Shown: in pieces, positions 1 to 64,000 of the stretch
How positions within the stretch are numbered: the first letter of the stretch is position 1
Layout: each line of letters starts with the position of its first letter
Assembly: GCF_009498735.1 (NCBI RefSeq)
Contig: NZ_ML762439.1
Location: 1 to 64,000, forward strand
From: Gracilibacillus oryzae
GTDB taxonomy: Bacteria > Bacillota > Bacilli > Bacillales > Amphibacillaceae
DNA: 64,000 bases
Direction: 5' to 3'
The notes under the pieces: model-generated
What the model saw: the letters and a program-made list of their open reading frames with translations, nothing else
What the model was told of the DNA's origin: nothing
Databases searched by the model: none
Made by a program: the position numbers and the translations under genes

Positions 1-127
1 GTCCGATGGAATACAGGACAAAGGCCGCCTAGATCATTTTTATTATTTCCACTGTCTACTTGACAGGGGGCAGTTCAAATTGTTCGGGTTTTGTTGCGTA
101 TAAATAGTTTTGTCTCAGCCTCTTTAT
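1..127. repeat. Partial copy of a dispersed hairpin repeat, cut by the window edge
   Basis: The segment ending near 127 carries TTCGGGTTTTGTTGCG followed by an AT-rich stretch and TTTTGTCTCAGCCTCTTT. The same end is seen, with variation, at 29569-29710 and 37499-37862, where it terminates a longer element with a CCCGAACTT/AAGTTCGGG hairpin. Here it lies directly at the 3' end of the leftward chemotaxis gene. Only part of the element is visible, so its full length is unknown. Confidence 0.6.
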
Positions 128-128
128 T

Positions 129-1910
129 TTAAACTTTAAATTTTGAAAATGCTGACTCGAGTTCGTTTGCCATCGCTGCTAATTCTTGTGATGATGCGAG
201 GAGTTGTTGCATCGCCGCATTTTGTTGCTCAGAACTTGCCGCTATCTGTTCCACACTTTCTGATGAAGTCTTTGATATCCTATAAATATCACCGGTTGAT
301 TTACCAACATGATCTATTTTACTATTTGTAACATCAATCGTGTTACTTACCTGTTGATTATGGCTATTAAGTGATTGAATGGACTGCAGTATTCTAGTAA
401 AAACCATTCCAACCTTTTTCACTTTATTGACTCCACCGTTTACTGAATCTCTACTTGATGACATAACATCTACTGCTTTATCTGTATCCTTAATAGATGC
501 AGCAATTAACGTTTGAATATTATCAGTTGCATCAGCTGTTTGCTCAGCCAGCTTTCTTACTTCGTCAGCTACAACAGCAAAGCCTTTTCCATACTCTCCT
601 GCTCTAGCAGCTTCAATCGCTGCATTTAACGCTAATAAATTCGTTTGGGAAGAAATAGAATGAATCATATCTACAATACTACTTATTTTAGCCGAATGTT
701 CATTTAACGAATCAATAATGTCTCCTATCTTATCTACATGATCTTTGACTAAATTCATTTGGTTGACAGTGTCCTTAACATCAGTAGTACCATCTTCTAT
801 TTCTTGCTGTGTTTCTTCACTTAGACGTATAGCTTCATCCATTGTTGTTGTTACTTCTTGCCATGACTCCTTCATTTCATTCATAATTAATCCTGTTTCA
901 TTTACAGATTTTAATTGATCTTCTGAACCATTTGCTAAATCCACCATTACCGAGGTGATCTGTGTATTAACATCTGTAGTCTCCTCTGCATTTTGCCTTA
1001 ATACTTGCGACATTTTAGTGACTGTCTCCGTGGTATCTAATAAGCGAGTAATTGATACCTGTAGATGGTTAGCCATATTGTTCAGCGTATTCTGAATGAT
1101 CGCAATTTCATCATTTCCTTCAACCTTTACTCGTTCTGCTGTTAAATCTCCAGCTCCTAATTGTGTCGCAAATGTTTCTAAGTTTCGGAAACGAACAGTC
1201 ATTCTTTTATTCACTAGATAGAGAATAATAATAGAACTACCAAAAACCAGAACGACGATAAAGATAACAAGAATCATGGAATTAGTTGATTGACTTTGCA
1301 TATCATCTTGTAGAACATCTCTGTTTTTAAGTATCATGTCCTTCAATGCCATTAGTTCTTGAATGGTGTAATTTCTTAAAGTTGTTGTTTTGTTATGTAA
1401 ATCTGTTTGAACGAAAATGTCCACACGTTCTCCATTATCACGAAACTTTGCCGTTTCTGGTATGATCTCATCAATGAAAAGCTCGTCCATTTGTTTATTG
1501 TAATCTTGAACTTTAATAAAAATATCTTTTTCCTCTTCTGTCTCGAGTTCTTTCTCAATTGCATTCATTAGACTTAAAAATGTTTCATTTTCTATTTCAT
1601 AATCCTCTACTGAAGTTGTCGGATTTTGTTCTGTTAATATGTCTGAAATAATGATAGATTTTTGCTTAAAGATGGAAACCATCTCCCCTATATCTATCGA
1701 TGCATCACTTTTTCGATCAACATCATCAGCTTTTTTTAATACAATATTTAAAGAAACAATAGATATAATTGAAGAAATCATAAATAGAGCAAGAACTACA
1801 CTAAACAAGAGAGTGTATTTCTGGGTGATTTTCTTATCCTTCAGAAAAGTTAACCTCCACCTTGGTAATTTAAGATTTGGTAATGATAGTTTGTTGAAAA
1901 TCCTCTTCAT
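129..1910 (-). CDS. Methyl-accepting chemotaxis protein
   Basis: A 593-residue transmembrane chemoreceptor that would signal to the CheA kinase. It has a cytoplasmic start, TM1 around residues 33-57, an extracytoplasmic helical sensor of roughly 150 residues, TM2 around 211-235, a HAMP segment, then a long MA signalling domain. The conserved hairpin tip is visible as [16 protein letters not shown] followed by [15 protein letters not shown]. The sensor looks like a four-helix bundle with no recognisable small-molecule domain, so the ligand is unknown. The ATG follows GAAAGGGGATTCAA. The gene is monocistronic and the next gene in the same direction ends 135 bp upstream. No CheW-binding or other che gene is nearby. 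Confidence 0.95.
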
Positions 1911-2045
1911 TTGAATCCCCTTTCATTTTCAATTAATTAAAACTCTTTCTTTCCAATAACTTAATCCTCCAATTCACTAATTTATAAAATATCCACAAAT
2001 TATTAGGGACTAATAGACATCAGCCCCTTTATTACAGCATTTAAT

Positions 2046-3848
2046 TTATGAACTTCGCACAGCTTCAGATGCCATTTTCATGTTATAGAATTCTCCTCTT
2101 TGTTGTACTAATTGTTTGTAGGTCCCCATTTCTACACAGTTACCATTTTTCATTACAACAATGCGATCAGCATCCTGAATAGTGGATAAACGATGGGCTA
2201 CTATAAAAGTTGTCTTTCCTTTTATTAACTCTTTCATGGCATCCTGGATTAATTTCTCAGAAACATTATCAAGTGCTGAAGTTGCCTCGTCTAAAATAAC
2301 CATTTGAGGATTACGAATAAAAGCACGAGCTATAGCAATTCGTTGCCGTTGACCACCAGACAATCTGTCCCCATGCTCTCCTATTTTCGTTTCCAACCCA
2401 TCTGGTAACTCCTTGATAATATCGGATAGATTGGCCATTCGTATTGCTTGTTGCACTTCATGTTCTGAAACCTCTGCTAAACCATACGTAATATTCTCTC
2501 GAATGGAACCAGAGAAAAGAATTGTGTTTTGTGGAACTACTGCAATTTTCTTACGGAAACTTCTCATACTAACATCATCCATAGGCAGGTCGTCAATAAG
2601 CACTCTTCCAGACGTCGGTCGGTAAAAACCAGTCACTAAATTTAAAATAGTTGATTTCCCAGCACCTGATTCACCTACGAATGCAATAGTTTCACCTGGC
2701 TTTACCTTTAAATCAAAATTTGTTAACACATGTTTATTAGAATCACGATACATAAAATACACATGCTCAAATTTAACTTCTCCTGATAATTGTTTAAGCT
2801 TTGTTTTGCCCTGATATTCTTGGGTTTCTTTTGCGAAAAGTATCTCTGATATAGAGTGAACCGACTCAAAACCTTTCGCAAGCTGTGGATAAATGTTGAT
2901 AACACCTGAGATTGACATTAATATTTGAGTAAAATAGGTTTGATATAACACAACATCGCCAATCGGGATACGCCCAAGATAGGCTAAATAAACAGTGAAT
3001 AATAAACATAACACCTGAAATAATTGAAATACTACCCAATTACTCGCACCAAAAAAGGCCTCTGTGATATCAAGCTTATACCCCTTCCCCCTTACATGAT
3101 GAAGCAGTGTATCCATTTTATTAATTTCTACTTTTTCTAATCCATGCGCTCTGGTAACAGGTATCATCTCAACAGTTTCTGCTACCTGTCCAGACATCTC
3201 TTCCACTTGTTCCCGAAACTCCCGATTTCTTTTGTTTAATTTGCCGCGAAAAAAGTAAACAATAACAATAGATATTGGAATCGCTACAAGAAAAAAAGAA
3301 GTTACTGTCCAGCTTCTATTAGCTGTAACAACAATCGCTACAATAACATTCATGAATGCAGGCAGCACACCTAACATTGTTTGTTTGGACATAATTTCAA
3401 TCATTTCTACATCTCGCAAAACTTTCGCCTGCAGTTTACCTGAGCGCAGTTCTCCATGGAAAGAAATCGAGAGATGCTGCAATTTTCGAATTAACGTACT
3501 CCTTAAGCTAGCCTCCACATGACGTATTGCCTTACTCATAAAGCTAATATGAAGCATTTGACTAGGCAGATTTTGAATAATCACAATCGTTAAAATACTT
3601 ATATTTAACCAAAGTGCACTCATCTCATATTCATCTGGATTTGCAGCAAAATTGATTAAGTTTGCTGTTACGATTGGTAAAATCCATACTGGTGAATGCT
3701 TTAAAAGAAAAAATATAAAGGAAATAAATAACCTCATATAGTGTCCACGGTACATAACTTGCATAGTCCGAAATAATCTGCCTTTTATTTCTTGCTGTTC
3801 TTCAAACCTTTTTTCGAAGTCTAATGAAATGCCTTTATCTTTTGACAC
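2046..3848 (-). CDS. ABC exporter half-transporter (fused permease and ATPase)
   Basis: A 600-residue type-IV exporter half-transporter, probably acting as a homodimer. About six membrane helices occupy residues 40-330. The nucleotide-binding domain follows, with Walker A GESGAGKST, signature LSGGQRQR, Walker B VILDEATSA and a switch histidine in VAHRLST. The GTG start sits 6 to 7 bases after AAAGGAGG. It is divergent from the alpha-galactosidase across about 175 bp. The shared intergenic region suggests, but does not prove, a link to oligosaccharides. The family exports lipids, peptides or drugs, and the substrate cannot be read from sequence. Confidence 0.93.
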   Translation of the reverse strand: MSKDKGISLDFEKRFEEQQEIKGRLFRTMQVMYRGHYMRLFISFIFFLLKHSPVWILPIVTANLINFAANPDEYEMSALWLNISILTIVIIQNLPSQMLHISFMSKAIRHVEASLRSTLIRKLQHLSISFHGELRSGKLQAKVLRDVEMIEIMSKQTMLGVLPAFMNVIVAIVVTANRSWTVTSFFLVAIPISIVIVYFFRGKLNKRNREFREQVEEMSGQVAETVEMIPVTRAHGLEKVEINKMDTLLHHVRGKGYKLDITEAFFGASNWVVFQLFQVLCLLFTVYLAYLGRIPIGDVVLYQTYFTQILMSISGVINIYPQLAKGFESVHSISEILFAKETQEYQGKTKLKQLSGEVKFEHVYFMYRDSNKHVLTNFDLKVKPGETIAFVGESGAGKSTILNLVTGFYRPTSGRVLIDDLPMDDVSMRSFRKKIAVVPQNTILFSGSIRENITYGLAEVSEHEVQQAIRMANLSDIIKELPDGLETKIGEHGDRLSGGQRQRIAIARAFIRNPQMVILDEATSALDNVSEKLIQDAMKELIKGKTTFIVAHRLSTIQDADRIVVMKNGNCVEMGTYKQLVQQRGEFYNMKMASEAVRSS

Positions 3849-3958
3849 TCTATCCCTCCTTTAATGTAATATCGGATAATTACTTAATCCATTAAGTAAT
3901 ATATTAAAACTTTTTTTATATATTTGTCTATGATTAATTAAATTAATTAATTTATACT

Positions 3959-3987
3959 TTGACACAACGTAATGTTTTTACTATATT
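3959..3987 (+). promoter_or_regulatory. Predicted sigma-A promoter of the alpha-galactosidase gene
   Basis: A perfect -35 TTGACA (3959-3964) and a -10 TATATT (3982-3987) are separated by exactly 17 bases. They lie just upstream of the palindromic operator and the ribosome binding site of the alpha-galactosidase gene. Confidence 0.75.
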
Positions 3988-3991
3988 TAAT

Positions 3992-4007
3992 AAGTAAACG
4001 TTAACTT
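3992..4007. promoter_or_regulatory. LacI-type palindromic operator before the alpha-galactosidase gene
   Basis: AAGTAAACGTTAACTT is a 16-bp near-perfect palindrome (7 of 8 positions pair) with the central CG typical of LacI/GalR-family operators. It starts 5 bp after the -10 box and ends just before the AAGGAGG ribosome binding site at 4011-4017, where a repressor would block transcription. It differs from the operators of the sucrose repressor near 50.0 kb, so the cognate regulator is probably encoded elsewhere. Confidence 0.6.
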
Positions 4008-4024
4008 TTCAAGGAGGTATTCAT

Positions 4025-6250
4025 TTGCCAATTTCAATCAACGAAACAGAATTAGAATTTCATCTTCATAATGATCAAGTAAGTTATATTTTTCGTGTAT
4101 TAGAAAAAAGTAAACAACTAGAACATTTATATTATGGAAAGCGAATACATCATCGCGCATCTTTCCAACATTTAATTGAGCGCGAAATCCGTCCATCTTG
4201 TAACATGTTTGAAGGTGACCACACATCTTCTATGGAACATATTAGACAAGAATATCCCAGTTACGGTTCAACAGACTTTCGCTTTCCAGCCCATGAGATT
4301 TTAAGGGAAGATGGAAGTCATATTACTAACTTTATTTATAAGGACTATCGAATACTGAAAGGAAAGAAAAAATTAGAAAACCTGCCTGCTACCTATATAG
4401 AAACAGAAGAGGAAGCTCAGACATTAGAAATCGATTTATACGATGAAGTAATAAAATGTCGCTTAACACTTTCCTATACTATCTATCAAGATCGTAATAT
4501 CATTACTAGAAATGCTACATTTATCAACGAGGGTGCAGAAAATTATTATCTCGATCGAGCACTGAGCATGAATGTAGATTTACCTGATGATCAGTTTGAA
4601 ATGATTCATTTACAAGGTGCTTGGGCAAGAGAAGGACATGTTGAAAAGAAAACTCTTACAAAAGGCATTCAATCAATCTTTAGTAATCGCGGCGCAAGCA
4701 GTCATGTATTTAATCCCTTTTTTGCACTAAAGCGATTAAATGCAGGTGAAAATTATGGAGAAGTGTATGGATTTAGCCTTGTTTACAGTGGAAACTTTTT
4801 AGCACAAGTGGAAGTTGACAGTTATAATGTCAGCAGGGTTTCTATGGGGATAAATCCATTCCGTTTCAAATGGAAGCTAAAAGCTGGTATGAGCTTTCAA
4901 ACACCAGAATGTGTAATGGTGTATTCCGATCAAGGATTAAACGGAATGAGTCAAAACTTCCACGATCTATATCGCGAACGATTGGTCCGAGGATCTTGGA
5001 GAGATAAGGTTCGCCCGATTCTTATCAATAATTGGGAAGCTACCTATTTCGACTTTAATGAAGAGAAAATATTACAAATAGCTAAAACTGCAAAGGATTT
5101 AGGAATTGAATTATTTGTCTTAGATGACGGTTGGTTTGGTAAAAGAGACGATGATACAAGTTCACTGGGAGATTGGTTTGAATATGACGAAAAACTGCCT
5201 AATGGGATTGATGGGCTGGCTGAGAAAGTAGAAGAACTCGACATGCGCTTCGGGCTTTGGTTCGAACCTGAGATGGTATGTAAAGATACAAAATTATTTG
5301 AAGAGCACCCAGACTGGATTATTTCAACACCAGATCGAAGGGCTTCACATGGCAGAAATCAGTTTGTACTAGATTTTTCCCGTTCAGAAGTGGTAGATTA
5401 TATTTTTGAAATGATGGATAAAATCCTTTCTAAATCTAAAATCACCTATATTAAATGGGATATGAACCGTCACATAACCGAAGCTTATTCGCAGAAACTT
5501 CCATCTGATCAGCAAGGAGAAGTATTCCATCGATATATTTTAGGTGTCTATGATTTATACGAAAGATTAATTAAAAAATACCCAGAAGTATTATTTGAAT
5601 CCTGTGCTGGAGGAGGAGCTCGCTTTGATCCAGGCATGTTATATTATGCACCTCAGACTTGGATAAGTGATGATACCGATGCAGTGGAACGTTTGAAAAT
5701 CCAATATGGTACTTCAATGGTTTATCCATTAAGTTCAATTGGCAGTCATGTTTCTGCTGTACCTAATCATCAAGTTGGGCGTTTGGCACCAATTGAAACA
5801 AGAGCTGCAGTTGCTTACTTCGGCACCTTTGGCTATGAATTGGATATAACGAAGCTTTCTGATGCAGAAAAAGGTAAAGTTAGAGAGCAAGTAGCATTCT
5901 TTAAAAACTATCGAAACTTGATTAGAAATGGTAAATTCCACAGACTTCTAAGTCCGTTCGAAGGAAACGAAACATCATGGATGGTAGTAAGTCAAGATAA
6001 AACAGAGGCTTTAGTTGGTTATTATAAAGTTTTAGCTAGACCGAACGAAGCGTATCAGCGAATAAAATTAACAGGCCTTGACCCTAATCGTTTATATCAA
6101 GTGAATGGGACTACGACTCATTATGGAGATGAACTGATGAATATCGGTATTATTCTAGCAGGCAATTACATTAATCGTGCTAGTGAATATTGGGGACGTG
6201 AACACCCAGGGGACTATCAAGCCAAATTATTTGTTTTAAAAAGTTTATAA
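4025..6250 (+). CDS. Alpha-galactosidase, glycoside hydrolase family 36
   Basis: Hydrolyses terminal alpha-1,6-galactose from melibiose, raffinose and stachyose. The 741-residue length matches the Geobacillus AgaA/AgaN group. An N-terminal beta-sandwich domain precedes the TIM barrel. The nucleophile aspartate is D479 in IKWDMNRH and the acid/base is D549 in WISDDTDAVERL, close to the positions known in the Geobacillus enzymes. There is no signal peptide, so it acts in the cytosol on imported sugar. The start is TTG, seven bases after AAGGAGG at 4011-4017. No dedicated galactoside transporter is visible beside it. Confidence 0.95.
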   Translation: MPISINETELEFHLHNDQVSYIFRVLEKSKQLEHLYYGKRIHHRASFQHLIEREIRPSCNMFEGDHTSSMEHIRQEYPSYGSTDFRFPAHEILREDGSHITNFIYKDYRILKGKKKLENLPATYIETEEEAQTLEIDLYDEVIKCRLTLSYTIYQDRNIITRNATFINEGAENYYLDRALSMNVDLPDDQFEMIHLQGAWAREGHVEKKTLTKGIQSIFSNRGASSHVFNPFFALKRLNAGENYGEVYGFSLVYSGNFLAQVEVDSYNVSRVSMGINPFRFKWKLKAGMSFQTPECVMVYSDQGLNGMSQNFHDLYRERLVRGSWRDKVRPILINNWEATYFDFNEEKILQIAKTAKDLGIELFVLDDGWFGKRDDDTSSLGDWFEYDEKLPNGIDGLAEKVEELDMRFGLWFEPEMVCKDTKLFEEHPDWIISTPDRRASHGRNQFVLDFSRSEVVDYIFEMMDKILSKSKITYIKWDMNRHITEAYSQKLPSDQQGEVFHRYILGVYDLYERLIKKYPEVLFESCAGGGARFDPGMLYYAPQTWISDDTDAVERLKIQYGTSMVYPLSSIGSHVSAVPNHQVGRLAPIETRAAVAYFGTFGYELDITKLSDAEKGKVREQVAFFKNYRNLIRNGKFHRLLSPFEGNETSWMVVSQDKTEALVGYYKVLARPNEAYQRIKLTGLDPNRLYQVNGTTTHYGDELMNIGIILAGNYINRASEYWGREHPGDYQAKLFVLKSL

Positions 6251-6258
6251 ACATAAGT

Positions 6259-6297
6259 AAAGAACTTGTTTCTTTTTTTAAAAGAAACAAGTTCTTT
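6259..6297. terminator. Bidirectional terminator between alpha-galactosidase and PTS IIA
   Basis: An 18-bp perfect stem (AAAGAACTTGTTTCTTTT and its complement) with a three-base loop lies between the convergent genes. The A/T-rich stem gives U-tracts on both strands. Confidence 0.8.
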
Positions 6298-6324
6298 ACA
6301 GTAACAACTATAATATCTGTTAGC

Positions 6325-6816
6325 TTATTTTTCCTTAATATGAAATAATACATCTTTACCCGCTTTTGCTTCGTCGTTAGTAAAGATATTAGACAAACTA
6401 AAATCCTCACCATTCAAAAGTATAATTGGTGTAATTGTTTTATAGTTTTTATTAGCTACAGCTTCTATATCAAATGTTGCTAAATGATCACCAGGTTCTA
6501 CTTTATCTCCATTACTTACCTTTATGTCAAAGCCTTTGCCATCTAATTTTACGGTTTCTAAACCCATATGAATAAGTATTTCCGCTCCGCCTTCTGTACG
6601 CAAACTGATCGCATGCTTTGTTTTGAATACATCCACAACTTCCCCTTTAACAGGTGATACTACCTCATTACTTAGCGGTTCAATTGCAATTCCATCTCCC
6701 ATCATTTTTTGAGAGAATACTTGGTCAGGTACATCTTCGAGCTGAACTACATTACCCGTTAAAGGGGAGACGAGATCAACGTTCTTTTCTTGTTTCTTAA
6801 ATAAATTTTTTAACAT
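6325..6816 (-). CDS. PTS glucose-type IIA component, stand-alone
   Basis: A 163-residue soluble protein of the Crr / PtsG-IIA family that passes phosphate from HPr to a IIB domain. The phospho-accepting histidine is H83 in ILIHMGLETVKL, and the partner histidine H68 lies in KTKHAISL. The DGIAIEP motif of the fold is present. The ATG follows GAGGGGTAAAC. It is encoded without any IIB or IIC next to it, and a terminator separates it from the upstream operon. The sucrose IIBC at 48503-49894 lacks a IIA domain, so this protein could be its phosphodonor; that is inference. Confidence 0.92.
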   Translation of the reverse strand: MLKNLFKKQEKNVDLVSPLTGNVVQLEDVPDQVFSQKMMGDGIAIEPLSNEVVSPVKGEVVDVFKTKHAISLRTEGGAEILIHMGLETVKLDGKGFDIKVSNGDKVEPGDHLATFDIEAVANKNYKTITPIILLNGEDFSLSNIFTNDEAKAGKDVLFHIKEK

Positions 6817-6886
6817 GTTTACCCCTCCATTTTCATGTATGATGTTACATTACTCATACCCTTATTTCAACTTTATTAATCACGGG

Positions 6887-6914
6887 AAAACACCCGATCA
6901 TTAAGACCGAGTGT
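6887..6914 (-). terminator. Terminator of the ThuA/Gfo-Idh operon
   Basis: On the minus strand ACACTCGGTC, a five-base loop and GATCGGGTGT form a 10-bp stem followed by TTTT. The stem overlaps the stop codon of the last operon gene (6901-6903), ending the unit before the PTS IIA gene. Confidence 0.7.
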
Positions 6915-7671
6915 TTGCAATTAGCTCTTTCAGTTCTTCCACATTTACTCTTGCACTATCTAAAGGATCCCCATCAAACTTCTCCTGTTCAATCACATAC
7001 CAGTTTACACCGGCTTTTTCTCCTGCCTGCCATAACGAACTGATATCCAATGTACCTTTGCCGATTTCTATACTTCTTTTTTCACCATTCTCTATCGTCA
7101 TATCTTTAATATGAAGAGATACCACTTGATCATCATAAGCTTGAATTACTTGGATTGGCTCATTATCAGCATGAGTTGCCCAATAGCAATCAAGTTCAAC
7201 TTTAACATTTTCCTTATCTGTTTCTTCAAAAATAATATCAAATCCTCTTTTTCCATTCCCTAAATCAAAGAATTCCATATTATGATTATGATAAGCAAAG
7301 GTAAATCCGGCTTCCTTACATCTGCGTCCTATTTCATTTAGCTCTTCTGCTGCACGATAATAAGCTGCTTCATCTTTCAGGTATTCCTGTGGCAAGATTG
7401 GACAAATAATCAGGTCATTACCAATTGTACGATTATATTCAAGCGATGCCTCTAACTGATCGCCTATCAATGTTTCGAATGGCATATGACTTCCTGCAGC
7501 GACTAATCCTGCTTCATCCATTACTTGCTTTAATTCATTTGCAGGCGTATCGAAGAATCCGGCAAACTGGACTGCTTCATAACCCATTTCTCCTAGTTTT
7601 CTTAATGTACCTAAAAAGTCGTTTGCTGTATGCTCACGAACTGAATATAATTGGATTGCAATCTTCCCCAT
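6901..7671 (-). CDS. Sugar phosphate isomerase/epimerase-like TIM barrel
   Basis: A 256-residue xylose-isomerase-like TIM barrel (AP endonuclease 2 superfamily). It starts KIAIQLYSVREH, a typical opening for this family, and has metal-ligand type motifs AYHNHNMEF, VELDCYWATHAD, SLHIKDM and VIEQEKF. Members include IolE/IolI and enzymes acting on 3-keto sugars. This is the last gene of a five-gene operon, 19 bp behind a Gfo/Idh oxidoreductase. The context suggests it processes an oxidised (keto) sugar or glycoside intermediate. The exact reaction cannot be assigned. The ATG follows GTGAGGTTTTATA. Confidence 0.85.
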   Translation of the reverse strand: MGKIAIQLYSVREHTANDFLGTLRKLGEMGYEAVQFAGFFDTPANELKQVMDEAGLVAAGSHMPFETLIGDQLEASLEYNRTIGNDLIICPILPQEYLKDEAAYYRAAEELNEIGRRCKEAGFTFAYHNHNMEFFDLGNGKRGFDIIFEETDKENVKVELDCYWATHADNEPIQVIQAYDDQVVSLHIKDMTIENGEKRSIEIGKGTLDISSLWQAGEKAGVNWYVIEQEKFDGDPLDSARVNVEELKELIANTRS

Positions 7672-7690
7672 TATAAAACCTCACTTCTCA

Positions 7691-8731
7691 TTATAAATTA
7701 ACTGCCTTTCCAGTTTCAGCTGATTCGTATAATGCGTCAATAATTTTTTGGATATTTGTTCCTTGTTTCGCATAACGGTCTGTGACATTCCCAGCGATAC
7801 AATCTGCTGCAAAAACATGGATCTCTGTTTCATGAGCGTTAACGTCAGGTAAATAGGCTGGCGTGATATCAAGAAGGGTATCATGTTTTTCCTGATACAT
7901 TTTCAGCGGAAAAATATCAGCCCCACCATTATTGCCCATCAACGAAACCTGCATGGAATCTCTTTTTTCAACATTTGCTGCGAAAGCTGACTCTAAAACG
8001 ATAGATGCACCATTTTTAAATGTGATCATCCCGACAGCCATATCTTCAACAGTATAGTTTTCGTAATCCCATGACCCAAGCAGACCAACACCTTTTCTTA
8101 TTCCCAGGTGCTGATGAGTTTTCCCCAAAACTGCTTTAGGTTCTGGATAGCCCATCAGATATAATGCAGTATCTAACATATGGACCCCAATATCAATCAG
8201 CGGGCCGCCACCTTGTAATTCTTTATTGGTAAAAACTCCCCAGCCCGGGATTCCGCGACGTCTGATCGCCTGAACACGGCCCGCGTAAATCTCTCCAAAC
8301 TCTCCAGCATCAATAAATCTTTTTGCTGCCTGAGTCTCTGCTTGGAAGCGGTAATGAAAACCATACATCAACAATTTGCCTGAAGCTGCTTGAGCATCTT
8401 CCATTTCCTTTGCTTCTTGCTGGTTCATTCCCTGCGGCTTTTCACAGAGCACGTGACAACCTGCATTAAGTGCAGCAATTGCAGCATCACGATGAAATTT
8501 ATTCGGAACACATACACTCACAGCATCTAATTCCACTTCTTCTAGCATCTTCTCATATTGTTCAAAAACATGAGGTATATCTTCTTTCTCTGCCACTTCT
8601 TTTGCTCGTGAATAGGCAACATCTGCAATTGCCACAATCTCCACTTGATCTGCCAGTTTTTTATATGCAGGAATGTGAACACTTGTAGCAATTCCCCCTG
8701 CACCAATTAAGCCAACACGCAATTTAGCCAT
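7691..8731 (-). CDS. Gfo/Idh/MocA family oxidoreductase
   Basis: A 346-residue NAD(P)-dependent dehydrogenase. The N-terminal Rossmann motif is GLIGAGGIATSVH and the family lysine is in CEKPQGMN. The C-terminal alpha/beta domain carries GGGPLIDIGVHMLD. Members oxidise sugar or inositol hydroxyls reversibly; some generate 3-keto glycosides. The gene is fourth in the operon, 15 bp behind the gene upstream of it. Two different Gfo/Idh enzymes in one operon fit an oxidise-convert-reduce cycle on one sugar ring. Substrate unknown. Confidence 0.9.
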   Translation of the reverse strand: MAKLRVGLIGAGGIATSVHIPAYKKLADQVEIVAIADVAYSRAKEVAEKEDIPHVFEQYEKMLEEVELDAVSVCVPNKFHRDAAIAALNAGCHVLCEKPQGMNQQEAKEMEDAQAASGKLLMYGFHYRFQAETQAAKRFIDAGEFGEIYAGRVQAIRRRGIPGWGVFTNKELQGGGPLIDIGVHMLDTALYLMGYPEPKAVLGKTHQHLGIRKGVGLLGSWDYENYTVEDMAVGMITFKNGASIVLESAFAANVEKRDSMQVSLMGNNGGADIFPLKMYQEKHDTLLDITPAYLPDVNAHETEIHVFAADCIAGNVTDRYAKQGTNIQKIIDALYESAETGKAVNL

Positions 8732-8746
8732 TTTCCCATTCCTTCC

Positions 8747-9715
8747 TTAAGCCCACCACATATCTGCGGGACTTTCTTTAATGTTAACTGCTTTAAGATT
8801 ATCCACCGCTCTTTGGAAACCTTCCTCAATTGACATTATCGGGTCTTCGTGCTCGATACTAACTACATAATCATATCCGAAAGTTCGTAATGCACTAATC
8901 ATATCAGACCAATCCTGAAGACTATGGCCACAGCCTACCGACCGGAAATTCCATGCTCTTGTTTGAATATTCCCATATGGCTGCATATCGGTTAAACCGT
9001 ACATATTTACGTTATCCTGGTCAATATACGTGTCCTTTGCATGAAAATGATGGATCGCATTTTCCTTGCCAAGGATTTTTATTGCAGCAACTGGATCTAT
9101 TCCTTGCCACCATAAGTGACTTGGATCAAGGTTAGCACCGATCGCCGGACTTGTTTCTTCCCGTAATTTCAGCATCGTATAAGGTGTATGAACAAGGAAC
9201 CCAGCATGCAGTTCAAGACCAATTTTGACATTGTGCTTTTCTGCCAATGCTCCGATCTCTTTCCAATATGGAATCAGTTTTTCTTTCCATTGCCATTCAA
9301 GCACATTTGCAAATTCAGGTGGCCATGGTGCAACTGGCCAGTTCGGTGCCTTTGCATTTTCATGGTCCCCTGGGGTACCTGAGAAAGTGTTCACAACAGG
9401 CACATCCATTAAACCTGCAAGCTCAATAGTTTTTCGTAAAACAGAATCACATTCATCGGCGAATGCTTGATCAGGAGTCAAAGGATTTCCATGACAGCTG
9501 AGTGCACTAATTACTAATCCACGATCTTTAACTGCCTTTAAAAATTCTTCTCTTTTGCTTTGATCCTCCAAAAGTTCATCAATTTTACAATGTGCATTAC
9601 CCGGGTAGCCTCCAGTGCCAATTTCCACAGCTTCTAATCCACTATCACGGACATGATCTAACATCTCTTCAAAGCTTTTCTCTGCAAAAAGTACTGTGAA
9701 TACTCCTAACTTCAT
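8747..9715 (-). CDS. Sugar phosphate isomerase/epimerase-like TIM barrel
   Basis: A 322-residue xylose-isomerase-like TIM barrel, larger than the one at 6901-7671 and not a close copy. Likely metal ligands lie in IGLELHAGF, NLDPSHLWW, HHFHAKDTY and SIEHEDP. Proteins of this size beside Gfo/Idh and ThuA genes are common in polyol and 3-keto-glycoside clusters. It lies 12 bp downstream of the Gfo/Idh gene at 9728. The ATG follows AAGGAGGAGATACA. Isomerase, epimerase or lyase activity cannot be separated by eye. Confidence 0.87.
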   Translation of the reverse strand: MKLGVFTVLFAEKSFEEMLDHVRDSGLEAVEIGTGGYPGNAHCKIDELLEDQSKREEFLKAVKDRGLVISALSCHGNPLTPDQAFADECDSVLRKTIELAGLMDVPVVNTFSGTPGDHENAKAPNWPVAPWPPEFANVLEWQWKEKLIPYWKEIGALAEKHNVKIGLELHAGFLVHTPYTMLKLREETSPAIGANLDPSHLWWQGIDPVAAIKILGKENAIHHFHAKDTYIDQDNVNMYGLTDMQPYGNIQTRAWNFRSVGCGHSLQDWSDMISALRTFGYDYVVSIEHEDPIMSIEEGFQRAVDNLKAVNIKESPADMWWA

Positions 9716-9727
9716 TGTATCTCCTCC

Positions 9728-10753
9728 TTATAACGAAACATTTTTTTTGGTTTCATTTGATTCTAATGCAGCTAGTATAATTTTTAATGATTTATAACCT
9801 TCTTCTCCATCAATTAATGGCTGTTTATCATTCAACACACAATCAACAAAATGATCGACAACACCTGAAGAATTTTGCCCGCCATTATCATTTGTCTGAA
9901 TTTTACCTAGCTCATAGTTTACTCTAGATCCATCTGTAAACGTTGCAATAAGGCTGTAGTCAGGGTCATCCTCTAAGCGCAGGTTCCCTTTCTCCCCGTA
10001 AATTACGGTAGAATTATCTTCTCCTCTTTTATAAGCCCAGCTTGCTGTTAACGTACCAATTACTCCATTCTCACTGCGTAAAATAGTAACTGCCTGATCA
10101 TCTACATCACTGTTTTCCTTTGCTGACGACTCAATCATCGACGCAACTTCAACAAACTCTGTGCCTAAAACATATCGGATAACATCAGCTTTATGTACAC
10201 CTAAATCGCCAAGTGCACCAATGAAAGCTTCTTTTTTGCGGAAAAACCAGCTGTTTGCTCCATCAATACTCCAGCCTTCTGGTCCTCCATGGCCAAATGT
10301 TGTCCGAAAGCTGTAAATATTGCCAAGCTCACCATTTGCAATAATTTCACGCGCTTTTTGGTGACTTGCTACAAAACGTTGATTATGGGCAACCATTAAT
10401 TTTTTTCCAGCTCTTTCACTTGCTGCAATCATCTGCTGCGCTTCCTCATCTGATGTTGCCATAGGTTTTTCACAAAGAACGTGCTTCCCATTCTCTGCTG
10501 CAAAAATTGATACAGGTGCATGCAAATAATTTGGTAAGCAGACACTTACTAAATCAGCGCCGCTCTCTGTAATTGCCTGTTTATAATCGGTATATGCTTG
10601 TGCTCCATATTTCTCGGCTGACTTTTGGGCTCTTTCTTCAACAATATCGCAAACCGCCACAATGTCAACGCTGTCATTAGAGGCATACTCCGGTAAATGG
10701 CGATGAATGGCAATACTGCCACAACCAATAACTGCTACTTTTAATTTACTCAC
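9728..10753 (-). CDS. Gfo/Idh/MocA family oxidoreductase
   Basis: A 341-residue NAD(P)-dependent dehydrogenase. The Rossmann motif is VIGCGSIAIHRHL, the EKP lysine is in CEKPMATSDEEA, and ALGDLGVHKADVIRY marks the substrate domain. It is clearly divergent from the paralogue at 7691-8731, so the two probably act at different steps or on different epimers. The GTG start follows AAAGGAGCGATTAAT. It is the second gene of the operon, 15 bp after the ThuA-like gene. Confidence 0.9.
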   Translation of the reverse strand: MSKLKVAVIGCGSIAIHRHLPEYASNDSVDIVAVCDIVEERAQKSAEKYGAQAYTDYKQAITESGADLVSVCLPNYLHAPVSIFAAENGKHVLCEKPMATSDEEAQQMIAASERAGKKLMVAHNQRFVASHQKAREIIANGELGNIYSFRTTFGHGGPEGWSIDGANSWFFRKKEAFIGALGDLGVHKADVIRYVLGTEFVEVASMIESSAKENSDVDDQAVTILRSENGVIGTLTASWAYKRGEDNSTVIYGEKGNLRLEDDPDYSLIATFTDGSRVNYELGKIQTNDNGGQNSSGVVDHFVDCVLNDKQPLIDGEEGYKSLKIILAALESNETKKNVSL

Positions 10754-10768
10754 ATTAATCGCTCCTTT

Positions 10769-11488
10769 TTATTTTGATTCAATTTTTTCCAAAGGTTTGG
10801 CATTTCCATAGGAAGAGTAGGTACGCTTTACAGGATTTGCCCATTTCACTGCATTTTTTATTACTTTTTGAACATCTTCATGATAGTAGGTTGGATAAGT
10901 TTCGTGTCCTGGGCGGAAATAGAAAATACGGCCATGCCCTCTTTTGTATGTACAACCAGAGCGGAAAACTTCGCCGCCTTCAAACCAGCTGACCAATACT
11001 AACTCATCAGGAGCAGGTATATCAAAATGCTCACCATACATTTCTTCTTTTTCTATTTCAATGTATTCTCCAATTCCTTCCACAATTGGATGTGCTGGAT
11101 CAACTACCCACATTCTTTCTTTATCATCAGCTTCACGCCATTTCAAATCACAGCTTGTTCCCATCAGTTTCTTGAAAATCTTTGAGAAATGGCCGGAATG
11201 CAGGACAATTAAGCCCATCCCTTCTAAAACGCGCTGATGGATCTTAGCAACAATTTCATCTTTTACTTCATGATGTGCTAAATGCCCCCACCAGATTAAT
11301 ACATCTGTTTCCGCTAATTTTTCATCAGTTATTCCATGGTCAGGTTCATCTAAAGTTGCTGTATCTACTTCAATTTTATCTTCTGTAAGAAATTGCTTTA
11401 TTGCTCCGTGGATACCATCTGGATATATTTTTGCAACCTCTTCATTTTTCTGTTCATGTCTGTTTTCATTCCATACAAGTACCTTCAC
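10769..11488 (-). CDS. ThuA-like (trehalose utilisation) domain protein
   Basis: A 239-residue ThuA-domain protein with a class I glutamine amidotransferase-like fold. Visible landmarks are [39 protein letters not shown] and [14 protein letters not shown]. In rhizobia ThuA works with the Gfo/Idh protein ThuB in metabolism of 3-keto-trehalose-type compounds. This is the first gene of the operon. The GTG start follows GGAGGGATTCAG. The upstream region holds a nested repeat element and the divergent AraC regulator. The biochemical role of the ThuA fold is poorly defined, so no reaction is claimed. Confidence 0.85.
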
Positions 11489-11686
11489 CTGAATCCCTCC
11501 AATCTTAGTAACCTTATATTATAATAATCTTTATTTTCTGAACATAAATGATATAATCAAAACATGAACTATTTTGCTATTAATTGCGAAACTGCCGGAT
11601 AAAAAAAACTATCGTGATGATAAGACATATTATGTAGCTTTAGGTTAGCATTCTCATGTACTAACTTTGCAACTGCTGATTCGTCG

Positions 11687-11806
11687 CTGGGGGAAAACAG
11701 TCGCTTTCCATGGGCACGGCTTCAGCTTCCTCGGAAAGCCAAAATCGCTTTCCTGCGGGATCTTCAGCTCGCGCTGTTCCCATAGGAGTCTCCCATTTTC
11801 CCCCAG
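11687..11806. repeat. 120-bp inverted-repeat block with CTGGGGGAAAA ends
   Basis: It begins CTGGGGGAAAA and ends with the exact complement TTTTCCCCCAG. The inside is GC-rich, with CTTTCCTGCGGGATC and GAGTCTCCCAT. Weak open frames on both strands come from base composition and are not called as genes. Confidence 0.7.
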
Positions 11807-11944
11807 CTTGTTATCATGTCCTAAACCAATGAGAGAAACGAATATATTGCAAGTATCCAGCATCGATAATTATTAAGTTGAGGCACGTACATTATCTCCT
11901 GTAAGATCTGCATTATCAAAATATAGGGATTGAACTTAAGTGTA

Positions 11945-12057
11945 GTAAATAAACGTAGACTCCTGCGGGATCGGAGGCCTAGACGAGACCCCGCAGTGAG
12001 CGGTTTGGGCGAACGAGGAGGCTCGGCAGACGCCCGCGGAAAGCGGAGTTTATTTAC
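11945..12057. repeat. 113-bp inverted-repeat block of the ACTCCTGCGGGA type
   Basis: It is bounded by GTAAATAAAC at 11945-11954 and its complement GTTTATTTAC at 12048-12057. Internal landmarks are GACTCCTGCGGGATC, GAGACCCCGCAG and CGCCCGCGGAAAGCG. A diverged relative of this block, with GAGACTCCTGCGGGA and GCCCGCGG, is nested in the repeat at 37499-37862. Confidence 0.75.
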
Positions 12058-12177
12058 GGAACGTATCCTAGCATTATATTAATTAGAAAGATACTCGTAT
12101 TCTACATGATATGTCTTATGAGTACATGCTAAATCGGCAGGTATAAGTAGTATATTTACAAAAGGCTGGTGTTATTA

Positions 12178-12942
12178 ATGAAAATTGAGTTTTGCGGGTA
12201 TTCTTATCACAAGCAGAAATTCCATACTTCACACAGATCACGGTTTGGTTCTTATCTTTTCCGGTTACAAATGGACGGCGTTGCTAAGGTAAAGGTTAAT
12301 GATATCACCCATGATATTGAGAAAGGACACTTACTAATCGTGAAGCCTAATGAGGATTATGAACTGTTTATATCAGAAGAGCAGAGCAGCGGGGATTTTC
12401 ATCTGTATTGCGAAGGGGACTGGATTGGCCAGCGATTTAACAATGCACCCAGCTTATCAAAGATTCAAGTAGATGATACATTGCTGGATTTGTGGCATCA
12501 TTTAATAATTGAAGAAAGAAGACCTTTAAAAGAAAGAAACAGTGAACTTACGCATTACCTTTTAAGCGCACTGTGCGTTTCTTTAGAAAGGATATTAGAC
12601 CGCAAAAGTAATGAAATTCAGAGACCGTATATTGTGACGAAAATGATGCGTTACGTTGAAGAATATGCGACAAAGCAAGGGTTTCAAGTCCATGATGTCG
12701 CCAGTCAATGTAATCTGAGTGTTTCACGTTGTGTCCATTTATTTAAAGAGCATGTTGGAGTAACAATAATTGATTACGCTCAATCTATCCGGTTATCAAC
12801 TGCCATCAATCAAATGAAATATACAACAATGACATTAGAGAATATTGCACAGAATTGCGGATTCAGTTCTTATTCTTATTTTCATCGCGTATTTAAGAAA
12901 AAGTACCAGCTTTCCCCACGAAAATATCGGGAAAAGACATAA
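12178..12942 (+). CDS. AraC-family transcriptional regulator
   Basis: A 254-residue regulator. The N-terminal half resembles a cupin-like AraC sensor (HDIEKGHLLIVKPNEDYEL). The C-terminal hundred residues carry the double helix-turn-helix, with the signature ENIAQNCGFSSYSYFHRVFK and ending SPRKYREK. It is divergent from the ThuA/Gfo-Idh operon and very likely controls it in response to the sugar. The ATG at 12178 is preceded by GGTG six bases away; an in-frame GTG at 12169 would add three residues. It is convergent with the response regulator, with only six bases between the stops and no obvious terminator. Confidence 0.9.
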   Translation: MKIEFCGYSYHKQKFHTSHRSRFGSYLFRLQMDGVAKVKVNDITHDIEKGHLLIVKPNEDYELFISEEQSSGDFHLYCEGDWIGQRFNNAPSLSKIQVDDTLLDLWHHLIIEERRPLKERNSELTHYLLSALCVSLERILDRKSNEIQRPYIVTKMMRYVEEYATKQGFQVHDVASQCNLSVSRCVHLFKEHVGVTIIDYAQSIRLSTAINQMKYTTMTLENIAQNCGFSSYSYFHRVFKKKYQLSPRKYREKT

Positions 12943-12948
12943 TAACAT

Positions 12949-13626
12949 TTATCCTGTCATCTCGGAGAGCATTTGCAGTAATTCAACACGATTCTTAATT
13001 TCCAGTTTTTTGTATATAATAGATAAGTAGTTTTTGACTGTTCCTTCACTAATCCCTAAATTCTCTGCAATCATTCGGTTTGTCCAGCCTTTTTTCATAA
13101 GCTGAATAATTTGCCATTCCCGTTTATTAAAGTCCTGGCGATGATTAAAGTGTTCTTTAATATAATGAAGAGAGCTTTCACGTTCAAGTTTCAATAAAAT
13201 GTCCAGCCTCTTCGAGAAGTAATGGACCATTTTCTGTGGTGCGACAAACTTTCCATCAACAATGAATCTAAGCGTCTCTTTAAATTCATCTAAACTAGAA
13301 CTTTTCAGGATATATCCGTCAGCACACACTGATAATACCCTTTCAATTGACTTTTCATCATCATATGCCGAAAGTAAAACAATCTTAATATTCGGATATA
13401 TTTCTTTTAACTTTTTTGCACATTCAATCCCATCCATTACAGGCATATGTATATCTAACAGACATAAAAAAGGTCTTACTTCTTTTTGTCTAATAAAATC
13501 AATCACTTCCTGGCCGTTTTTTAACTTGCCAATCACACGAAATTCGCTCATATCTTCAACAAAACTAGTGATCATATCGCGGAATAATGTTTGAGCCTCT
13601 GCTACTACAACTGTATGTTTTGTCAT
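12949..13626 (-). CDS. Orphan NarL/LuxR-type response regulator with altered acidic pocket
   Basis: A 225-residue protein with an N-terminal receiver domain and a C-terminal LuxR-type helix-turn-helix (REWQIIQLMKKGWTNRMIAE, SEGTVKNYLSIIYKKL). The phospho-acceptor is D58 in LLDIHMPVMDG, with S86 and K108 in place. The paired acidic residues that bind magnesium, normally Asp-Asp, read E10-A11 (VVVAEAQTL), so phosphorylation may be weak or absent. No histidine kinase gene is nearby. The ATG at 13626 follows GGGGGAT; a GTG at 13641 is also in frame. The promoter region carries a perfect SinR-type operator. Confidence 0.9.
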   Translation of the reverse strand: MTKHTVVVAEAQTLFRDMITSFVEDMSEFRVIGKLKNGQEVIDFIRQKEVRPFLCLLDIHMPVMDGIECAKKLKEIYPNIKIVLLSAYDDEKSIERVLSVCADGYILKSSSLDEFKETLRFIVDGKFVAPQKMVHYFSKRLDILLKLERESSLHYIKEHFNHRQDFNKREWQIIQLMKKGWTNRMIAENLGISEGTVKNYLSIIYKKLEIKNRVELLQMLSEMTG

Positions 13627-13733
13627 AACTAAATCCCCCACTTTTTATAATAAACAGGTATATACATTGATCTACGTGATGTACGGTATAGTGAAAGTTT
13701 CTCTTGATGATATTCTTTCGATCGATACTTTAT

Positions 13734-13739
13734 ATTATA
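13734..13739 (-). promoter_or_regulatory. Predicted -10 box of the response-regulator gene
   Basis: TATAAT on the minus strand lies about 110 bp upstream of the start codon. The position expected for its -35 box falls inside the palindrome at 13751-13766. Confidence 0.5.
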
Positions 13740-13750
13740 ACGTATATTTC

Positions 13751-13766
13751 GTTCTTTTAAAAGAAC
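13751..13766. promoter_or_regulatory. SinR-type operator upstream of the response regulator
   Basis: GTTCTTTTAAAAGAAC is a perfect palindrome made of two GTTCTYT boxes, the known Bacillus subtilis SinR recognition sequence, facing each other with two bases between. It covers the expected -35 region of a TATAAT promoter reading toward the response regulator. The SinR-like gene is about 1 kb away. Direct binding is inferred. Confidence 0.65.
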
Positions 13767-13796
13767 ATTTTAGTTTTATATTCCTATTTTGTATTT

Positions 13797-14819
13797 TTAT
13801 TTTGTATTTCTAATTATCTTTAATAATTCTGCTATCCCTTTATTCCATAACTTATGATCTAAGTAAGTATTACAATGGTCATTATATTTATATGAGTAAA
13901 CAGGCTTATCAAACCAAATCGCTTCTTTTATAAATGAACGTGTATTATCCCATTCCAGGTACATATCTGCGTCTTTCACATAACGATAAAGATTATGAAT
14001 ATTCCTTAGCAGATTTATATTTTTGTATAATTGATGATCAGTAATCAAATCATTTACATGTTTGGAATATTTACCTTCCCCAAATAAATAAAATTTTACC
14101 TTTAAATGGTTTTGATTATTCAGTATTTTGCAAATTGCGAAGAAAGCGGATAATTGACTCAAGTTATTCCAATCGTTAGGTACAAGTATTCTAATGCCAG
14201 AAAACCTGTCCATAAAGCTGCTGCCAATTTCACATGCTGCTTCCCGATTAATTTTAGCGAATTTATTATTCACAAACTTAACTGGCATTTTTTTTAGGTG
14301 AAGATGAAATTGAATGGATGCTGAATTGGTTAAATTCAAATGACTTCGTCCATAGAAAAGCTCTTCATACTCTGGTTGAAATACATGCAAGTATGTGTTT
14401 ATTTTCTTCGCACAGATTTTATCTTTTACGTAGTACTGAGGCAAGCCTTGTGAAAAAGTTGTCGCTTCATCATATATGCGGCTATCTTTCAAAATATAAT
14501 CTTTCACATGCTGCCAGTATATTTTTACTAATGAAGGATAGTTATATGTTGCGATCCGAATATTATTTGGAATGGAAAATGCTCCGAATTGGTATCGTAT
14601 ATTCTTATGGCTTCGATTCGTTTCACTGTTCCAGGAAAATGGCGGCAGCATCGTGCCGAATTCACTTAGCTTTCGATAAAGATGAGGATGATATTCTAAT
14701 AGTTGTATATAAATTTGAGATTGGTCATTATAATGGGATTGACACATGGAATATATCTGATCGTATGAAAGGATAGGGTCATATGGATCAATTATCCACA
14801 ATATTGTCTTCCTACTCAT
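13797..14819 (-). CDS. Putative divergent GT-B glycosyltransferase
   Basis: A 340-residue protein without a clear family match by eye. The C-terminal third resembles the nucleotide-sugar-binding half of GT4 enzymes: FYLFGEGKYSKHV, then DADMYLEWDNTRSFIKEAIW and DKPVYSY, similar to the usual EA...G.PV motif. The N-terminal half (ILWIIDPYDPILSYDQI) is unusual. The chosen ATG at 14819 overlaps the end of the SinR-like gene by eight bases and has AAAGGCGAGAG before it; an upstream ATG at 14876 would lie deeper inside that gene. Being translationally coupled to a SinR-like regulator, and after an EpsF-like gene, it probably acts on a surface polysaccharide. Confidence 0.6.
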   Translation of the reverse strand: MSRKTILWIIDPYDPILSYDQIYSMCQSHYNDQSQIYIQLLEYHPHLYRKLSEFGTMLPPFSWNSETNRSHKNIRYQFGAFSIPNNIRIATYNYPSLVKIYWQHVKDYILKDSRIYDEATTFSQGLPQYYVKDKICAKKINTYLHVFQPEYEELFYGRSHLNLTNSASIQFHLHLKKMPVKFVNNKFAKINREAACEIGSSFMDRFSGIRILVPNDWNNLSQLSAFFAICKILNNQNHLKVKFYLFGEGKYSKHVNDLITDHQLYKNINLLRNIHNLYRYVKDADMYLEWDNTRSFIKEAIWFDKPVYSYKYNDHCNTYLDHKLWNKGIAELLKIIRNTK

Positions 14820-15171
14820 TTTCTCTCGCCTTTGGCCCTTTTTCCTTCTCACTATTTTTCCATCTGATGAATTCAAATACTATTTTGTATTCATCGAGAT
14901 TGTATCTTTCCAATCCTATCGCTTTTAACTCATTGACAAAGTCCAGCCATTCTTTATCACTTACTAATATTTCTCCTTCTGTTTGAAGTAAAGTAGCTAA
15001 ATCAGTATTTAGTACTTCTGCCAATTTTTCTACAACTTGTATGGAAGGGTTATCATTCAGATTTCTTTCTAAATTGCTTAGATAGGACTTTGAGATTTTG
15101 GACTTCTCTGCAAGTTCTGATAATGTTAACCCTCTTTGTTTTCTTATTTTACTTATATTTGTACCTATCAT
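14812..15171 (-). CDS. sinR: SinR-like transcriptional regulator
   Basis: A 119-residue XRE-family repressor that aligns along its length with the Bacillus subtilis biofilm master regulator SinR (111 residues). The helix-turn-helix holds LTLSELAEKSKISKSYLSNL and ERNLNDNPSIQ, the latter nearly identical to SinR. The C-terminal segment DKEWLDFVNELKAIGL has the pattern of the SinR/SinI dimerisation helices, and RWKNSEKE matches the SinR tail. It lies between two glycosyltransferase genes as the middle gene of an operon whose promoter region carries SinR-type boxes, implying autoregulation. No sinI antagonist gene is adjacent. It could instead be a paralogue such as SlrR. Confidence 0.85.
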   Translation of the reverse strand: MIGTNISKIRKQRGLTLSELAEKSKISKSYLSNLERNLNDNPSIQVVEKLAEVLNTDLATLLQTEGEILVSDKEWLDFVNELKAIGLERYNLDEYKIVFEFIRWKNSEKEKGPKARENE

Positions 15172-15223
15172 TTGAATAACCCTCTAATCAAAATTATTAT
15201 CTTAACATTTGATCTAACTAAAC

Positions 15224-16342
15224 CTAAATCCCTTCATCCCTTAAATACAAGTATTTCTCTTCTGTTTTCTTTGCAATTTCATCAACATTGAAACCTTTTT
15301 GAAATATCCCGACACTTTCAATTGGGGCTCTTGGTCTAAGATCGTATAGTTTTTCCATTTCACTTACCCATTTGTTTTTGTCCTCTAGAGGTAGAAATTG
15401 TAGAAATCCGGAGCCTAAATCTATTTCTTTCGTAATCGAATCAGAGACTAATGCAGGTAGTCCCGCACACTGAGCTTCAATTAAACTGACTGGATAACCT
15501 TCATGAAGCGATGGGAAAACATATAAATCAAAGGATTGCATCCAATTCTCCACATCCTGTTTTTCACCAAGGATAAATACATGATCTTGTAATTTGTATT
15601 GGACGACCGCTTCCTCTATTTGTTCTTTTAAAGGGCCATCCCCAATTAATGCGAGTTTCGCCTGTGGAATTTTTCTTCTTAACGCTCTGAACGAATCTAG
15701 AAGAAAGGAGTGATTTTTTTGAATCGTATAACCACCAACATGTCCAATTAAAAAATGATCATCTGTTAATCCGAGCTTTTCACGGTATAGTTCTCTCGTC
15801 TTGGTAGAATAAAGAAATTTCTCAAGATCTAGAGCATGCTGAAAATACTCCGCTTGTTTTGCTTTCCATTTGAATAACCAATCTGCAGACTCGGTGGAAC
15901 AAGAAAAATAGTCGGTAGCATGAATTGGCACAAACAAACCAATCAGGGACCTTGAGAGTTTTGTGAATAAATTGCCTTCAATTGCAGTGTTGTAACTGTG
16001 GGCGATCCTTACTGGAATACGGACTCGTCTTGCTTCGCTCAGTGCAATCGCACTTAATTGGTCAATATGACTATGAACGATTATGTAGGATGCATGACGC
16101 TTAAAAAAACTTTTTAACGAACGTTTATATGATAAATATCCACCACTCTTCAATGATGGTATATAATATAAGTGACCTCCCAAGGTTTTAATCTCCGTAT
16201 CAAAGGCACCTTCTTTTGTCGTTAAAAAATCAAATTGAACCTTCTTCCGGTCAATATTCCGGTACATATTCATTAGTAATGTTGGAACACCACTATGGTT
16301 CATACAATCTACTATATGTAATATTCTTAATGCACTTTCCAT
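15224..16342 (-). CDS. Glycosyltransferase family 4, EpsF-like
   Basis: A 372-residue GT-B glycosyltransferase, predicted cytosolic and membrane-associated, adding a sugar to a growing exopolysaccharide unit. The N-terminal part has RILHIVDCMNHSGVPTLLMN and VHSHIDQLSAIALSEA, characteristic of the EpsF type. The donor-binding half shows GHVGGYTIQKNHSFLLDS, ALIGDGPLK and PSLHEGYPVSLIEAQ, containing the conserved E-x7-E pair. The ATG at 16342 has AAAGGAGG seven bases upstream; an ATG two codons earlier sits too close to it. First gene of a three-gene operon with the SinR-like gene (52 bp downstream) and the GT-like gene. Confidence 0.9.
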   Translation of the reverse strand: MESALRILHIVDCMNHSGVPTLLMNMYRNIDRKKVQFDFLTTKEGAFDTEIKTLGGHLYYIPSLKSGGYLSYKRSLKSFFKRHASYIIVHSHIDQLSAIALSEARRVRIPVRIAHSYNTAIEGNLFTKLSRSLIGLFVPIHATDYFSCSTESADWLFKWKAKQAEYFQHALDLEKFLYSTKTRELYREKLGLTDDHFLIGHVGGYTIQKNHSFLLDSFRALRRKIPQAKLALIGDGPLKEQIEEAVVQYKLQDHVFILGEKQDVENWMQSFDLYVFPSLHEGYPVSLIEAQCAGLPALVSDSITKEIDLGSGFLQFLPLEDKNKWVSEMEKLYDLRPRAPIESVGIFQKGFNVDEIAKKTEEKYLYLRDEGI

Positions 16343-16362
16343 GTTCATCCTCCTTTAATATA

Positions 16363-16390
16363 AAGAACAATTAATTCTCTATAAAGAACA
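16363..16390 (-). promoter_or_regulatory. SinR-type operator of the glycosyltransferase-sinR operon
   Basis: On the minus strand, GTTCTTT at 16384-16390 faces AGAGAAT (6 of 7 match to the inverse box) at 16375-16381 with two bases between, the same geometry as at 13751-13766. A second direct GTTCTTT lies at 16363-16369, exactly 21 bp further on, two helical turns. All three boxes lie between a possible promoter (TTGACA at 16422-16427, TATAAC at 16396-16401, with a poor 20-base spacer) and the start codon. Confidence 0.65.
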
Positions 16391-16514
16391 TAATGTTATA
16401 GTCTCATGATTGATGGTAGCTGTCAACTTTTTTTCTTTATAACGATCATTTTCGACACGAAAAAGTATGCTGTTTTTATTAATCCCTTCATCTCAATTCC
16501 TTATTATTGGATAC

Positions 16515-16542
16515 AAAAAAAACCACTAGGATACTAGTGGTT
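16515..16542 (-). terminator. Terminator of the DUF5392-like gene
   Basis: A nine-bp stem AACCACTAG/CTAGTGGTT with a four-base loop is followed on the minus strand by a run of eight T. It overlaps the second, downstream stop codon (16541-16543) rather than the first stop at 16655, supporting 16541 as the ancestral gene end. Confidence 0.8.
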
Positions 16543-16981
16543 AATCTTGCATCATTCTCTTCCGTTCATTCTCTTCCGTTAAAAAATTCATGAATGTCTG
16601 GATTCCAATTCTTGGCTGATTCTTAATTAATGCAATATAATCTTTCTTCTTATATTAATTGAGAACATCACTTTTCTCGATCCTGTTAACAATATGCTCC
16701 ATTTCCAGCTCTTTAATCTTTTTCTTTATCCGTTTGCTTTCTTTGTATAGAGCTAGACCAACTGATGCCATTAAGGCATAGATCAATATCGCTGCAAGCA
16801 TATCATTTTGGAAACCGCCAAAAAACAGGAAAAAGATCAAATTAAAAAAGGATATAAAAATTAAAGGTGTTGCAAACATCATATATTTTGTATTTTTTTT
16901 CATTAAAGGTCCAATTTTTGCAAATAGCTTCTCTAACTCTGACTTTATAAATAACGGTATCTCGCTTGTAAAGGAAAACAT
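16541..16981 (-). pseudogene. DUF5392/YwnF-like membrane protein interrupted by an in-frame stop
   Basis: From the ATG at 16981 (behind GAGGAGGTATAAA) 108 codons encode a protein with two membrane segments (FATPLIFISFFNLIFFLFF and AAILIYALMASVGLALY) and a basic tail, ending at TAA 16655-16657. Reading on in the same frame gives 37 further codons (YKKKDYIALIKNQPRIGIQT and on) before a second TAA at 16541. The combined 146 codons is about the length I recall for the Bacillus YwnF family, and the extension has a protein-like composition. It may be a nonsense mutation leaving a truncated but possibly working protein, or a sequencing error. The family assignment is tentative; its function is unknown. 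Confidence 0.6.
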
Positions 16982-17142
16982 TTTATACCTCCTCTTATCT
17001 ACAATATACCCTAACATTGAACTATATTAAACATTCTTATTTTATAACTATTATAATGTATACTATTTCGTTCAGTCAAAGACTATGCTTTACCTTGAAT
17101 TAATTAAGATTAATAGCTTATTATTAAATGGAGGTGATAAAA

Positions 17143-17865
17143 ATGAAACTTGCTTTTATATCGGATATTCATGGAAATAGTGTCGCATTAGAAGCAGTAT
17201 TAGCAGATATCAAAACTCGGCATGTTGATGAAATTATCATACTTGGAGACCTCTGTTACAGGGGGCCAGAACCAAAGCAAGCTCTTGACTTAGTTCGTGC
17301 ATTACATGCCAAAGTAGTAAAGGGTAACGCAGATGAGTGGGTAATTAGAGGTGTGGATAAAGGGGAAGTCCCTGACAAAGCTTTAACCTTGATGAACGAG
17401 GAACAACAGTGGATTCGTCAAAAGCTTAGTGAAGGAGATATAAAGTACCTAGAACAATTACCAAGTGAGTTATCATTAATTTATGGTAATGTAGTCATCC
17501 ATGCATTTCACGCAACACCAGATAGTTTATTTGATGTTGTCTTACCAGATGTAACAAATGAAGAATTAACTAGTAAACTTACCGCTAAAAAAGAAGATGC
17601 TGATATATATATTTATGGGCATATCCATAAAGCATATCAAAGAGTAGTTGATGGAAAAACCATTATGAACTTAGGCAGTGTCGGTTTGCCATTTGATGGT
17701 ATAAACCGAGCTTCCTATGCTATTGTTGAAATTAATGAAGATTCTTATACCACAAGCAATATTAGAGTCAAATATGATGTGGAAAAAGTTTGCAGTCAGT
17801 ATGAAAACAATAGCTATCCAAATAAAGAAATGATGCAAAAGATTATACGAACAGGCAGAAACTAA
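17143..17865 (+). CDS. Metallophosphoesterase, YfcE/phosphodiesterase-like
   Basis: A 240-residue calcineurin-like phosphoesterase. The metal-binding motifs are SDIHGN, GDLCYRGP, a GNADEW that replaces the usual GNHE/D, and GHIHKAYQR near the C terminus. Such proteins cleave phosphodiesters or phosphomonoesters in the cytosol; the substrate is not predictable. The ATG at 17143 is preceded by GGAGGTGAT; the ATG at 17128 would swallow that ribosome binding site. It stands alone and is followed by a terminator. Confidence 0.9.
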   Translation: MKLAFISDIHGNSVALEAVLADIKTRHVDEIIILGDLCYRGPEPKQALDLVRALHAKVVKGNADEWVIRGVDKGEVPDKALTLMNEEQQWIRQKLSEGDIKYLEQLPSELSLIYGNVVIHAFHATPDSLFDVVLPDVTNEELTSKLTAKKEDADIYIYGHIHKAYQRVVDGKTIMNLGSVGLPFDGINRASYAIVEINEDSYTTSNIRVKYDVEKVCSQYENNSYPNKEMMQKIIRTGRN

Positions 17866-17869
17866 CGAA

Positions 17870-17898
17870 AGCAGCGATTTTATTCGTTGCTTTTTTTT
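17870..17898 (+). terminator. Terminator of the phosphoesterase gene
   Basis: An eight-bp stem AGCAGCGA/TCGTTGCT with a six-base loop is followed by eight T, five bases after the stop codon. The rest of the stretch to 18067 shows no other feature. Confidence 0.75.
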
Positions 17899-18067
17899 AT
17901 GGTTTAGTTATTTCCAGCCTGTTTTTCCCGTTTTGGCTTTAAAATCAGCTCAGTCTTAATTATTGGTATTGCCATCCCATTCTCTATTAAGCAGTTTGCA
18001 GATTGCTAATTTACTTGGTTAGAACGCTATACTGCATTGCATTACTCTTAATAATAAAATATTTTAT

Positions 18068-18661
18068 TTATCTATTATAATGGAAAAAATGAAAATCGAT
18101 AATAAAGGCTAATGATAGTAATGTGACTGCTGTCATGGGATCATGCGTTTTGGTATCGATAAAATAACCCTCATCATTGATAAGATTATCTTTTACTTTT
18201 TCATATATTAATGATCTTCTACTTATGCTGGATACATTTTCATTATCTTCCTTAGTTACAACAGAAAAATCAATTGCGCCATTTCTTCCTGCAGCCTCTA
18301 ACCAATCGTTATTGTTTCCATTCTTGATATAGATTTTGGGTGAATGAAAACCATCTTTTATTTCGATTGTTGCAACTAGTGACCCATTTTTCAAGAAAAG
18401 TTGAAATGACTGGTTGAAACCCCGCTCTTTCTTTATGATAGCTTGGACATTATTCTCCGCATCTTTTAGTTCCATTAAGATACTCGGAACATGATGCATC
18501 GATGTAAGCAAGATAATATGATTGAACCAGTCACGAGCAGTATTATCATGTTCTTCTAATTTACCAATAATCTCTCTGTCAGCCATAATATGATAGCTTT
18601 TTTTAAAGGTTTTCAAGGAAGGCTCTCTTTGTAATACCAATTGATCAAATTGTTCAAACAT
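18068..18661 (-). CDS. Hypothetical protein, possibly tubby-C-terminal-like
   Basis: A 197-residue protein not recognised with certainty. Alternating short beta-strand-like segments (FQLFLKNGSLVATIEIKDG, PKIYIKNGNNNDWLEAAG) and the length recall the LURP-one/tubby-C-like proteins of Bacillus that scaffold at membranes. The last 20 residues are hydrophobic (MTAVTLLSLAFIIDFHFF) and could anchor the C terminus. It is a single gene, followed upstream in map order by an unrelated Gfo/Idh gene. The function is unknown. Confidence 0.65.
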   Translation of the reverse strand: MFEQFDQLVLQREPSLKTFKKSYHIMADREIIGKLEEHDNTARDWFNHIILLTSMHHVPSILMELKDAENNVQAIIKKERGFNQSFQLFLKNGSLVATIEIKDGFHSPKIYIKNGNNNDWLEAAGRNGAIDFSVVTKEDNENVSSISRRSLIYEKVKDNLINDEGYFIDTKTHDPMTAVTLLSLAFIIDFHFFHYNR

Positions 18662-18730
18662 CTTTCATCCTCCATAATGCTTTTTATAATTTACGACTGC
18701 AATCGATTAAAAGTTTCATTCGACAAAAAG

Positions 18731-18765
18731 AAAAAACTGTCTCGCGCATTGCAGCGAAAGACAGT
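18731..18765 (-). terminator. Terminator of the Gfo/Idh gene at 18774
   Basis: On the minus strand an ACTGTCT/AGACAGT stem, extended by a GC-rich upper stem with a small bulge, is followed by a run of six T. Confidence 0.7.
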
Positions 18766-18773
18766 CTGCTTTT

Positions 18774-19850
18774 TTATTTGGTCACATCAATCGCCTTTTG
18801 CTGTGCGAGTACACACAACTCTGCTGCTTTAAAGGCATGCTTTTGAGTCATTGCATTCTCTGTCCGGTGAATACAATCTTTAATCAGTTCCCCGAAGAAT
18901 GGATAGCCAACTTTTCCATTCACATCAAAATGCTGTTCTCCATCTTTATTCACTAAATAAACTTGATTGCCGCCAGTTCCTTTTGCCAGCTCTACATATT
19001 TTCGCACCTCAATTGTTCCTTCTGTGCCGACTATAAAGGTTCTGCCATCACCCCACGTACTTAGGCCATCAGATGTAAACCAGTCTACTCGAAAAAATTG
19101 AGTCGCCCCATTATCTCCTCTTAACGTTGCATCACCATAATCATCTAATTCAGGATATTCCGGATGGGCATAGTTCCCAATTTTACTATGTAATATTTCT
19201 GCATCTTCACATCCTGCATAAAATAAAAACTGTTCAATCTGATGACTGCCAATGTCACATAATATACCGCCATACTTTTCTTTTTTGAAGAACCAATCAG
19301 GCCTGCTTGGTGCATTTAAGCGATGGGGACCAAATCCTGTGACTTGAATTACTTTCCCAATCGCCCCTTGTTTAACTAAATCACCAGCAAATACTGCGCT
19401 TTCTACATGGATTCTTTCACTATAGTAAACCATATATTTTTTTCCTGTTTCTTCAACAACTTTTTTTGCTTCTTCTAACTGGTCTATTGATGTTAAAGGG
19501 GTCTTATCTGTAAAATAGTCTTTACCAGCTCTCATTACACGGATACCAAGTGCGCTTCTTTCCGAAGGGATAGCAGCAGCTGCTACTAATTTCACTTCAC
19601 TGTCTTCCAAAATCTGATCAAGGGTGGCTGCTTGTTTCGCCTGAGGGAATTTCTCAAGAAAGTTATCTACCTTTGCCTGATCATTGTCATAAACCCATTT
19701 CAGTGTTGCTCCAGCTTCGATAAGACCATTACATTGTCCAAATATATGGCCATGATCTAAACCAACTGCAGCAAAGACAAATTCACCTGGCTGGACAACT
19801 GGATTTGGTTTCCCTTTTGGAGCATAATTCATTCCATCAGCACTACTCAT
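18774..19850 (-). CDS. Gfo/Idh/MocA family oxidoreductase
   Basis: A 358-residue NAD(P)-dependent sugar dehydrogenase-like protein, third of its family in the window. The nucleotide-binding turn is atypical (AAVGLDHGHIFGQ), and the usual EKP lysine motif reads TDKTPLTS. The substrate domain shows GILCDIGSHQIEQFL. The ATG at 19850 lies behind AAAGGAGAGAG; an ATG seven codons upstream overlaps that site. It is monocistronic, with its own terminator and two catabolite-response-like sites upstream, so it is probably a carbon-catabolite-controlled sugar gene. Substrate unknown. Confidence 0.88.
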   Translation of the reverse strand: MSSADGMNYAPKGKPNPVVQPGEFVFAAVGLDHGHIFGQCNGLIEAGATLKWVYDNDQAKVDNFLEKFPQAKQAATLDQILEDSEVKLVAAAAIPSERSALGIRVMRAGKDYFTDKTPLTSIDQLEEAKKVVEETGKKYMVYYSERIHVESAVFAGDLVKQGAIGKVIQVTGFGPHRLNAPSRPDWFFKKEKYGGILCDIGSHQIEQFLFYAGCEDAEILHSKIGNYAHPEYPELDDYGDATLRGDNGATQFFRVDWFTSDGLSTWGDGRTFIVGTEGTIEVRKYVELAKGTGGNQVYLVNKDGEQHFDVNGKVGYPFFGELIKDCIHRTENAMTQKHAFKAAELCVLAQQKAIDVTK

Positions 19851-19888
19851 TTGCTCTCTCTCCTTTAACATAAATATTCCACTCTTAT

Positions 19889-19902
19889 TGTAAGTGTTTT
19901 CA
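19889..19902. promoter_or_regulatory. Possible CcpA cre site
   Basis: TGTAAGTGTTTTCA matches the cre consensus TGWAANCGNTNWCA at all but one fixed position (T for the central C). It lies 39 bp upstream of the Gfo/Idh start codon. Confidence 0.45.
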
Positions 19903-20067
19903 TACAGAAATAAAACATATTTGCATAATCTATTTCCGGAAGATCGGCAGCAGATTAAATATTAAATGAAACTTTCACCTATGTGCGCTTGCCCACACAT
20001 TCGTTTGTATTTGATACGCCATAATAATTAAATAGCTAATATTGTTTTGTTTTTTACCTTTATTGAC

Positions 20068-20081
20068 TGAAAGTGTTTTCT
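20068..20081. promoter_or_regulatory. Second, weaker cre-like site
   Basis: TGAAAGTGTTTTCT has two deviations from the cre consensus, the central C and the final A. It lies about 215 bp upstream of the Gfo/Idh gene and just after the end of trmL. Confidence 0.25.
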
Positions 20082-20106
20082 GGATTGGTGATTTAGAAAA
20101 TGAAAG

Positions 20107-20131
20107 AACCACAGTCCGTTAAACTGTGGTT
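20107..20131 (-). terminator. Weak terminator of trmL
   Basis: An eight-bp stem AACCACAG/CTGTGGTT with a nine-base loop overlaps the trmL stop codon. Only an interrupted T-rich stretch (CTTTCATTTT) follows, so termination may be partial. Confidence 0.5.
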
Positions 20132-20603
20132 ACTCAAGCCCTGGAAATCCTTGTTGTTTCATGACATCATATATGATAATTGCTGCGGTATTGGATAAAT
20201 TTAATGACCGGACTTTATCTGTCATTTGGATACGTAAACACTGTTCTTCTTTCCCAACCAGCAGCTCTTTTGGAATACCATTTGTTTCTCTGCCAAAAAC
20301 GAAGAACAGATCATTTTCCTGATCACTAAAATCAAAATCAGAATAGTATTTTGTCCCGAAATTCTCTATATAATAAAACTCTGCTTCGTTATATGCTGAA
20401 TATAATTCATCCAAAGAATCATAGTAATGAATTTTTACATCATGCCAATAATCCAGTCCTGCCCGTCTCAGCATTTTATCATCTGTTGAGAATCCTAATG
20501 GGCGGATTAAATGTAAATGAACATTTGTAGCTAGGCATGTTCTTGCAATGTTCCCGGTATTTGCAGGAATCTCTGGTTGAAATAATACTACATGTACTGC
20601 CAA
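20130..20603 (-). CDS. trmL: tRNA (cytidine/uridine-34-2'-O)-methyltransferase TrmL
   Basis: A 157-residue SPOUT methyltransferase (CspR/YibK) that 2'-O-methylates the wobble base of certain leucine tRNAs. Hallmarks are FQPEIPANTGNIARTC, LIRPLGFSTDDKMLRRAGLD, FVFGRETNGIP and SLNLSNTAAI; the last two form the AdoMet-binding knot. The length equals the family norm. The preferred start is TTG at 20603, giving MAVHVVLFQPEIP as in Bacillus CspR, with GAGGTG six bases upstream; a GTG three codons earlier lies inside that site. Confidence 0.93.
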   Translation of the reverse strand: MAVHVVLFQPEIPANTGNIARTCLATNVHLHLIRPLGFSTDDKMLRRAGLDYWHDVKIHYYDSLDELYSAYNEAEFYYIENFGTKYYSDFDFSDQENDLFFVFGRETNGIPKELLVGKEEQCLRIQMTDKVRSLNLSNTAAIIIYDVMKQQGFPGLE

Positions 20604-20701
20604 TTTATTCACCTCAAATTATTAATTGCCTAAATCATTATACCATATACCTATTCCAATCTGGGCACTTCCTTCATTAATTTAAGATGATAAATAACAT
20701 A

Positions 20702-21544
20702 TTATTCTCCAATCCGGAAAAAACGGTATTGGCACTGCGGGGTCCAGGCAGCAGAGTCTTCATAGGTCCAATAACGATGGCGACTGTTATTTGTATGTGC
20801 GTTCACTAGTGGCATGTTTTCACTGTCCTTTGAAGTCACAATTGTATTATGATCCCATCTTCCATCACCTTGAAAATCATAACAGATCACATCACCTAGA
20901 AGTAACTCAGTTGGATCATCTACTAATTTAGCCTGAAATATATTCCCATTACTGCTCATATACCAGCGGAGAGAATGGGCAACAGACCAGCTGTAACTCC
21001 AGTTGCCGGCACTGTACCACCAGCCTCTTGACCGATCAGGTGCACCAGTCATCGGAATTCCTCCCGCTCTAAGACATTGTGAAATATAATTAGTACAATC
21101 ATTGACTTCAAAATATCGATAAGCTGGATTGGCGCCATTCCACCATCTCTCAGCATATTGAACAGCTGCTCTTCTGTCATAGAAATATCTCTGGTCTGTA
21201 TCTCCTAATTGCATATGTTGCTCTGTTAATGGTTTTTTTTCTGGTATTTTGTTAATCGAATTTTCTGTATGTAAACTGTCGCCAATAAAAGTGGCACACC
21301 TGTTTAGTATTTCTTCTTCATGGTAAAATGTGTTGTAGTCTTCTATCATGCATTTGATGTGTACAAAATAATAGATTTCCGTTTCATTCCCATTTTGCCT
21401 TCGATCTATAATGCCTCCTTTCACTTCTGTCCACTTTATTTTTTTATTATGTTTATCATGTAATTGTTTCTTTCGGTATACTGGATCCTTATCATCTTCA
21501 TATTTTTCCTGCCATAGTCGTTGAAGTATTTTCATTTCATTCAT
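20702..21544 (-). CDS. Amidase_6-type putative amidase domain protein
   Basis: A 280-residue protein. The C-terminal half is a Bacillus 'putative amidase' domain of NlpC/P60-like fold, with a candidate catalytic cysteine in [17 protein letters not shown] and histidine in [19 protein letters not shown] also belongs to the motif set. The N-terminal 120 residues are charged, with no signal peptide, so a secreted cell-wall role is not supported and a spore or cytosolic role is possible. The ATG at 21544 has GGGAG six bases upstream; the ATG at 21550 is too close to it. The gene stands alone. Confidence 0.85.
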
Positions 21545-21748
21545 TTCCATCTCCCCTTTTCTAATATATATTCACTTGCTAAGAAGAAAAGAATAATACA
21601 GCAGTCGGATAACATTACACCTTCTTTACTAAACAATGTCAGATATTTAAGTTTTATTATAGAAAGATTAAATACATAAAATTTAAGATTTAATTCTCTC
21701 ACAATGGGTAAATGTATTGTGAATAAAAATTAGAGGAGGAAAATAAAT

Positions 21749-22096
21749 ATGAATATTAGTAAAAAAATGATCTCAATGTTTGGTGTTTCCGTATTATCGC
21801 TAGGTTTACTAGCTGCTTGTGGTGAAGGGGAAGAAGCACCCGTGGACGAAACGCCAGCAGGGGAAGATGCTCCAGTCACTGAAGAACCTGCAACAGGAGA
21901 AGATGCTCCAGCTACTGAAGATCCTGCAATGGGAGAAGATGCTCCAGCTACTGAAGACCCTGCAATGGGAGAAGATGCTCCAGCTACTGAAGATCCTGCA
22001 ATGGGAGAAGATGGAGCAGCTACTGATGGTGCTGGAATGGAAGAAGATGGAGCAGCTACTGACGGTGCTGGAATGGAAGAGGATACAGAACAATAA
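21749..22096 (+). CDS. Acidic repeat lipoprotein
   Basis: A 115-residue predicted lipoprotein. The signal peptide ends in lipobox LLAAC, with the lipidated cysteine at about residue 25. The mature part is almost entirely six 12-residue repeats rich in Glu, Asp, Ala and Pro (GEDAPATEDPAM, then variants with GEDGAATDGAGM). It is very acidic and probably unstructured, suited to a flexible surface spacer or cation binder; no family was recognised. GAGGAGG lies before the ATG, and a terminator follows. A second small acidic lipoprotein gene follows at 22239. Confidence 0.85.
   Translation: MNISKKMISMFGVSVLSLGLLAACGEGEEAPVDETPAGEDAPVTEEPATGEDAPATEDPAMGEDAPATEDPAMGEDAPATEDPAMGEDGAATDGAGMEEDGAATDGAGMEEDTEQ
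21860..22075 (+). repeat. Six in-frame 36-bp repeats inside the lipoprotein gene
   Basis: Units start at 21860, 21896, 21932, 21968, 22004 and 22040, each coding 12 residues. Units two to four are almost identical; the last two share the GAATDGAGM variant. The near-identity suggests recent slippage or recombination and likely length variation between strains. Confidence 0.85.
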
Positions 22097-22108
22097 TTAC
22101 TAATCGGA

Positions 22109-22142
22109 AGAGTAAGCAATAATATTGCTTACTCTTTTCTTT
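22109..22142 (+). terminator. Terminator of the repeat lipoprotein gene
   Basis: A 12-bp stem AGAGTAAGCAAT/ATTGCTTACTCT with a three-base loop is followed by a T-rich tract. Confidence 0.8.
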
Positions 22143-22238
22143 TGTAAATATAAGGTTAAATTTGTTAAAAATTGATTAATTGATAATTTTTTCTATCGAT
22201 TTCGGGTATTATAGATTGATAGAAAGGAGGGGTGGACA

Positions 22239-22394
22239 ATGAAGAAAAAATGGTTATCTTTGTTATTAGCAGCGATTTTTTCAGCAGGTATACTTACAGC
22301 ATGTGGGGGAGAAAGTGATAATACAGAAGATCCAGCAAATGAAGAACAACAAACAAATGAAGAACAAACAACAGAAGATCCAGCTGCTGAGTAA
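22239..22394 (+). CDS. Small acidic lipoprotein
   Basis: A 51-residue reading frame: a basic N terminus (MKKKW), a hydrophobic core (LSLLLAAIFSAGIL) and lipobox LTAC with the cysteine at residue 22. The mature tail of about 30 residues is rich in Glu, Gln, Asn, Asp and Thr (NTEDPANEEQQTNEEQTTED). GAAAGGAGGGGTGG lies before the ATG, and a strong terminator follows the stop. The signal peptide and the TEDPA motif echo the larger lipoprotein just upstream, so the two may be a related pair. Function unknown. Confidence 0.8.
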   Translation: MKKKWLSLLLAAIFSAGILTACGGESDNTEDPANEEQQTNEEQTTEDPAAE

Positions 22395-22410
22395 TTAAAA
22401 TTAACATAAT

Positions 22411-22443
22411 AAGGGGTAAGGATTGTATGAATCCTTACCCCTT
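22411..22443. terminator. Bidirectional terminator between small lipoprotein and ogt
   Basis: A 14-bp stem AAGGGGTAAGGATT/AATCCTTACCCCTT with a five-base loop separates the convergent genes and overlaps the ogt stop codon. Confidence 0.75.
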
Positions 22444-22947
22444 CCTATTTTCAAACTCAAGTAAATATGTTTTTTTGTCTAAACCGCCACCATAACCAAC
22501 AAGGTTGCCATTTGCGCCAATTACACGGTGACAAGGAATAATGATGGAAATCGGGTTCTTATTATTGGCACCTCCAACTGCCCTTACAGCTTTAGGTGAT
22601 TGTAAACTTTCAGCAATTTGCTTATACGACCGTGTTTGCCCATATGGGACTTGCAATAATGCATTCCAGACTTTTTTTTGGAATTCTGTACCGAATAACA
22701 CATATTTTAAGGAGAAGTTAACTCTCTCTCCTTTAAAGTATTCGGTTATTTGTTCTTGGACACTGGCCAACTGCTGTTGGTCATCCTTTATTATTGTAGG
22801 GAGTTCATGTTTTTGGCACCATTTCAGCAATTTCTCTTTTTTCTCAGCAAAAGATCCAAACTCAAGAGCAAAAATTGTCTCATTTTCCCCTACAATTGTT
22901 AACTGCCCAATCGGTGATTTCATCTCCATGTAATAAAGTTGATCCAC
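22435..22947 (-). CDS. ogt: Methylated-DNA-protein-cysteine methyltransferase
   Basis: A 170-residue suicide DNA-repair protein removing methyl groups from O6-methylguanine and O4-methylthymine. The acceptor cysteine is in IIPCHRVIGANG, and the DNA-binding helix region reads PYGQTRSYKQIAES. The length is typical. The GTG start immediately follows the TAA of queG, with GGAGTG just upstream, so the two are translationally coupled in one operon with the ATPase gene before them. Confidence 0.93.
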   Translation of the reverse strand: MDQLYYMEMKSPIGQLTIVGENETIFALEFGSFAEKKEKLLKWCQKHELPTIIKDDQQQLASVQEQITEYFKGERVNFSLKYVLFGTEFQKKVWNALLQVPYGQTRSYKQIAESLQSPKAVRAVGGANNKNPISIIIPCHRVIGANGNLVGYGGGLDKKTYLLEFENRKG

Positions 22948-24090
22948 TTATTTCACTCCCTGCTTCTGAAATGCCAAACCTTTTTTCATTTCCTCTACTA
23001 CTTCTTCGTCCTCTTCGGTTTGTAACGCTTTTTTAATTTTTTCAAAACCTTTTTCTTCTCCTATTTTTCCAATTGCCCATGCAGCAGTACCGCGTATCAC
23101 CGGTCTTGGGTCATTTTCCATTAAGTGAAACAGCTCTTCCAGTGCACTAGTCTCTTTGTAATGAGCAAGTGCCAGTATTGCATTTCTCTGAATCGGCTTT
23201 TTTCCTCGCCATGAACCTGACATTTTGCCAAACTTCTCCTTAAATTCACGATTGGAGATAGTTAATAAATCAACAAGGCGAGGTTTAACTAATTCAGGAT
23301 CTGGTTCGAATTCTTCATGATAATGTAAATCAATTCCTTTATTATAGGGGCAGACAACTTGACAGGTTTCATATCCATAAATTAAGTTTCCCAGCTTGTC
23401 ACGATGTTCCTCAGGCAGAAAACCTTTTGTTTGAGTTAAAAAGGCGAGACATTGTTGAGAATTCAATCTTCCCGGTTCAACGAGTGCCCCTGTTGGACAA
23501 GCATCTAGGCATTTCGTACAATCTCCGCAGCCATCTTCTAGAGGCTGGTCGGGGGGAATTGGAATATTTGTGATCATTTCTCCCAGGTAAATGTATGATC
23601 CTAGTTCAGGAGCAATCATGAGTGTATTCTTACCACTAAATCCAATCCCTGCTCTTTCAGCAACCGCTCTGTCTGACAATTCCCCTGTATCTACCATGGA
23701 TCTACAAACAAAACCTTCTACTTTTCCGCTGATAAACTCGGCAAGTTTTGTTAATTTGTCTTGAAGGACAATATGGTAATCTGTTCCCCATGAGGCACGA
23801 CAAAACATTCCACGCCTGTCACCTTTTACACTTTTTGGCCCATTTTTAATTCTTGTTGGATATGCGAGTGCAATAGCAATAATGGACTCTGCCCCAGGCA
23901 TTAGACGTGCCGGCTCTGTTCGTTCTTCGATCGTTCCTTTTTCAAAACCTGATGCATAACCCAGTGACTGCTGTTCTTCTAATCTAGCCTTTAACTGGGA
24001 AAATGGTGCTGCACTTGCAAAACCTATTTTATCAATCCCTATCTCTTTACTAAATGTAATGATTTCCTCTTTCAACTTCTCATATGCCAT
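22948..24090 (-). CDS. queG: Epoxyqueuosine reductase QueG
   Basis: A 380-residue enzyme for the last step of queuosine tRNA modification, reducing epoxyqueuosine to queuosine with cobalamin and two [4Fe-4S] clusters. The cluster motifs are CGDCTKCLDACPTGAL and CQVVCPYN. The C-terminal 80 residues form HEAT-like repeats (NDPRPVIRGTAAWAIGKIG), normal for the longer Bacillus form. The ATG at 24090 has GAGGAGGTGAG five bases upstream; a GTG three codons earlier lies within it. It lies 14 bp behind the ATPase gene and directly abuts ogt. Confidence 0.95.
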   Translation of the reverse strand: MAYEKLKEEIITFSKEIGIDKIGFASAAPFSQLKARLEEQQSLGYASGFEKGTIEERTEPARLMPGAESIIAIALAYPTRIKNGPKSVKGDRRGMFCRASWGTDYHIVLQDKLTKLAEFISGKVEGFVCRSMVDTGELSDRAVAERAGIGFSGKNTLMIAPELGSYIYLGEMITNIPIPPDQPLEDGCGDCTKCLDACPTGALVEPGRLNSQQCLAFLTQTKGFLPEEHRDKLGNLIYGYETCQVVCPYNKGIDLHYHEEFEPDPELVKPRLVDLLTISNREFKEKFGKMSGSWRGKKPIQRNAILALAHYKETSALEELFHLMENDPRPVIRGTAAWAIGKIGEEKGFEKIKKALQTEEDEEVVEEMKKGLAFQKQGVK

Positions 24091-24104
24091 TACACTCACC
24101 TCCT

Positions 24105-25808
24105 CTAATTTTTCACTTTTGCTGTGCGTATCCGGTTAAGGCATGCCGCGACTTCAAATCTTCTTGGTCTAGCCAGATCACCTGGATGTTGATCTGGATA
24201 CTGCGCCAATCCCTGCAGACCTGTTTCACTGATTTTCTTGTCTAAAAAATCTAATATTTCCTTTAAAGTCATTCCCATATTAAGAATATGATTATCATCT
24301 AAATAACGAATCACTTCTGCTAAGGCATTAGTCTGAGAGCTATTCACAAGCTGTTCCAAATTACTCAGTTCTATTGTTGTTGTTCCCATCTGTATATTAT
24401 TCAGCCCTCTTGCCTGCACTTTCTTTTTGTTTCCTTTTTTTAACTCTAAACTATTAGGCAAAAAAATTCGTTCATTCCATCTATAATTGATGTTTACTGA
24501 ATCAGCTTGTCTGAACAAGGGATACTCGCGTATGATTAATTGCGTTTCTTGTGTCACATTGTACGGCAAGTACTGATCCATCATTATGACATCATCGCTG
24601 ACATCAAAATAGTCTCCTGATCCTCCCATTACCATGATGGTTGAGATATTTAGCTGATCATACAATTGCTGAATTCTATCAATAAAAGGAGTTATTGGTT
24701 CATTCTTTTTATTTACCAGTGCATTCATCCTGGCATCACGTATCATGAAATTAGTTGCACTCGTATCTTCATCAATTAATAAAGTGGATGCACCTGCCTC
24801 TATCGCTTCTGCAACATTGGCAGCCTGTGAGGTACTCCCACTGGCATTTGCTGTTGTAAATTGTCTTGTATCCTGTCCATGAGGCAAATCATTGATAAAT
24901 GGTGATATATTCACAGAAGTGATTTGTCTCCCATCTTCTGCCCTGATTTTTACCGCATGTGGATCAGTTAACACATATTCTCGTCCATCACCAGCAATAT
25001 GATGATAAACACCTCTTTCTATTGCCTGTAACAAAGTACTTTTCCCATGGTAGCCACCACCTACAATTAGGCTGATGCCTTGTTTTAATGCCATGCCTGT
25101 TAATGGTTTATCATTGTGTGGAACTGTTATTTCTACTTTATTCTCTTCAGGACTTTTGAATGGAATAGCACCTTTTAATGGTTTGTTATTAATGCCGCTC
25201 TGTCTAGGCAATATTGATCCATCTGCAATAAATGCGATCCAGCCATTTTCTTTCATTTTTTTCCTGATTTCTGTATGTTGGTCAGCTAATTGAACAGTGT
25301 CGATCAATTCCTTATCCGAAATGGCAAAGACAGATCTTTGCATGATGGATGGGATCATTTTCATCAACAGCTTCTCTGCCTCTTTTCCATTTATTCTTCT
25401 GCCATTCGCAGGTAATCCGATAGAAAGGCAGATTGTAAGATCACTCTCACCCGCTATGACAGCCGTTCTTTCTAATATCTCCTGGCCGGGATCATCTATA
25501 AAGATTAATCCACTCTTCCCGGAACCTCTTGCATTATTCGATTCTTTCTGAATGGCTTCTGCTACTTTTCTGGTTATCCGGTCACAAATATAGACTTTTC
25601 GCTTATTTGTAGCCTTCCAAGTATCTCTGATCGGCCGAGCAGTGTCTGGCACAATTATTCTAATTTTAGATGGAGAAGCAAATGGGTCTCCTTGCACATA
25701 ATCAATGGATAATCGATAGTTAGAAAACTTATAATTTCCTTGGATAGATTTATATGCCTTATAACCTTTTCCATCGATGTTACGTAACAGCTTTTGTAAT
25801 TTCTCCAT
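24105..25808 (-). CDS. Predicted ATPase of the ABC class
   Basis: A 567-residue P-loop protein of the uncharacterised 'ABC-class ATPase' family. The Walker A motif is GGGYHGKSTLL, about residues 250-260. A Walker-B-like stretch reads TLLIDEDTSATNFMIRD. No membrane segment is visible. The N-terminal 200 residues and the C-terminal helical part (ALAEVIRYLDDNHILNMG) are family-specific. It is the first gene of an operon with queG and ogt; the function is unknown. The ATG follows AAGGAGATTTGATAGT. Confidence 0.85.
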   Translation of the reverse strand: MEKLQKLLRNIDGKGYKAYKSIQGNYKFSNYRLSIDYVQGDPFASPSKIRIIVPDTARPIRDTWKATNKRKVYICDRITRKVAEAIQKESNNARGSGKSGLIFIDDPGQEILERTAVIAGESDLTICLSIGLPANGRRINGKEAEKLLMKMIPSIMQRSVFAISDKELIDTVQLADQHTEIRKKMKENGWIAFIADGSILPRQSGINNKPLKGAIPFKSPEENKVEITVPHNDKPLTGMALKQGISLIVGGGYHGKSTLLQAIERGVYHHIAGDGREYVLTDPHAVKIRAEDGRQITSVNISPFINDLPHGQDTRQFTTANASGSTSQAANVAEAIEAGASTLLIDEDTSATNFMIRDARMNALVNKKNEPITPFIDRIQQLYDQLNISTIMVMGGSGDYFDVSDDVIMMDQYLPYNVTQETQLIIREYPLFRQADSVNINYRWNERIFLPNSLELKKGNKKKVQARGLNNIQMGTTTIELSNLEQLVNSSQTNALAEVIRYLDDNHILNMGMTLKEILDFLDKKISETGLQGLAQYPDQHPGDLARPRRFEVAACLNRIRTAKVKN

Positions 25809-25874
25809 ACTATCAAATCTCCTTATTTATTGTTTCTTTTTACAGGATACCTTTTAGGATGTATTTCAGGCAAA

Positions 25875-25914
25875 TAAAAAACGTAATGCTTCATTTAAAA
25901 CGAAACACTACGTT
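25875..25914 (-). terminator. Terminator of the tRNA-Gly gene
   Basis: A 13-position stem (AACGTAGTGTTTC with AACGTAATGCTTC opposite, two mismatches) is followed on the minus strand by TTTTTTAT. It lies 12 bp after the tRNA 3' end. Confidence 0.65.
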
Positions 25915-25926
25915 CACACCTATGTA

Positions 25927-26000
25927 TGGAGCGGGTGAAGGGAATCGAACCCTCGACATCAGCTTGGAAGGCTGAGGTTTTACCACTAAACTACACCCGC
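25927..26000 (-). tRNA. tRNA-Gly (anticodon TCC)
   Basis: 74 bases including an encoded CCA. The acceptor stem GCGGGTG pairs with CACCCGC. The D-arm contains TAGTTTAGTGGTA. The anticodon stem CAGC/GCTG encloses loop CTTCCAA with anticodon TCC. The T-arm is GAGGGTTCGATTCCCTT. It stands alone in a gap; the roughly 290 bp upstream, to 26293, shows only AT-rich DNA and no gene. Confidence 0.97.
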
Positions 26001-26293
26001 ATGTTAAAAATATTATATCATCATCTACTGCACGCAATTCATACCCCTGCATCTGCCAGCTTATTCTAAGAAGTCAATTCTTCGGGGCAACTCGAAGAAT
26101 ATTCGGTGGATGCGTTATATAAATCTACATTTTTACTAAGTATTCATCATTTTTTTACAATTTCTTAACAAAACCACGTTTATTATTATAACAATCAAGA
26201 ATATTTATTGCAAGTGATTTTTTAAAAAAGTTTAAATGAATTTATTAAGGGTATCATAAAAGAAATATTAGTTATGACAGGAGGCGAAACAGA

Positions 26294-26428
26294 ATGTTTT
26301 GGACAATTATTGGTATTTTACTTTTAATTTGGATTGTAGGGTTTTTATTAGATTTCGCAGGCGGACTAATTCATATCTTGCTAGTTGTCGCTCTAATCGT
26401 ATTCATCTACAAAATGATCCGAAGATAA
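26294..26428 (+). CDS. Lmo0937-family small membrane protein
   Basis: A 44-residue protein that is nearly all membrane-embedded: two hydrophobic helices (WTIIGILLLIWIVGFLL and LIHILLVVALIVFIY) linked by DFAGG and ending KMIRR. The AGGxxHILLVVA core and size fit the widespread small Firmicute family typified by Listeria Lmo0937. GGAGGCG lies ahead of the ATG, and a perfect terminator follows the stop immediately. Function unknown; homologues are often stress-induced. Confidence 0.85.
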   Translation: MFWTIIGILLLIWIVGFLLDFAGGLIHILLVVALIVFIYKMIRR

Positions 26429-26452
26429 GAAAAGCGGCTTTGGCCGCTTTTC
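26429..26452. terminator. Bidirectional terminator
   Basis: A 10-bp stem GAAAAGCGGC/GCCGCTTTTC directly follows the small membrane protein gene and precedes the 3' end of the convergent ZIP transporter gene. Confidence 0.8.
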
Positions 26453-26456
26453 TTAT

Positions 26457-27272
26457 TTAAATAAATAGTAAGAGACTAACTGCCATTACGGCCATACCTG
26501 TAATTAATCCATAAATAGATTTATGGGTCTCATCATATTTCTTCGCTGCCGGAAGCAGTTCATCCAGTGATATAAAAACCATAATACCCGCGACAGCCGC
26601 AAAAATAATACCAAACATTAAATCATTCAAAAATGGCATTAAAAATAAAAAGGCGATTAAGGCACCTATTGGTTCTGCCAAACCGGACAAAAACGAAAGT
26701 CTAAATGCCCGTTTTTTATCCCCTGTAGCAAAATAAATGGGAACAGATACAGCGATTCCCTCTGGGATATTATGAATAGCAATCGCAACAGCAATCGCAA
26801 AGCCTAATGCCGGATCCTGAAGAGCAGCTGTAAATGTTGCAATCCCTTCAGGGAAATTGTGAATAGCAATCGCTAATGCAGTAAATGTCCCCATCTTTAT
26901 TAATGCTGCATCACCTTTATGTGCATTTTTATCATTCATTTCTTCAACTTTTTTCAAATTATGAGGATTGCCATGAGAAGGAATAAATTTATCAATAAGG
27001 GCAATTAACAACATACCGCCAAAGAAACCTATCACTGTCAGCCATTGTCCTAATACATCCCCTTTTGCTGCTACTAATGCATCCTGTGCTTTGAAGAAGA
27101 TTTCCACCATGGAGACATAAATCATTACACCAGCCGAGAAACCTAACGACCATGATAAGAACTTTGTATTTGTAGTGGATGTAAAAAAAGCTAGTAAACT
27201 GCCAACACCTGTTGCAAGCCCTGCCATTAATGTTAATCCAAACGCTATTAAAATACCATCTACTTCTGTCAT
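26457..27272 (-). CDS. zupT: ZIP-family metal transporter, ZupT-like
   Basis: A 271-residue integral membrane protein importing zinc and other divalent metals. Eight helices are expected. Metal-site motifs are AIHNFPEGIATF in helix IV and AIHNIPEGIAVSVP in helix V. A hydrophilic loop between helices III and IV carries HGNPHNLKKVEE. The length matches bacterial ZupT. The ATG is preceded by AGAGGTG at a rather long spacing. No Zur-type operator was recognised in the 210 bp upstream. Confidence 0.92.
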   Translation of the reverse strand: MTEVDGILIAFGLTLMAGLATGVGSLLAFFTSTTNTKFLSWSLGFSAGVMIYVSMVEIFFKAQDALVAAKGDVLGQWLTVIGFFGGMLLIALIDKFIPSHGNPHNLKKVEEMNDKNAHKGDAALIKMGTFTALAIAIHNFPEGIATFTAALQDPALGFAIAVAIAIHNIPEGIAVSVPIYFATGDKKRAFRLSFLSGLAEPIGALIAFLFLMPFLNDLMFGIIFAAVAGIMVFISLDELLPAAKKYDETHKSIYGLITGMAVMAVSLLLFI

Positions 27273-27484
27273 AAGAGAATATACACCTCTTCCTGTGTAG
27301 TGAGATAACCAGTTAACGTAATATATGCAGTTTCAGTAAAAAGTTTCACATACGAAACATATTACCCCTCATCTAAAAATCCGTCAATCTTTTACAACAT
27401 AATTCATCATTTTCTAATCATATACTAATAAGGAAGACACTCGTTTTTTCTAATAATTCCTGCACCTATTCCCAGGAGACGTGT

Positions 27485-27516
27485 AAAAAACGCTCATGTG
27501 ATTATGAGCGTTTTTT
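27485..27516. terminator. Terminator at the end of ydbT
   Basis: A 13-bp stem AAAAAACGCTCAT/ATGAGCGTTTTTT with a six-base loop abuts the ydbT stop codon and has U-tracts in both directions. Confidence 0.85.
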
Positions 27517-28965
27517 CTAATCTCTGTATGAATACCAGTCAGCAATTGTGTCCAAGTCTTTTAATTCTAACTCTCTTATCACAAGATGCCGACCAACAAA
27601 TTTACTTAGTATAGCTGTATCCAGTGTTGCCAGATGCTGTTTTTTGTGTAATATATGCTGTTTTTTCTGAAATGACTGCAAACGTTTATGTTTCACTAAT
27701 ACGGTGTCGCGACCTAGCAATCGATTTCGAATAAGAAGATTCTCACCTTCCAGTCGGTAGCCAATTGTCTTATATTGAAAATATCCAAGTATACCAGCTA
27801 AAACAACAGCAGCTAATGGAACAATTATCCATTCCCTGAAGAAAATGAAAACAGCTATTGTGGCAAGTAATGGAAAAATGGTATTTCGAAGTAAATAATA
27901 TGGCAATGCACGTTTAGGCAACTTTGTCCATTTTTCCTGCGTGTATTCATATTCTGGTAAAAGTTTTGCCAGAAACTCTCTAGCTTGGTTCTTTTTTATA
28001 AGTGGATATAACAAGGTATGAGTTTCCGCATTTTGACCAATTTCCCCACTGGCAATTTCTACATACATTGTTGCATAGCCTAGTGGTTGGCGGATAATAG
28101 ATTCTTTCATCCCAACTGCTTGAATTCTTTTTAGTGGAATGGTTGATTGTTTCTTCTCTAGTAAACCTCTTGTTATAAATAATTCTTTTTCATATCTTGT
28201 AATCGTAAAATCCCAATGCTGGATAATTGTAGCAAGTATGCCAAGACCCCACAGAATGATTAATGTAATAACAGCCAATATAATCAGGACTTGCAAAGCT
28301 TGTGAAAAAATCCAATCAGAAGCTTGAGTATAGAGATGATCAGGAATGAATGTTTCTAACTCTGAAAAAGCCAAGCCGAACAACCCTAAGATTATCCCAA
28401 ATCCTCCTGAGGTCGAACCTGCGATAAACAATGCTTTAGGGGAGATTTTTTCATATGGATAGACTTTCTCTGTGACTGTTTGAGATTCCTCTTCTTCTGT
28501 ATCCATATCCTGACTAATTATCTTCTTATTGTACTTTAATTGATCATGTACAATTTTCCCTTCTTCCATTGTTACCGCGTGAAGTGATGCATCAATTTTA
28601 TGATCACTGCCAGCTGTTTCAATTTGTACCTTGGTCAGTCCGAAAATTCGATGAATGATATTCTGTGTCAAGTCGATTGACTGAATTCTATGTTTGGATA
28701 TCGTTCTTTTCTTTCTTACTAAAATACCTTGTTCAATTCTAATCTGGTCTTCCTCTAACTGGTAGGTATAGCGGAACCATGATAATATACTGACAATGAT
28801 AATGATGGCAGCAAAAATAACTGCACCAATAGCTATATAGAGCCATTCACCATTACCAAGCGCTAAAATGATGATTGGCAAAAAACTAAAAATTGATTTT
28901 CGAATAGTTTGAATGATGGAGAATACCACTGATACAGGATGTAATCGTTTTGGCTCAGACATCAT
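27517..28965 (-). CDS. ydbT: YdbT-like bacterial PH-domain membrane protein
   Basis: A 482-residue membrane protein with three bPH_2 (YdbS/YdbT) domains alternating with paired membrane helices. Domain landmarks are IRIEQGILVRKKRTISKHRI, FITRGLLEKKQSTIPLKRIQ and LIRNRLLGRDTVLVKHKRLQ. In Bacillus subtilis the YdbS/YdbT pair protects against certain antimicrobial peptides, but the mechanism is unknown. It overlaps ydbS by 11 bp. Two adjacent ATGs are possible starts, with GGTGGAG before them. Confidence 0.9.
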   Translation of the reverse strand: MMSEPKRLHPVSVVFSIIQTIRKSIFSFLPIIILALGNGEWLYIAIGAVIFAAIIIIVSILSWFRYTYQLEEDQIRIEQGILVRKKRTISKHRIQSIDLTQNIIHRIFGLTKVQIETAGSDHKIDASLHAVTMEEGKIVHDQLKYNKKIISQDMDTEEEESQTVTEKVYPYEKISPKALFIAGSTSGGFGIILGLFGLAFSELETFIPDHLYTQASDWIFSQALQVLIILAVITLIILWGLGILATIIQHWDFTITRYEKELFITRGLLEKKQSTIPLKRIQAVGMKESIIRQPLGYATMYVEIASGEIGQNAETHTLLYPLIKKNQAREFLAKLLPEYEYTQEKWTKLPKRALPYYLLRNTIFPLLATIAVFIFFREWIIVPLAAVVLAGILGYFQYKTIGYRLEGENLLIRNRLLGRDTVLVKHKRLQSFQKKQHILHKKQHLATLDTAILSKFVGRHLVIRELELKDLDTIADWYSYRD

Positions 28966-29437
28966 CTTGCTCCACCCTCGCTAATTCTGAGATTTGGTCA
29001 CGCAAATTCGCAGCTTCTTCTTCTAACAATGCTGGAATTTCGTGTTTCGTAGCTGCTGTAGATATTTGCAATGTGGAGAGGCGATATTTCTTTAATATCG
29101 GTCCTTGTTCTGTATCTACATGCTGAACTCTGATCATCGGCACAACCGTTCTCGTAACAATAATTATCCCATGCTGAATATATATTTCCTGATCATATAT
29201 TTGATAACGCCAACGTTTCCAGCGTAAGTTAGGAATAACAAAAGCTGTGATTATCCATTCTATTACAGTAAATATTAGCAAACCGATACCAATCCAATAA
29301 GAGATGAAATCGAAATAATTGGAAGCAATAATTGCAGCAATTCCTAATACTAATGGAATAAGTGCAACTAGATGGGCGGTTAACTGCCAAGCTTTAATGG
29401 CATCTCCTGCTATTCTCTCAGATGGTTGTTCTCTCAT
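28955..29437 (-). CDS. ydbS: YdbS-like bacterial PH-domain membrane protein
   Basis: A 160-residue protein with two N-terminal membrane helices (HLVALIPLVLGIAAIIAS and GIGLLIFTVIEWIITAFV) and one bPH_2 domain (IYIQHGIIIVTRTVVPMIRV). The size matches Bacillus YdbS (159). The ATG at 29437 follows AAGGAAGGAG; a TTG one codon earlier is less likely. First gene of the ydbS-ydbT pair, upstream of which lies a dispersed repeat. Confidence 0.9.
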   Translation of the reverse strand: MREQPSERIAGDAIKAWQLTAHLVALIPLVLGIAAIIASNYFDFISYWIGIGLLIFTVIEWIITAFVIPNLRWKRWRYQIYDQEIYIQHGIIIVTRTVVPMIRVQHVDTEQGPILKKYRLSTLQISTAATKHEIPALLEEEAANLRDQISELARVEQDDV

Positions 29438-29568
29438 CAAAAAACTCCTTCCTTTTACACCTTTTCTTTTTATACGAAAAACTCGAGAAAATGTTTCATT
29501 TATAAGAGAATTACTGTTTCTAATATTTTTATTTCGAACACCAGCATAACGAAAATTTTATTATATGC

Positions 29569-29710
29569 GAAAAAGAGGCTGAGACAACACTATCTTTCCG
29601 CGATAAAACCCGAACTTCAGCTAAAAGTTCGGGTTTTTGTTCATGTAAAAGGTTGGTTCATATGTCGCTCATCTCTTGGTTATGGCATCGTTCGTATCTT
29701 GGGGTAACAT
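29569..29710. repeat. Dispersed hairpin repeat, compact copy
   Basis: It starts AAAAGAGGCTGAGACAAC and contains the hairpin AACCCGAACTT/AAGTTCGGGTT, then TTTTTGTTCATGTAAAAGG, CATATGTCGCTCATCTCTTG and CGTTCGTATCTTGGG. Every one of these pieces is found in the same order, on the opposite strand, in the repeat at 37499-37862, where a further block interrupts it. It lies between larB and ydbS, downstream of the larB operon, where the hairpin can end transcription. Confidence 0.8.
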
Positions 29711-29778
29711 TATTAGTTATTTAAGAACTTATAAGTAAAATGAAGTATATCCATTGTTTCTACATTCGGTTTTTAGAT

Positions 29779-30525
29779 TTATTTGCTGTTATTCGCCAAG
29801 CGATGAATTAGTACAGCGTTATAGGCACCACCAAAGCCGTTGTCTATATTCACTACACTAATCCCAGAAGCACAAGAGTTTAACATTGTTAATAATGCTG
29901 ATAATCCTTGGAAATTCGCTCCATACCCTACACTTGTTGGTACAGCAATAATTGGATGTGATACAAGTCCCCCTACAACACTTGGCAGTGCGCCTTCCAT
30001 ACCTGCAATAACAACAGAAACAGTCGCTTGCCTGATCTCATCAATATGGGCGAAAAGACGATGGATGCCAGCTACTCCTACATCGTAAAACCTTCTGACC
30101 TCTATTCCATACGCTTCAGCAGTCAATGCGGCTTCTTCGGCAACAGCTAAATCCGATGTCCCTGCACAGACTATTGCAATATACCCTTTCGAACTAACTG
30201 TATCCTTTGTGTTCTTCATAAAAAGAAGATTAGCAATCTCATGATACTGGAATTCTGGCAATTCTCGACGAATCTCTTCCACTTTTTCTTTATTTACTCT
30301 GGTTACCAAAATGTCTTCTTTTTTTGTAATCATTGCCCGGGAAATATCGATAATTTGTGTCGAAGTTTTCCCTTCTCCAAAAATAACTTCAGGAGAGCCC
30401 TGACGTTTTTTTCGGTGGTGATCTACTTTGGCAAAACCAAGATTTTCAAATGTCGCCAGCTGTTCTTTGGCTTCTTCTGCACTCATTTCACCTAATGCTA
30501 CTTGTTTTAATATCTCTTCTAACAT
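29779..30525 (-). CDS. larB: Nickel-pincer cofactor biosynthesis protein LarB
   Basis: A 248-residue carboxylase/hydrolase that converts nicotinic acid adenine dinucleotide to the dicarboxylated pyridinium nucleotide, the first step to the nickel-pincer cofactor of LarA. The PurE-like C-terminal domain shows AIVCAGTSDLAVAEEAALTA, FYDVGVAGIHRLF, VIAGMEGALPSVVGGLV and VPTSVGYG. The chosen ATG at 30525 lies 16 bp after gntK; a longer frame to 30558 has no better ribosome site. Last gene of the lar/gluconate operon. Confidence 0.93.
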   Translation of the reverse strand: MLEEILKQVALGEMSAEEAKEQLATFENLGFAKVDHHRKKRQGSPEVIFGEGKTSTQIIDISRAMITKKEDILVTRVNKEKVEEIRRELPEFQYHEIANLLFMKNTKDTVSSKGYIAIVCAGTSDLAVAEEAALTAEAYGIEVRRFYDVGVAGIHRLFAHIDEIRQATVSVVIAGMEGALPSVVGGLVSHPIIAVPTSVGYGANFQGLSALLTMLNSCASGISVVNIDNGFGGAYNAVLIHRLANNSK

Positions 30526-30541
30526 TTCGTCACAACCTAAT

Positions 30542-32005
30542 TTAGAAATATTTTTCAATATCTTTTGCTATTTGTTGATAGCGAGCAAAAATCTTTTGAT
30601 ATTCTTCGTGATTCTCCATATTCGGCTGAATCACTTGGTCAATTGGTATATTTTCTTTAATTTGCTCAAAGGAAGCTACTTTGTTGATCGCAACAAGTGC
30701 TGTCCATCCTGCCCCCCATGCAGCGCCATGATGAGTATCTGCTAACTGAATTTCTTTTCCAAAAACATCCGCCATTATCTGGACCCATAATGGTGATTTC
30801 GATAACCCGCCATTAACAGAGATAGTTGTTGGCTTACCTGCAATTGCTTCTAAAGATTGTCCAATTTGATAGAGATTAAATACAATTCCTTCAAGAACAG
30901 CTCTTACAAGGTGTGGTCTGCGATGGGTAATATTTAAGCCATAAAAATTTCCACGTGCTTTTTGATTCCATACTGGTGCACGCTCACCATTTACATAAGG
31001 TACAAACAGCAGGCCAGCTGAACCTATTGATGCATGCTCTGCACCGCTGAGAAATTCTTCATGGGTACCTGTGAATTCCATGATATCTTTTAACCATTGT
31101 AAAGCAATCCCGCCATTGTTTGTCGGACCGCCAATGATTGATGTATTTTCTGTAAATGCGTAACTGAATGTTTCACCATTTTCATTAACATGCTGCCCTT
31201 CAATCAGTTGTCTAATGGCACCACTGGTCCCCACCGACACAGCAACTTCTCCTGGTTTGATTGCGCCATTCCCTAAATTGGCAAGTTGCCCGTCAGCAGC
31301 ACCAATTACTAAGTTTACGCCAGTCGGCCATTTCATTTCAGCAGCTAATTCTGGTTTCAGACCATCCATAATAAATGTTGGGGCAACGATTTCAGAAAGC
31401 TGCTCATTTTTCACTCCAGCTAAATGTAAAACTTCTTCATCCCAGTTTAATGACTTTATATTCATTAAACCTGTTGCTGAAGCCATTGAATAGTCAATTA
31501 CTCGTTTTCCATACCATTTGTAAATAAAGTACTCCTTCATAGACATGAAATAATCTGCCTTTTGATAGGCTTCATAATTCTTCTCCTTCATCCACATTAA
31601 CTTTAGTAATGGAGACATTGGGTGAATTGGTGTGCCAGTTTTGGAATAGATGCTTCTTTTTAAATCTTCATCCATATTTTCAACTAATTCACTGCTTCTA
31701 CCATCAGACCATATCAGCATATTGGATAATGCCTCACCGTTTCCGTCAACACAGATCAGGGAGTGCATGGCGCAAGATATACCGATTGACAGTACTTTTT
31801 CGTTCTTCGTTTTCTTAAATATATCTGTAAGTACTTCACGTGTATGTTTTTCAATTATATCAGGGTTTTGTTCCACATAAGAATCTTCAGGATAAATAGT
31901 TTCAATTAATTGTTCTGCTTCTTCCATCACATTACCCTTCAAGTCAAATGCAACTGCTTTAACACTTGTTGTGCCTAAGTCTAACCCTATTACTAATTCC
32001 CTCAT
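30542..32005 (-). CDS. gntK: Gluconokinase, FGGY family
   Basis: A 487-residue sugar kinase phosphorylating D-gluconate to 6-phosphogluconate. Domain I starts VIGLDLGTTSVKAVAFD. The gluconokinase-type segments GTPIHPMSPLLKLMWM and SCAMHSLICVDGNG favour gluconate over xylulose. The ATP site is GADGQLANLGNGAI and VSVGTSGAIR; the catalytic region continues in NGGLSKSPLWVQIMADVFG. The ATG at 32005 has GGAGGGAATT ahead. It is separated from larE by 90 bp containing a strong hairpin, and lies 16 bp before larB. The flanking genes and gndA support gluconate as substrate. Confidence 0.85.
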   Translation of the reverse strand: MRELVIGLDLGTTSVKAVAFDLKGNVMEEAEQLIETIYPEDSYVEQNPDIIEKHTREVLTDIFKKTKNEKVLSIGISCAMHSLICVDGNGEALSNMLIWSDGRSSELVENMDEDLKRSIYSKTGTPIHPMSPLLKLMWMKEKNYEAYQKADYFMSMKEYFIYKWYGKRVIDYSMASATGLMNIKSLNWDEEVLHLAGVKNEQLSEIVAPTFIMDGLKPELAAEMKWPTGVNLVIGAADGQLANLGNGAIKPGEVAVSVGTSGAIRQLIEGQHVNENGETFSYAFTENTSIIGGPTNNGGIALQWLKDIMEFTGTHEEFLSGAEHASIGSAGLLFVPYVNGERAPVWNQKARGNFYGLNITHRRPHLVRAVLEGIVFNLYQIGQSLEAIAGKPTTISVNGGLSKSPLWVQIMADVFGKEIQLADTHHGAAWGAGWTALVAINKVASFEQIKENIPIDQVIQPNMENHEEYQKIFARYQQIAKDIEKYF

Positions 32006-32059
32006 TCCAATTCCCTCCATTGTAAATACGCAAATGAATCTTTACAACTATATTAACAC

Positions 32060-32089
32060 GAAAAGCTTTGGAATGATCCAAAGCTTTTC
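32060..32089. terminator. Strong hairpin between larE and gntK, attenuator-like
   Basis: A 12-bp perfect stem GAAAAGCTTTGG/CCAAAGCTTTTC with a six-base loop lies inside the operon. Neither side has a clear T-tract, so it may be a partial terminator, an mRNA stabiliser or a processing site that sets the ratio of larA-larE to gntK-larB. Confidence 0.5.
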
Positions 32090-32095
32090 AACAGT

Positions 32096-32905
32096 TTAGG
32101 CTTTTTTTAGTGCTTGATTCATACTACCGCTTTTATATCCAACAAGATCCATCGTCACAAACTTATATCCATAACTTTGTAAAGTCTCTGTTACTCTTTG
32201 ATGATTAGCAAGTAACAATTCCATATCTTGTGGTTCAACTTCAATTCTGGCAATATCACCATGAGTTCTCACACGGACTTGACGTAACCCAATTTTTTTT
32301 AAGAATGCTTCCGAACGATCTACCTTGGTTAATTTTGCTTGTGTTATTTTTTCACCGTACGCAATTCTGGAGGATAAGCAAGCAAATGATGGTTTATCCC
32401 ATGTTGGTAAATCCATTTCCTTCGATAATTCCCTAATCTCATCTTTAAACAGATCCGCTTCCTGAAGCGGTCCGCGTACCCCTTGTTCTTTTGCTGCTTT
32501 CATCCCTGGTCTGAATTCATTCATATCATCAGCAATCACACCGTACACAATATTAGTAAATCCTTTTTCCTGCATTATCGGTACTAAATGATCGAATAAA
32601 CTGTTTTTGCAAAAATAGCAGCGATTTAAGTTGTTTTCTGTATAGCCAGGGATGGCTAATTCACTCGTTTCGATTACTTGGTGTCTGGCACCAATATGTT
32701 CTGCAAGCTTTCTGGCTTCTTCTAACTCACTTGTTGGATATGTCTCTGAATCAGCCGTTACAGCCAATACATTTTCAACACCTAGTGTGTCTACCGCAAC
32801 TTTTAATAAGAAAGTACTGTCAACACCACCTGAAAAGGCAACAACAACTTTCCTCATATCTTGGAGAATAGAAGTCAATGTTTCGTATTTTCTCTTACTA
32901 TCCAT
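32096..32905 (-). CDS. larE: LarE, ATP-dependent sulfur transferase for the nickel-pincer cofactor
   Basis: A 269-residue PP-loop protein that adenylates the pyridinium carboxylates and inserts sulfur to make the thioacids that bind nickel. The pyrophosphatase loop is AFSGGVDST. C176 in FACLSSR has the same number as the sacrificial cysteine of Lactobacillus plantarum LarE. Two more cysteines, C96 and C99 (NRCYFCKNS), could allow an iron-sulfur-cluster type of sulfur transfer. The ATG follows AAGGAGGAGATAGA. It is 36 bp downstream of the SDR gene. Confidence 0.92.
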   Translation of the reverse strand: MDSKRKYETLTSILQDMRKVVVAFSGGVDSTFLLKVAVDTLGVENVLAVTADSETYPTSELEEARKLAEHIGARHQVIETSELAIPGYTENNLNRCYFCKNSLFDHLVPIMQEKGFTNIVYGVIADDMNEFRPGMKAAKEQGVRGPLQEADLFKDEIRELSKEMDLPTWDKPSFACLSSRIAYGEKITQAKLTKVDRSEAFLKKIGLRQVRVRTHGDIARIEVEPQDMELLLANHQRVTETLQSYGYKFVTMDLVGYKSGSMNQALKKA

Positions 32906-32941
32906 TCTATCTCCTCCTTACTTTTCTTTCTGTAATTCCCA

Positions 32942-33712
32942 TTATATAGTCATCGAACCAAAACCGCCATCAACTCTGATAAATGTTCCAGTCACAAAAC
33001 CGCTCGCTTTATCTGACGCTAAATAAACAGCCGCACCTTGCAATTCTTCTGGTTCACCGAATCGATTCATTGGTGTATGGTTCATAATAGAATTAACACG
33101 TTCTTCGCTTAAGATCTTGCGGTTTTGCTCTGCCGGGAAGAAGCCGGGGATGATTGCATTAACGCGAATATTGTTTGGCGCAAATTCACGCGCTAAGTAT
33201 TGAGTCACACTATTCATAGCAGCCTTGGATGTTGAATATGTGAATACTTTTGATAAAGGCGTAGTGGATGAAACGGATGAAATATTAATAATACTTCCTC
33301 CACGATCCTGTTCCACCATTTTTTTGGCAAAAATTTGAGTAGCAAAAACGATTCCTTTTAAGTTGACATCCATTATTTTATCCCATTCTTCTGTTGCTAA
33401 ATCCAGGAATGGAGTTGTACTGTTCATACCAGGTGCATTCAACAGAATATCCCAGCCGCCTGACCATGCTTCAATTTCAGAAGCAACTTTCTCTACTGTA
33501 GATAAATCACTAACATCTGCCTGAAATGCTTTTGCTTGTCCTCCATCCTTATTAATCTCTTGTGCCACTTCATTTGCTGTGTCAAGATTACGACCTACTA
33601 TGGCCACTTTAGCACCATGCTCTGCTAAACCTTTTGCAATCGAAGCTCCTAACGTACTGTTTCCCCCTAGTGCTACTGCTACTTTCCCTGTTAAATCAAA
33701 TAATTTACTCAT
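32942..33712 (-). CDS. SDR oxidoreductase, probable D-mannonate oxidoreductase (fructuronate reductase)
   Basis: A 256-residue short-chain dehydrogenase. The NAD(P) motif, normally TGxxxGxG, reads LGGNSTLGASIA. The catalytic set is Ser in NISSVSS and Tyr/Lys in TYSTSKAAMN. The segment IIPGFFPAEQNRKIL is characteristic of Bacillus UxuB/YjmF-type mannonate oxidoreductases and separates it from general reductases. It would interconvert D-fructuronate and D-mannonate. It sits between larA (20 bp) and larE (36 bp). Gluconate 5-dehydrogenase is the main alternative. Confidence 0.78.
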   Translation of the reverse strand: MSKLFDLTGKVAVALGGNSTLGASIAKGLAEHGAKVAIVGRNLDTANEVAQEINKDGGQAKAFQADVSDLSTVEKVASEIEAWSGGWDILLNAPGMNSTTPFLDLATEEWDKIMDVNLKGIVFATQIFAKKMVEQDRGGSIINISSVSSTTPLSKVFTYSTSKAAMNSVTQYLAREFAPNNIRVNAIIPGFFPAEQNRKILSEERVNSIMNHTPMNRFGEPEELQGAAVYLASDKASGFVTGTFIRVDGGFGSMTI

Positions 33713-33731
33713 ATACTTTTCCCCTCTCTAA

Positions 33732-35000
33732 TTAGACTAAATCTCCATCTCCATTAAAGTTAAAATCATACAATTCAGAGATCTTTGTTAAGTTCTCATT
33801 ATTTTCAACATCTGCTAACATATTCTCTGACACTTCAATCTCGCCGATCTCCAAAGTGTTTTTAATTCTTACAATTCTTACTTTAGTAAAATCCAGAATA
33901 TTGCATGTTTTAATTGCTGCTTGAATAGCGGCTTTATCAGAAGGCATAGCTGTAGAAATATGTGTCGGTCCTACAACCGTTGATGTTAAACCATTCGCAT
34001 ATGTTGTGGTAGTATCCATCTTGTCAACTAATTTTTGTGTAGTAAAATCCGCAGTTCCTACACCATTCGCATTTCCTTCTGTTTCTTCCGTTAAATCTAA
34101 TACAATCATTTTGCTTACTTCAGGACCGCCATACGCATATGGCGTTGGATAACGCCCGGTAATATTAGGATCCATTCCGTCCCCGCTAATATTTTTTCCG
34201 ATCTCATCTATAACCAAAACATCAATTTGATCAAAGAACAGCTTAGGTAAAGTGGCTTTTGATAACTTTTGTAAATCCGGCTCTCTCTCTTCGATCTCTT
34301 CAGGTAATAACACTTCAACTTTTGCTATCTTATCAAATGCATTTTCTACAGTCGCAACTGCAAACATAATTGGCATTTTATCAATAATAATCTTCGCCAT
34401 TGCAGGAACATGTTCTGCCATATGTTTAAAGCCTAATTGGTGACAAGCTTCTGCTCCTTTTTGCTTTCCAAGACCAATGCTGATCATTTTCATAATGCCA
34501 CTCTCAACAGGTCCTCGGAATGCTGTATGTGGTTTTACTCGATTTATTACAACAATACCATCAGCTTCTGAAGCAATCTTATCAACATATACAGGTAAAC
34601 CGTTTTCAAGTTGGTCGATTTGAATTACTTCCATTGAGGAGCGAATCTCTGCACCAACTACTTCTTCTTTCACACCCAGATGTTCTAATACAGCTTTCTG
34701 CCCAGGTCCTGTAGCACCGCCGTGACTTCCCATACATGGAACAATAAATGGCTTCGCACCATGCTTTTTCAAAAAGTCAATGGTTACTTTCGTCAACTCG
34801 ACTAACCGGTCCAACCCTCTTGATCCAACTGCTACAGCAACTTCCATTCCCGGTTTAATCTGACTTTCTAAGTTTTTATGATCAAACTGCTTATTCAATT
34901 CTTTACTTAAATCATTAATTTGCTTATTATCAAAACTCTGCTTCACCTTGACCATTTTGGGAATAGGTATATCTTGAACTAGCTCATCCAGTATACTCAT
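33732..35000 (-). CDS. larA: LarA-family nickel-dependent hydroxyacid racemase/epimerase
   Basis: A 422-residue lactate-racemase-fold enzyme that would use the nickel-pincer nucleotide to epimerise the carbon alpha to a carboxylate. Candidate catalytic or cofactor residues are H93 (PCMGSHGGA), H158 (RVKPHTAF), K171 (SGIMKM, the lysine expected to bind the cofactor) and H187 (GAEACHQLG). LarA homologues include malate racemase and D-gluconate 2-epimerase. With gluconokinase, gndA and a mannonate oxidoreductase around it, a mannonate/gluconate epimerase fits better than lactate racemase. The ATG at 35000 has GGAGGAG ahead; a longer frame to 35069 would run into the AEC gene end. Confidence 0.88.
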   Translation of the reverse strand: MSILDELVQDIPIPKMVKVKQSFDNKQINDLSKELNKQFDHKNLESQIKPGMEVAVAVGSRGLDRLVELTKVTIDFLKKHGAKPFIVPCMGSHGGATGPGQKAVLEHLGVKEEVVGAEIRSSMEVIQIDQLENGLPVYVDKIASEADGIVVINRVKPHTAFRGPVESGIMKMISIGLGKQKGAEACHQLGFKHMAEHVPAMAKIIIDKMPIMFAVATVENAFDKIAKVEVLLPEEIEEREPDLQKLSKATLPKLFFDQIDVLVIDEIGKNISGDGMDPNITGRYPTPYAYGGPEVSKMIVLDLTEETEGNANGVGTADFTTQKLVDKMDTTTTYANGLTSTVVGPTHISTAMPSDKAAIQAAIKTCNILDFTKVRIVRIKNTLEIGEIEVSENMLADVENNENLTKISELYDFNFNGDGDLV

Positions 35001-35070
35001 TAGTTTCACTCCTCCACTAAATCTATAAAATAGTATAGCATTAATTTGTTTATCGCTCAAATTAATCATT

Positions 35071-35994
35071 TCAGAAAAAGATACGTGATAAATATATTAC
35101 TATTGTTACTGTTATCATACTAAAAACAGTGGAAAATAATACAGTTTGCGCTGCAAAATCTGGATGACTTTTATATTCCTCTGCAATAACTGCACTATTA
35201 ACTGATGTAGGCATTGCTGAAGCAATAAATAATGCTTGAGCCATTATACCGTCTAATTGGAATATCCAAATAATAATTAAAGCAACGGCAGGGCCGCCAA
35301 TTAACCGTATAAGGATACTGATATAAACAGAAATCAAGCCTTTTTTGAATTCCAGCTTTGCCACCTGTGCCCCTAAAGTCAATAGAGCCAGCGCTATCAT
35401 GGCATCAGCGATATAATTAGCAGATACCCATACAGGATCAGGAACTTTTATATTCCATGCATTTAATAAAACACCTGCTAACATAGCATATAATACTGGC
35501 ATTTTAAAGTAACCGAGTGCTGCCTGAAGTTTCCCCTCATTCCCTGCTCTTAATGTAAATATACCGTAAGAAAATAAAAAGATATTTTGCAAAGTTAACA
35601 TAATTACCTGAATGGACATTGCAAAAGGATCGCTCTTAAATACCAGGTCATTCACTGGCACCCCATAATTCCCCGAGTTAAAAAACATCACACTGTTTGC
35701 AAACGTATTCCGTTTACTGCCGGTAATCTGCATGATTTTCGCAATGATAAATGCTATTACATACAAGAGTATAACAAGTAAGATGAAGAAGCCAAGTACC
35801 TTCATAAATAATTCCAACCCAAATGTCGCTTCATATAACCTAACAAATATAAAGCCAGGTACAACAAAATATATATTTAATTTTGCTAAGGTGGATACAT
35901 CTAATCTAAATTTCTTGTATAAAACATATCCTATTGCCATTAGTAAAAAAACGGGGAGTATAATATCTTTGAAGATGATTAAGAACTCTGACAT
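35071..35994 (-). CDS. AEC-family permease, likely aldonate/organic acid transporter
   Basis: A 307-residue integral membrane protein of the auxin-efflux-carrier family (ten helices expected). Landmarks are LPVFLLMAIGYVLYKKF at the start, NIYFVVPGFIFVRL, MFFNSGNYGVPVNDLVF and ASAMPTSVNSAVIAEEY, the paired crossover motifs of this fold. Bacterial members move malate and other carboxylates. As first gene of the lar operon it probably carries a hexonate such as mannonate or gluconate. The ATG at 35994 follows GAAGGGAGGCTGTT. Confidence 0.88.
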   Translation of the reverse strand: MSEFLIIFKDIILPVFLLMAIGYVLYKKFRLDVSTLAKLNIYFVVPGFIFVRLYEATFGLELFMKVLGFFILLVILLYVIAFIIAKIMQITGSKRNTFANSVMFFNSGNYGVPVNDLVFKSDPFAMSIQVIMLTLQNIFLFSYGIFTLRAGNEGKLQAALGYFKMPVLYAMLAGVLLNAWNIKVPDPVWVSANYIADAMIALALLTLGAQVAKLEFKKGLISVYISILIRLIGGPAVALIIIWIFQLDGIMAQALFIASAMPTSVNSAVIAEEYKSHPDFAAQTVLFSTVFSMITVTIVIYLSRIFF

Positions 35995-36181
35995 AACAGC
36001 CTCCCTTCTCATAAAAAAAGAGAATAACAACGTTGTTATAAATATATTAGCATACTAATTATAAAAAGAAAATACTAATCTTCCTATAAGTTTAACTCGA
36101 CAATATTTGCATAGATCTGCTCATAGAATATAACCTTTTATGCAATATGCCGTATATACAATTACATGTTATGGCAATACT

Positions 36182-36246
36182 AACAAATAATTAACATCTT
36201 CTATTAACAAATTATTATGCTATGGTAATACAATCAGTTATTTGTT
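36182..36246. promoter_or_regulatory. Half-sites of the ROK operator in the divergent promoter region
   Basis: AACAAAT occurs at 36182-36188 and 36206-36212, and the inverse ATTTGTT at 36240-36246. These match one arm of the full palindrome at 36274-36292. They lie between the AEC/lar operon and the ROK gene, where they could extend repressor binding over the lar promoter. The rest of this intergenic stretch shows only AT-rich DNA. Confidence 0.45.
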
Positions 36247-36273
36247 ATACTGATTAAAAAGATTGCAGTTTTA

Positions 36274-36292
36274 ATTTGTTTTATAAACAAAT
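36274..36292. promoter_or_regulatory. ROK-repressor operator before its own gene
   Basis: ATTTGTTTTATAAACAAAT is a perfect palindrome with eight-base arms and a three-base centre, 25 bp upstream of the ROK start codon. The same arms TTTGTTT-N3-AAACAAA recur at 39315-39331 before gndA. Similar TTTGTTT-type operators are bound by XylR of the same protein family. Confidence 0.7.
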
Positions 36293-36317
36293 AAATAATG
36301 TTTTTTTGGGGGTTGTT

Positions 36318-37496
36318 ATGTTAACGGGTGATGGAGCGTATATAAAAAAAATAAATCGTCAATACATATTAAACGTAATTTTTGAAAAATCGAAAATTTC
36401 ACGTGCAAACTTAGCAAAAGTTACTGGTTTAAATAAAGCCACTATCTCTGTTCAAGTAAATGACCTTCTTCATGATGAGTTAATATATGAAACGAGAGAA
36501 GAGCACAACGCAGTCGGTAGAAGGCCTATTATGCTTTCCATCAATGAAAGCGCTGCATTTTTTCTTGGGATAGATTTGGACTATAACCAGATTTTATTTA
36601 ATATTACAAATCTTAAAGGAGATACTGTTAAATATGAGAAGGTTGATTTGCAGACAGATATATATGAGGACATTGTTAATATAGTTGCTAATAGGATTAA
36701 GCGGTATGAACAAGAATTCAGTCATGCTAAGTTTGGCTTGGCCCAAACCTGTATTGCCATCCATGGAACGGTATCCAATGATGAAATGATTCATTTTATA
36801 CCAAGTTATCAATGGAGGGATAAAAATCTTAAACATGATTTAAATACTAGAGGGATTAAAAATATCAGAATTGAAAACAATGCAAATTTAGCAGTATATG
36901 CTGAAAAGGTGTTTCACTATCATAATAGTGATAATATCATGCTGCTTAATCTTGCCTCAGGAATAGGGGCGGGAATTATCATAAATGGAGAATTGCACCG
37001 GGGCTTTCATGGGTATGCTGGAGAGATGGGCCATATGATTGTATATCCGAAAGGGAAACCATGTCGCTGCGGAAATGAAGGGTGTTGGGAAAGATACGCT
37101 TCGGAACCTGCTTTTTTCGAATGTGCTAATCGTATATTAGACAGGAGAGTAGATACCCATTCAGATGTAAAAAGGTTAATCGATAAGGAAAATCCTCAAA
37201 TTATGACTGCACTGCAGTCATGGATTACGGATATTTCAATAGGTATCAATAATATTATTAATCTTTATAATCCCGAAATGATTGTGTTGAATAGTCCAAT
37301 ATTAAAGTCTTATAATGGTTCTTTGGAGGAAATTAACAAACAACTAACTTCCTCTGTTTCCTATTTCCGGGAGATTGTAATTTCAGGGTTAGGAGCAAAA
37401 TCGGCAGTTGTCGGTGCTTGTGCTTTTGGTATTCAGAAATTCCTTGATTTACCGAGTTTATCATTATCGGACACTAATAACAGTATAAGTGCATAA
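36318..37496 (+). CDS. ROK-family transcriptional repressor (XylR/NagC type)
   Basis: A 392-residue regulator. The N-terminal winged helix reads SRANLAKVTGLNKATISVQV. The sugar-binding ROK kinase-like domain has FFLGIDLDYNQI, the NLASGIGAGIIINGE motif and the zinc-binding CRCGNEGCWERYAS. It is divergent from the AEC/lar operon and most probably represses it, itself and gndA until a sugar acid or its product binds. The ATG at 36318 has GGGGGTTGTT in front; an in-frame start at 36276 lies within the operator and is unlikely. Confidence 0.9.
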   Translation: MLTGDGAYIKKINRQYILNVIFEKSKISRANLAKVTGLNKATISVQVNDLLHDELIYETREEHNAVGRRPIMLSINESAAFFLGIDLDYNQILFNITNLKGDTVKYEKVDLQTDIYEDIVNIVANRIKRYEQEFSHAKFGLAQTCIAIHGTVSNDEMIHFIPSYQWRDKNLKHDLNTRGIKNIRIENNANLAVYAEKVFHYHNSDNIMLLNLASGIGAGIIINGELHRGFHGYAGEMGHMIVYPKGKPCRCGNEGCWERYASEPAFFECANRILDRRVDTHSDVKRLIDKENPQIMTALQSWITDISIGINNIINLYNPEMIVLNSPILKSYNGSLEEINKQLTSSVSYFREIVISGLGAKSAVVGACAFGIQKFLDLPSLSLSDTNNSISA

Positions 37497-37498
37497 TA

Positions 37499-37862
37499 AA
37501 AGAGGCCGGGACATAACTAATAATGTTAACCCAAAATACGAACGATACTATAATCAAGAGATGAACGCACATACTAAGCGCAGTAAAACACAGAGACTCC
37601 TGCGGGAATATCATCAGCTGAAAATCCCGCAGAAAAAGCGGTTTTTGCTTTTTTGAGGAAGTAGAAGCGATGCCCGCGGCAAAGAAAACACTAGGAAAGC
37701 GGTTTGTGCTTGAGTAGATGTTGCACTTGTGCCCTGTGGTGAAAGCGAAGTGTTTTGACGGAGCGACATATGAGCTAACTTTTTACATGAACAAAAACCC
37801 GAACTTTTAGTTTAAAGTTCGGGTTTTATCGCCATAAAATAGTTTTGTCGCAGTCTCTTTTT
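37499..37862. repeat. Dispersed hairpin repeat carrying a nested second element
   Basis: The ends are inverted: AGAGGCCGGGACATAACTA on the left, and a right end whose complement reads AAAGAGACTGCGACAAAACTA. Next to the right end is the hairpin CCCGAACTTT/AAAGTTCGGG. The left part ACGAACGATACTATAATC and right part GCGACATATGAGCTAACT are contiguous in the copy at 29569-29710, so the block at about 37583-37759 is an insertion. It fills the gap between the ROK gene and gndA, at the 3' ends of both. No gene was seen in it. Confidence 0.8.
37583..37759. repeat. Inserted ACTCCTGCGGGA-type block inside the hairpin repeat
   Basis: Bounded by GTAAAACAC and the complementary GTGTTTTGAC. Internal landmarks are GAGACTCCTGCGGGA and GATGCCCGCGGCAAAG, matching the block at 11945-12057 in order but with an expanded middle. 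It splits the outer repeat between GAGATGAACG and GCGACATATG. Confidence 0.7.
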
Positions 37863-37873
37863 ATTTCTGTTTA

Positions 37874-39283
37874 TTATTTCATCCACTCTGTGTGGAAGAC
37901 GCCTTCTTTGTCTTTTCTTTGATACGTATGCGCTCCGAAATAGTCACGTTGGGCCTGAATTAGATTTGCCGGAAGGTTTTCGGAACGGTAACTGTCATAA
38001 TAAGCAATTGCACTAGCAAATGTTGGTACAGCAATACCATTTGCAATTGCTACAGATACTACTTCACGAAGTGCTGACTGGTAACCTTCCACAATCTCTT
38101 TAAAGTATGGATCCAGCATTAAATTGGCAAGTTTAGGATCATGATCATAAGCTTCTTTGATTTTTTGCAGGAAGTGTGCTCTAATGATACATCCGCCACG
38201 CCAGATCATCGCAATTTCGCCATAGTTTAAATCCCAGCCATTTTCTTCAGAAGCTTGACGCATCTGGGCAAAACCTTGCGCATATGAAGTAATCTTACTC
38301 ATATATAATGCTTTTCGAACGGACTCAATAAGTGCTTTTTTGTCACCATTATACTGAATAGACGGTCCGCTTAATTGTTTACTTGCTGCAACTCGCTCTT
38401 CTTTTAATGCCGAAATGAAACGAGCAAATACTGATTCAGTAATTAATGGTAAGGGAACACCTAGATCAAGAGCATTCTTGCTTGTCCATTTACCAGTACC
38501 TTTTTGACCAGCAGTATCTAAGATCACATCAACTAATGGTTTGCCAGTCTCATCGTCTTTCTTCGTAAAAATGTCAGCAGTGATCTCAATTAGATAACTG
38601 TCTAATTCGCCTTTATTCCACTCTGTAAATACTTCGTGCAGTTCATCAGTAGTTAATCCTGCTACATTTTGCAAGATATAGTAAGCTTCAGCTATTAATT
38701 GCATATCGCCATACTCGATTCCATTATGTACCATTTTAACAAAGTGTCCTGCACCATTTGGTCCAATATATGTTACACATGGATCTCCATCCACTTTTGC
38801 AGAAATTGCTTCAAGGATTGGAGCAACTAAGTCATAGGCTTCTTTTTGACCTCCAGGCATGATCGAAGGTCCTTTCAACGCGCCTTCTTCTCCACCTGAT
38901 ACACCTGTTCCAATAAAGTGAATACCAGTATCATCCAATTCCTTATTCCGGCGAATGGTGTCAGTAAATAGCGTATTCCCTCCATCAATGATGATATCAC
39001 CTTTTTCAAGATATGGTTTTAATGATTCGATCGTTGCATCAGTTGCTGGTCCAGCTTTGACCATCAGCAATATTTTACGAGGAGTTTCTAATGATTGAAC
39101 AAACTCTTCAATTGTTTTCGCTCCTGTAAAATTCTTTCCACTTGCTTCATTCTGTAAAAACGCTTCCGTTTTGTCATAGGATCTGTTAAAAACAGCTACT
39201 GAATATCCTCTGCTTTCAATATTCATCGCTAAGTTCTTCCCCATTACGGCAAGGCCTATTACACCTACTTGTTGTTTTGCCAA
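37874..39283 (-). CDS. gndA: 6-phosphogluconate dehydrogenase (decarboxylating), GndA type
   Basis: About 469 residues. Oxidises and decarboxylates 6-phosphogluconate to ribulose-5-phosphate, producing NADPH. The Rossmann motif is [20 protein letters not shown]; substrate and catalytic segments are [30 protein letters not shown] and GQKGTGKW. The sequence follows Bacillus subtilis GndA (YqjI) more than GntZ, including the ending GVFHTEWMK. The likely start is TTG at 39283, nine bases after AAGGAGG; the ATG at 39292 abuts that site. A ROK-type operator precedes it, tying it to the lar/gluconate locus. Confidence 0.95.
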
Positions 39284-39314
39284 GTCCTTCATCCTCCTTG
39301 TATTTGCATTTGAG

Positions 39315-39331
39315 TTTGTTTGGTAAACAAA
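39315..39331. promoter_or_regulatory. ROK-type operator upstream of gndA
   Basis: TTTGTTTGGTAAACAAA is a palindrome with the same seven-base arms and three-base spacer as the operator before the ROK repressor gene at 36274-36292. It lies about 30 bp upstream of the gndA start. Confidence 0.7.
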
Positions 39332-39383
39332 TTATATTTTCTATACTAATCTTTTTCTGGATTATTTTCAAGTAGTATAATGA

Positions 39384-39409
39384 AAAACCGGGCAGATGCT
39401 TGCCCGGTT
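39384..39409 (-). terminator. Terminator of the esterase gene
   Basis: A nine-bp GC-rich stem AACCGGGCA/TGCCCGGTT with a six-base loop is followed on the minus strand by TTTTTCATT. Confidence 0.75.
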
Positions 39410-39434
39410 ATCAGTCCATTTAGTATCTATATTT

Positions 39435-40130
39435 TCACCTTGCTTGTTTTCCTAACCAAGTATATAAATGCTCAGTCTGATAGGCAGGTGTCCAGGAATC
39501 ATGACCTACTCCCGGATAAATGGTTAAATGGACATTATTATTACATTTTTTTAAATATTCTATTAATTGCACAGTTTCATCCATCGGAACAACTTCATCT
39601 CTGTCTCCATGGAAAGCCCAAACCGGCATATCTTTCAGTACATCCATACTGCTCCATAAATTCTCTGGTGCTACTAATTGTTTAAATTCTGATCGTCTAT
39701 GTTCCGGCAACAATACAGAACCGCAAACTGGCACTAATGCTGCGAATAAATGAGGGTGCTTTAGTGCGAGATTCCATGCACCAATACCTCCCATACTAAG
39801 CCCTGTCAAATATATTCGGTTTGTATCTACTGAGTAGTCCATCACTATCTTCTTTAACAATGCAACAAGTCCATCCAATGCTTCGGTCCAATAAGAACCA
39901 TCTTGACATTGCGGTGCCACAACAATAAATGGAAAGTCATCTTTATCATCTATAAATTTTAGGATCCCTATATTTTTTACCAATTCAAGGTCAGTACCTC
40001 TTTCACCTGCTCCATGTAAAAAGAAAATTAATGGCAGTTTTTGTTCTTCTGATTTTCTTGGCTGGTCAGGAATGTGTAAAAGATAGGGAAAATAAAAATG
40101 ATCCTGTCTAAATTCCTTCTGAAGTTGCAA
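39435..40130 (-). CDS. Alpha/beta-hydrolase esterase (phospholipase/carboxylesterase or PHB-depolymerase-like)
   Basis: A 231-residue alpha/beta hydrolase. The oxyanion-hole segment is FFLHGAGERGTD, the nucleophile serine is in YLTGLSMGGIGAW, the acid is probably in AFHGDRDEVVP, and the histidine is in YPGVGHDSWTPAY. There is no signal peptide, so it acts in the cytosol. The WTEALDGL segment and size fit a Bacillus predicted-peptidase/esterase group that often cleaves acyl sugars. The TTG start follows GCGAGGTG. It is divergent from the alarmone synthetase gene and shares its promoter region. Confidence 0.85.
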   Translation of the reverse strand: MQLQKEFRQDHFYFPYLLHIPDQPRKSEEQKLPLIFFLHGAGERGTDLELVKNIGILKFIDDKDDFPFIVVAPQCQDGSYWTEALDGLVALLKKIVMDYSVDTNRIYLTGLSMGGIGAWNLALKHPHLFAALVPVCGSVLLPEHRRSEFKQLVAPENLWSSMDVLKDMPVWAFHGDRDEVVPMDETVQLIEYLKKCNNNVHLTIYPGVGHDSWTPAYQTEHLYTWLGKQAR

Positions 40131-40224
40131 GATGTTTCACCTCGCTAAGAGTATTTAATAATTGTATTATATCAATTAATTGCAGAAACAGAACTTCTCA
40201 GTTACATTTCTGCCATTTGACTTA

Positions 40225-40237
40225 TGACAGTCTGTCA
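40225..40237. promoter_or_regulatory. Palindromic operator 1 before the alarmone synthetase-TetR operon
   Basis: TGACAGTCTGTCA is a perfect 13-bp palindrome (six-base arms around a central T). It lies 29 bp, centre to centre, from a second palindrome of the same design. TetR-family sites often look like this, and a TetR gene is second in the downstream operon. Confidence 0.65.
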
Positions 40238-40253
40238 TCTATCATTAAATATA

Positions 40254-40266
40254 TGACACAGTGTCA
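40254..40266. promoter_or_regulatory. Palindromic operator 2 before the alarmone synthetase-TetR operon
   Basis: TGACACAGTGTCA is a perfect 13-bp palindrome with TGACA outer arms identical to operator 1. It lies about 25 bp upstream of the alarmone synthetase start codon, directly before the GGAGAGGG ribosome binding site. Confidence 0.65.
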
Positions 40267-40291
40267 CTTATAGGAGAGGGGTCCGTAACTC

Positions 40292-41026
40292 ATGCAAATT
40301 AATCCGACTAACATCGATTTCAAACAAATCAGAACAGAGTTAATGAGATTTATGATGGCTTATGAATTTGCCTTGGAAGAAATAAATACAAAGATTAATA
40401 TATTGAAACAGGAATTTGAATATGTACATGATTATAATCCGATTGAACATGTAAAATCACGTGTGAAATCACCTGAAAGCATTATTAACAAAGTGAAAAA
40501 GAAGAAACTTACATTAAACATTCCGTCTATTCAAGAAAATATTAGAGATATAGCTGGAATTCGCATAACCTGCTCGTTCGTAAATGATATTTATAAAATA
40601 GCCCAGATGTTAGAAAAACAAAAAGACATTACTGTTATTGAGAAAAAAGATTATATCCAAAATCCGAAGCCTAATGGTTACAAAAGTCTCCATTTAATCA
40701 TTCAAATACCGATCTTTATGTCAGACCGTGTGGAAAATATATATACGGAAATCCAGATTCGTACTATTGCAATGGATTTCTGGGCAAGTCTGGAACATAA
40801 AATCTATTATAAATATAATAAGGAAATTCCTGCACACTTGAGAAAGGAATTAAAAGATGCCGCTGTTTCTGCCAATCAATTAGATGAGAAGATGGAAAGA
40901 ATTCACCGTGAGATTAATGTATTAAAAGAAGCAGATGGTCAAACATTGACAAATGAAGAAGCCTTTCCGTTTCCGGCAGATCTTATCCTGCCTTTATTAA
41001 ATGATTCAGATCATGGAAAGGAGTAA
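40292..41026 (+). CDS. sasA: Small alarmone synthetase, YwaC/SasA (RelP) type
   Basis: A 244-residue single-domain (p)ppGpp synthetase without hydrolase or regulatory domains. It tracks Bacillus YwaC: YEFALEEINTKINILKQEF, YNPIEHVKSRVKSPESI, RDIAGIRITCSF, NPKPNGYKSLHLI (the substrate G-loop) and TEIQIRTIAMDFWASLEHK (catalytic glutamate). It transfers pyrophosphate from ATP to GDP or GTP and triggers stringent-response signalling. The C terminus is about 30 residues longer than YwaC. The TetR gene starts right after its stop. YwaC responds to cell-wall stress in Bacillus subtilis; here TetR-type operators suggest a different trigger. Confidence 0.92.
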   Translation: MQINPTNIDFKQIRTELMRFMMAYEFALEEINTKINILKQEFEYVHDYNPIEHVKSRVKSPESIINKVKKKKLTLNIPSIQENIRDIAGIRITCSFVNDIYKIAQMLEKQKDITVIEKKDYIQNPKPNGYKSLHLIIQIPIFMSDRVENIYTEIQIRTIAMDFWASLEHKIYYKYNKEIPAHLRKELKDAAVSANQLDEKMERIHREINVLKEADGQTLTNEEAFPFPADLILPLLNDSDHGKE

Positions 41027-41644
41027 GTGACCGAATTGCCAAAGACTACATTTTTCAATTTACCTTCAGGGAAGAAACATACTCTGATAGAAGCATTGCA
41101 AAAAGAGTTTTCGCACGTACCTTTAACAGATGCGTCAATTAGCAATATTATTCAATATGCAAATATACCGAGAGGCAGCTTTTATCAGTACTTTCATAAT
41201 AAAGAAGATGCATTTTATTATCTGTTTGATCAACATATCAGTATTACTATTGAGACTTTTTTATGGATATTGAAGAAGCATGATGGTAACCTTTTTGAAG
41301 CAATGGTTGATTTTTTTCAAGTCATCATTTCTGATGAAGAAAACTACCGCTTCTTTAAAAATGTGCTATTAAATATGAATCACCGCATGGAAGATTCATT
41401 CACAAATATTTTTACGGATGAGAAAAAGAAAGGCCATTTTGATCAGATCACTAAAATTGTTGACTTCAAACAATTAAAATCAGCAGCTCAAAATGAATTT
41501 AGTCAATTAATGAAATTATTATCAACCATTACGGTTCATGCGATGACTCAAAAATATGCCAAGGATCTGCCATTAGAGCTGGCATTAAAAAATTACCGTG
41601 CACAGCTTGAATTAGTCAAAAATGGGGTAATTGAACGAAGGTAA
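41027..41644 (+). CDS. TetR-family transcriptional regulator
   Basis: A 205-residue regulator. The N-terminal helix-turn-helix is HVPLTDASISNIIQYANIPR followed by GSFYQYFHNKEDAFYYLFD; the rest is helical ligand-binding domain. The GTG start immediately follows the sasA stop codon, with GGAAAGGAG overlapping the end of sasA; a TTG three codons later is an alternative. The two genes are clearly co-transcribed. It probably binds the paired palindromes upstream and represses both genes until an unknown ligand, perhaps a membrane-active compound or fatty acid, is bound. Confidence 0.9.
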   Translation: MTELPKTTFFNLPSGKKHTLIEALQKEFSHVPLTDASISNIIQYANIPRGSFYQYFHNKEDAFYYLFDQHISITIETFLWILKKHDGNLFEAMVDFFQVIISDEENYRFFKNVLLNMNHRMEDSFTNIFTDEKKKGHFDQITKIVDFKQLKSAAQNEFSQLMKLLSTITVHAMTQKYAKDLPLELALKNYRAQLELVKNGVIERR

Positions 41645-41663
41645 GGTTGGCGAATTAAAATGA

Positions 41664-41691
41664 TGGCCTCCCCCTTAACAGGAGGAGACCA
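41664..41691. terminator. Possible terminator between the TetR gene and map
   Basis: A ten-bp G/C-rich stem with wobble pairs (TGGTCTCCTCC and GGGGAGGCCA on the minus strand) lies between the convergent genes. T-tracts are weak on both sides. Confidence 0.4.
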
Positions 41692-41708
41692 ATCTTCAAA
41701 TCTTCCAT

Positions 41709-42449
41709 TTATCGCGTAGTAATAATCGGTCCATTTTTCGTAAGGATAAGTGTATGCTCAACTTGTGCTACAAGACTTTGTTCTGTTGCAATGGTCCATC
41801 CGTCTTCATCCTGAAATACCTCTTCTTCTAATGAAGAAATAAATGGTTCAAATGCAATAACCATTCCTTCTTTTAGAACCTCATCATCCCAAGTATTTTT
41901 GAAGTTATAAATATGGTCTGGTGCTTCATGGATTTTTCTCCCTATCCCGTGCCCTGTCAAGTTTTTAATAACTGTTAGTCCATTTTGCTTTGCCGTTTCA
42001 TGTACTGCATGACCTATGTCACTTATTTTTGATCCTGGATTAGCATGTTTCAGACCTTCATCGAATGCTTTCTGTGCCACTTCACACAGTTTGTGTTGTA
42101 ATGCAGTACCTGTTCCTGCGACAAAAGAAATTCCTGTATCAGCGAAATAACCATTTTTAGATGCAGAAACGTCTATATTAACCAAATCACCATCTTCAAT
42201 AACCCGATCACCTGGAATGCCATGTGCTACTTCTTCATTTACACTGATACAAGTAAATCCTGGAAAATCATATTCTCCCTTTGGCGCAGATAGTGCCTCA
42301 TTTTGCTCAAAGAGCTCTTTAGCGATTAGATCAAGTTCTTTTGTAGTAATTCCCGGAACAGTTCTTTGTACCATTTCATCTCTTATCAGTGCTACTATCT
42401 TTCCTATTTCCTTTAAACCTTTAATGTCTTCTTCCGTTTTTGCAATCAT
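41709..42449 (-). CDS. map: Methionine aminopeptidase, type I
   Basis: A 246-residue metallopeptidase that removes the initiator methionine in the cytosol. The metal ligands are in NIDVSASKNGYFADTG (two Asp), TGHGIGRKIHEAP (His), VIAFEPFIS (Glu) and VAQVEHTLI (Glu). HGIPGDRVIEDGDLV is also typical. The length is standard. Compared with the ribosomal-operon enzyme this is the YflG-like solitary copy. The ATG follows GAGGAAGG. It is convergent with the TetR gene and divergent from the LysM peptidase gene. Confidence 0.94.
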   Translation of the reverse strand: MIAKTEEDIKGLKEIGKIVALIRDEMVQRTVPGITTKELDLIAKELFEQNEALSAPKGEYDFPGFTCISVNEEVAHGIPGDRVIEDGDLVNIDVSASKNGYFADTGISFVAGTGTALQHKLCEVAQKAFDEGLKHANPGSKISDIGHAVHETAKQNGLTVIKNLTGHGIGRKIHEAPDHIYNFKNTWDDEVLKEGMVIAFEPFISSLEEEVFQDEDGWTIATEQSLVAQVEHTLILTKNGPIITTR

Positions 42450-42591
42450 TGTAAACCTTCCTCTGCATATTCTTTTTCTTTATTCATTTATTATCTACCA
42501 TCTTGCTAAAATATTCAATTAAGTCAAAAAAGTAATGAGAACCTCTATTTGCTCATATGCTGTAATACAGTTCCATACGAGGAGGGCAATA

Positions 42592-43782
42592 ATGAGAATT
42601 AGTGTAAGACAAGGGGATTCATTATGGTATTACAGTCAATTATTTAATGTTCCATTATCACTGATTATTGCATCTAACCCATCTGTATCACCTGCTCAGC
42701 TTTATATTGGACAGCAGCTTGATATTCCTGGGTATGTTACTCAATCCTATACAATACAAGCAAATGATACACTTTGGACTATTGCGCAAAATACTAACAT
42801 TCCTGTAGATAGCTTATTTTTACTGAATCCAGCTGTTCAAGCTTCTTATCTTCAAATCGGGCAACAAATACTTATACCTGTACGAGTTACCAATCTCATC
42901 GTCACAGATATCAATCAGTATACATATGAAAAAATGATCAAGGATATTAATCAACTTATTTCCATCTATCCATTTATCCGCAGGAGGTCTATTGGAAATT
43001 CCGTCTTAAATAAAGATCTTGTCGAATTAGAAATAGGGAATGGGCAGAGTATTCGTAACATAAATGGATCTTTTCATGCTAATGAGTGGATTACAACACC
43101 TGTTATCATGCGGTTTATTAATCAATATGCACTGGCACTAACTAACTACCAGCCAATCAGAGGACTTAATCTTCTCCCTTTTTTTGATACAGTACGGTTA
43201 TCTTTCGTTCCAATGGTGAATCCAGATGGTGTAAACCTTGTATTAAATGGTGCAGAAGCTGCCGGTAATTTACGCGAGAATGTTTTACAAATAAATGGGC
43301 AAAATGCTGATTTCAGTAATTGGAAAGCTAATATCAATGGAGTTGATCTCAATAATCAATATCCAGCATTATGGGAGACAGAAGCTGCTAGAAAACCAAC
43401 TTCTCCAAGTCCAAGAGATTTTCCGGGATACCAGCCATTAACAGAGCCAGAAGCAATTGCAATGGCTCAACTCGCCGGAGAGAGGAATTTTGATATAATG
43501 AATGCCTTTCACACCCAGGGAGAAGTGATTTTTTGGGGTTTTGAAGGATTAGAACCACCTGAATCTGAGACGATCGTAAATGAATATCAGCGAGTTAGCG
43601 GCTATTTGCCTGTACAGTATGTTGATAGCTATGCGGGATATAAAGACTGGTTTATTCAACAGTTCCGAAAACCAGGTTTTACCGTGGAATTAGGTGAAGG
43701 AACTAACCCATTACCTATTGGCCAATTTAATGAAATCTATGAAGAAACGTTAGGAATCATGTTAGCTACTTTATATTTATAA
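42592..43782 (+). CDS. LysM-M14 peptidoglycan carboxypeptidase (gamma-D-glutamyl-diamino acid endopeptidase type)
   Basis: A 396-residue enzyme with two LysM wall-binding domains (residues about 1-48 and 50-97, each starting VRQGDSLWYYSQ or IQANDTLWTIAQ and ending in an IGQQL.IP motif), then an M14 zinc carboxypeptidase domain. Zinc ligands are in GSFHANEWITT (His, Glu) and NAFHTQGEV; the catalytic Glu is in FTVELGEGTNPLP. Members of this family cut stem peptides of cortex or wall peptidoglycan and are often sporulation-specific. There is no classical signal peptide, as in Lysinibacillus endopeptidase I. The ATG follows GAGGAGGGCAATA. Confidence 0.92.
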   Translation: MRISVRQGDSLWYYSQLFNVPLSLIIASNPSVSPAQLYIGQQLDIPGYVTQSYTIQANDTLWTIAQNTNIPVDSLFLLNPAVQASYLQIGQQILIPVRVTNLIVTDINQYTYEKMIKDINQLISIYPFIRRRSIGNSVLNKDLVELEIGNGQSIRNINGSFHANEWITTPVIMRFINQYALALTNYQPIRGLNLLPFFDTVRLSFVPMVNPDGVNLVLNGAEAAGNLRENVLQINGQNADFSNWKANINGVDLNNQYPALWETEAARKPTSPSPRDFPGYQPLTEPEAIAMAQLAGERNFDIMNAFHTQGEVIFWGFEGLEPPESETIVNEYQRVSGYLPVQYVDSYAGYKDWFIQQFRKPGFTVELGEGTNPLPIGQFNEIYEETLGIMLATLYL

Positions 43783-43808
43783 GATAAGACTTTGTGATAA
43801 TAAGAAAA

Positions 43809-43843
43809 AAGCAGATAAATAGAGAAAATCTATTTACCTGCTT
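43809..43843. terminator. Bidirectional terminator
   Basis: A 12-bp stem AGCAGATAAATAG/CTATTTACCTGCT with one mismatch lies between the LysM-M14 gene and the nitroreductase gene, with an A-run on its left giving a U-tract for the leftward gene. Confidence 0.75.
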
Positions 43844-44515
43844 CTATTCTATCCATTTAATCACATCATGTAATGGTCTTCTTTTTTTGGCAGCTGGTTC
43901 TGCTTCACGGTAACCAAATGCAGCCATGACTGAAATGGAGAATGAATCATCCTCTAACAGTCCCTCTTCTCTCAAAAATTCGTTCATTTCCCTGATCGAA
44001 AATCCTTCAATCGGACATGAATCAATCCCGATTTGCGCGGCGGCTGTCATCGTATTAGCTAAGGCTATATACGTTTGCTTACTTGCCCAATCAGATATTC
44101 TTCTTTCATCAGTTAGTTCAAAATCACTTTTTTGGAAGTTTTCAATCATGGATAGTAAACCTTCTACTCGATCACCGGGATATTCGTGAATAGTTAGAAA
44201 ATGATCTTTTAAGTAATCAGCGTCATACTTTAAGTCCTTTTGCGTTCTGGATAAATAGATAACAAAATGACTTGCATCCATTATTTTTCCTTTGGCACCC
44301 CAGGAGATATCTTTTATCTTACGACGGAGTGTTTCATTTTGTACTATGAGAAAACGCCATGGTTCAATCCCAAAAGAGCTGGGTGACAGGTATCCTGCTT
44401 CTAAAATAAAGCGAAAGTCATTTGTAGAGATCTTTTGGTTCGGGTCAAATTTTTTAGTAGCATGTCGAAAATGAAAAGCTTCAACTATCTCGCTCTTTTT
44501 TTGCTTCTTATCCAT
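43844..44515 (-). CDS. NAD(P)H-dependent oxidoreductase, nitroreductase family
   Basis: A 223-residue FMN flavoprotein. FMN-binding segments are FRHATKKFDPN, LSPSSFGIEPWRFLIV, IGIDSCPIEGF and AAFGYREAEPAAKKR. It is similar to Bacillus YodC/MhqN-type enzymes that reduce nitroaromatics or quinones. The ATG follows GGAGGTGGAAAT. It is monocistronic; no YodB- or MhqR-type operator was recognised in the 145 bp upstream. Confidence 0.92.
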   Translation of the reverse strand: MDKKQKKSEIVEAFHFRHATKKFDPNQKISTNDFRFILEAGYLSPSSFGIEPWRFLIVQNETLRRKIKDISWGAKGKIMDASHFVIYLSRTQKDLKYDADYLKDHFLTIHEYPGDRVEGLLSMIENFQKSDFELTDERRISDWASKQTYIALANTMTAAAQIGIDSCPIEGFSIREMNEFLREEGLLEDDSFSISVMAAFGYREAEPAAKKRRPLHDVIKWIE

Positions 44516-44661
44516 ATTTCCACCTCCAAATAATCACACTTTCATTATACATCGGCATTCTGGGATGAACTATTAATTTGCTTTCCATCTCATAATGATC
44601 TCGATGTGTCTAGTATGGAGATTGGATAGGATACTCTCGCTTATCTGAGTTTGTATCCTTT

Positions 44662-45579
44662 TTATGGTAATTTATTTCCTGCTGCCCGATATAATTCGTA
44701 CCATTCTTCCCGTGTTAAAGTAACTTCTGATGCTTTGGCTATATCCTTCAACCGCTCGACATTCATTGTCCCGACAACCGGCTGGATACGCGCCGGATGA
44801 CGCAGGATCCATGCAATAGCAATCGCTGATTTTGTTACACCTTTTGTTACAGCATATTCAGCTAATTTTTGGTTTAGGTCAGGAAATTGATCATTATCAA
44901 CAAAAACACCCTCAAAGAATCCATGTTGAAACGGTGACCATGCCTGGATAGTCATATCATGAACTCTACTGTAGTCCAGGATACTCCCGTCTCGAACGAT
45001 AGCTGGTTCATGCAGCATATTGACATTTAGACCAGCATCAATCATCGGTGTAAACATCATACTTAACTGTAATTGATTCGCAATTAAATCTTGATCAACA
45101 TATTTTTTCAATAGTTCTACTTGCATCGGGTTATGATTACTTACACCAAAATGTCGCACCTTACCGTCACGTTTTAATTGGTTAAATGCTTCAGCAACCT
45201 CTTCCGGCTCCACAAGTGTATCTGGTCTATGAAGTAATAATACATCTATATACTCTGTTTTCAGACGTTTCAAGCTTCCTTCAACCGAATCAATAATATG
45301 TTCTTTTGAAAAATCAAAGAAGCCTTTTCGTATCCCGCATTTTGTTTGAATAACCATTTTTTCTCGTACTGCAGGAGTCATATTTATTGCATCTGCAAAT
45401 ATTTCTTCAGACTTCCCACCACCATAAATATCTGCATGGTCGAAAAAATCAATGCCAAGTTCCAGCGCATTTTCAATCACTTTGTTAGCTTCCAGAGTAG
45501 ACAATTGATCGATTCGCATACAACCAAGCGAAATTTCACTTGCAAGTAAACCACTTTTCCCTAGCTCTAATTTTTTCAT
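44662..45579 (-). CDS. Aldo/keto reductase, YdhF/YcsN type
   Basis: A 305-residue NADPH-dependent reductase. The signature segments are GIDFFDHADIYGGGKSEEIF (catalytic Asp and Tyr), LKRLKTEYIDVLLLHRPD (His), HFGVSNHNPMQVE and WILRHPARIQPVVGTMNVER. It reduces aldehydes or ketones; the substrate is unknown. The ATG at 45579 lies behind GTAGAGGTGACAACA; an upstream ATG at 45612 has no ribosome site. It is monocistronic, next to fructokinase but separated by a terminator. Confidence 0.92.
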   Translation of the reverse strand: MKKLELGKSGLLASEISLGCMRIDQLSTLEANKVIENALELGIDFFDHADIYGGGKSEEIFADAINMTPAVREKMVIQTKCGIRKGFFDFSKEHIIDSVEGSLKRLKTEYIDVLLLHRPDTLVEPEEVAEAFNQLKRDGKVRHFGVSNHNPMQVELLKKYVDQDLIANQLQLSMMFTPMIDAGLNVNMLHEPAIVRDGSILDYSRVHDMTIQAWSPFQHGFFEGVFVDNDQFPDLNQKLAEYAVTKGVTKSAIAIAWILRHPARIQPVVGTMNVERLKDIAKASEVTLTREEWYELYRAAGNKLP

Positions 45580-45696
45580 TGTTGTCACCTCTACTCTAAA
45601 ATTTAGACTCATTTTATCATAAATGATTATTGTAAGCGATTAATCAGTTCTGTAATCCTAATGTTTTTCTATTGCTTGATAAACGATTTTATAAAA

Positions 45697-45740
45697 AAAC
45701 AACCATTCTTCCTTTTGGGTTTAAGGAAGATGGTCGTTTT
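45697..45740 (-). terminator. Terminator of the fructokinase gene
   Basis: A long, imperfect 17-bp stem AACAACCATTCTTCCTT/AAGGAAGATGGTCGTT with an eight-base loop is followed on the minus strand by TTTTTTTAT. Confidence 0.75.
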
Positions 45741-45743
45741 GAT

Positions 45744-46613
45744 TTATTCACCCATTGCCAGATATAGAGCGCCTTTTACCCCAGCTTCATCTGTAAGTCC
45801 TGGCGGCACAATATATCGGTCTATTTCGTTTTCTGTTAGATATGGCGAACTTACATAACCATTGAGCATCTTTAAGACATTCTTTCTTATTAATGGGAAC
45901 AATTGCTGCTGTTTCATCACACCGCCACCCATAATAATTCTTTCAGGTGACAAAATATAAATATAATTAGTCAAAGCCTGCGCTAAGTAATATGCTTCCA
46001 TTTCCCAGACTTTCTGGTCTTCAGCGAGTTCATGACCTTTTTTGCCCCATCGTTTTTCCAGTGACGGCCCTGCAGCAATCCCCTCCAGACAGTCTTTATG
46101 GTATGGACATGTGCCTTCATATGTATCTTCTGGATGTCGTCTTACTTTTATGTGACCCATTTCTGAATGGGAAAGTCCTTTTAATGTTTTTCCTTGGAAG
46201 TAAGCACCCGCACCAATACCTGTTCCTACGGTAATATATAAGCAGCTGTTTACATCTGTTGCATTTCCCCACTTAGACTCTGACATTGCAGCAACATTCA
46301 CATCCGTGTCAATGATAATTGGGACACCGAGCTCTTGCTTCAAAGTGTCGCCCAAAGGATAGTCTATCCAATCGGTTTTCGGAGTTTTCTGCAATTGGCC
46401 ATATGTCTCACTATTTTCATTAATATCGATTGGGCCAAATCCTCCTAAACCAAGCTTTTCAATGCCTTTGCCTTTAAAAAAATCCAGGATCTTGGGCACC
46501 GTAATCTCTGGATGTTCGGTTGGAATTACCACTTTTTCCAGTATCTCGCCTTGATCATTTCCAACTCCCAGAACGAATTTCGTTCCACCAGCTTCTATTG
46601 CACCTAACTTCAA
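45744..46613 (-). CDS. Fructokinase, ROK family
   Basis: A 289-residue ROK kinase phosphorylating fructose to fructose-6-phosphate. The ATP-binding start is GAIEAGGTKFVLGVG, the catalytic Asp is in GLGGFGPIDIN, TVGTGIGAGAYFQGK is the second loop, and the zinc-site residues lie in GHIKVRRHPEDTYEGTCPYH and DCLEGIAAGPS. It matches the Bacillus YdhR/GmuE type. The TTG start lies nine bases after GAGGAGG. It would use the fructose released by the sucrose-6-phosphate hydrolase encoded 0.5 kb away. Confidence 0.92.
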   Translation of the reverse strand: MKLGAIEAGGTKFVLGVGNDQGEILEKVVIPTEHPEITVPKILDFFKGKGIEKLGLGGFGPIDINENSETYGQLQKTPKTDWIDYPLGDTLKQELGVPIIIDTDVNVAAMSESKWGNATDVNSCLYITVGTGIGAGAYFQGKTLKGLSHSEMGHIKVRRHPEDTYEGTCPYHKDCLEGIAAGPSLEKRWGKKGHELAEDQKVWEMEAYYLAQALTNYIYILSPERIIMGGGVMKQQQLFPLIRKNVLKMLNGYVSSPYLTENEIDRYIVPPGLTDEAGVKGALYLAMGE

Positions 46614-46756
46614 TTCTATGACCTCCTCTTATGGATAAAGCGTATTCTTTTATTGTAGCATAATTCAGATTTTACTAACTAAAAAACAGTTAATTGGGCA
46701 AATTACTATAAAGTGAGATTTTGATTCCCTACTACTTAAAAAGGAGAGCTTTGTAT

Positions 46757-47053
46757 ATGACTGTTGAATTCTTTATGATAATTGGAATACTTACAGGAAG
46801 TTTAATCATCTTATTAAAACATTGGCTGTTATTACTTGTTCAGGTTATCTATCAAATTGTTGCAATAAATACACCAGATCTTGTTTTCCATTTGTTGGTT
46901 TTTATTCAAATACTATTTGGTTTATGGATTTTCTATCGCACGATTCGGGCAATTGACTATTTTTACACATTGGAGCTGGATCAGATTGAACGTATCCCGC
47001 AAAAATATACAAAAGGCGGCAGATTAGGTCAGAAAAAGCATTTCCTTTTTTAA
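46757..47053 (+). CDS. Small membrane protein of unknown function
   Basis: A 98-residue protein with two hydrophobic stretches (FFMIIGILTGSLIILLKHWL extending to VIYQIV, and FHLLVFIQILFGLWIFY) and a basic tail RLGQKKHFLF. No family was recognised. The ATG at 46757 has AAGGAGAG eight bases upstream; an in-frame ATG at 46721 precedes that site. It stands alone between fructokinase (divergent) and the sucrose hydrolase (convergent), with a terminator overlapping its stop codon. Confidence 0.75.
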   Translation: MTVEFFMIIGILTGSLIILLKHWLLLLVQVIYQIVAINTPDLVFHLLVFIQILFGLWIFYRTIRAIDYFYTLELDQIERIPQKYTKGGRLGQKKHFLF

Positions 47054-47067
47054 TAGAAATGCTTTTT
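47033..47067. terminator. Bidirectional terminator
   Basis: A 12-bp stem AAAAAGCATTTC/GAAATGCTTTTT with an 11-base loop overlaps the stop of the small membrane protein gene and precedes the 3' end of the convergent sucrose hydrolase gene. Confidence 0.75.
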
Positions 47068-47083
47068 CGACTCTTTTCATTTC

Positions 47084-48478
47084 TTATTTAGCTAATTCCC
47101 AAACAGTCAGTTCTCCATTTGCCTGAATGGTGAGCTTATTGTTGGAAGGTTCTGCAAAGATTCTTGATGTAAAGACAATTTCCCCATCATTGATGAAAAT
47201 TTCTATAGAAGAATGATCGATCAGACATTGTATATCTGTAAGCTGTTCTGCGACTGCTACACGTTCTTCTGTCCCAGTTCCGTCTAATTTTGGGCGTAAC
47301 AACTGGACATAGTGGGTACTGGTGTCAAAATGCAGTTTTAAATGTTCGAAAAAATCAATTTTAACATTTTCATTTGCCTGGATATCCAATTTAATTTCAC
47401 TTGCTTTAGGGATATCTTTCATAATGATTTTCTGAGTATTTAATTCTAAGTGATACTTCTGTTGTTTGCGTAGCTGTTTTAATTCTTCAACAGGCTTCTG
47501 GAGAATACGTCCATTTTTATATGTTAGTTCTCTCGGAATTGTCAATTGATGTACCCATCCATTTTCGATTGTCGGGTGTAATTGCTCATCTTGGTCCGGC
47601 ACTCCCATCCAGCCAATTAACAGTCTTCTGCCTTGATCATCCATTGTCGTCTGTGGTGCATAAAACTCAAACCCATGATCTAATTCGACAAACTCTTCAT
47701 GTAAAAATTGATTGGTTCCTTTATTCCATTTCCCTGCTATATAACCTGTCTGATGAATATTGCGGTAATCAATCCCGGAAGCAGACAGTCCCTGAGGAGA
47801 AAATAATAAAATATCTGTACCATTTAATGAAAAGAAATCTGGACATTCCCACATATATCCAAAACCATCTGCTAACATACCACCGAACTGCCATTTTTTT
47901 AAATCTTCAGAAGAAAACCACACAACACTGCCTTCTTCCTTTTCCGTTTGTGCTCCTACCACCATGTAATAACGATCATGTTCCTGCCATACCTTCGGGT
48001 CACGGAAATGGGCAGTATATCCACCAGGCACTTCAATTTGAACTCCCAGTTTTTCAAAATTCCTGCCGTCTTTCGATACAGCAAGACACTGATACGCTTC
48101 TCTAATGTTATTATTTTTTACATTACCTGTATAATATAATAACAGCTCTTCATTGAAAGAGATGGCACTGCCTGAATAACACCCATCTTTATCAAACCAG
48201 TCACTTGGTGCAAGTGCTATTGGTTCTTCCTTCCAATTAATCATATCTTCAGAAGAAACATGTCCCCAAAACTTTGCACCATGTCCAGCTTTAAATGGCA
48301 TCCACTGATAAAATAAATGATAAGTTCCATTCCACTGAATCCATCCATTCGGATCATTAATTAACCCTACTGGTGGTGCAATATGATAAAGTGGATAGAA
48401 TGGATCTTTTTTGACAATGGATCCTTTCTCATTCACTTGATCTGATGCTTTTTTCTTTAGTTGCTGATCTAGACTCAT
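47084..48478 (-). CDS. scrB: Sucrose-6-phosphate hydrolase, GH32
   Basis: A 464-residue GH32 enzyme cleaving imported sucrose-6-phosphate to glucose-6-phosphate and fructose. The nucleophile Asp is in GLINDPNGWIQWNG, the RDP motif in AHFRDPKVWQ, and the acid/base Glu in YMWECPDFF. A C-terminal beta-sandwich follows. No signal peptide. The ATG at 48478 has GAAGGGA upstream; a GTG at 48496 is also in frame. It follows the sucrose IIBC gene by 24 bp, so the two are co-transcribed. Confidence 0.94.
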   Translation of the reverse strand: MSLDQQLKKKASDQVNEKGSIVKKDPFYPLYHIAPPVGLINDPNGWIQWNGTYHLFYQWMPFKAGHGAKFWGHVSSEDMINWKEEPIALAPSDWFDKDGCYSGSAISFNEELLLYYTGNVKNNNIREAYQCLAVSKDGRNFEKLGVQIEVPGGYTAHFRDPKVWQEHDRYYMVVGAQTEKEEGSVVWFSSEDLKKWQFGGMLADGFGYMWECPDFFSLNGTDILLFSPQGLSASGIDYRNIHQTGYIAGKWNKGTNQFLHEEFVELDHGFEFYAPQTTMDDQGRRLLIGWMGVPDQDEQLHPTIENGWVHQLTIPRELTYKNGRILQKPVEELKQLRKQQKYHLELNTQKIIMKDIPKASEIKLDIQANENVKIDFFEHLKLHFDTSTHYVQLLRPKLDGTGTEERVAVAEQLTDIQCLIDHSSIEIFINDGEIVFTSRIFAEPSNNKLTIQANGELTVWELAK

Positions 48479-48502
48479 TCTGTGCCATCCCTTCACCTGG
48501 AG

Positions 48503-49894
48503 TTATTTTGATTGTTCTTCTTTATAGCCAAAGAAATAAGTTAGAAGAAATGCTGTCGCAATTGCTGCAATATTAACTAGCAGATACAGCAATAATTGAT
48601 CATTTAAATAAAGTAATATACCTGGAATTGCGGTTACTGCCATCCCTGTTGCTTTAAGCTGCAGAAGTGATGCGAGGAAACCGCCGACGCCCCCACCGAT
48701 CAGTCCCATAATAAATGGTTTTCCATAACGCAAGTTCACACCGAATATTGCCGGTTCTGTAATACCTAAAAATGCGGACAAAGAGGAAGGCAAAGCTAGT
48801 GCTTTTACTTTCTTTGATTTTGCTTTTAAGCCGACTGCAAGTGTAGCGCCACCCTGTGCAGCAATGGCTGCCGAGATAAGTGGATTAAATGGGTTAAAAC
48901 TTAAATTCTCTAATAATTGAATTTCCAGCAAATTAAATATATGATGCACACCTGTTATAACAATGATCTGGTGCAAGAAACCGATAATCAATCCACTTAA
49001 ACCAAATGGCAGTTCTAATACGGCAATTGTCCCTTCAAAAATCCAATTTTCCACAACATGTAGAATTGGTCCTAACGCGAATAATGATAGAATGATCATT
49101 ACTAGTAATACTAGAAAAGGAGTTAAAATAAGATCCAATGCTTCAGGGACACGCTTACGGAAAAACTTTTCTACTTTAGCTCCAACTAAACCTGCAAAGA
49201 AGGCTGGTAATACTGATCCCTGGTATCCAATCACAGGGATGAAATCAAAGAAGTAGATTGGTTCAACACCGCCGCCTGCGACATTCCATGCATTTGGAAA
49301 TGATGGAGAAACCAGCATTAAACCAAGCACTAAACCACTGACAGGAGTTCCGCCAAAAACTCTGAAGGTTGACCATGCAACAAGTGCAGGCAGGAAGACA
49401 AATGCGGTATCTGTCAATACTTCGGTGAATAAAAGGAAATTATCTGAAATACTGTCTGGTGTTAATCCAAATAAAGCCAGTATTTGTTCTTGTGTTACCA
49501 GTCCCCTTAACCCCATGAATAACCCTGTTGCAACGAGAACTGGAATTATTGGAACAAATACATCACCAAATGTACGGATTGCTCGCTGAAATGCGGTTCC
49601 TTCTTTTTTTGCATCTTCTTTCACTTCTGTTTCCTTGCTGCCAGATACTCCAATGCCTTCGATTGCCTCATAGATCCGGTTAACAGTGCCTGTACCAAAA
49701 ATTATCTGGTATTGTCCAGAATTGAAGAACGCTCCTTTCACTTTATCGATTTGTTCCACTTTTTCGTCATCAATTTTTTCACGATCGTTTACAACAATTC
49801 TAAGCCGAGTTGCACAATGAGCGATCGATTGGACATTTTCTGATCCGCCAATTGATTCAATGACCTGTTTTGCAATTTCTTCATTACTTGCCAC
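48503..49894 (-). CDS. scrA: Sucrose-specific PTS IIBC component
   Basis: A 463-residue membrane permease that imports and phosphorylates sucrose. The IIB domain comes first, with the phosphocysteine C27 in IAHCATRLRIVV. The IIC domain from about residue 105 contains PIIPVLVATGLFMGLRGL, the FGGTPVSGLVLG loop and the GITEPAIFGVNL motif near the substrate site. No IIA domain follows, so an external glucose-type IIA is required. The GTG start lies behind AAGGAGG. First gene of the scrA-scrB operon. Confidence 0.94.
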   Translation of the reverse strand: MASNEEIAKQVIESIGGSENVQSIAHCATRLRIVVNDREKIDDEKVEQIDKVKGAFFNSGQYQIIFGTGTVNRIYEAIEGIGVSGSKETEVKEDAKKEGTAFQRAIRTFGDVFVPIIPVLVATGLFMGLRGLVTQEQILALFGLTPDSISDNFLLFTEVLTDTAFVFLPALVAWSTFRVFGGTPVSGLVLGLMLVSPSFPNAWNVAGGGVEPIYFFDFIPVIGYQGSVLPAFFAGLVGAKVEKFFRKRVPEALDLILTPFLVLLVMIILSLFALGPILHVVENWIFEGTIAVLELPFGLSGLIIGFLHQIIVITGVHHIFNLLEIQLLENLSFNPFNPLISAAIAAQGGATLAVGLKAKSKKVKALALPSSLSAFLGITEPAIFGVNLRYGKPFIMGLIGGGVGGFLASLLQLKATGMAVTAIPGILLYLNDQLLLYLLVNIAAIATAFLLTYFFGYKEEQSK

Positions 49895-49936
49895 AATAAT
49901 TCCTCCTTTTTTGTGAGATCGATTCCATGTTTTGTA

Positions 49937-49965
49937 TATTTATGAGCTTCATCTTTCTATTTCAA
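49937..49965 (-). promoter_or_regulatory. Predicted scrAB promoter
   Basis: On the minus strand TTGAAA (49960-49965) and TAAATA (49937-49942) are exactly 17 bases apart. They lie downstream, in the direction of transcription, of the two LacI-type operators. Confidence 0.55.
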
Positions 49966-49996
49966 TTGTTGGATGAAAGAGTTTCTATAACTCATT

Positions 49997-50014
49997 TGTG
50001 GTATCGTTCCCACA
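49997..50014. promoter_or_regulatory. Sucrose repressor operator O1
   Basis: TGTGGTATCGTTCCCACA is an 18-bp imperfect palindrome with TGTGG arms and a central CG, typical of LacI-family sites. It shares the core TGTGGWATCGTTCCCA with the second site at 50041-50058. Confidence 0.75.
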
Positions 50015-50026
50015 TTTCATAATAAA

Positions 50027-50070
50027 AAACATAAATGATTTGTGGAATCGTTCCCAACTCATTTATGTTT
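50027..50070 (-). terminator. Repressor-gene terminator with operator O2 in its loop
   Basis: A 12-bp perfect stem AAACATAAATGA/TCATTTATGTTT is followed on the minus strand by a T-rich stretch. The 20-base loop (50039-50058) consists almost wholly of the second operator TGTGGAATCGTTCCCAAC. The hairpin would end the scrR transcript while its loop DNA binds the repressor upstream of scrA. Confidence 0.65.
50041..50058. promoter_or_regulatory. Sucrose repressor operator O2
   Basis: TGTGGAATCGTTCCCAAC repeats operator O1 44 bp away with three differences. Four turns of helix separate the two, compatible with looping or cooperative binding. Confidence 0.7.
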
Positions 50071-50074
50071 TGTA

Positions 50075-51061
50075 TCATACACTATTTCTTTTGAGAAGTC
50101 TATAGTCGTGAATAATTTTTTTGATTGCTTTTTCTCCTGTTATTTCTTCTATTAATAATTCGGCAGCAATAACACCTGCTTCTTTATTAAGAAAATCGAT
50201 TACTGTTAAACTCGGCTCAATAAATTGGGATAACCTTGACGCACCAGTTGCTGCAACTGCAATATCTTTTGGGATTTGTAATTGTTGTTCTTTTAAAAAT
50301 TGCATGGCTCCGACAGCTATTTGATCAGTAACTGCAAATACTGCATCCGGTTTTTTGTTATTCTTATTCCAAATTTCCTTAATTGAATCGTAACCTGAAT
50401 CGATACTGAAGTCTCCTTGAACAATCCAGTCCTCATTAATCATTAACTGATGTTGATTCAATGTATCTACAAATCCTCTTTTTCTCTCTATTCCCACTGC
50501 CGGATCATCTTCTCCCACTCCAATAAATGCAATATTTTGATATCCTTTTTGGATCAGGTATGCGATTATCTCTCTTGTTGCATTATAGTCAGGATATATT
50601 ACTGATGAAATGTTGGGGAATTCCTGACCTAAGGCTACAATTGGAAGTGCTGCTTTTTCAATTGCGTTGATTAGCGGTTTTTCTGTATTGGTTGCAAGTA
50701 AAAGAATACCATCTACATTTCTTGACTGTAATAATCTTATAAACTCAATTTCTTTCTCACTTTCCATTGATGTTGTTGTCAAAAGCATCTGGTAGTCATT
50801 TTGCTGTAAGATTTGATTAATTCCTCCGACAACTCGACTTGCTGTTTCTGTACTGATTTTTGGCAGAATCACACCAATGACACCCGTCTTCTTTGTGCGT
50901 AAAGATTTTGCGGACTGGCTAGGTATATATCCAGTTTCTTCAATAACTTTCATAATTCTTTTTTTGGCATCTTCACTTACATAACCATTATCGTTCAAAT
51001 ATCTGGAAACAGTCGAACGGGAAACTTCTGCTAATTTGGCTATATCATTTATTGTGGTCAT
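50075..51061 (-). CDS. scrR: LacI-family sucrose operon repressor
   Basis: A 328-residue repressor. The N-terminal helix-turn-helix and hinge read TINDIAKLAEVSRSTVSRYL and SAKSLRTKKTGVIGVILP. The periplasmic-binding-protein-like core contains IAFIGVGEDDPAVGIERKRG and PDAVFAVTDQIAVGAMQFL. It is encoded directly upstream of scrA in the same direction, with its two likely operators between. The inducer is probably sucrose-6-phosphate or fructose. The ATG follows GAGAGGATTTGATCA. Confidence 0.9.
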   Translation of the reverse strand: MTTINDIAKLAEVSRSTVSRYLNDNGYVSEDAKKRIMKVIEETGYIPSQSAKSLRTKKTGVIGVILPKISTETASRVVGGINQILQQNDYQMLLTTTSMESEKEIEFIRLLQSRNVDGILLLATNTEKPLINAIEKAALPIVALGQEFPNISSVIYPDYNATREIIAYLIQKGYQNIAFIGVGEDDPAVGIERKRGFVDTLNQHQLMINEDWIVQGDFSIDSGYDSIKEIWNKNNKKPDAVFAVTDQIAVGAMQFLKEQQLQIPKDIAVAATGASRLSQFIEPSLTVIDFLNKEAGVIAAELLIEEITGEKAIKKIIHDYRLLKRNSV

Positions 51062-51228
51062 TGATCAAATCCTCTCTCACCATACTCTTTACTTATTGTA
51101 GCGGATTCTAAATAAATAATAAACCAATATAACAACTTTACCGAACAAACTTTCTCTATTTGTTTCTTGGTAATTGTGTTTAGTTTTCTGCTATAATATG
51201 TTGGTCAAACTAAAATAAAGGAGCTATT

Positions 51229-52950
51229 TTGTATATGATAAAGGATTTCTTCTCTTATTATAAACCGCACAAACGATTATTTATCATCGATTTTTCCAGT
51301 GCTGTCTTTGTTGCAATATTAGAACTTGCCTTTCCGCTAGCAGTACAGTGGTTAATTGATGATCTTTTACCAGGTAGAGATTGGAATATCATTATTATTG
51401 TATGTATTACATTATTTGCAGTATATATACTAAGTACTTTTCTCCAATATATTGTCAGTTATCTTGGACATAAGCTTGGTATTAACATTGAAACAGATAT
51501 GCGTGAACAATTGTTTACACATGTACAGCGTCAATCCTTTCGTTTCTTTGATAATACAAAAACAGGCCACATTATGAGCCGGATTACGAATGACTTGTTC
51601 GATATCGGAGAGCTTGCCCACCATGGACCAGAGGATGCTTTTATCGTCTTGATGACATTCACCGGCGCCTTTTGGATTATGTTCACCGTTAATCCAACAC
51701 TGGCACTTATTGCATTAGTAATGGTCCCATTTCTTATTGCACTTATTACCTATTGTAATTATGCCATGAATCGGGCATGGCGTAATATGTATGGCAAAAT
51801 TGCTGATGTGAATGCACGGGTGGAGGATGCTGTTTCTGGTGTCCGTGTCGTTCAATCTTTTACGAATGAAGAGTTTGAAATCAAAAGATTCCGCAAAGAC
51901 AATGGCTTATTCCGTAAAGAAAAGATCGGCGCTTATCGTGTCATGTCAGGTACTCATTCCAGTATTTATATGATGACAAGATTACTGACACTTATCGTAC
52001 TAGTTGTTGGAGCATGGCTCGTCTTTAACAATGAGCTGCAATATGGTGAATTAGTCAGCTTTGTTTTATACACGAATGTATTAATCCGGCCAATTGAGAA
52101 AATCAGTGCACTGCTTGAGCTTTATCCAAAAGGAATGGCAGGTTTCAGACGTTTTCGCGAATTAATCGCTCAGGAACCCGAAATTAAAGATAAACCTGAT
52201 GCAGTGAAAGTAGACAAGCTGCATGGTGATATCGAATTCCACCAAGTGGATTTCTCTTATGATCGTTATCATTCAGTTTTAAATAATATTGATCTGAAAA
52301 TTAATCCAGGAGAAACAGTGGCATTTGTAGGGCCATCTGGTGCCGGCAAAACGACGATTTGTTCATTAATTCCACGTTTTTATGATGTGAATGGCGGGAA
52401 GATAACTATTGATCAAATGGATATCCGAGATATGACAAAACAATCGTTAAGATCTCAGATCGGAATCGTTCAACAAGATGTATTTCTTTTTACAGGGACG
52501 ATTAAAGAGAATATTGCCTATGGCAGACAGCATGCGACTGATGAAGAGATTATAAATGCTGCGAAAAAAGCACACTTGGATGAAGTTATCGCCAACCTGC
52601 CAGATGGTTATGAAACACAAATTGGCGAACGGGGCTTAAAACTGTCAGGTGGTCAAAAGCAGCGACTTGCGATTGCCCGGACATTTTTAAAAAATCCGCC
52701 GATACTGATTCTAGATGAAGCTACTTCTGCACTTGATACAGAAACAGAGCGCCTTATCCAGCAATCATTAGATGAACTTTCAGAAAACCGGACAACGTTA
52801 GTGATCGCTCACAGACTTGCAACGATCCGTGATGCCGACAGAGTGATTGTCGTTACGAAAAACGGGATTGAAGAAGAAGGCTCCTACGATGAGTTACTAG
52901 AGAAGAAAGGCGTTTTCGCAAGATTACATGAAATACAATATAAAAGATAA
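51229..52950 (+). CDS. ABC exporter half-transporter (fused permease and ATPase)
   Basis: A 573-residue type-IV exporter. Six membrane helices lie within residues 15-300. The ATPase has Walker A GPSGAGKTT, signature LSGGQKQR, Walker B ILILDEATSALD and VIAHRLAT. It resembles the Bacillus lipid or multidrug exporters of the YfiB/BmrA group; its substrate is unknown. AAAGGAG at 51217-51223 is followed by TTG at 51229 (five bases) and ATG at 51235 (eleven bases), so the start is uncertain by two codons. It stands alone and is divergent from scrR. It is distinct from the exporter at 2046-3848. Confidence 0.93.
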   Translation: MYMIKDFFSYYKPHKRLFIIDFSSAVFVAILELAFPLAVQWLIDDLLPGRDWNIIIIVCITLFAVYILSTFLQYIVSYLGHKLGINIETDMREQLFTHVQRQSFRFFDNTKTGHIMSRITNDLFDIGELAHHGPEDAFIVLMTFTGAFWIMFTVNPTLALIALVMVPFLIALITYCNYAMNRAWRNMYGKIADVNARVEDAVSGVRVVQSFTNEEFEIKRFRKDNGLFRKEKIGAYRVMSGTHSSIYMMTRLLTLIVLVVGAWLVFNNELQYGELVSFVLYTNVLIRPIEKISALLELYPKGMAGFRRFRELIAQEPEIKDKPDAVKVDKLHGDIEFHQVDFSYDRYHSVLNNIDLKINPGETVAFVGPSGAGKTTICSLIPRFYDVNGGKITIDQMDIRDMTKQSLRSQIGIVQQDVFLFTGTIKENIAYGRQHATDEEIINAAKKAHLDEVIANLPDGYETQIGERGLKLSGGQKQRLAIARTFLKNPPILILDEATSALDTETERLIQQSLDELSENRTTLVIAHRLATIRDADRVIVVTKNGIEEEGSYDELLEKKGVFARLHEIQYKR

Positions 52951-53164
52951 GAGGGCAAACTATCTGTCCTCTGCTCTTTTCTTGTAAATAAATTAGTATC
53001 ATACTTTTTATTCATTTTTAGAAAATAAAACTTGTTTCAATAGATACACATAAGTATAATAAATATTGCTCTACATCAATAAGTAATAGATAGAGTTGAT
53101 TTATTTGTCGATAAAATCAGCTCATATCTTTTTGTTGTAATAATAATTAAATTAAGTTACAATA

Positions 53165-53206
53165 CAATATATAGTTAAACATACGAACAACGCATCAATA
53201 TATGGT
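53165..53206 (+). promoter_or_regulatory. Tandem NrdR boxes upstream of the ribonucleotide reductase operon
   Basis: CAATATATAGT at 53165-53175 and CAATATATGGT at 53196-53206 both match the AT-rich core of the NrdR box and are exactly 31 bp apart, the three-turn spacing known for NrdR tandem sites. They lie 77-118 bp upstream of the nrdA start. The rest of the stretch from 52951 to 53282 shows no gene; a weak hairpin near 52953-52975 may terminate the ABC gene. Confidence 0.65.
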
Positions 53207-53282
53207 ATTCACCGTAATGAACTTAACACTTATCGCTCTAGTAACAAGGGCGCTTTTATTTTGTATATGGAGGTTTTTTTAC

Positions 53283-55571
53283 ATGGCAACAGAAGTAGAA
53301 TCAATAAAACAAAGTGTTATCGAAGCGTTAAAAGATGCTGGAGAAAAATACGGCCTTGACACTGCCGAAATTCAAACCAAAATAGACTCTTCGACAAAAG
53401 CACAAAATGAAGCAACACAGGAAGCATTATTTTATGCACTTAATCGTATCTCCATGGACCAGCCAAAATGGACATTCGTTGCAGCTCACTTCCACTTAAC
53501 ACAACTTTACGAAGAAGCAGCGAAGAATCGCAACTATGACGCAAATAATAAATATGGTAACTTATATCAATTACTTCATACCCTGACAGAAAAAGGGATC
53601 TACAGTACTGACCTTTTAGCAAATTATTCAAAAGAAGAAATTGATCAACTGGAAAAAGTCATTGCACCTGAACGTGATGAACTATTTAACTACATTGGAC
53701 TGTTCCTGCTTGCAGACAGATACCTTGCGCGAGATCATGACCGCAACTTATATGAATTACCTCAAGAGCGTTTTATGATTATCGCAATGACCTTAATGCA
53801 GAATGAAACGAAAGAAAAACGAGTAGAGCTTGTTACAGAAGCTTATTGGGCATTAAGCCATTTATATATGACTGTTGCTACACCTACCTTATCAAATTCC
53901 GGAAAAAGTTATGGTCAATTATCATCATGTTTCATCGATACAGTAGATGACTCATTAGATGGAATATACTTAAATAACTGGGATATAGCAAGATTAAGCA
54001 AAGACGGTGGCGGTATTGGAATCTACTACGGAAAAGTCCGCGCACTAGGCTCAGATATTAAGAAATTTAAAGGAAACTCATCTGGAGTTGTACCATGGAT
54101 CCGTTTAATTAATGATACAGCTGTAAGTGTTGATCAGCTTGGTCAGCGCCAAGGGGCTGTTGCCATTTATCTGGATGTCTTCCATAAAGACATTATGAAC
54201 GGATTCCTTGATTTAAAAACAAATAATGGTGATGAGCGTCGTAAAGCTCATGATATTTTCACTGGGGTTTCTATCCCTGACTTGTTTATGGAGCAATTGA
54301 AAGAAACGGATGCAAGCGGAAAGAGCATTGGAGAATGGCATACATTCTGTCCACACCAAGTGAAGCAAATGATGGGCTGGACAGATGAAGCTGGCAATCC
54401 ATTAGGTTTAGAAGACTTCTACGATGAAGAAAATGAGAAATACTTCACAGAAAAATATTGGGAAGCTGTAAATCATCCATTACTTCCTAGAAAAACATAC
54501 CGTGCAATGGATGTTATGGCACGTATTATGATTGCCCAGTTAGAAACAGGCACACCTTATATGTTCTACCGTGATGAAGTTAACCGCCAAAACCCGAATA
54601 AGCACAAACGCGGAATCGGAAAAACATCGATTTATTGCAGTAACTTATGTACGGAGATTGCTCAAAATATGTCACCAACAACGATTTCAAAAGAATACCA
54701 AGATGAAGATGGCAATATTATAATCGTCCGTAAACCAGGTGATTTTGTTGTTTGTAATCTATCATCTATTAACCTGCCAAATGCAGTTCGTGCCGAAGTA
54801 TTAGATCGTCTGATCAGCATTCAGGTACGTATGCTTGATAATGTTATTGACCTTAATACAATTAGTGTTGGACAAGCGCAGATTACCAACAAAAAATATC
54901 GTGCAGTTGGTTTAGGTACATTCGGCTGGCATCACCTATTAGCCCTGGAAAGCATCCATTGGGAATCAGAAGAAGCAGTTGAATTTGCTGACAAAGTATA
55001 TGAGGATATTGCTTATTATACAATTAAAGCATCAATGGAACTTGCCAAAGAAAAAGGTGCTTATTCTGAATTCGAAGGATCAGAATGGCAAACAGGAAAG
55101 TACTTTGAACGCAGAGACTACACAACTGATCGATGGAATGATCTGAAAGAAGAAGTAAAAACTAGCGGTATACGTAATGGCTGGTTAATGGCTGTTGCAC
55201 CAAACTCATCAACTGCGAAAATTGGTGGTTCAACTGATGGTATTGATCCGTTATATGCAGTTGAATTTGCAGAAGAAAAGAAAAACTTTAAATTCAAAGT
55301 TACCGCACCAGACTTAGACCATGTTACGTATAACTATTACCGCCGTGCCCGTCACGAGCTTGATCAGGTATGGAGTATCAAACAGAACGCGAAAAGACAA
55401 CGTCATATAGATCAGGCAATCAGCTTTAACTTTTATGTTCGCCATGATATTAAGGCGAAGGATCTGCTTAACCTGCACTTTGCTGCATGGGAGAATCGTT
55501 TAAAAACAACTTATTATGTTCGCAGTACATCACAAACCGAGATTGAAGAATGTGAAGCATGCCATAGCTAA
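53283..55571 (+). CDS. nrdA: Ribonucleoside-diphosphate reductase alpha subunit, class Ia-like
   Basis: A 762-residue catalytic subunit reducing ribonucleoside diphosphates to deoxy forms. The active-site cysteines are visible: SSCFIDT and VVCNLSS form the redox pair, and SNLCTEI carries the thiyl-radical cysteine with its Asn and Glu neighbours. The C-terminal redox pair is CEACHS. PNSSTAKIGGSTDGI is the phosphate loop. The N terminus lacks a recognisable ATP-cone (no VVKRDG-type start), so dATP activity control is probably absent. The ATG at 53283 follows GGAGG; an in-frame ATG at 53202 lies within the second NrdR box. Confidence 0.93.
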   Translation: MATEVESIKQSVIEALKDAGEKYGLDTAEIQTKIDSSTKAQNEATQEALFYALNRISMDQPKWTFVAAHFHLTQLYEEAAKNRNYDANNKYGNLYQLLHTLTEKGIYSTDLLANYSKEEIDQLEKVIAPERDELFNYIGLFLLADRYLARDHDRNLYELPQERFMIIAMTLMQNETKEKRVELVTEAYWALSHLYMTVATPTLSNSGKSYGQLSSCFIDTVDDSLDGIYLNNWDIARLSKDGGGIGIYYGKVRALGSDIKKFKGNSSGVVPWIRLINDTAVSVDQLGQRQGAVAIYLDVFHKDIMNGFLDLKTNNGDERRKAHDIFTGVSIPDLFMEQLKETDASGKSIGEWHTFCPHQVKQMMGWTDEAGNPLGLEDFYDEENEKYFTEKYWEAVNHPLLPRKTYRAMDVMARIMIAQLETGTPYMFYRDEVNRQNPNKHKRGIGKTSIYCSNLCTEIAQNMSPTTISKEYQDEDGNIIIVRKPGDFVVCNLSSINLPNAVRAEVLDRLISIQVRMLDNVIDLNTISVGQAQITNKKYRAVGLGTFGWHHLLALESIHWESEEAVEFADKVYEDIAYYTIKASMELAKEKGAYSEFEGSEWQTGKYFERRDYTTDRWNDLKEEVKTSGIRNGWLMAVAPNSSTAKIGGSTDGIDPLYAVEFAEEKKNFKFKVTAPDLDHVTYNYYRRARHELDQVWSIKQNAKRQRHIDQAISFNFYVRHDIKAKDLLNLHFAAWENRLKTTYYVRSTSQTEIEECEACHS

Positions 55572-55652
55572 TTGTTATGGCATTGCGTTTCCTATGATAA
55601 CAGATCATCTGCCTACATTTTTCACGAAGATCAAGTCAAGGAGGAAACAATT

Positions 55653-56702
55653 ATGTCAGGTATCAACCAACCGCTCTCAAAAATAAAATTATTAAATCCA
55701 ACTTATCCTAATAAAGCAACAGGTCTTATTAATGGACAGTCATCCGGGCTATTAAACTGGAATGATATTGCTTATCCGCAAATGTATGATTTATATCAAA
55801 CATTGCTTGCGAATTTCTGGAAAGCCCAAGAGATCAATATGCAGGATGATATAAAACAATGGGATGACTTAACAGAAACAGAAAAAGATGTCTTCTTAAG
55901 AATCAATACACAATTAGCGTCATTAGACAGTCTGCAGACACCAACACTGACACATGTCATGGATTATGTGACAGATTCGAGCTTTAAAGCCATATTTGCG
56001 GTTATTGCCCAGCAGGAAGCAGTCCATAATGAGTCTTATTCCTATATTTTAAGCTCACTTGTCCCATTACGTGAACAAAATGAGCGTTTTGACCAGGCAA
56101 AAGATGATCCAATTGTCCGCAAACGTAATCAGTTAATTCTCGACAGCTATGAAGCATTCCGTGAGAATCCAACACCTCAGCGTTTATTTGAATTAGCAAT
56201 CAATTCGATTAACTTAGAAGGAATCTACTTCTATGCAGGGTTTGCCTTTTTCTATCATTTGGCTCGTCAGCAAAAAATGGTGAAAACCAGTACAATGATC
56301 AGCTATATTCAACGTGACGAGATGCAGCATGCATATTTCGTATCACAATTTGTCCGTATTTTATTAACAGAAAATCCGGAATTAAATACAGAAGAAAATA
56401 TTCAATATGCATATAAAACGATTGATCATGCGGTCCAATTAGAAAAAGAATGGGCAGATTATATTCTGAAAGATATTGATGGAATCGACTTGGAAGAATT
56501 CCATGGTTATGTAGAGTATTTAGCAAATAAACGCTTCCGCCAGATTGGAATGGACAATTACTACCCTGAACGTGAAAATCCAATGGCATGGATTCATGTA
56601 TTCAGTGACGAAATGATGAATGAAACAAAATCAGACTTCTTTGAGCAAAAGTCACGTACCTACACAAAAGTATCATCATCAAATGGATTTGACGAATTAT
56701 AA
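55653..56702 (+). CDS. nrdB: Ribonucleoside-diphosphate reductase beta subunit, class Ia-like
   Basis: A 349-residue ferritin-like subunit holding the dimetal site and tyrosyl radical. Metal ligands are in SLDSLQTP (Asp), QQEAVHNESY (Glu, His), INLEGIYFY (Glu) and QRDEMQHAYF (Glu, His). The radical tyrosine is four residues after the first ligand histidine, in HNESY. The ATG at 55653 follows CAAGGAGGAAACAATT, 81 bp after nrdA; upstream in-frame codons have no ribosome site. It is co-transcribed with nrdA. Confidence 0.94.
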   Translation: MSGINQPLSKIKLLNPTYPNKATGLINGQSSGLLNWNDIAYPQMYDLYQTLLANFWKAQEINMQDDIKQWDDLTETEKDVFLRINTQLASLDSLQTPTLTHVMDYVTDSSFKAIFAVIAQQEAVHNESYSYILSSLVPLREQNERFDQAKDDPIVRKRNQLILDSYEAFRENPTPQRLFELAINSINLEGIYFYAGFAFFYHLARQQKMVKTSTMISYIQRDEMQHAYFVSQFVRILLTENPELNTEENIQYAYKTIDHAVQLEKEWADYILKDIDGIDLEEFHGYVEYLANKRFRQIGMDNYYPERENPMAWIHVFSDEMMNETKSDFFEQKSRTYTKVSSSNGFDEL

Positions 56703-56762
56703 AGTTCCCCACGGATCATTAGCGAAACTTATCAGGGTGCCTAGTCTGTTATAAAGTGAGTC

Positions 56763-56791
56763 TTGATCAGTTGTAATTACAACGCGATAAA
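56763..56791 (+). promoter_or_regulatory. Flavodoxin promoter with a palindrome in its spacer
   Basis: TTGATC (56763-56768) and GATAAA (56786-56791) are 17 bases apart. Between them lies GTTGTAATTACAAC (56770-56783), a perfect 14-bp palindrome that would let a repressor block the promoter. The regulator was not identified. Confidence 0.5.
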
Positions 56792-56811
56792 ATACATTGG
56801 AGGTTCAAGTG

Positions 56812-57255
56812 ATGAAAGCAGCCATTATCTATACATCGATTACTGGAAATACATCTTTACTAGCTGAAGTTATTCATGACAATATGGAGGCAAAAGGAAT
56901 CGAGACAGACCTTATTCCTGTTGATGAATTTCAGAATCATGATCTGTACGATTATGATATTGTGACTGTTGGGACGTATTCGTGGGATAATGGTGAAATT
57001 CCGCTTGAAATGGAAGATGTATATGAAGCATTTGAAACAGAAAATGTAAAGCATTTATCAACAGGTGTTTTCGGAACAGGAGACAGCTTTTATCCATATT
57101 TTTGCGGAGCTGTTGATTTATTTCGTGATATGCTCTTTGTGCACACTAATCTGGCTGTCACTCTAAAAGTAGAATTAACACCGCAAGATGAGGATATCGC
57201 TAAATGTGAAAAGTTCTGTGATAGATTAATCCATCAAGTTGCAGTAATGTCTTAA
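56812..57255 (+). CDS. Flavodoxin
   Basis: A 147-residue FMN protein. The phosphate-binding loop is IYTSITGNTSLLAEV; the 50s loop is VGTYSWDNGEIP and the 90s loop is FGTGDSFYPYFCGA. It carries electrons between reductases and acceptors in the cytosol. The ATG follows GGAGGTTCAAGTG. Coming 110 bp after nrdB it could reduce the diferric cofactor or act like NrdI, but it has its own predicted promoter and the sequence is an ordinary flavodoxin. Confidence 0.92.
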   Translation: MKAAIIYTSITGNTSLLAEVIHDNMEAKGIETDLIPVDEFQNHDLYDYDIVTVGTYSWDNGEIPLEMEDVYEAFETENVKHLSTGVFGTGDSFYPYFCGAVDLFRDMLFVHTNLAVTLKVELTPQDEDIAKCEKFCDRLIHQVAVMS

Positions 57256-57270
57256 TGGACTATAAAGAGA

Positions 57271-57312
57271 AAGAATGATGCATAGTAGACTTTGTGCATC
57301 ATTCTTTTTTTA
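57271..57312 (+). terminator. Terminator of the flavodoxin gene
   Basis: A 12-bp stem AAGAATGATGCA/TGCATCATTCTT with an extended partly paired loop is followed by seven T. Confidence 0.85.
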
Positions 57313-57397
57313 TAGTTGGTTAAAACTTTTACAGTATATTATAATGATAGAAATAAAGAATACTAGGTAACAATAATAAAAACTAGAAGGTGATATC

Positions 57398-57853
57398 ATG
57401 CAATCACTCTATACTTTCTTAGTAGTGATTCATATCTTTTCCGCAATTGTTGGTATTGGACCTGGATTTATTCTAACAACGATTGTTAAATCATCACACA
57501 CCATTGATGAAATCCGCCATGCCTTTGCATTAAAGAAAAAAGTCCACCTGTTTGCCATGATCGGCGGAATCTTAGTTCTCATTACAGGTCTTTCCATGGG
57601 ACTCATTAGACCATATCTGTTTCAGCAAGGCTGGTACATTACAAGTATGATCATCTACTTAACAGCACTGAGCTTAGGCCCAACTTTATTAAAAAAGTAT
57701 TCCAAACCAATTAAACAAATGCTTAAGGACCAGACATTGCAAGAAGTACCCGAAACCTATCACAGTAATGTTCAAAAACTATTAAAAGTAGAATACATAG
57801 AAAACAGCTTATTAATCATTGTTATTCTTCTCATGATCTTAAAACCTTTTTAA
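57398..57853 (+). CDS. DUF2269-family membrane protein
   Basis: A 151-residue integral membrane protein with four predicted helices (SLYTFLVVIHIFSAIVGIG, HLFAMIGGILVLITGLSMG, YITSMIIYLTALSLGP and NSLLIIVILLMIL). HIFSAIVGIGPGF at the start fits the DUF2269 pattern, which has a conserved histidine. The function is unknown. The ATG follows AGAAGGTGATATC. It is a single gene; tandem repeats begin 55 bp after its stop. Confidence 0.8.
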   Translation: MQSLYTFLVVIHIFSAIVGIGPGFILTTIVKSSHTIDEIRHAFALKKKVHLFAMIGGILVLITGLSMGLIRPYLFQQGWYITSMIIYLTALSLGPTLLKKYSKPIKQMLKDQTLQEVPETYHSNVQKLLKVEYIENSLLIIVILLMILKPF

Positions 57854-57908
57854 TTTTCTAAAAGTGAGAGTGAGAGAGGAATGGGATATTTGTGTTTGGG
57901 AAAGCTTA

Positions 57909-58324
57909 AACATAGTACATAACTGCATTACTTCCGGCGCGCACCTGTTGTGATGCTATGATGGCTTCATAACTGCATAACTGCTCTGACTCAAACTACT
58001 TTTGACGCTATGATGGCTTCATAACTGCATAACTGCTCTGAATCAAGCTACTTTTGACGCTATGATGGCTTCATAACTGCATAACTGCTCTGAATCAAGC
58101 TATTTTTGACGCTATGATGGCTTCATAACTGCATAACTGCTCTGAATAAAGCTACTTTTGACGCTATGATGGCTTCATAACTGCATAACTGCTCTGAATA
58201 AAGCTACTTTTGACGCTATAATGGCTTCATAACTGCATAACTGCTCTGAATCAAACTATTTTTGACGCTATGATGGCTTCATAACTGCATAACTCACACT
58301 CTCCCTCCAGTTTTGATGCTATGA
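57909..58324. repeat. 52-bp tandem repeat array
   Basis: Six near-identical 52-bp units start at 57961, 58013, 58065, 58117, 58169 and 58221. A diverged unit lies on each side (57909-57960 and 58273-58323). Each unit contains ATGGCTTCATAACTGCATAAC and TTTTGACGCTATG-type segments (differences are one to four bases), including a double ATAACTGC. Because 52 is not a multiple of three, no protein can be built from it in one frame. The array fills the gap between the DUF2269 gene and the convergent urea-transport genes. Confidence 0.92.
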
Positions 58325-58372
58325 TATTTGCTTAACTGCATAATAACTCCCGAATCTGCCCTTTCAGTAAAT

Positions 58373-58417
58373 AAAAATCCTGATGAATTCTCTCCAAGAA
58401 ATTCATCAGGATTTTTT
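58373..58417. terminator. Terminator after the urea-transport genes
   Basis: A 16 to 17-bp stem AAAATCCTGATGAATT/AATTCATCAGGATTTT with an eight to ten-base loop precedes the 3' end of the leftward small membrane gene. Its A-run gives a U-tract on the minus strand. Confidence 0.85.
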
Positions 58418-58423
58418 AACCAG

Positions 58424-58660
58424 TTATACTTCCGTTTTCTTTTCCAGATAATATTCCACTAACGGGCGAATGGCAGTATATAATCCTGCGATAATCAGCC
58501 AAACAACTGCTAACATCGTCCACCCTTTAAAGAAGGACAAACTGTATGTATAGCCAGTTAGAAACATAATGCCAGGGAACAATATAATAAGAACAAAAGT
58601 TAAGCCAAGGGCCCATCGTGTACAAAGTTTAGCATCTCTTAATAATTTCTGATTATCCAT
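58424..58660 (-). CDS. Small two-helix membrane protein accompanying the symporter
   Basis: A 78-residue protein with two membrane helices (WALGLTFVLIILFPGIMFLTG and GWTMLAVVWLIIAGLYTAI) and a charged C terminus. Small partners of this type (YhdT/DUF997-like or related) are commonly encoded directly after sodium:solute symporters. Its ATG overlaps by eight bases the end of the reading frame that continues the symporter, suggesting translational coupling in the intact operon. Confidence 0.75.
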   Translation of the reverse strand: MDNQKLLRDAKLCTRWALGLTFVLIILFPGIMFLTGYTYSLSFFKGWTMLAVVWLIIAGLYTAIRPLVEYYLEKKTEV

Positions 58661-58751
58661 TTACAACTTCCTTCCTAACAGGCGACTCTGCCTGTTCCTT
58701 TTGCTCTTCATCAAAACTGTGGAATTTATCTTTCAATGAATCAAAATCCAT
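58653..58751 (-). pseudogene. Displaced C-terminal tail of the urea symporter (frameshift)
   Basis: In the frame next to the end of the symporter gene, 32 codons read MDFDSLKDKFHSFDEEQKEQ and so on to a TAA at 58653. This hydrophilic tail is the kind of ending expected for the symporter, and it overlaps the next gene's start in the usual coupled manner. The main frame instead stops at 58741, just after IAIGHGF. A one-base deletion near 58750 would explain the break. Confidence 0.55.
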
Positions 58752-60186
58752 GCCCTATCGCAATCACACCACTTACAACAAATACTGTCACATTTCCGTA
58801 AAGCATCGAATGCAACTCTCCTAATGTACTGACATTTACCGCTCCATATTTAATTCCTGCTGTCAGTAACCAAACCGTAATACCGGAAATCATCCCGAAA
58901 ACAGCCCCATAGAAACAGCCATTATTTGTTGCTTTTTTCCACATAAGCCCCATTGTTAATGGAATAACCGCACCACTTACGAAGATCCCCATCGCCATAT
59001 AAACAAAACTTAAGCCGATTCCCATCTTAAATAATAAAATCGACAGTAAACCCATACCTAAGCCAAAACTCAATGTGACAATACGTGAAACTTTCAGTGT
59101 TTGTTTTCCTGAAGCCTTCGGATTGATCGACTGACGATAAATATCAGTAACAATGATATTGGTGATTGCTGTCAGTTCAGCTGCACCTGTTGACATAACA
59201 GCCATAAACAACATCACAAGAAATAGAATGGAACCAACAGAACCTAGTAAATATTCTGCCATGAGAGGAGCTGAAGAATCAGGATCCCCAATGTTCACTC
59301 CAAGTCCTGCTGCACTTACACCTAAGAAGGTTGCAATAGAGAATGGAATAGCAAACCATGCAATCCCTCCGTAAATATAGGCTTTCGAAGCAGCACTGTC
59401 TTTACTTGCAATCGCACGCTGCCAATAGGATTGATCGACAAACACTGTGCCGAAATTTCCAATAATATTAATCATCCCAAAAAACAAGCCAGGAATTGAT
59501 GCCATCGTGAGCATTTGTTGTGAGTCTGGTATTGATTGCAATCCTTCATAAACAGACTCAATACCAAATTTAAAATAGACAACAGCAGCAAAGATAGTTA
59601 AAATAACGAAAATCATTACAGTGTTTAAATAATCTGCAATAAAAGATGCTTTCAGACCGCCTATCATTGTATAGATCGTAAACGTCAATGGAATCAGGAA
59701 TGCTGCCACATAGACATTCATTCCAGTGAGAGAATTAAGTGCAATTGCTCCACCGAGAATAACCATGGCTGTTACAATAATATTGGTCATCAATGCGAAG
59801 CACATCATTAATTTATGATTTTTATTATCGAACCTCTTACCAACAAACTCTAAGAAAGTGTGCGCTAAAGGTGCCTTACGTTTTAAATGAATTGCCACAA
59901 TCGCAAATAATAGTACTTGAATACAAGCCCCAGCAGCATACCAGTATGGTCCGCTTATTCCATATTTAAAACCTGTAGAAGAAGACATCATTAATGTTGC
60001 TGCCCAAGTCCATGCTGCAATAATCGAGGCACTTGCCAACCCGATGCCGACACTTCTCCCTGCTGTACTAAATTGCTCTGCAGTCATCGCTACTTTTCTT
60101 CGCTTTTGCATGATAATAGTTAAGCCTGTAAAGAAAACCCCAAAAATTAGTAAAATAAGATAACCTGTTGTTGATGATAACATCAT
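58741..60186 (-). CDS. DUR3-like sodium:urea symporter, probably frameshifted near its end
   Basis: About 481 residues of a sodium:solute symporter with around 12 to 13 membrane helices. WTWAATLMMSSSTGFKYG, SGPYWYAAGACIQ, KRKAPLAHTFLEF and GGLKASFIADYLNT are close to the DUR3 urea transporter pattern. It imports urea for the urease encoded beside it. The last helix is cut short by a stop at 58741, while the neighbouring frame continues with a plausible tail, so a frameshift is likely. The start is one of two adjacent ATGs (60186, 60183) after GGGGGAGT. Confidence 0.8.
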   Translation of the reverse strand: MMLSSTTGYLILLIFGVFFTGLTIIMQKRRKVAMTAEQFSTAGRSVGIGLASASIIAAWTWAATLMMSSSTGFKYGISGPYWYAAGACIQVLLFAIVAIHLKRKAPLAHTFLEFVGKRFDNKNHKLMMCFALMTNIIVTAMVILGGAIALNSLTGMNVYVAAFLIPLTFTIYTMIGGLKASFIADYLNTVMIFVILTIFAAVVYFKFGIESVYEGLQSIPDSQQMLTMASIPGLFFGMINIIGNFGTVFVDQSYWQRAIASKDSAASKAYIYGGIAWFAIPFSIATFLGVSAAGLGVNIGDPDSSAPLMAEYLLGSVGSILFLVMLFMAVMSTGAAELTAITNIIVTDIYRQSINPKASGKQTLKVSRIVTLSFGLGMGLLSILLFKMGIGLSFVYMAMGIFVSGAVIPLTMGLMWKKATNNGCFYGAVFGMISGITVWLLTAGIKYGAVNVSTLGELHSMLYGNVTVFVVSGVIAIGHGF

Positions 60187-60389
60187 TACTCCCCCATTTT
60201 GTGTAAACAGCTTTTCCGGAAAACTATTAGAATAGTTAGATAATTTTACAATACTTATGCTAAGGGAGATTATCTGACCATACAAACAACATGTCAGAAA
60301 ACCTCACATAGAAATTAAATAATTCATATCGGCCTTTTCTTGTATAATATTTGTAATTTTTTTATAATAATAAGTAAGTACTGAGGTGA

Positions 60390-61302
60390 GGTGGTGTTCA
60401 TATCGAATATAGAGCTGTAGATGATTTGCTTAAATTAGTCAATCAGTCTATTAAAGGGAAGCGAATATTCCTTGGGCGGACGACAGAAGAAACTTTTACG
60501 ATAATAAGGACAATAGATACAAGTAATACGGGGATCCCTGCTGAAGATAATCAGTCAATCGATATACGAGGATCTTATTGCCAGCAAATATACTTCGGCA
60601 AGCAGGAGCCTCTTATTATTAACAATACTAGAGAGCATCCTTTTACGAGTAAGCTGCCCTTAACCGCAGATGCCAATATTCTTTCCTATATCGGCGTACC
60701 TGTGTTTTATAAAAATGGGGAGATGTTTGGTACATTGTGCGCTGTTGGAAGTGATGCAGGTGACTTTACTGAGGATGATATTGAAACACTGACAAGTTTC
60801 TCCAACCTGTTTTCCTACGTTTTGGAATTAGAAAAACTAGCAATATACGATGCTTTAACAAATCTATATAATCGCAGATACCTGGATTTGTTTTTTTCCA
60901 ATATTGAGGAAAATGGAACAGATGTTCATCGATTTAGATAATTTTAAACAAGTGAATGATCTCTATGGTCATGATGCAGGCGATGAAGTTCTAATTGAAG
61001 TCAGCAATAGAATTATCAAGGTAACAGAGCCTTCTGATCGGTTAGTCAGAATAGGCGGAGATGAATTCATCCTTATTAAGCCTGGAAAGTCTGATAGAGA
61101 AAAGATTAATCAAACTGCTCAGAATATTATTAATACACTGTCTGATTGGAGTGATTCCACCTATCAGATAAATGTATCTGCAAGTGTGGGAATTGCAGAA
61201 TACACCACAGAATGCAAGGATATTAAAGTATTACTCAAAAAGGCTGATAATGCCTTATATGAAGTAAAAAGACAAGGAAAAAGGGGATTTATCCATGCTT
61301 AA
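60390..61302 (+). pseudogene. Frameshifted GAF-GGDEF diguanylate cyclase
   Basis: The first frame (TTG at 60426 to 60941) encodes a GAF domain (SYIGVPVFYKNGEMFGTLCAV) and the start of a GGDEF domain (DALTNLYNRRYLDLFF). The second frame (from 60904 to 61302) continues with MFIDLDNFKQVNDLYGHDAG and RIGGDEFIL to the end. The catalytic GGDEF is intact and there is no RxxD inhibitory site. The frames join near 60910-60935. The N terminus is also unclear: the first frame stays open upstream to 60390 with protein-like codons but no standard start. Two defects suggest decay of a c-di-GMP synthase gene. Confidence 0.75.
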
Positions 61303-61313
61303 CAGCCCTGGCT

Positions 61314-62114
61314 CTAGCGGGGAGCCAAGGCTTCTTTTAGTTGATCCATATCTTTCTTTATTTGTGCGAGATGGTTGGAGAGCCATCTTATCAGAAATCC
61401 ATTTTCACAAATTTGAGTGATGCTTACTTGATGATCTTCCAATTCAGTTAATTTTTCCTGAAGAGATGTAACAGAAAAAGAACTATCAGGAAACACTATC
61501 CAAAGGCTGGCAAGAAAATGATAGTTTTCCATTACTGCAATTGCTGTTAGGGTTTGATCTGCCGGTCTAAAAATAAGTGGATCATAAACAAGGCAATCAT
61601 CACCTCTCCAGACCTCAAAGAGAGTTTGGTATTTCTTAAAAGTAAAAAACTCGCCTCGCTTTTCCCTGCCAGGATATAAAATTTCTTCCCACCACAAAGA
61701 AGCTGTACTATCCATATTAATCACGGTATGACTGTCAAATATGGCTCCCTCAAAGGGAATAACTTCTTCTCTTTGCCAGGTTAAATTAGTGTTCTTCGCA
61801 AGCGATATCTCAATCGACTGACGACTGGTTTCATCATATAATGTTGGATAAACCTTGGTTGCTGACTGTGGATGAATCATTACATCTGAGCCTTCTTCCA
61901 ATGTAAACGACAGCTTATTAGAATCACCAGCAACAAGACCTCCAGAAGATTCCATTATGTACATGGACAGACGGCTATCATCCTGAACATAAAGACCTCT
62001 GCTGGCTTTTAAAGGAGCCTTCTGAAAGACATCCTTTATGATTGTTTTATTATTTTTATAAGTAAAAGTCAGATCCAGCTGGCCATCCATTTTTTCCTTC
62101 TTAACAGGGTTCAT
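61314..62114 (-). CDS. ureD: Urease accessory protein UreD (UreH)
   Basis: About 266 residues. UreD scaffolds apo-urease with UreF and UreG during nickel insertion. Landmarks are LYVQDDSRLSMYIMESSGG, LVAGDSNKLSFTLEEG, QSATKVYPT and WWEEILYPGREKRGEFF. The ATG at 62114 is four bases after the ureG stop, with GGAAGCGAAG in the ureG end; ATG 62090 is an alternative. Last gene of the urease operon in this window. Confidence 0.92.
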   Translation of the reverse strand: MNPVKKEKMDGQLDLTFTYKNNKTIIKDVFQKAPLKASRGLYVQDDSRLSMYIMESSGGLVAGDSNKLSFTLEEGSDVMIHPQSATKVYPTLYDETSRQSIEISLAKNTNLTWQREEVIPFEGAIFDSHTVINMDSTASLWWEEILYPGREKRGEFFTFKKYQTLFEVWRGDDCLVYDPLIFRPADQTLTAIAVMENYHFLASLWIVFPDSSFSVTSLQEKLTELEDHQVSITQICENGFLIRWLSNHLAQIKKDMDQLKEALAPR

Positions 62115-62118
62115 CTGC

Positions 62119-62733
62119 TCACACTTCGCTTCCTTCCAGCAGCATATTATGTTGAATCCATTCAATGACTTTTGGAATGCCATCACCTTTCTTCACATTT
62201 GTAAAAACATATGGTCTGTCTTTTCTTGCCGCTTTTGCATCAACTCTCATCTTGTCTAAATCAACTTCTACATATGGTGCTAAGTCTATTTTATTTACTA
62301 ACAGCAAATCTGACCTTGTCACACCAGGACCGCCTTTTCGAGGGATATCTCCACCTTCTGCCACATCTATTACATAGATATATCCATCAACAAGTTCCGG
62401 ACTAAAGGTTGCTGAAAGGTTATCGCCACCACTTTCTAATAAAATTATATCTAAATCATCAAAACGCCGTTTCAGTTCATCAATAGCTTCAAAATTCATC
62501 GAAGCATCTTCTCTTATTGCAGTATGCGGGCAGCCACCAGTCTCGACCCCGATTATTCTCTCTTCTGGCAGAATCCCCTGCTTGATTAAAAACTGTGCAT
62601 CTTCTTTTGTATAAATATCGTTTGTAATAACTGCAATACTATATTGATCTACCATATTTTTCGTCAATTTTTCTACTAATGATGTTTTCCCTGAACCAAC
62701 TGGTCCACCTACTCCAACTATTACTGGTTTCAT
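62119..62733 (-). CDS. ureG: Urease accessory GTPase UreG
   Basis: A 204-residue GTPase that drives nickel delivery to urease. The P-loop is [15 protein letters not shown]; the nickel-binding CPH motif is in [17 protein letters not shown]; the switch and G3 region is [17 protein letters not shown]; the nucleotide specificity motif is [12 protein letters not shown]. The length is typical. It lies 14 bp after ureF. The ATG follows AAGGAGGGGTTTGGC. Confidence 0.96.
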
Positions 62734-62747
62734 GCCAAACCCCTCCT

Positions 62748-63473
62748 TTAAGATATAAACAACCTTGCTTGTAAGAATTTATGTTTCATTGAGGAAATCT
62801 CCAACCCTAAGGCATGATTGGACAAATCCTCGATATGGCGTTTCAAGATCTGTTTCGCAATGGTGTCCATTTCAGCTATAAGCTTATGGATAACTTCGAT
62901 CCCTGCTTTTTGGCCTAATGGAATGGCACGCACGGCATTATGAACAAGGCCAACTGTTGATGAATAAATATAGGTGAGCACCGTTGTATATAAATCAAAG
63001 CCCATATCATATGTATACAATGTATATACAAATGGAAAGTGATTATATCCATTCGCTTCCTCTTGCCATTTCTTAAGCGAGGGTGTTTCACTTACAGGTA
63101 AAACTGCTTTCATAAATTGCTTACCAATCATCATACTTGCTTCCCTGGACTCTTCTGCGTTTTTACTTGCATGACAGATCTTTTCTAATCTAATTAATTC
63201 GTCCCACTCTTGCAGGGACAGCTTTTCATATGCAAGCTTAACAAATATCCCATCTGTATAGCCGATATTCTCACTCATATAGGTAAGACAAAAATGAAAC
63301 AAATCTTCTTTTGTTCTGATCTTGTCTTCTTGTATATAAGTTTCCATTCCAAATGAATGAGTATAGGATCCAATTGGAAAAGCAGAATCATGAATATGCA
63401 TTAAGTAAAGAAATTTAGTGCTTATGTCCTCTGTATTTAAAAGGTTCTGTGAATCTTCGTTCTGTTGCTTCAT
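62748..63473 (-). CDS. ureF: Urease accessory protein UreF
   Basis: A 241-residue all-helical GTPase-gating chaperone. The family signature is [20 protein letters not shown]. Later segments are [18 protein letters not shown] and the [18 protein letters not shown] ending. The N terminus overlaps the end of ureE by about 60 bp. The ATG at 63473 has AAGTAGGTG upstream; a GTG at 63482 is also in frame. Confidence 0.93.
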
Positions 63474-63858
63474 ATTTAACACCTACTTCTTCAAACAACC
63501 GCTCCAATGTTTGATCATAACGGACAATAATTTCACTTTCGCTTATTAAACACGGAGTATGGCGATTCCCTAATTCAAAGGCAGTCTTCCCCATTTGTGT
63601 AATGGAGTCAGGATAAGCTATATAAACCTTTTCCTTTTTTGTACGAATGACAATTTGCCGTTCTTCATCCTGATAAACAATATCACCAACAGCCAGGGGT
63701 GCTTTTTCTTCCAGAGAAATGGCGACATCTGTTCCTTTGTTTGTTGTTTTACGTAAAATCCGTTTATTTAATTCATCCCAGTCCAATTCTAACCATTCTC
63801 TATTGGGATGATCCTGCTTTTCCTTTTCAATGTTACCGATAATCTCTTTTGTTAACAT
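63415..63858 (-). CDS. ureE: Urease nickel metallochaperone UreE
   Basis: A 147-residue nickel-binding protein delivering metal to the UreDFG complex. The N-terminal peptide-binding domain reads EWLELDWDELNKRILRKTT; the metal-binding domain has ELGNRHTPCLISE and a short His-ending tail YRGHKH. It lacks the long poly-His tail of some homologues. The ATG follows GGGGACAGAGCT, 18 bp after ureC. Confidence 0.93.
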   Translation of the reverse strand: MLTKEIIGNIEKEKQDHPNREWLELDWDELNKRILRKTTNKGTDVAISLEEKAPLAVGDIVYQDEERQIVIRTKKEKVYIAYPDSITQMGKTAFELGNRHTPCLISESEIIVRYDQTLERLFEEVGVKYEATERRFTEPFKYRGHKH

Positions 63859-63876
63859 AGCTCTGTCCCCTTTTCT

Positions 63877-64000
63877 TTAAAATAAGAAATAACGCTGTGC
63901 CATCGCAACTTCTTTAAATGGTTCACATGTAATGATTTCGCCATCTAACTTCACTTCATATGTTTCCGGATTGATATCAATTGCTGGTGTTTTATCATTA
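63877..64000 (-). CDS. ureC: Urease alpha subunit UreC, C-terminal 40 residues (partial)
   Basis: The last 40 codons of the catalytic subunit run off the window. They read [20 protein letters not shown] and end with AMAQRYFLF before TAA, which is the standard UreC ending. The order ureC-ureE-ureF-ureG-ureD is the usual Bacillaceae urease order, and the beta and gamma subunit genes should lie beyond 64000. Confidence 0.93.

What the first reader, a model, noticed from the sequence alone, without database searches (positions are those of the whole stretch)
29779..39331. Candidate nickel-dependent bypass: fructuronate to mannonate to gluconate to pentose phosphate
The operon holds a LarA-family epimerase, an SDR with the PGFFPAEQNR segment of mannonate oxidoreductases, LarE, gluconokinase, LarB and an AEC permease; gndA is nearby under the same type of operator. 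Mannonate and gluconate are C2 epimers, exactly what a nickel-pincer epimerase could interconvert, and D-gluconate 2-epimerase is a known LarA-homologue activity. Together the genes would turn fructuronate or mannonate into 6-phosphogluconate without mannonate dehydratase and KDG. No dehydratase or KDG gene is in the locus.
Basis: partly seen in the sequence, partly recalled or inferred. Interest (0 to 1): 0.8.

Follow-up and report, generated by a model that had tools for sequence, protein, structure and literature searches.

The report
Nickel-dependent uronic acid shortcut in Bacillales
A Gracilibacillus bacterium and many of its relatives carry a gene set that probably uses a rare nickel cofactor to turn plant sugar acids into gluconate, feeding a different central pathway from the textbook one; the route idea is known, but this type of enzyme for it appears to be new and no enzyme has yet been tested.

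Summary
Its epimerase belongs to NCBIfam 'group 22' of the LarA superfamily, not to GntE groups 19/20; I found no published activity for group 22. Comparative evidence supports the route: uronate isomerase (UxaC), fructuronate reductase (SDR), Ni-pincer mannonate/gluconate 2-epimerase, gluconokinase, 6-phosphogluconate dehydrogenase. All 37 sampled genomes with this LarA clade encode UxaC, against 91 of 360 others. Nineteen of the 37 lack a convincing mannonate dehydratase (UxuA); three of those also lack KDPG aldolase and PF04295 (altronate-type) dehydratases. In the window's own genome one 16-bp palindrome stands before both the larA operon and uxaE-uxaC. In five relatives of one genus larC2 adjoins uxaC, apart from the other lar genes. 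The SDR is sister to true UxuB. Caveats: nothing was assayed; kinase and SDR fall below their curated cut-offs; this genome also has uxuA, a kdgK-like kinase and KDPG aldolases, so here the route is parallel. The idea is known from Thermotoga (Rodionova 2012, as cited in PMC6978723; GntE2 activity in PMC7583248). Verdict: new variant of a known kind.

The parts
29779..30525 (-). larB, NPN cofactor biosynthesis (ORF called from TTG 30558; ATG 30525 likelier)
   Evidence: NF033503 311.6 bits, cut-off 175
30542..32020 (-). FGGY sugar kinase, probable gluconokinase
   Evidence: TIGR01314 449.2 bits, below cut-off 648.55; best TIGR01314 match of the whole genome, next 262 bits; nearest solved structure 3gbt 'Gluconate kinase' 337 bits, next 160
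32096..32905 (-). larE, sulfur transferase of NPN synthesis
   Evidence: TIGR00268 369.9 bits, cut-off 150
32942..33712 (-). SDR oxidoreductase, probable fructuronate reductase (D-mannonate oxidoreductase), sister of UxuB
   Evidence: PRK08277 275.4 bits, cut-off 281; quick tree, 99* support
33732..35000 (-). LarA homologue, NCBIfam NPN isomerase group 22, clade A: predicted D-mannonate/D-gluconate 2-epimerase
   Evidence: NF052515 556.2 bits, cut-off 400; catalytic and cofactor residues invariant; AF2 model pLDDT 92.3; all 19 PDB fold matches at E<=0.001 are LarA-family
35071..35994 (-). AEC-family permease, first gene of the operon (ATG 35994 with AAGGGAGG upstream)
   Evidence: Mem_trans 103.4 bits; sequence
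36024..36039 (.). palindrome ATAACAACGTTGTTAT heading the operon, predicted site of the LacI-family hexuronate regulator
   Evidence: identical site between uxaE-uxaC and the lacI gene of the same genome; 15 of 15 Gracilibacillus/Saliterribacillus loci, window included
36274..36292 (.). ROK-type operator ATTTGTTTTATAAACAAAT before the ROK gene
36318..37496 (+). ROK-family repressor (NagC/Mlc-like), divergent
   Evidence: Pfam ROK 176.3 bits
37874..39292 (-). gnd, decarboxylating 6-phosphogluconate dehydrogenase
   Evidence: PRK09287 793 bits, cut-off 413
39314..39332 (.). ROK-type operator before gnd (GTTTGTTTGGTAAACAAAT)

Best explanation
The operon encodes the lower part of a hexuronate route that ends in the pentose phosphate pathway. 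Uronates enter, are isomerised by UxaC (glucuronate to fructuronate; galacturonate to tagaturonate, then UxaE to fructuronate), the SDR reduces fructuronate to D-mannonate, the LarA homologue inverts C2 of D-mannonate with the nickel-pincer nucleotide to give D-gluconate, the FGGY kinase makes 6-phosphogluconate, and Gnd decarboxylates it. LarB, LarE and (elsewhere in the genome) LarC1 and LarC2 make the cofactor. A LacI-family regulator encoded beside uxaE-uxaC probably controls the operon through ATAACAACGTTGTTAT, and the ROK repressor probably ties itself and gnd to it. Shown by computation: gene identities by family, conserved catalytic residues, linkage, distribution, shared sites. Inferred: every substrate, transporter roles, regulator binding.
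For: Clade A LarA (>=63% identical to the window's) is one clade with 99* support among the group-22 proteins sampled (33 of its members in a tree of 98). Of 86 distinct clade-A loci mapped (some cut by contig ends), SDR is in 82, GntK in 69, UxaC in 32, Gnd in 32, UxaE in 9; the SDR is within 200 nt on the same strand in 78, UxaC within 400 nt on the same strand in 21, and 14 loci hold UxaC+SDR+GntK+Gnd together. Locus L075 runs gnd-ROK-uxaC-larA-SDR-larE-gntK-larB-larC1-larC2. UxaC is in 37 of 37 clade-A genomes and 91 of 360 others, Fisher p 1e-20. Among UxaC genomes clade A is in 19 of 37 without UxuA and 18 of 91 with it, p 6e-4. G150, G269 and G342 have UxaC and clade A but no PF03786 match, no KDPG aldolase PF01081 and no PF04295 dehydratase. 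In the window's genome the operon's palindrome also stands between uxaE-uxaC and lacI and before a TRAP transporter gene. In 4 of 4 further Gracilibacillus genomes the site is between uxaE and lacI, and in 15 of 15 loci before the permease-larA operon. In five relatives of one genus code (L294, L295, L296, L299, L300) larC2 adjoins uxaC. Operon SDRs are sister to UxuB, 99*, with E. coli IdnO, KduD and FabG outside.
Against: No activity measured. GntE signature residues E,V after the second catalytic His are not present (T,A instead). The kinase and SDR are below their curated cut-offs. The window's genome holds uxuA-uxuB, a kdgK-like kinase and KDPG aldolases, so the route is not obligatory there. 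Eighteen UxaC genomes without UxuA also lack clade A; 17 of them have no Lar_N match at all and one, G216, has a group-22 LarA of clade C. So other solutions exist. 17 of 86 clade-A loci show no GntK, some because the contig ends, and three of them (L053, L064, L163) carry a KDPG aldolase in the stretch, so some species may use the epimerase otherwise. The palindrome is absent from the extra UxaC stretches of two clade-A genomes (L297, L298). Genomes are not phylogenetically independent, and the Fisher tests treat them so.
Confidence: 0.82

Rival explanations
1. Kinase first: the FGGY enzyme phosphorylates D-mannonate and the LarA homologue epimerises 6-phosphomannonate to 6-phosphogluconate, as was measured in cell extracts of Lactobacillus suebicus, whose genes were not identified.
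For: Activities reported in PMC6978723 (passages); the kinase is divergent from canonical GntK (449 bits against 824-943 for the four matches over the cut-off in 9 genomes).
Against: The passages I read name only unphosphorylated 2-hydroxy acids as LarA-superfamily substrates; 17 of 86 clade-A loci hold LarA without a kinase in the stretch, some because the contig ends.
Confidence: 0.1
2. The pair SDR+LarA acts on another hexonate (for example 5-ketogluconate/idonate or altronate), and the operon is a general aldonate scavenging unit.
For: NCBIfam second-best family of the SDR is gluconate 5-dehydrogenase (226.6 bits); UxaC also accepts galacturonate (general knowledge).
Against: The SDR falls with UxuB, not IdnO or KduD; UxaE in the stretch of 9 of 86 loci and in the uxaE-uxaC operon of the own genome routes galacturonate to fructuronate; the C2 epimer of altronate is allonate, not gluconate (chemistry).
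Confidence: 0.06
3. A conventional Ashwell route carries all mannonate in this organism and the operon is a minor or vestigial by-way.
For: Own genome has uxuA-uxuB beside a GH67 alpha-glucuronidase on contig 10, a kdgK-like kinase and two KDPG aldolases.
Against: All frames open and the set conserved in 16 named genera; the larA operon, not uxuA, shares the operator of uxaE-uxaC: no palindrome was found in L214, the 19.5-kb stretch with uxuA; 19 of 37 clade-A genomes have no convincing UxuA.
Confidence: 0.1

Closest known systems
Thermotoga maritima GntE2 (LarAH group 20) with GntK: mannonate to gluconate entry into the pentose phosphate pathway
   Same: Same proposed reaction sequence; C2 epimerisation of D-mannonate shown in vitro for GntE2 (PMC7583248, passages); the gene-order argument of Rodionova 2012 is known to me only through PMC6978723 (passages).
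   Different: Different LarA subgroup: the window protein is NCBIfam group 22 and has T,A where GntE has E,V. Its only other NCBIfam matches at E<=0.001 are weak ones to two malate racemase families; whether NCBIfam holds a GntE model I did not check. The structure 4nar (T. maritima Q9WYS3; that it is GntE2 is recalled) is a distant fold match, 12% identity.
Corynebacterium glutamicum GntE1 (group 19) and Phytophthora nicotianae LarAH15
   Same: NPN-dependent D-gluconate 2-epimerase activity.
   Different: Other LarA groups; the authors note GntE1's very high Km for mannonate and suspect another native substrate.
Lactobacillus suebicus mannonate kinase / 6-phosphomannonate 2-epimerase route
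   Same: Joins the uronate isomerase route to 6-phosphogluconate.
   Different: Phosphorylation before epimerisation; genes unidentified there.
Ashwell pathway (UxaC-UxuB-UxuA-KdgK-KdgA)
   Same: Shares UxaC and a UxuB-type SDR.
   Different: No mannonate dehydratase, KDG kinase or aldolase step.

Membership tests
LarA superfamily (NPN-dependent 2-hydroxy acid isomerases) | Lar_N domain and LarA fold | tested here: met
   Pfam Lar_N 36.7 bits, cut-off 23.3; all 19 Foldseek matches at E<=0.001 are LarA-family structures, with modest TM-scores of 0.42-0.57
LarA superfamily (NPN-dependent 2-hydroxy acid isomerases) | two catalytic His (H108, H174), Lys184, His200 of LarA | tested here: met
   H93, H158, K171, H187 in 148 of 148 group-22 proteins counted (149 less L206); they stand opposite H108, H174, K184, H200 in a profile alignment with 15 Lar_N proteins (probability 65%, E 6e-5)
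LarA superfamily (NPN-dependent 2-hydroxy acid isomerases) | LarB, LarC, LarE in the genome | tested here: met
   larB, larE in operon, LarC1 at C5:129454, LarC2 in L215 14469-14933
NCBIfam NPN isomerase group 22 | NF052515 over curated cut-off | tested here: met
   556.2 against 400 bits
GntE (LarAH groups 19/20) | signature E,V at positions of LarA F175,F176 | tested here: not met
   T159 in 84 of 84 and A160 in 83 of 84 clade-A proteins; signature ('usually') from PMC11770544 section 6; F175/F176 fall in a gap of the profile alignment, so the correspondence is by position after the His
GntE (LarAH groups 19/20) | A,H at positions of LarA W358,T359 | tested here: inconclusive
   profile alignment ended before these positions
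GntE (LarAH groups 19/20) | interconverts D-mannonate and D-gluconate | not testable with these tools
   needs enzyme assay
SDR-type fructuronate reductase (UxuB, PRK08277) | over the curated cut-off | tested here: not met
   275.4 against 281 bits; own-genome UxuB scores 440.3
SDR-type fructuronate reductase (UxuB, PRK08277) | groups with UxuB proteins encoded beside uxuA, apart from gluconate 5-dehydrogenase and KduD | tested here: met
   99* in a quick tree of 54 proteins, as a sister clade; the tool warned of long branches that meet
FGGY gluconokinase (TIGR01314) | over the equivalog cut-off | tested here: not met
   449.2 against 648.55 bits, yet the best match in its genome

The most novel reading that the evidence does not exclude
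A second hexonate 2-epimerase type, from a LarA subgroup other than GntE (group 22), replaces mannonate dehydratase and the KDG branch in part of the Bacillales, so that whole species use hexuronates through a nickel enzyme and the pentose phosphate pathway alone; and group 22 as a whole is a family of sugar-acid C2 epimerases, with sister clades for tetronates (PdxA2/D-threonate-kinase context) and for a sugar acid handled by an Edd/IlvD-like dehydratase.
Probability: 0.6. Interest if true: 0.72.

Novelty: new variant of a known kind. Interest (0 to 1): 0.6.

Why it matters
It gives a specific, testable function to an unassigned nickel-pincer subgroup, suggests that D-mannonate/D-gluconate epimerisation arose in more than one LarA lineage, and predicts that some Bacillales depend on nickel for growth on glucuronate or galacturonate. 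It also corrects pathway prediction: genomes with UxaC and no UxuA are not necessarily broken for uronate use.

Tried and rejected
Rejected: calling the LarA homologue a GntE (signature and subgroup differ). Rejected: gluconate 5-dehydrogenase as the SDR's identity. Rejected: PDB matches of the group-22 profile to TAL-effector repeats, low-scoring and repeat-driven, taken as chance; phmmer of the single protein gave only a weak match to 2yjg (E 0.27) and one to a tail fiber (E 0.43).

Dropped rows. Four of 179 stretches (L190, L196, L197, L203) are not in the gene maps because my frame caller missed their LarA; the first three are 67-71% identical by tblastn and would belong to clade A. L206 lies in a 719-aa frame of which I kept the wrong end; it stood as a 10-unit branch in the tree and is counted among the 23 of clade B, but was left out of the residue counts. 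Before the Fisher tests 2 weak UxaC genomes and 11 weak UxuA genomes were dropped. Cluster names rest on one representative each.

Controls that speak less clearly. The tool's own control for the palindrome search (pattern read backwards, up to one mismatch) found 7 sites against 6 for the pattern, so the raw count at that tolerance is no evidence; I rest on the exact sites (5 seen, 0.019 expected from the base composition of the own-genome stretches I held), their placement and their conservation. The C17 copy lies inside a coding frame, so probably chance. Of 13 UxaC stretches fetched, the exact site was found in 8 (L288-L291, L294, L295, L299, L300), only 1-2 mismatch copies in L296, none in L292 and L293 (no clade A) nor in L297 and L298 (clade A). 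Enolase-superfamily (PF13378) proteins occur in all 8 genomes searched, so a ManD-type mannonate dehydratase is not excluded. The ROK-operator scan uses overlapping divergent promoters and one random control (20 of 252 segments at up to 3 mismatches, against ROK 31 of 39, UxaC 22 of 29, Gnd 14 of 29, LarA 30 of 83, AEC 1 of 21). The promoter scan found no excess over shuffles (35 against 36.2) and was not used.
Full report
What is there. The window lies in contig 16 of a 4.63-Mb genome; the best named relatives are Gracilibacillus (LarA 89% identical in G. ureilyticus), and genomes marked 'same genus' share their LarA with named Gracilibacillus loci. Six minus-strand genes follow each other from 35994 down to 29779: AEC permease, LarA homologue, SDR, LarE, FGGY kinase, LarB; a ROK regulator diverges and gnd lies beyond it. 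LarC1 and LarC2 are on contig 5. So the genome has the genes to make the NPN cofactor.

The epimerase. NCBIfam puts it in group 22 of the NPN isomerases (556 bits, cut-off 400). Groups 19 and 20 are those in which D-gluconate 2-epimerase was shown in 2020 (PMC7583248, passages and section 8); PMC11770544 (abstract, passages and section 6) adds LarAH15 and an activity of LarAH10. In the text I read no activity is given for group 22; supplements were not open to me, and that NCBIfam's numbering follows that paper's is my assumption. Equivalents of the catalytic and cofactor-binding residues (H93, H158, K171, H187) are invariant in 148 of 148 group-22 proteins counted. The predicted structure (pLDDT 92.3) has 19 PDB fold matches at E<=0.001, all LarA-family, at 12-16% identity and TM-scores of 0.42-0.57. 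The subfamily of PMC12393405 (passages), which lacks the second histidine, is therefore not this one. After the second catalytic histidine it has T,A where GntE usually has E,V. If it handles mannonate, it probably does so with a different pocket.

Context across genomes. Group 22 was found in 82 of 397 genomes sampled from the order, 78 of them over the cut-off. I read 99 places and 79 named loci; with the window that is 179 stretches, of which 175 gave a mapped LarA frame, 152 of them distinct. By identity to the window protein they fall into A (86 distinct loci, at least 63%), B (23) and C (43). Context differs sharply: A has SDR 82, GntK 69, LarE 59, LarB 55, UxaC 32, Gnd 32, UxaE 9; B has an Edd/IlvD-like dehydratase 21, a fumarylacetoacetate-hydrolase-like protein 21, TRAP transporter 20, semialdehyde dehydrogenase 18; C has a D-threonate-kinase-like protein 24 and PdxA2 23 (names from one representative each). 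A is a single clade, 99* (33 of its members in a quick tree of 98). Uronate isomerase is within 400 nt of LarA on the same strand in 21 of 86 loci, and 14 loci hold UxaC, SDR, GntK and Gnd together. Named clade-A loci represent 16 genera; each has GntK in at least one locus, 10 have UxaC or UxaE in the stretch.

Distribution. Taking the 397 genomes as one sample, clade A occurs in 37 genomes; all 37 have UxaC, against 91 of the other 360 (p 1e-20). UxuA is convincingly present in 18 of the 37. Among UxaC genomes, clade A is in 19 of 37 without UxuA and 18 of 91 with it (p 6e-4). Of 20 genomes searched further (those 19 and the own one), PF01081 KDPG aldolase is missing in G150, G269 and G342 and only weak in G246, and PF04295 dehydratases are missing in 10 of 20, these four and the own genome included. 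For G150, G269 and G342 no KDG branch was found, so if UxaC works there, mannonate needs another exit; L075 of G342 carries every gene of the proposed route, from UxaC to Gnd with the lar genes, in one stretch. Limits: enolase-type mannonate dehydratases were not ruled out, genomes are related, and 18 UxaC genomes lack both UxuA and clade A.

Regulation. A perfect 16-bp palindrome, ATAACAACGTTGTTAT, lies about 30 nt before the permease start. The own genome has five exact WTAACAACGTTGTTAW sites (0.019 expected from composition): between uxaE-uxaC and a lacI-family gene, before the larA operon, before a TRAP transporter gene (DctP by NCBIfam; the DctM behind it reads as two overlapping frames), before a lone Gfo/Idh/MocA gene, and one inside a coding frame. 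At up to one mismatch the reversed control pattern is as frequent (7 against 6). The site precedes the permease-larA operon in 15 of 15 Gracilibacillus/Saliterribacillus loci and stands between uxaE and lacI in four of four further Gracilibacillus genomes; of the other nine UxaC stretches fetched, four have an exact copy, one only imperfect copies and four none, two of these four from genomes without clade A. The own-genome stretch with uxuA (L214) has none. So in this organism the larA operon, rather than uxuA, appears to share a regulon with the uronate isomerase operon.

Cofactor genes join the two halves. In five relatives (L294, L295, L296, L299, L300; all of genus code g83, so perhaps one event) larC2 lies directly beside uxaC; the maps of the LarA loci of these genomes (L044, L048, L043, L046, L045) show larB, larE and larC1 but not larC2. 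Nickel insertion is thus split between the isomerase operon and the epimerase operon, as one would expect if both serve one route.

SDR and kinase. In a quick tree of 54 SDRs the operon SDRs are sister to the UxuB proteins encoded beside uxuA (99*), with E. coli gluconate 5-dehydrogenase, KduD and FabG outside. Long branches were present and the search was short. The kinase is the best gluconokinase match in its genome and its nearest solved relative is named gluconate kinase, but it is below the equivalog cut-off.

Mechanism, with marks. Shown by sequence: gene content, conserved catalytic residues, linkage, shared sites. Inferred: UxaC/UxaE deliver fructuronate; the SDR makes D-mannonate; LarA moves the C2 hydride to the NPN and returns it to the other face, giving D-gluconate through a 2-keto intermediate (the mechanism told for lactate racemase in PMC7583248); the kinase and Gnd yield ribulose 5-phosphate, CO2 and NADPH. 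Compared with the KDG branch this would return the reducing power spent by the SDR.

Against what is known. The route was proposed for Thermotoga by Rodionova et al. 2012 (not read; cited in PMC6978723, of which I read passages) and GntE2 activity was shown in 2020. Searches: lactate racemase + uronate isomerase, no paper; gluconate 2-epimerase, four; mannonate + gluconate + epimerase + 6-phosphogluconate, nine; mannonate + epimerase + gluconate kinase + Bacillus, two; nickel pincer nucleotide + epimerase since 2021, three. I opened passages of PMC7583248, PMC11770544, PMC6978723, PMC12393405, PMC11796402 and PMC4428132; the rest I saw as listings. None of what I saw reports this Bacillales system, but most subscription papers are not in that library. 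Hence: new variant of a known kind.

Noticed in passing
L089, L093, L098, L109 and other clade-C loci: A set of group-22 LarA proteins 37-45% identical to the window's sits with PdxA2, a D-threonate-kinase-like protein and often TRAP transporters: candidate tetronate C2 epimerase (for example D-erythronate to D-threonate).
   Followed up: partly
L066, L077, L082, L091 and other clade-B loci: Another set (51-58% identical) sits with an Edd/IlvD-like dehydratase of about 736 aa, a KdgR-like IclR regulator, a galactarate-dehydratase-like protein and alpha-ketoglutaric semialdehyde dehydrogenase: candidate epimerase of another sugar acid.
   Followed up: partly
L294, L295, L296, L299, L300: larC2 (nickel insertion) lies directly beside uxaC, away from the other lar genes.
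   Followed up: yes
L064:4268-5644 and 20 further entries, some the same locus twice: A 345-491 aa protein that looks hydrophobic and transporter-like by eye recurs in clade A and B loci (and once in C); the two members scanned had no Pfam match at 1e-8 and 1e-6. Possible new sugar-acid transporter.
   Followed up: partly
window 32096-32905 (LarE): LarE has CxxC plus the ACLSSR cysteine (both motifs in 89 of 101 LarE proteins of the loci); three cysteines suggest the [4Fe-4S] type told for T. maritima LarE in PMC11796402 (passages) rather than the sacrificial type in its NCBIfam name.
   Followed up: partly
L282 6209 (own genome C5:10208): The hexuronate palindrome also stands before a lone Gfo/Idh/MocA oxidoreductase gene.
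   Followed up: no
L284 4341-5613 (own genome contig 30): The dctM gene of the TRAP set behind the palindrome reads as two overlapping frames: split gene, frameshift or assembly error.
   Followed up: no
Gracilibacillus, Oceanobacillus and related loci, e.g. L094, L133, L150: Three Gfo/Idh/MocA genes (22-23 of 86 loci each) and a TIM-barrel isomerase gene (19 of 86) lie just upstream of many clade-A operons, perhaps feeding uronate from glycosides.
   Followed up: no
L202 (record titled Bacillus subtilis strain DE0224): Carries a clade-A locus 77% identical in LarA; the species label looks doubtful, as the same LarA (L096, G164) is in a genome with the genus code g66 of G239, whose locus equals that of Lederbergia galactosidilytica (L104/L145).
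   Followed up: no
control list: Haloferax volcanii has a group-22 match over the cut-off, so the group reaches archaea.
   Followed up: no
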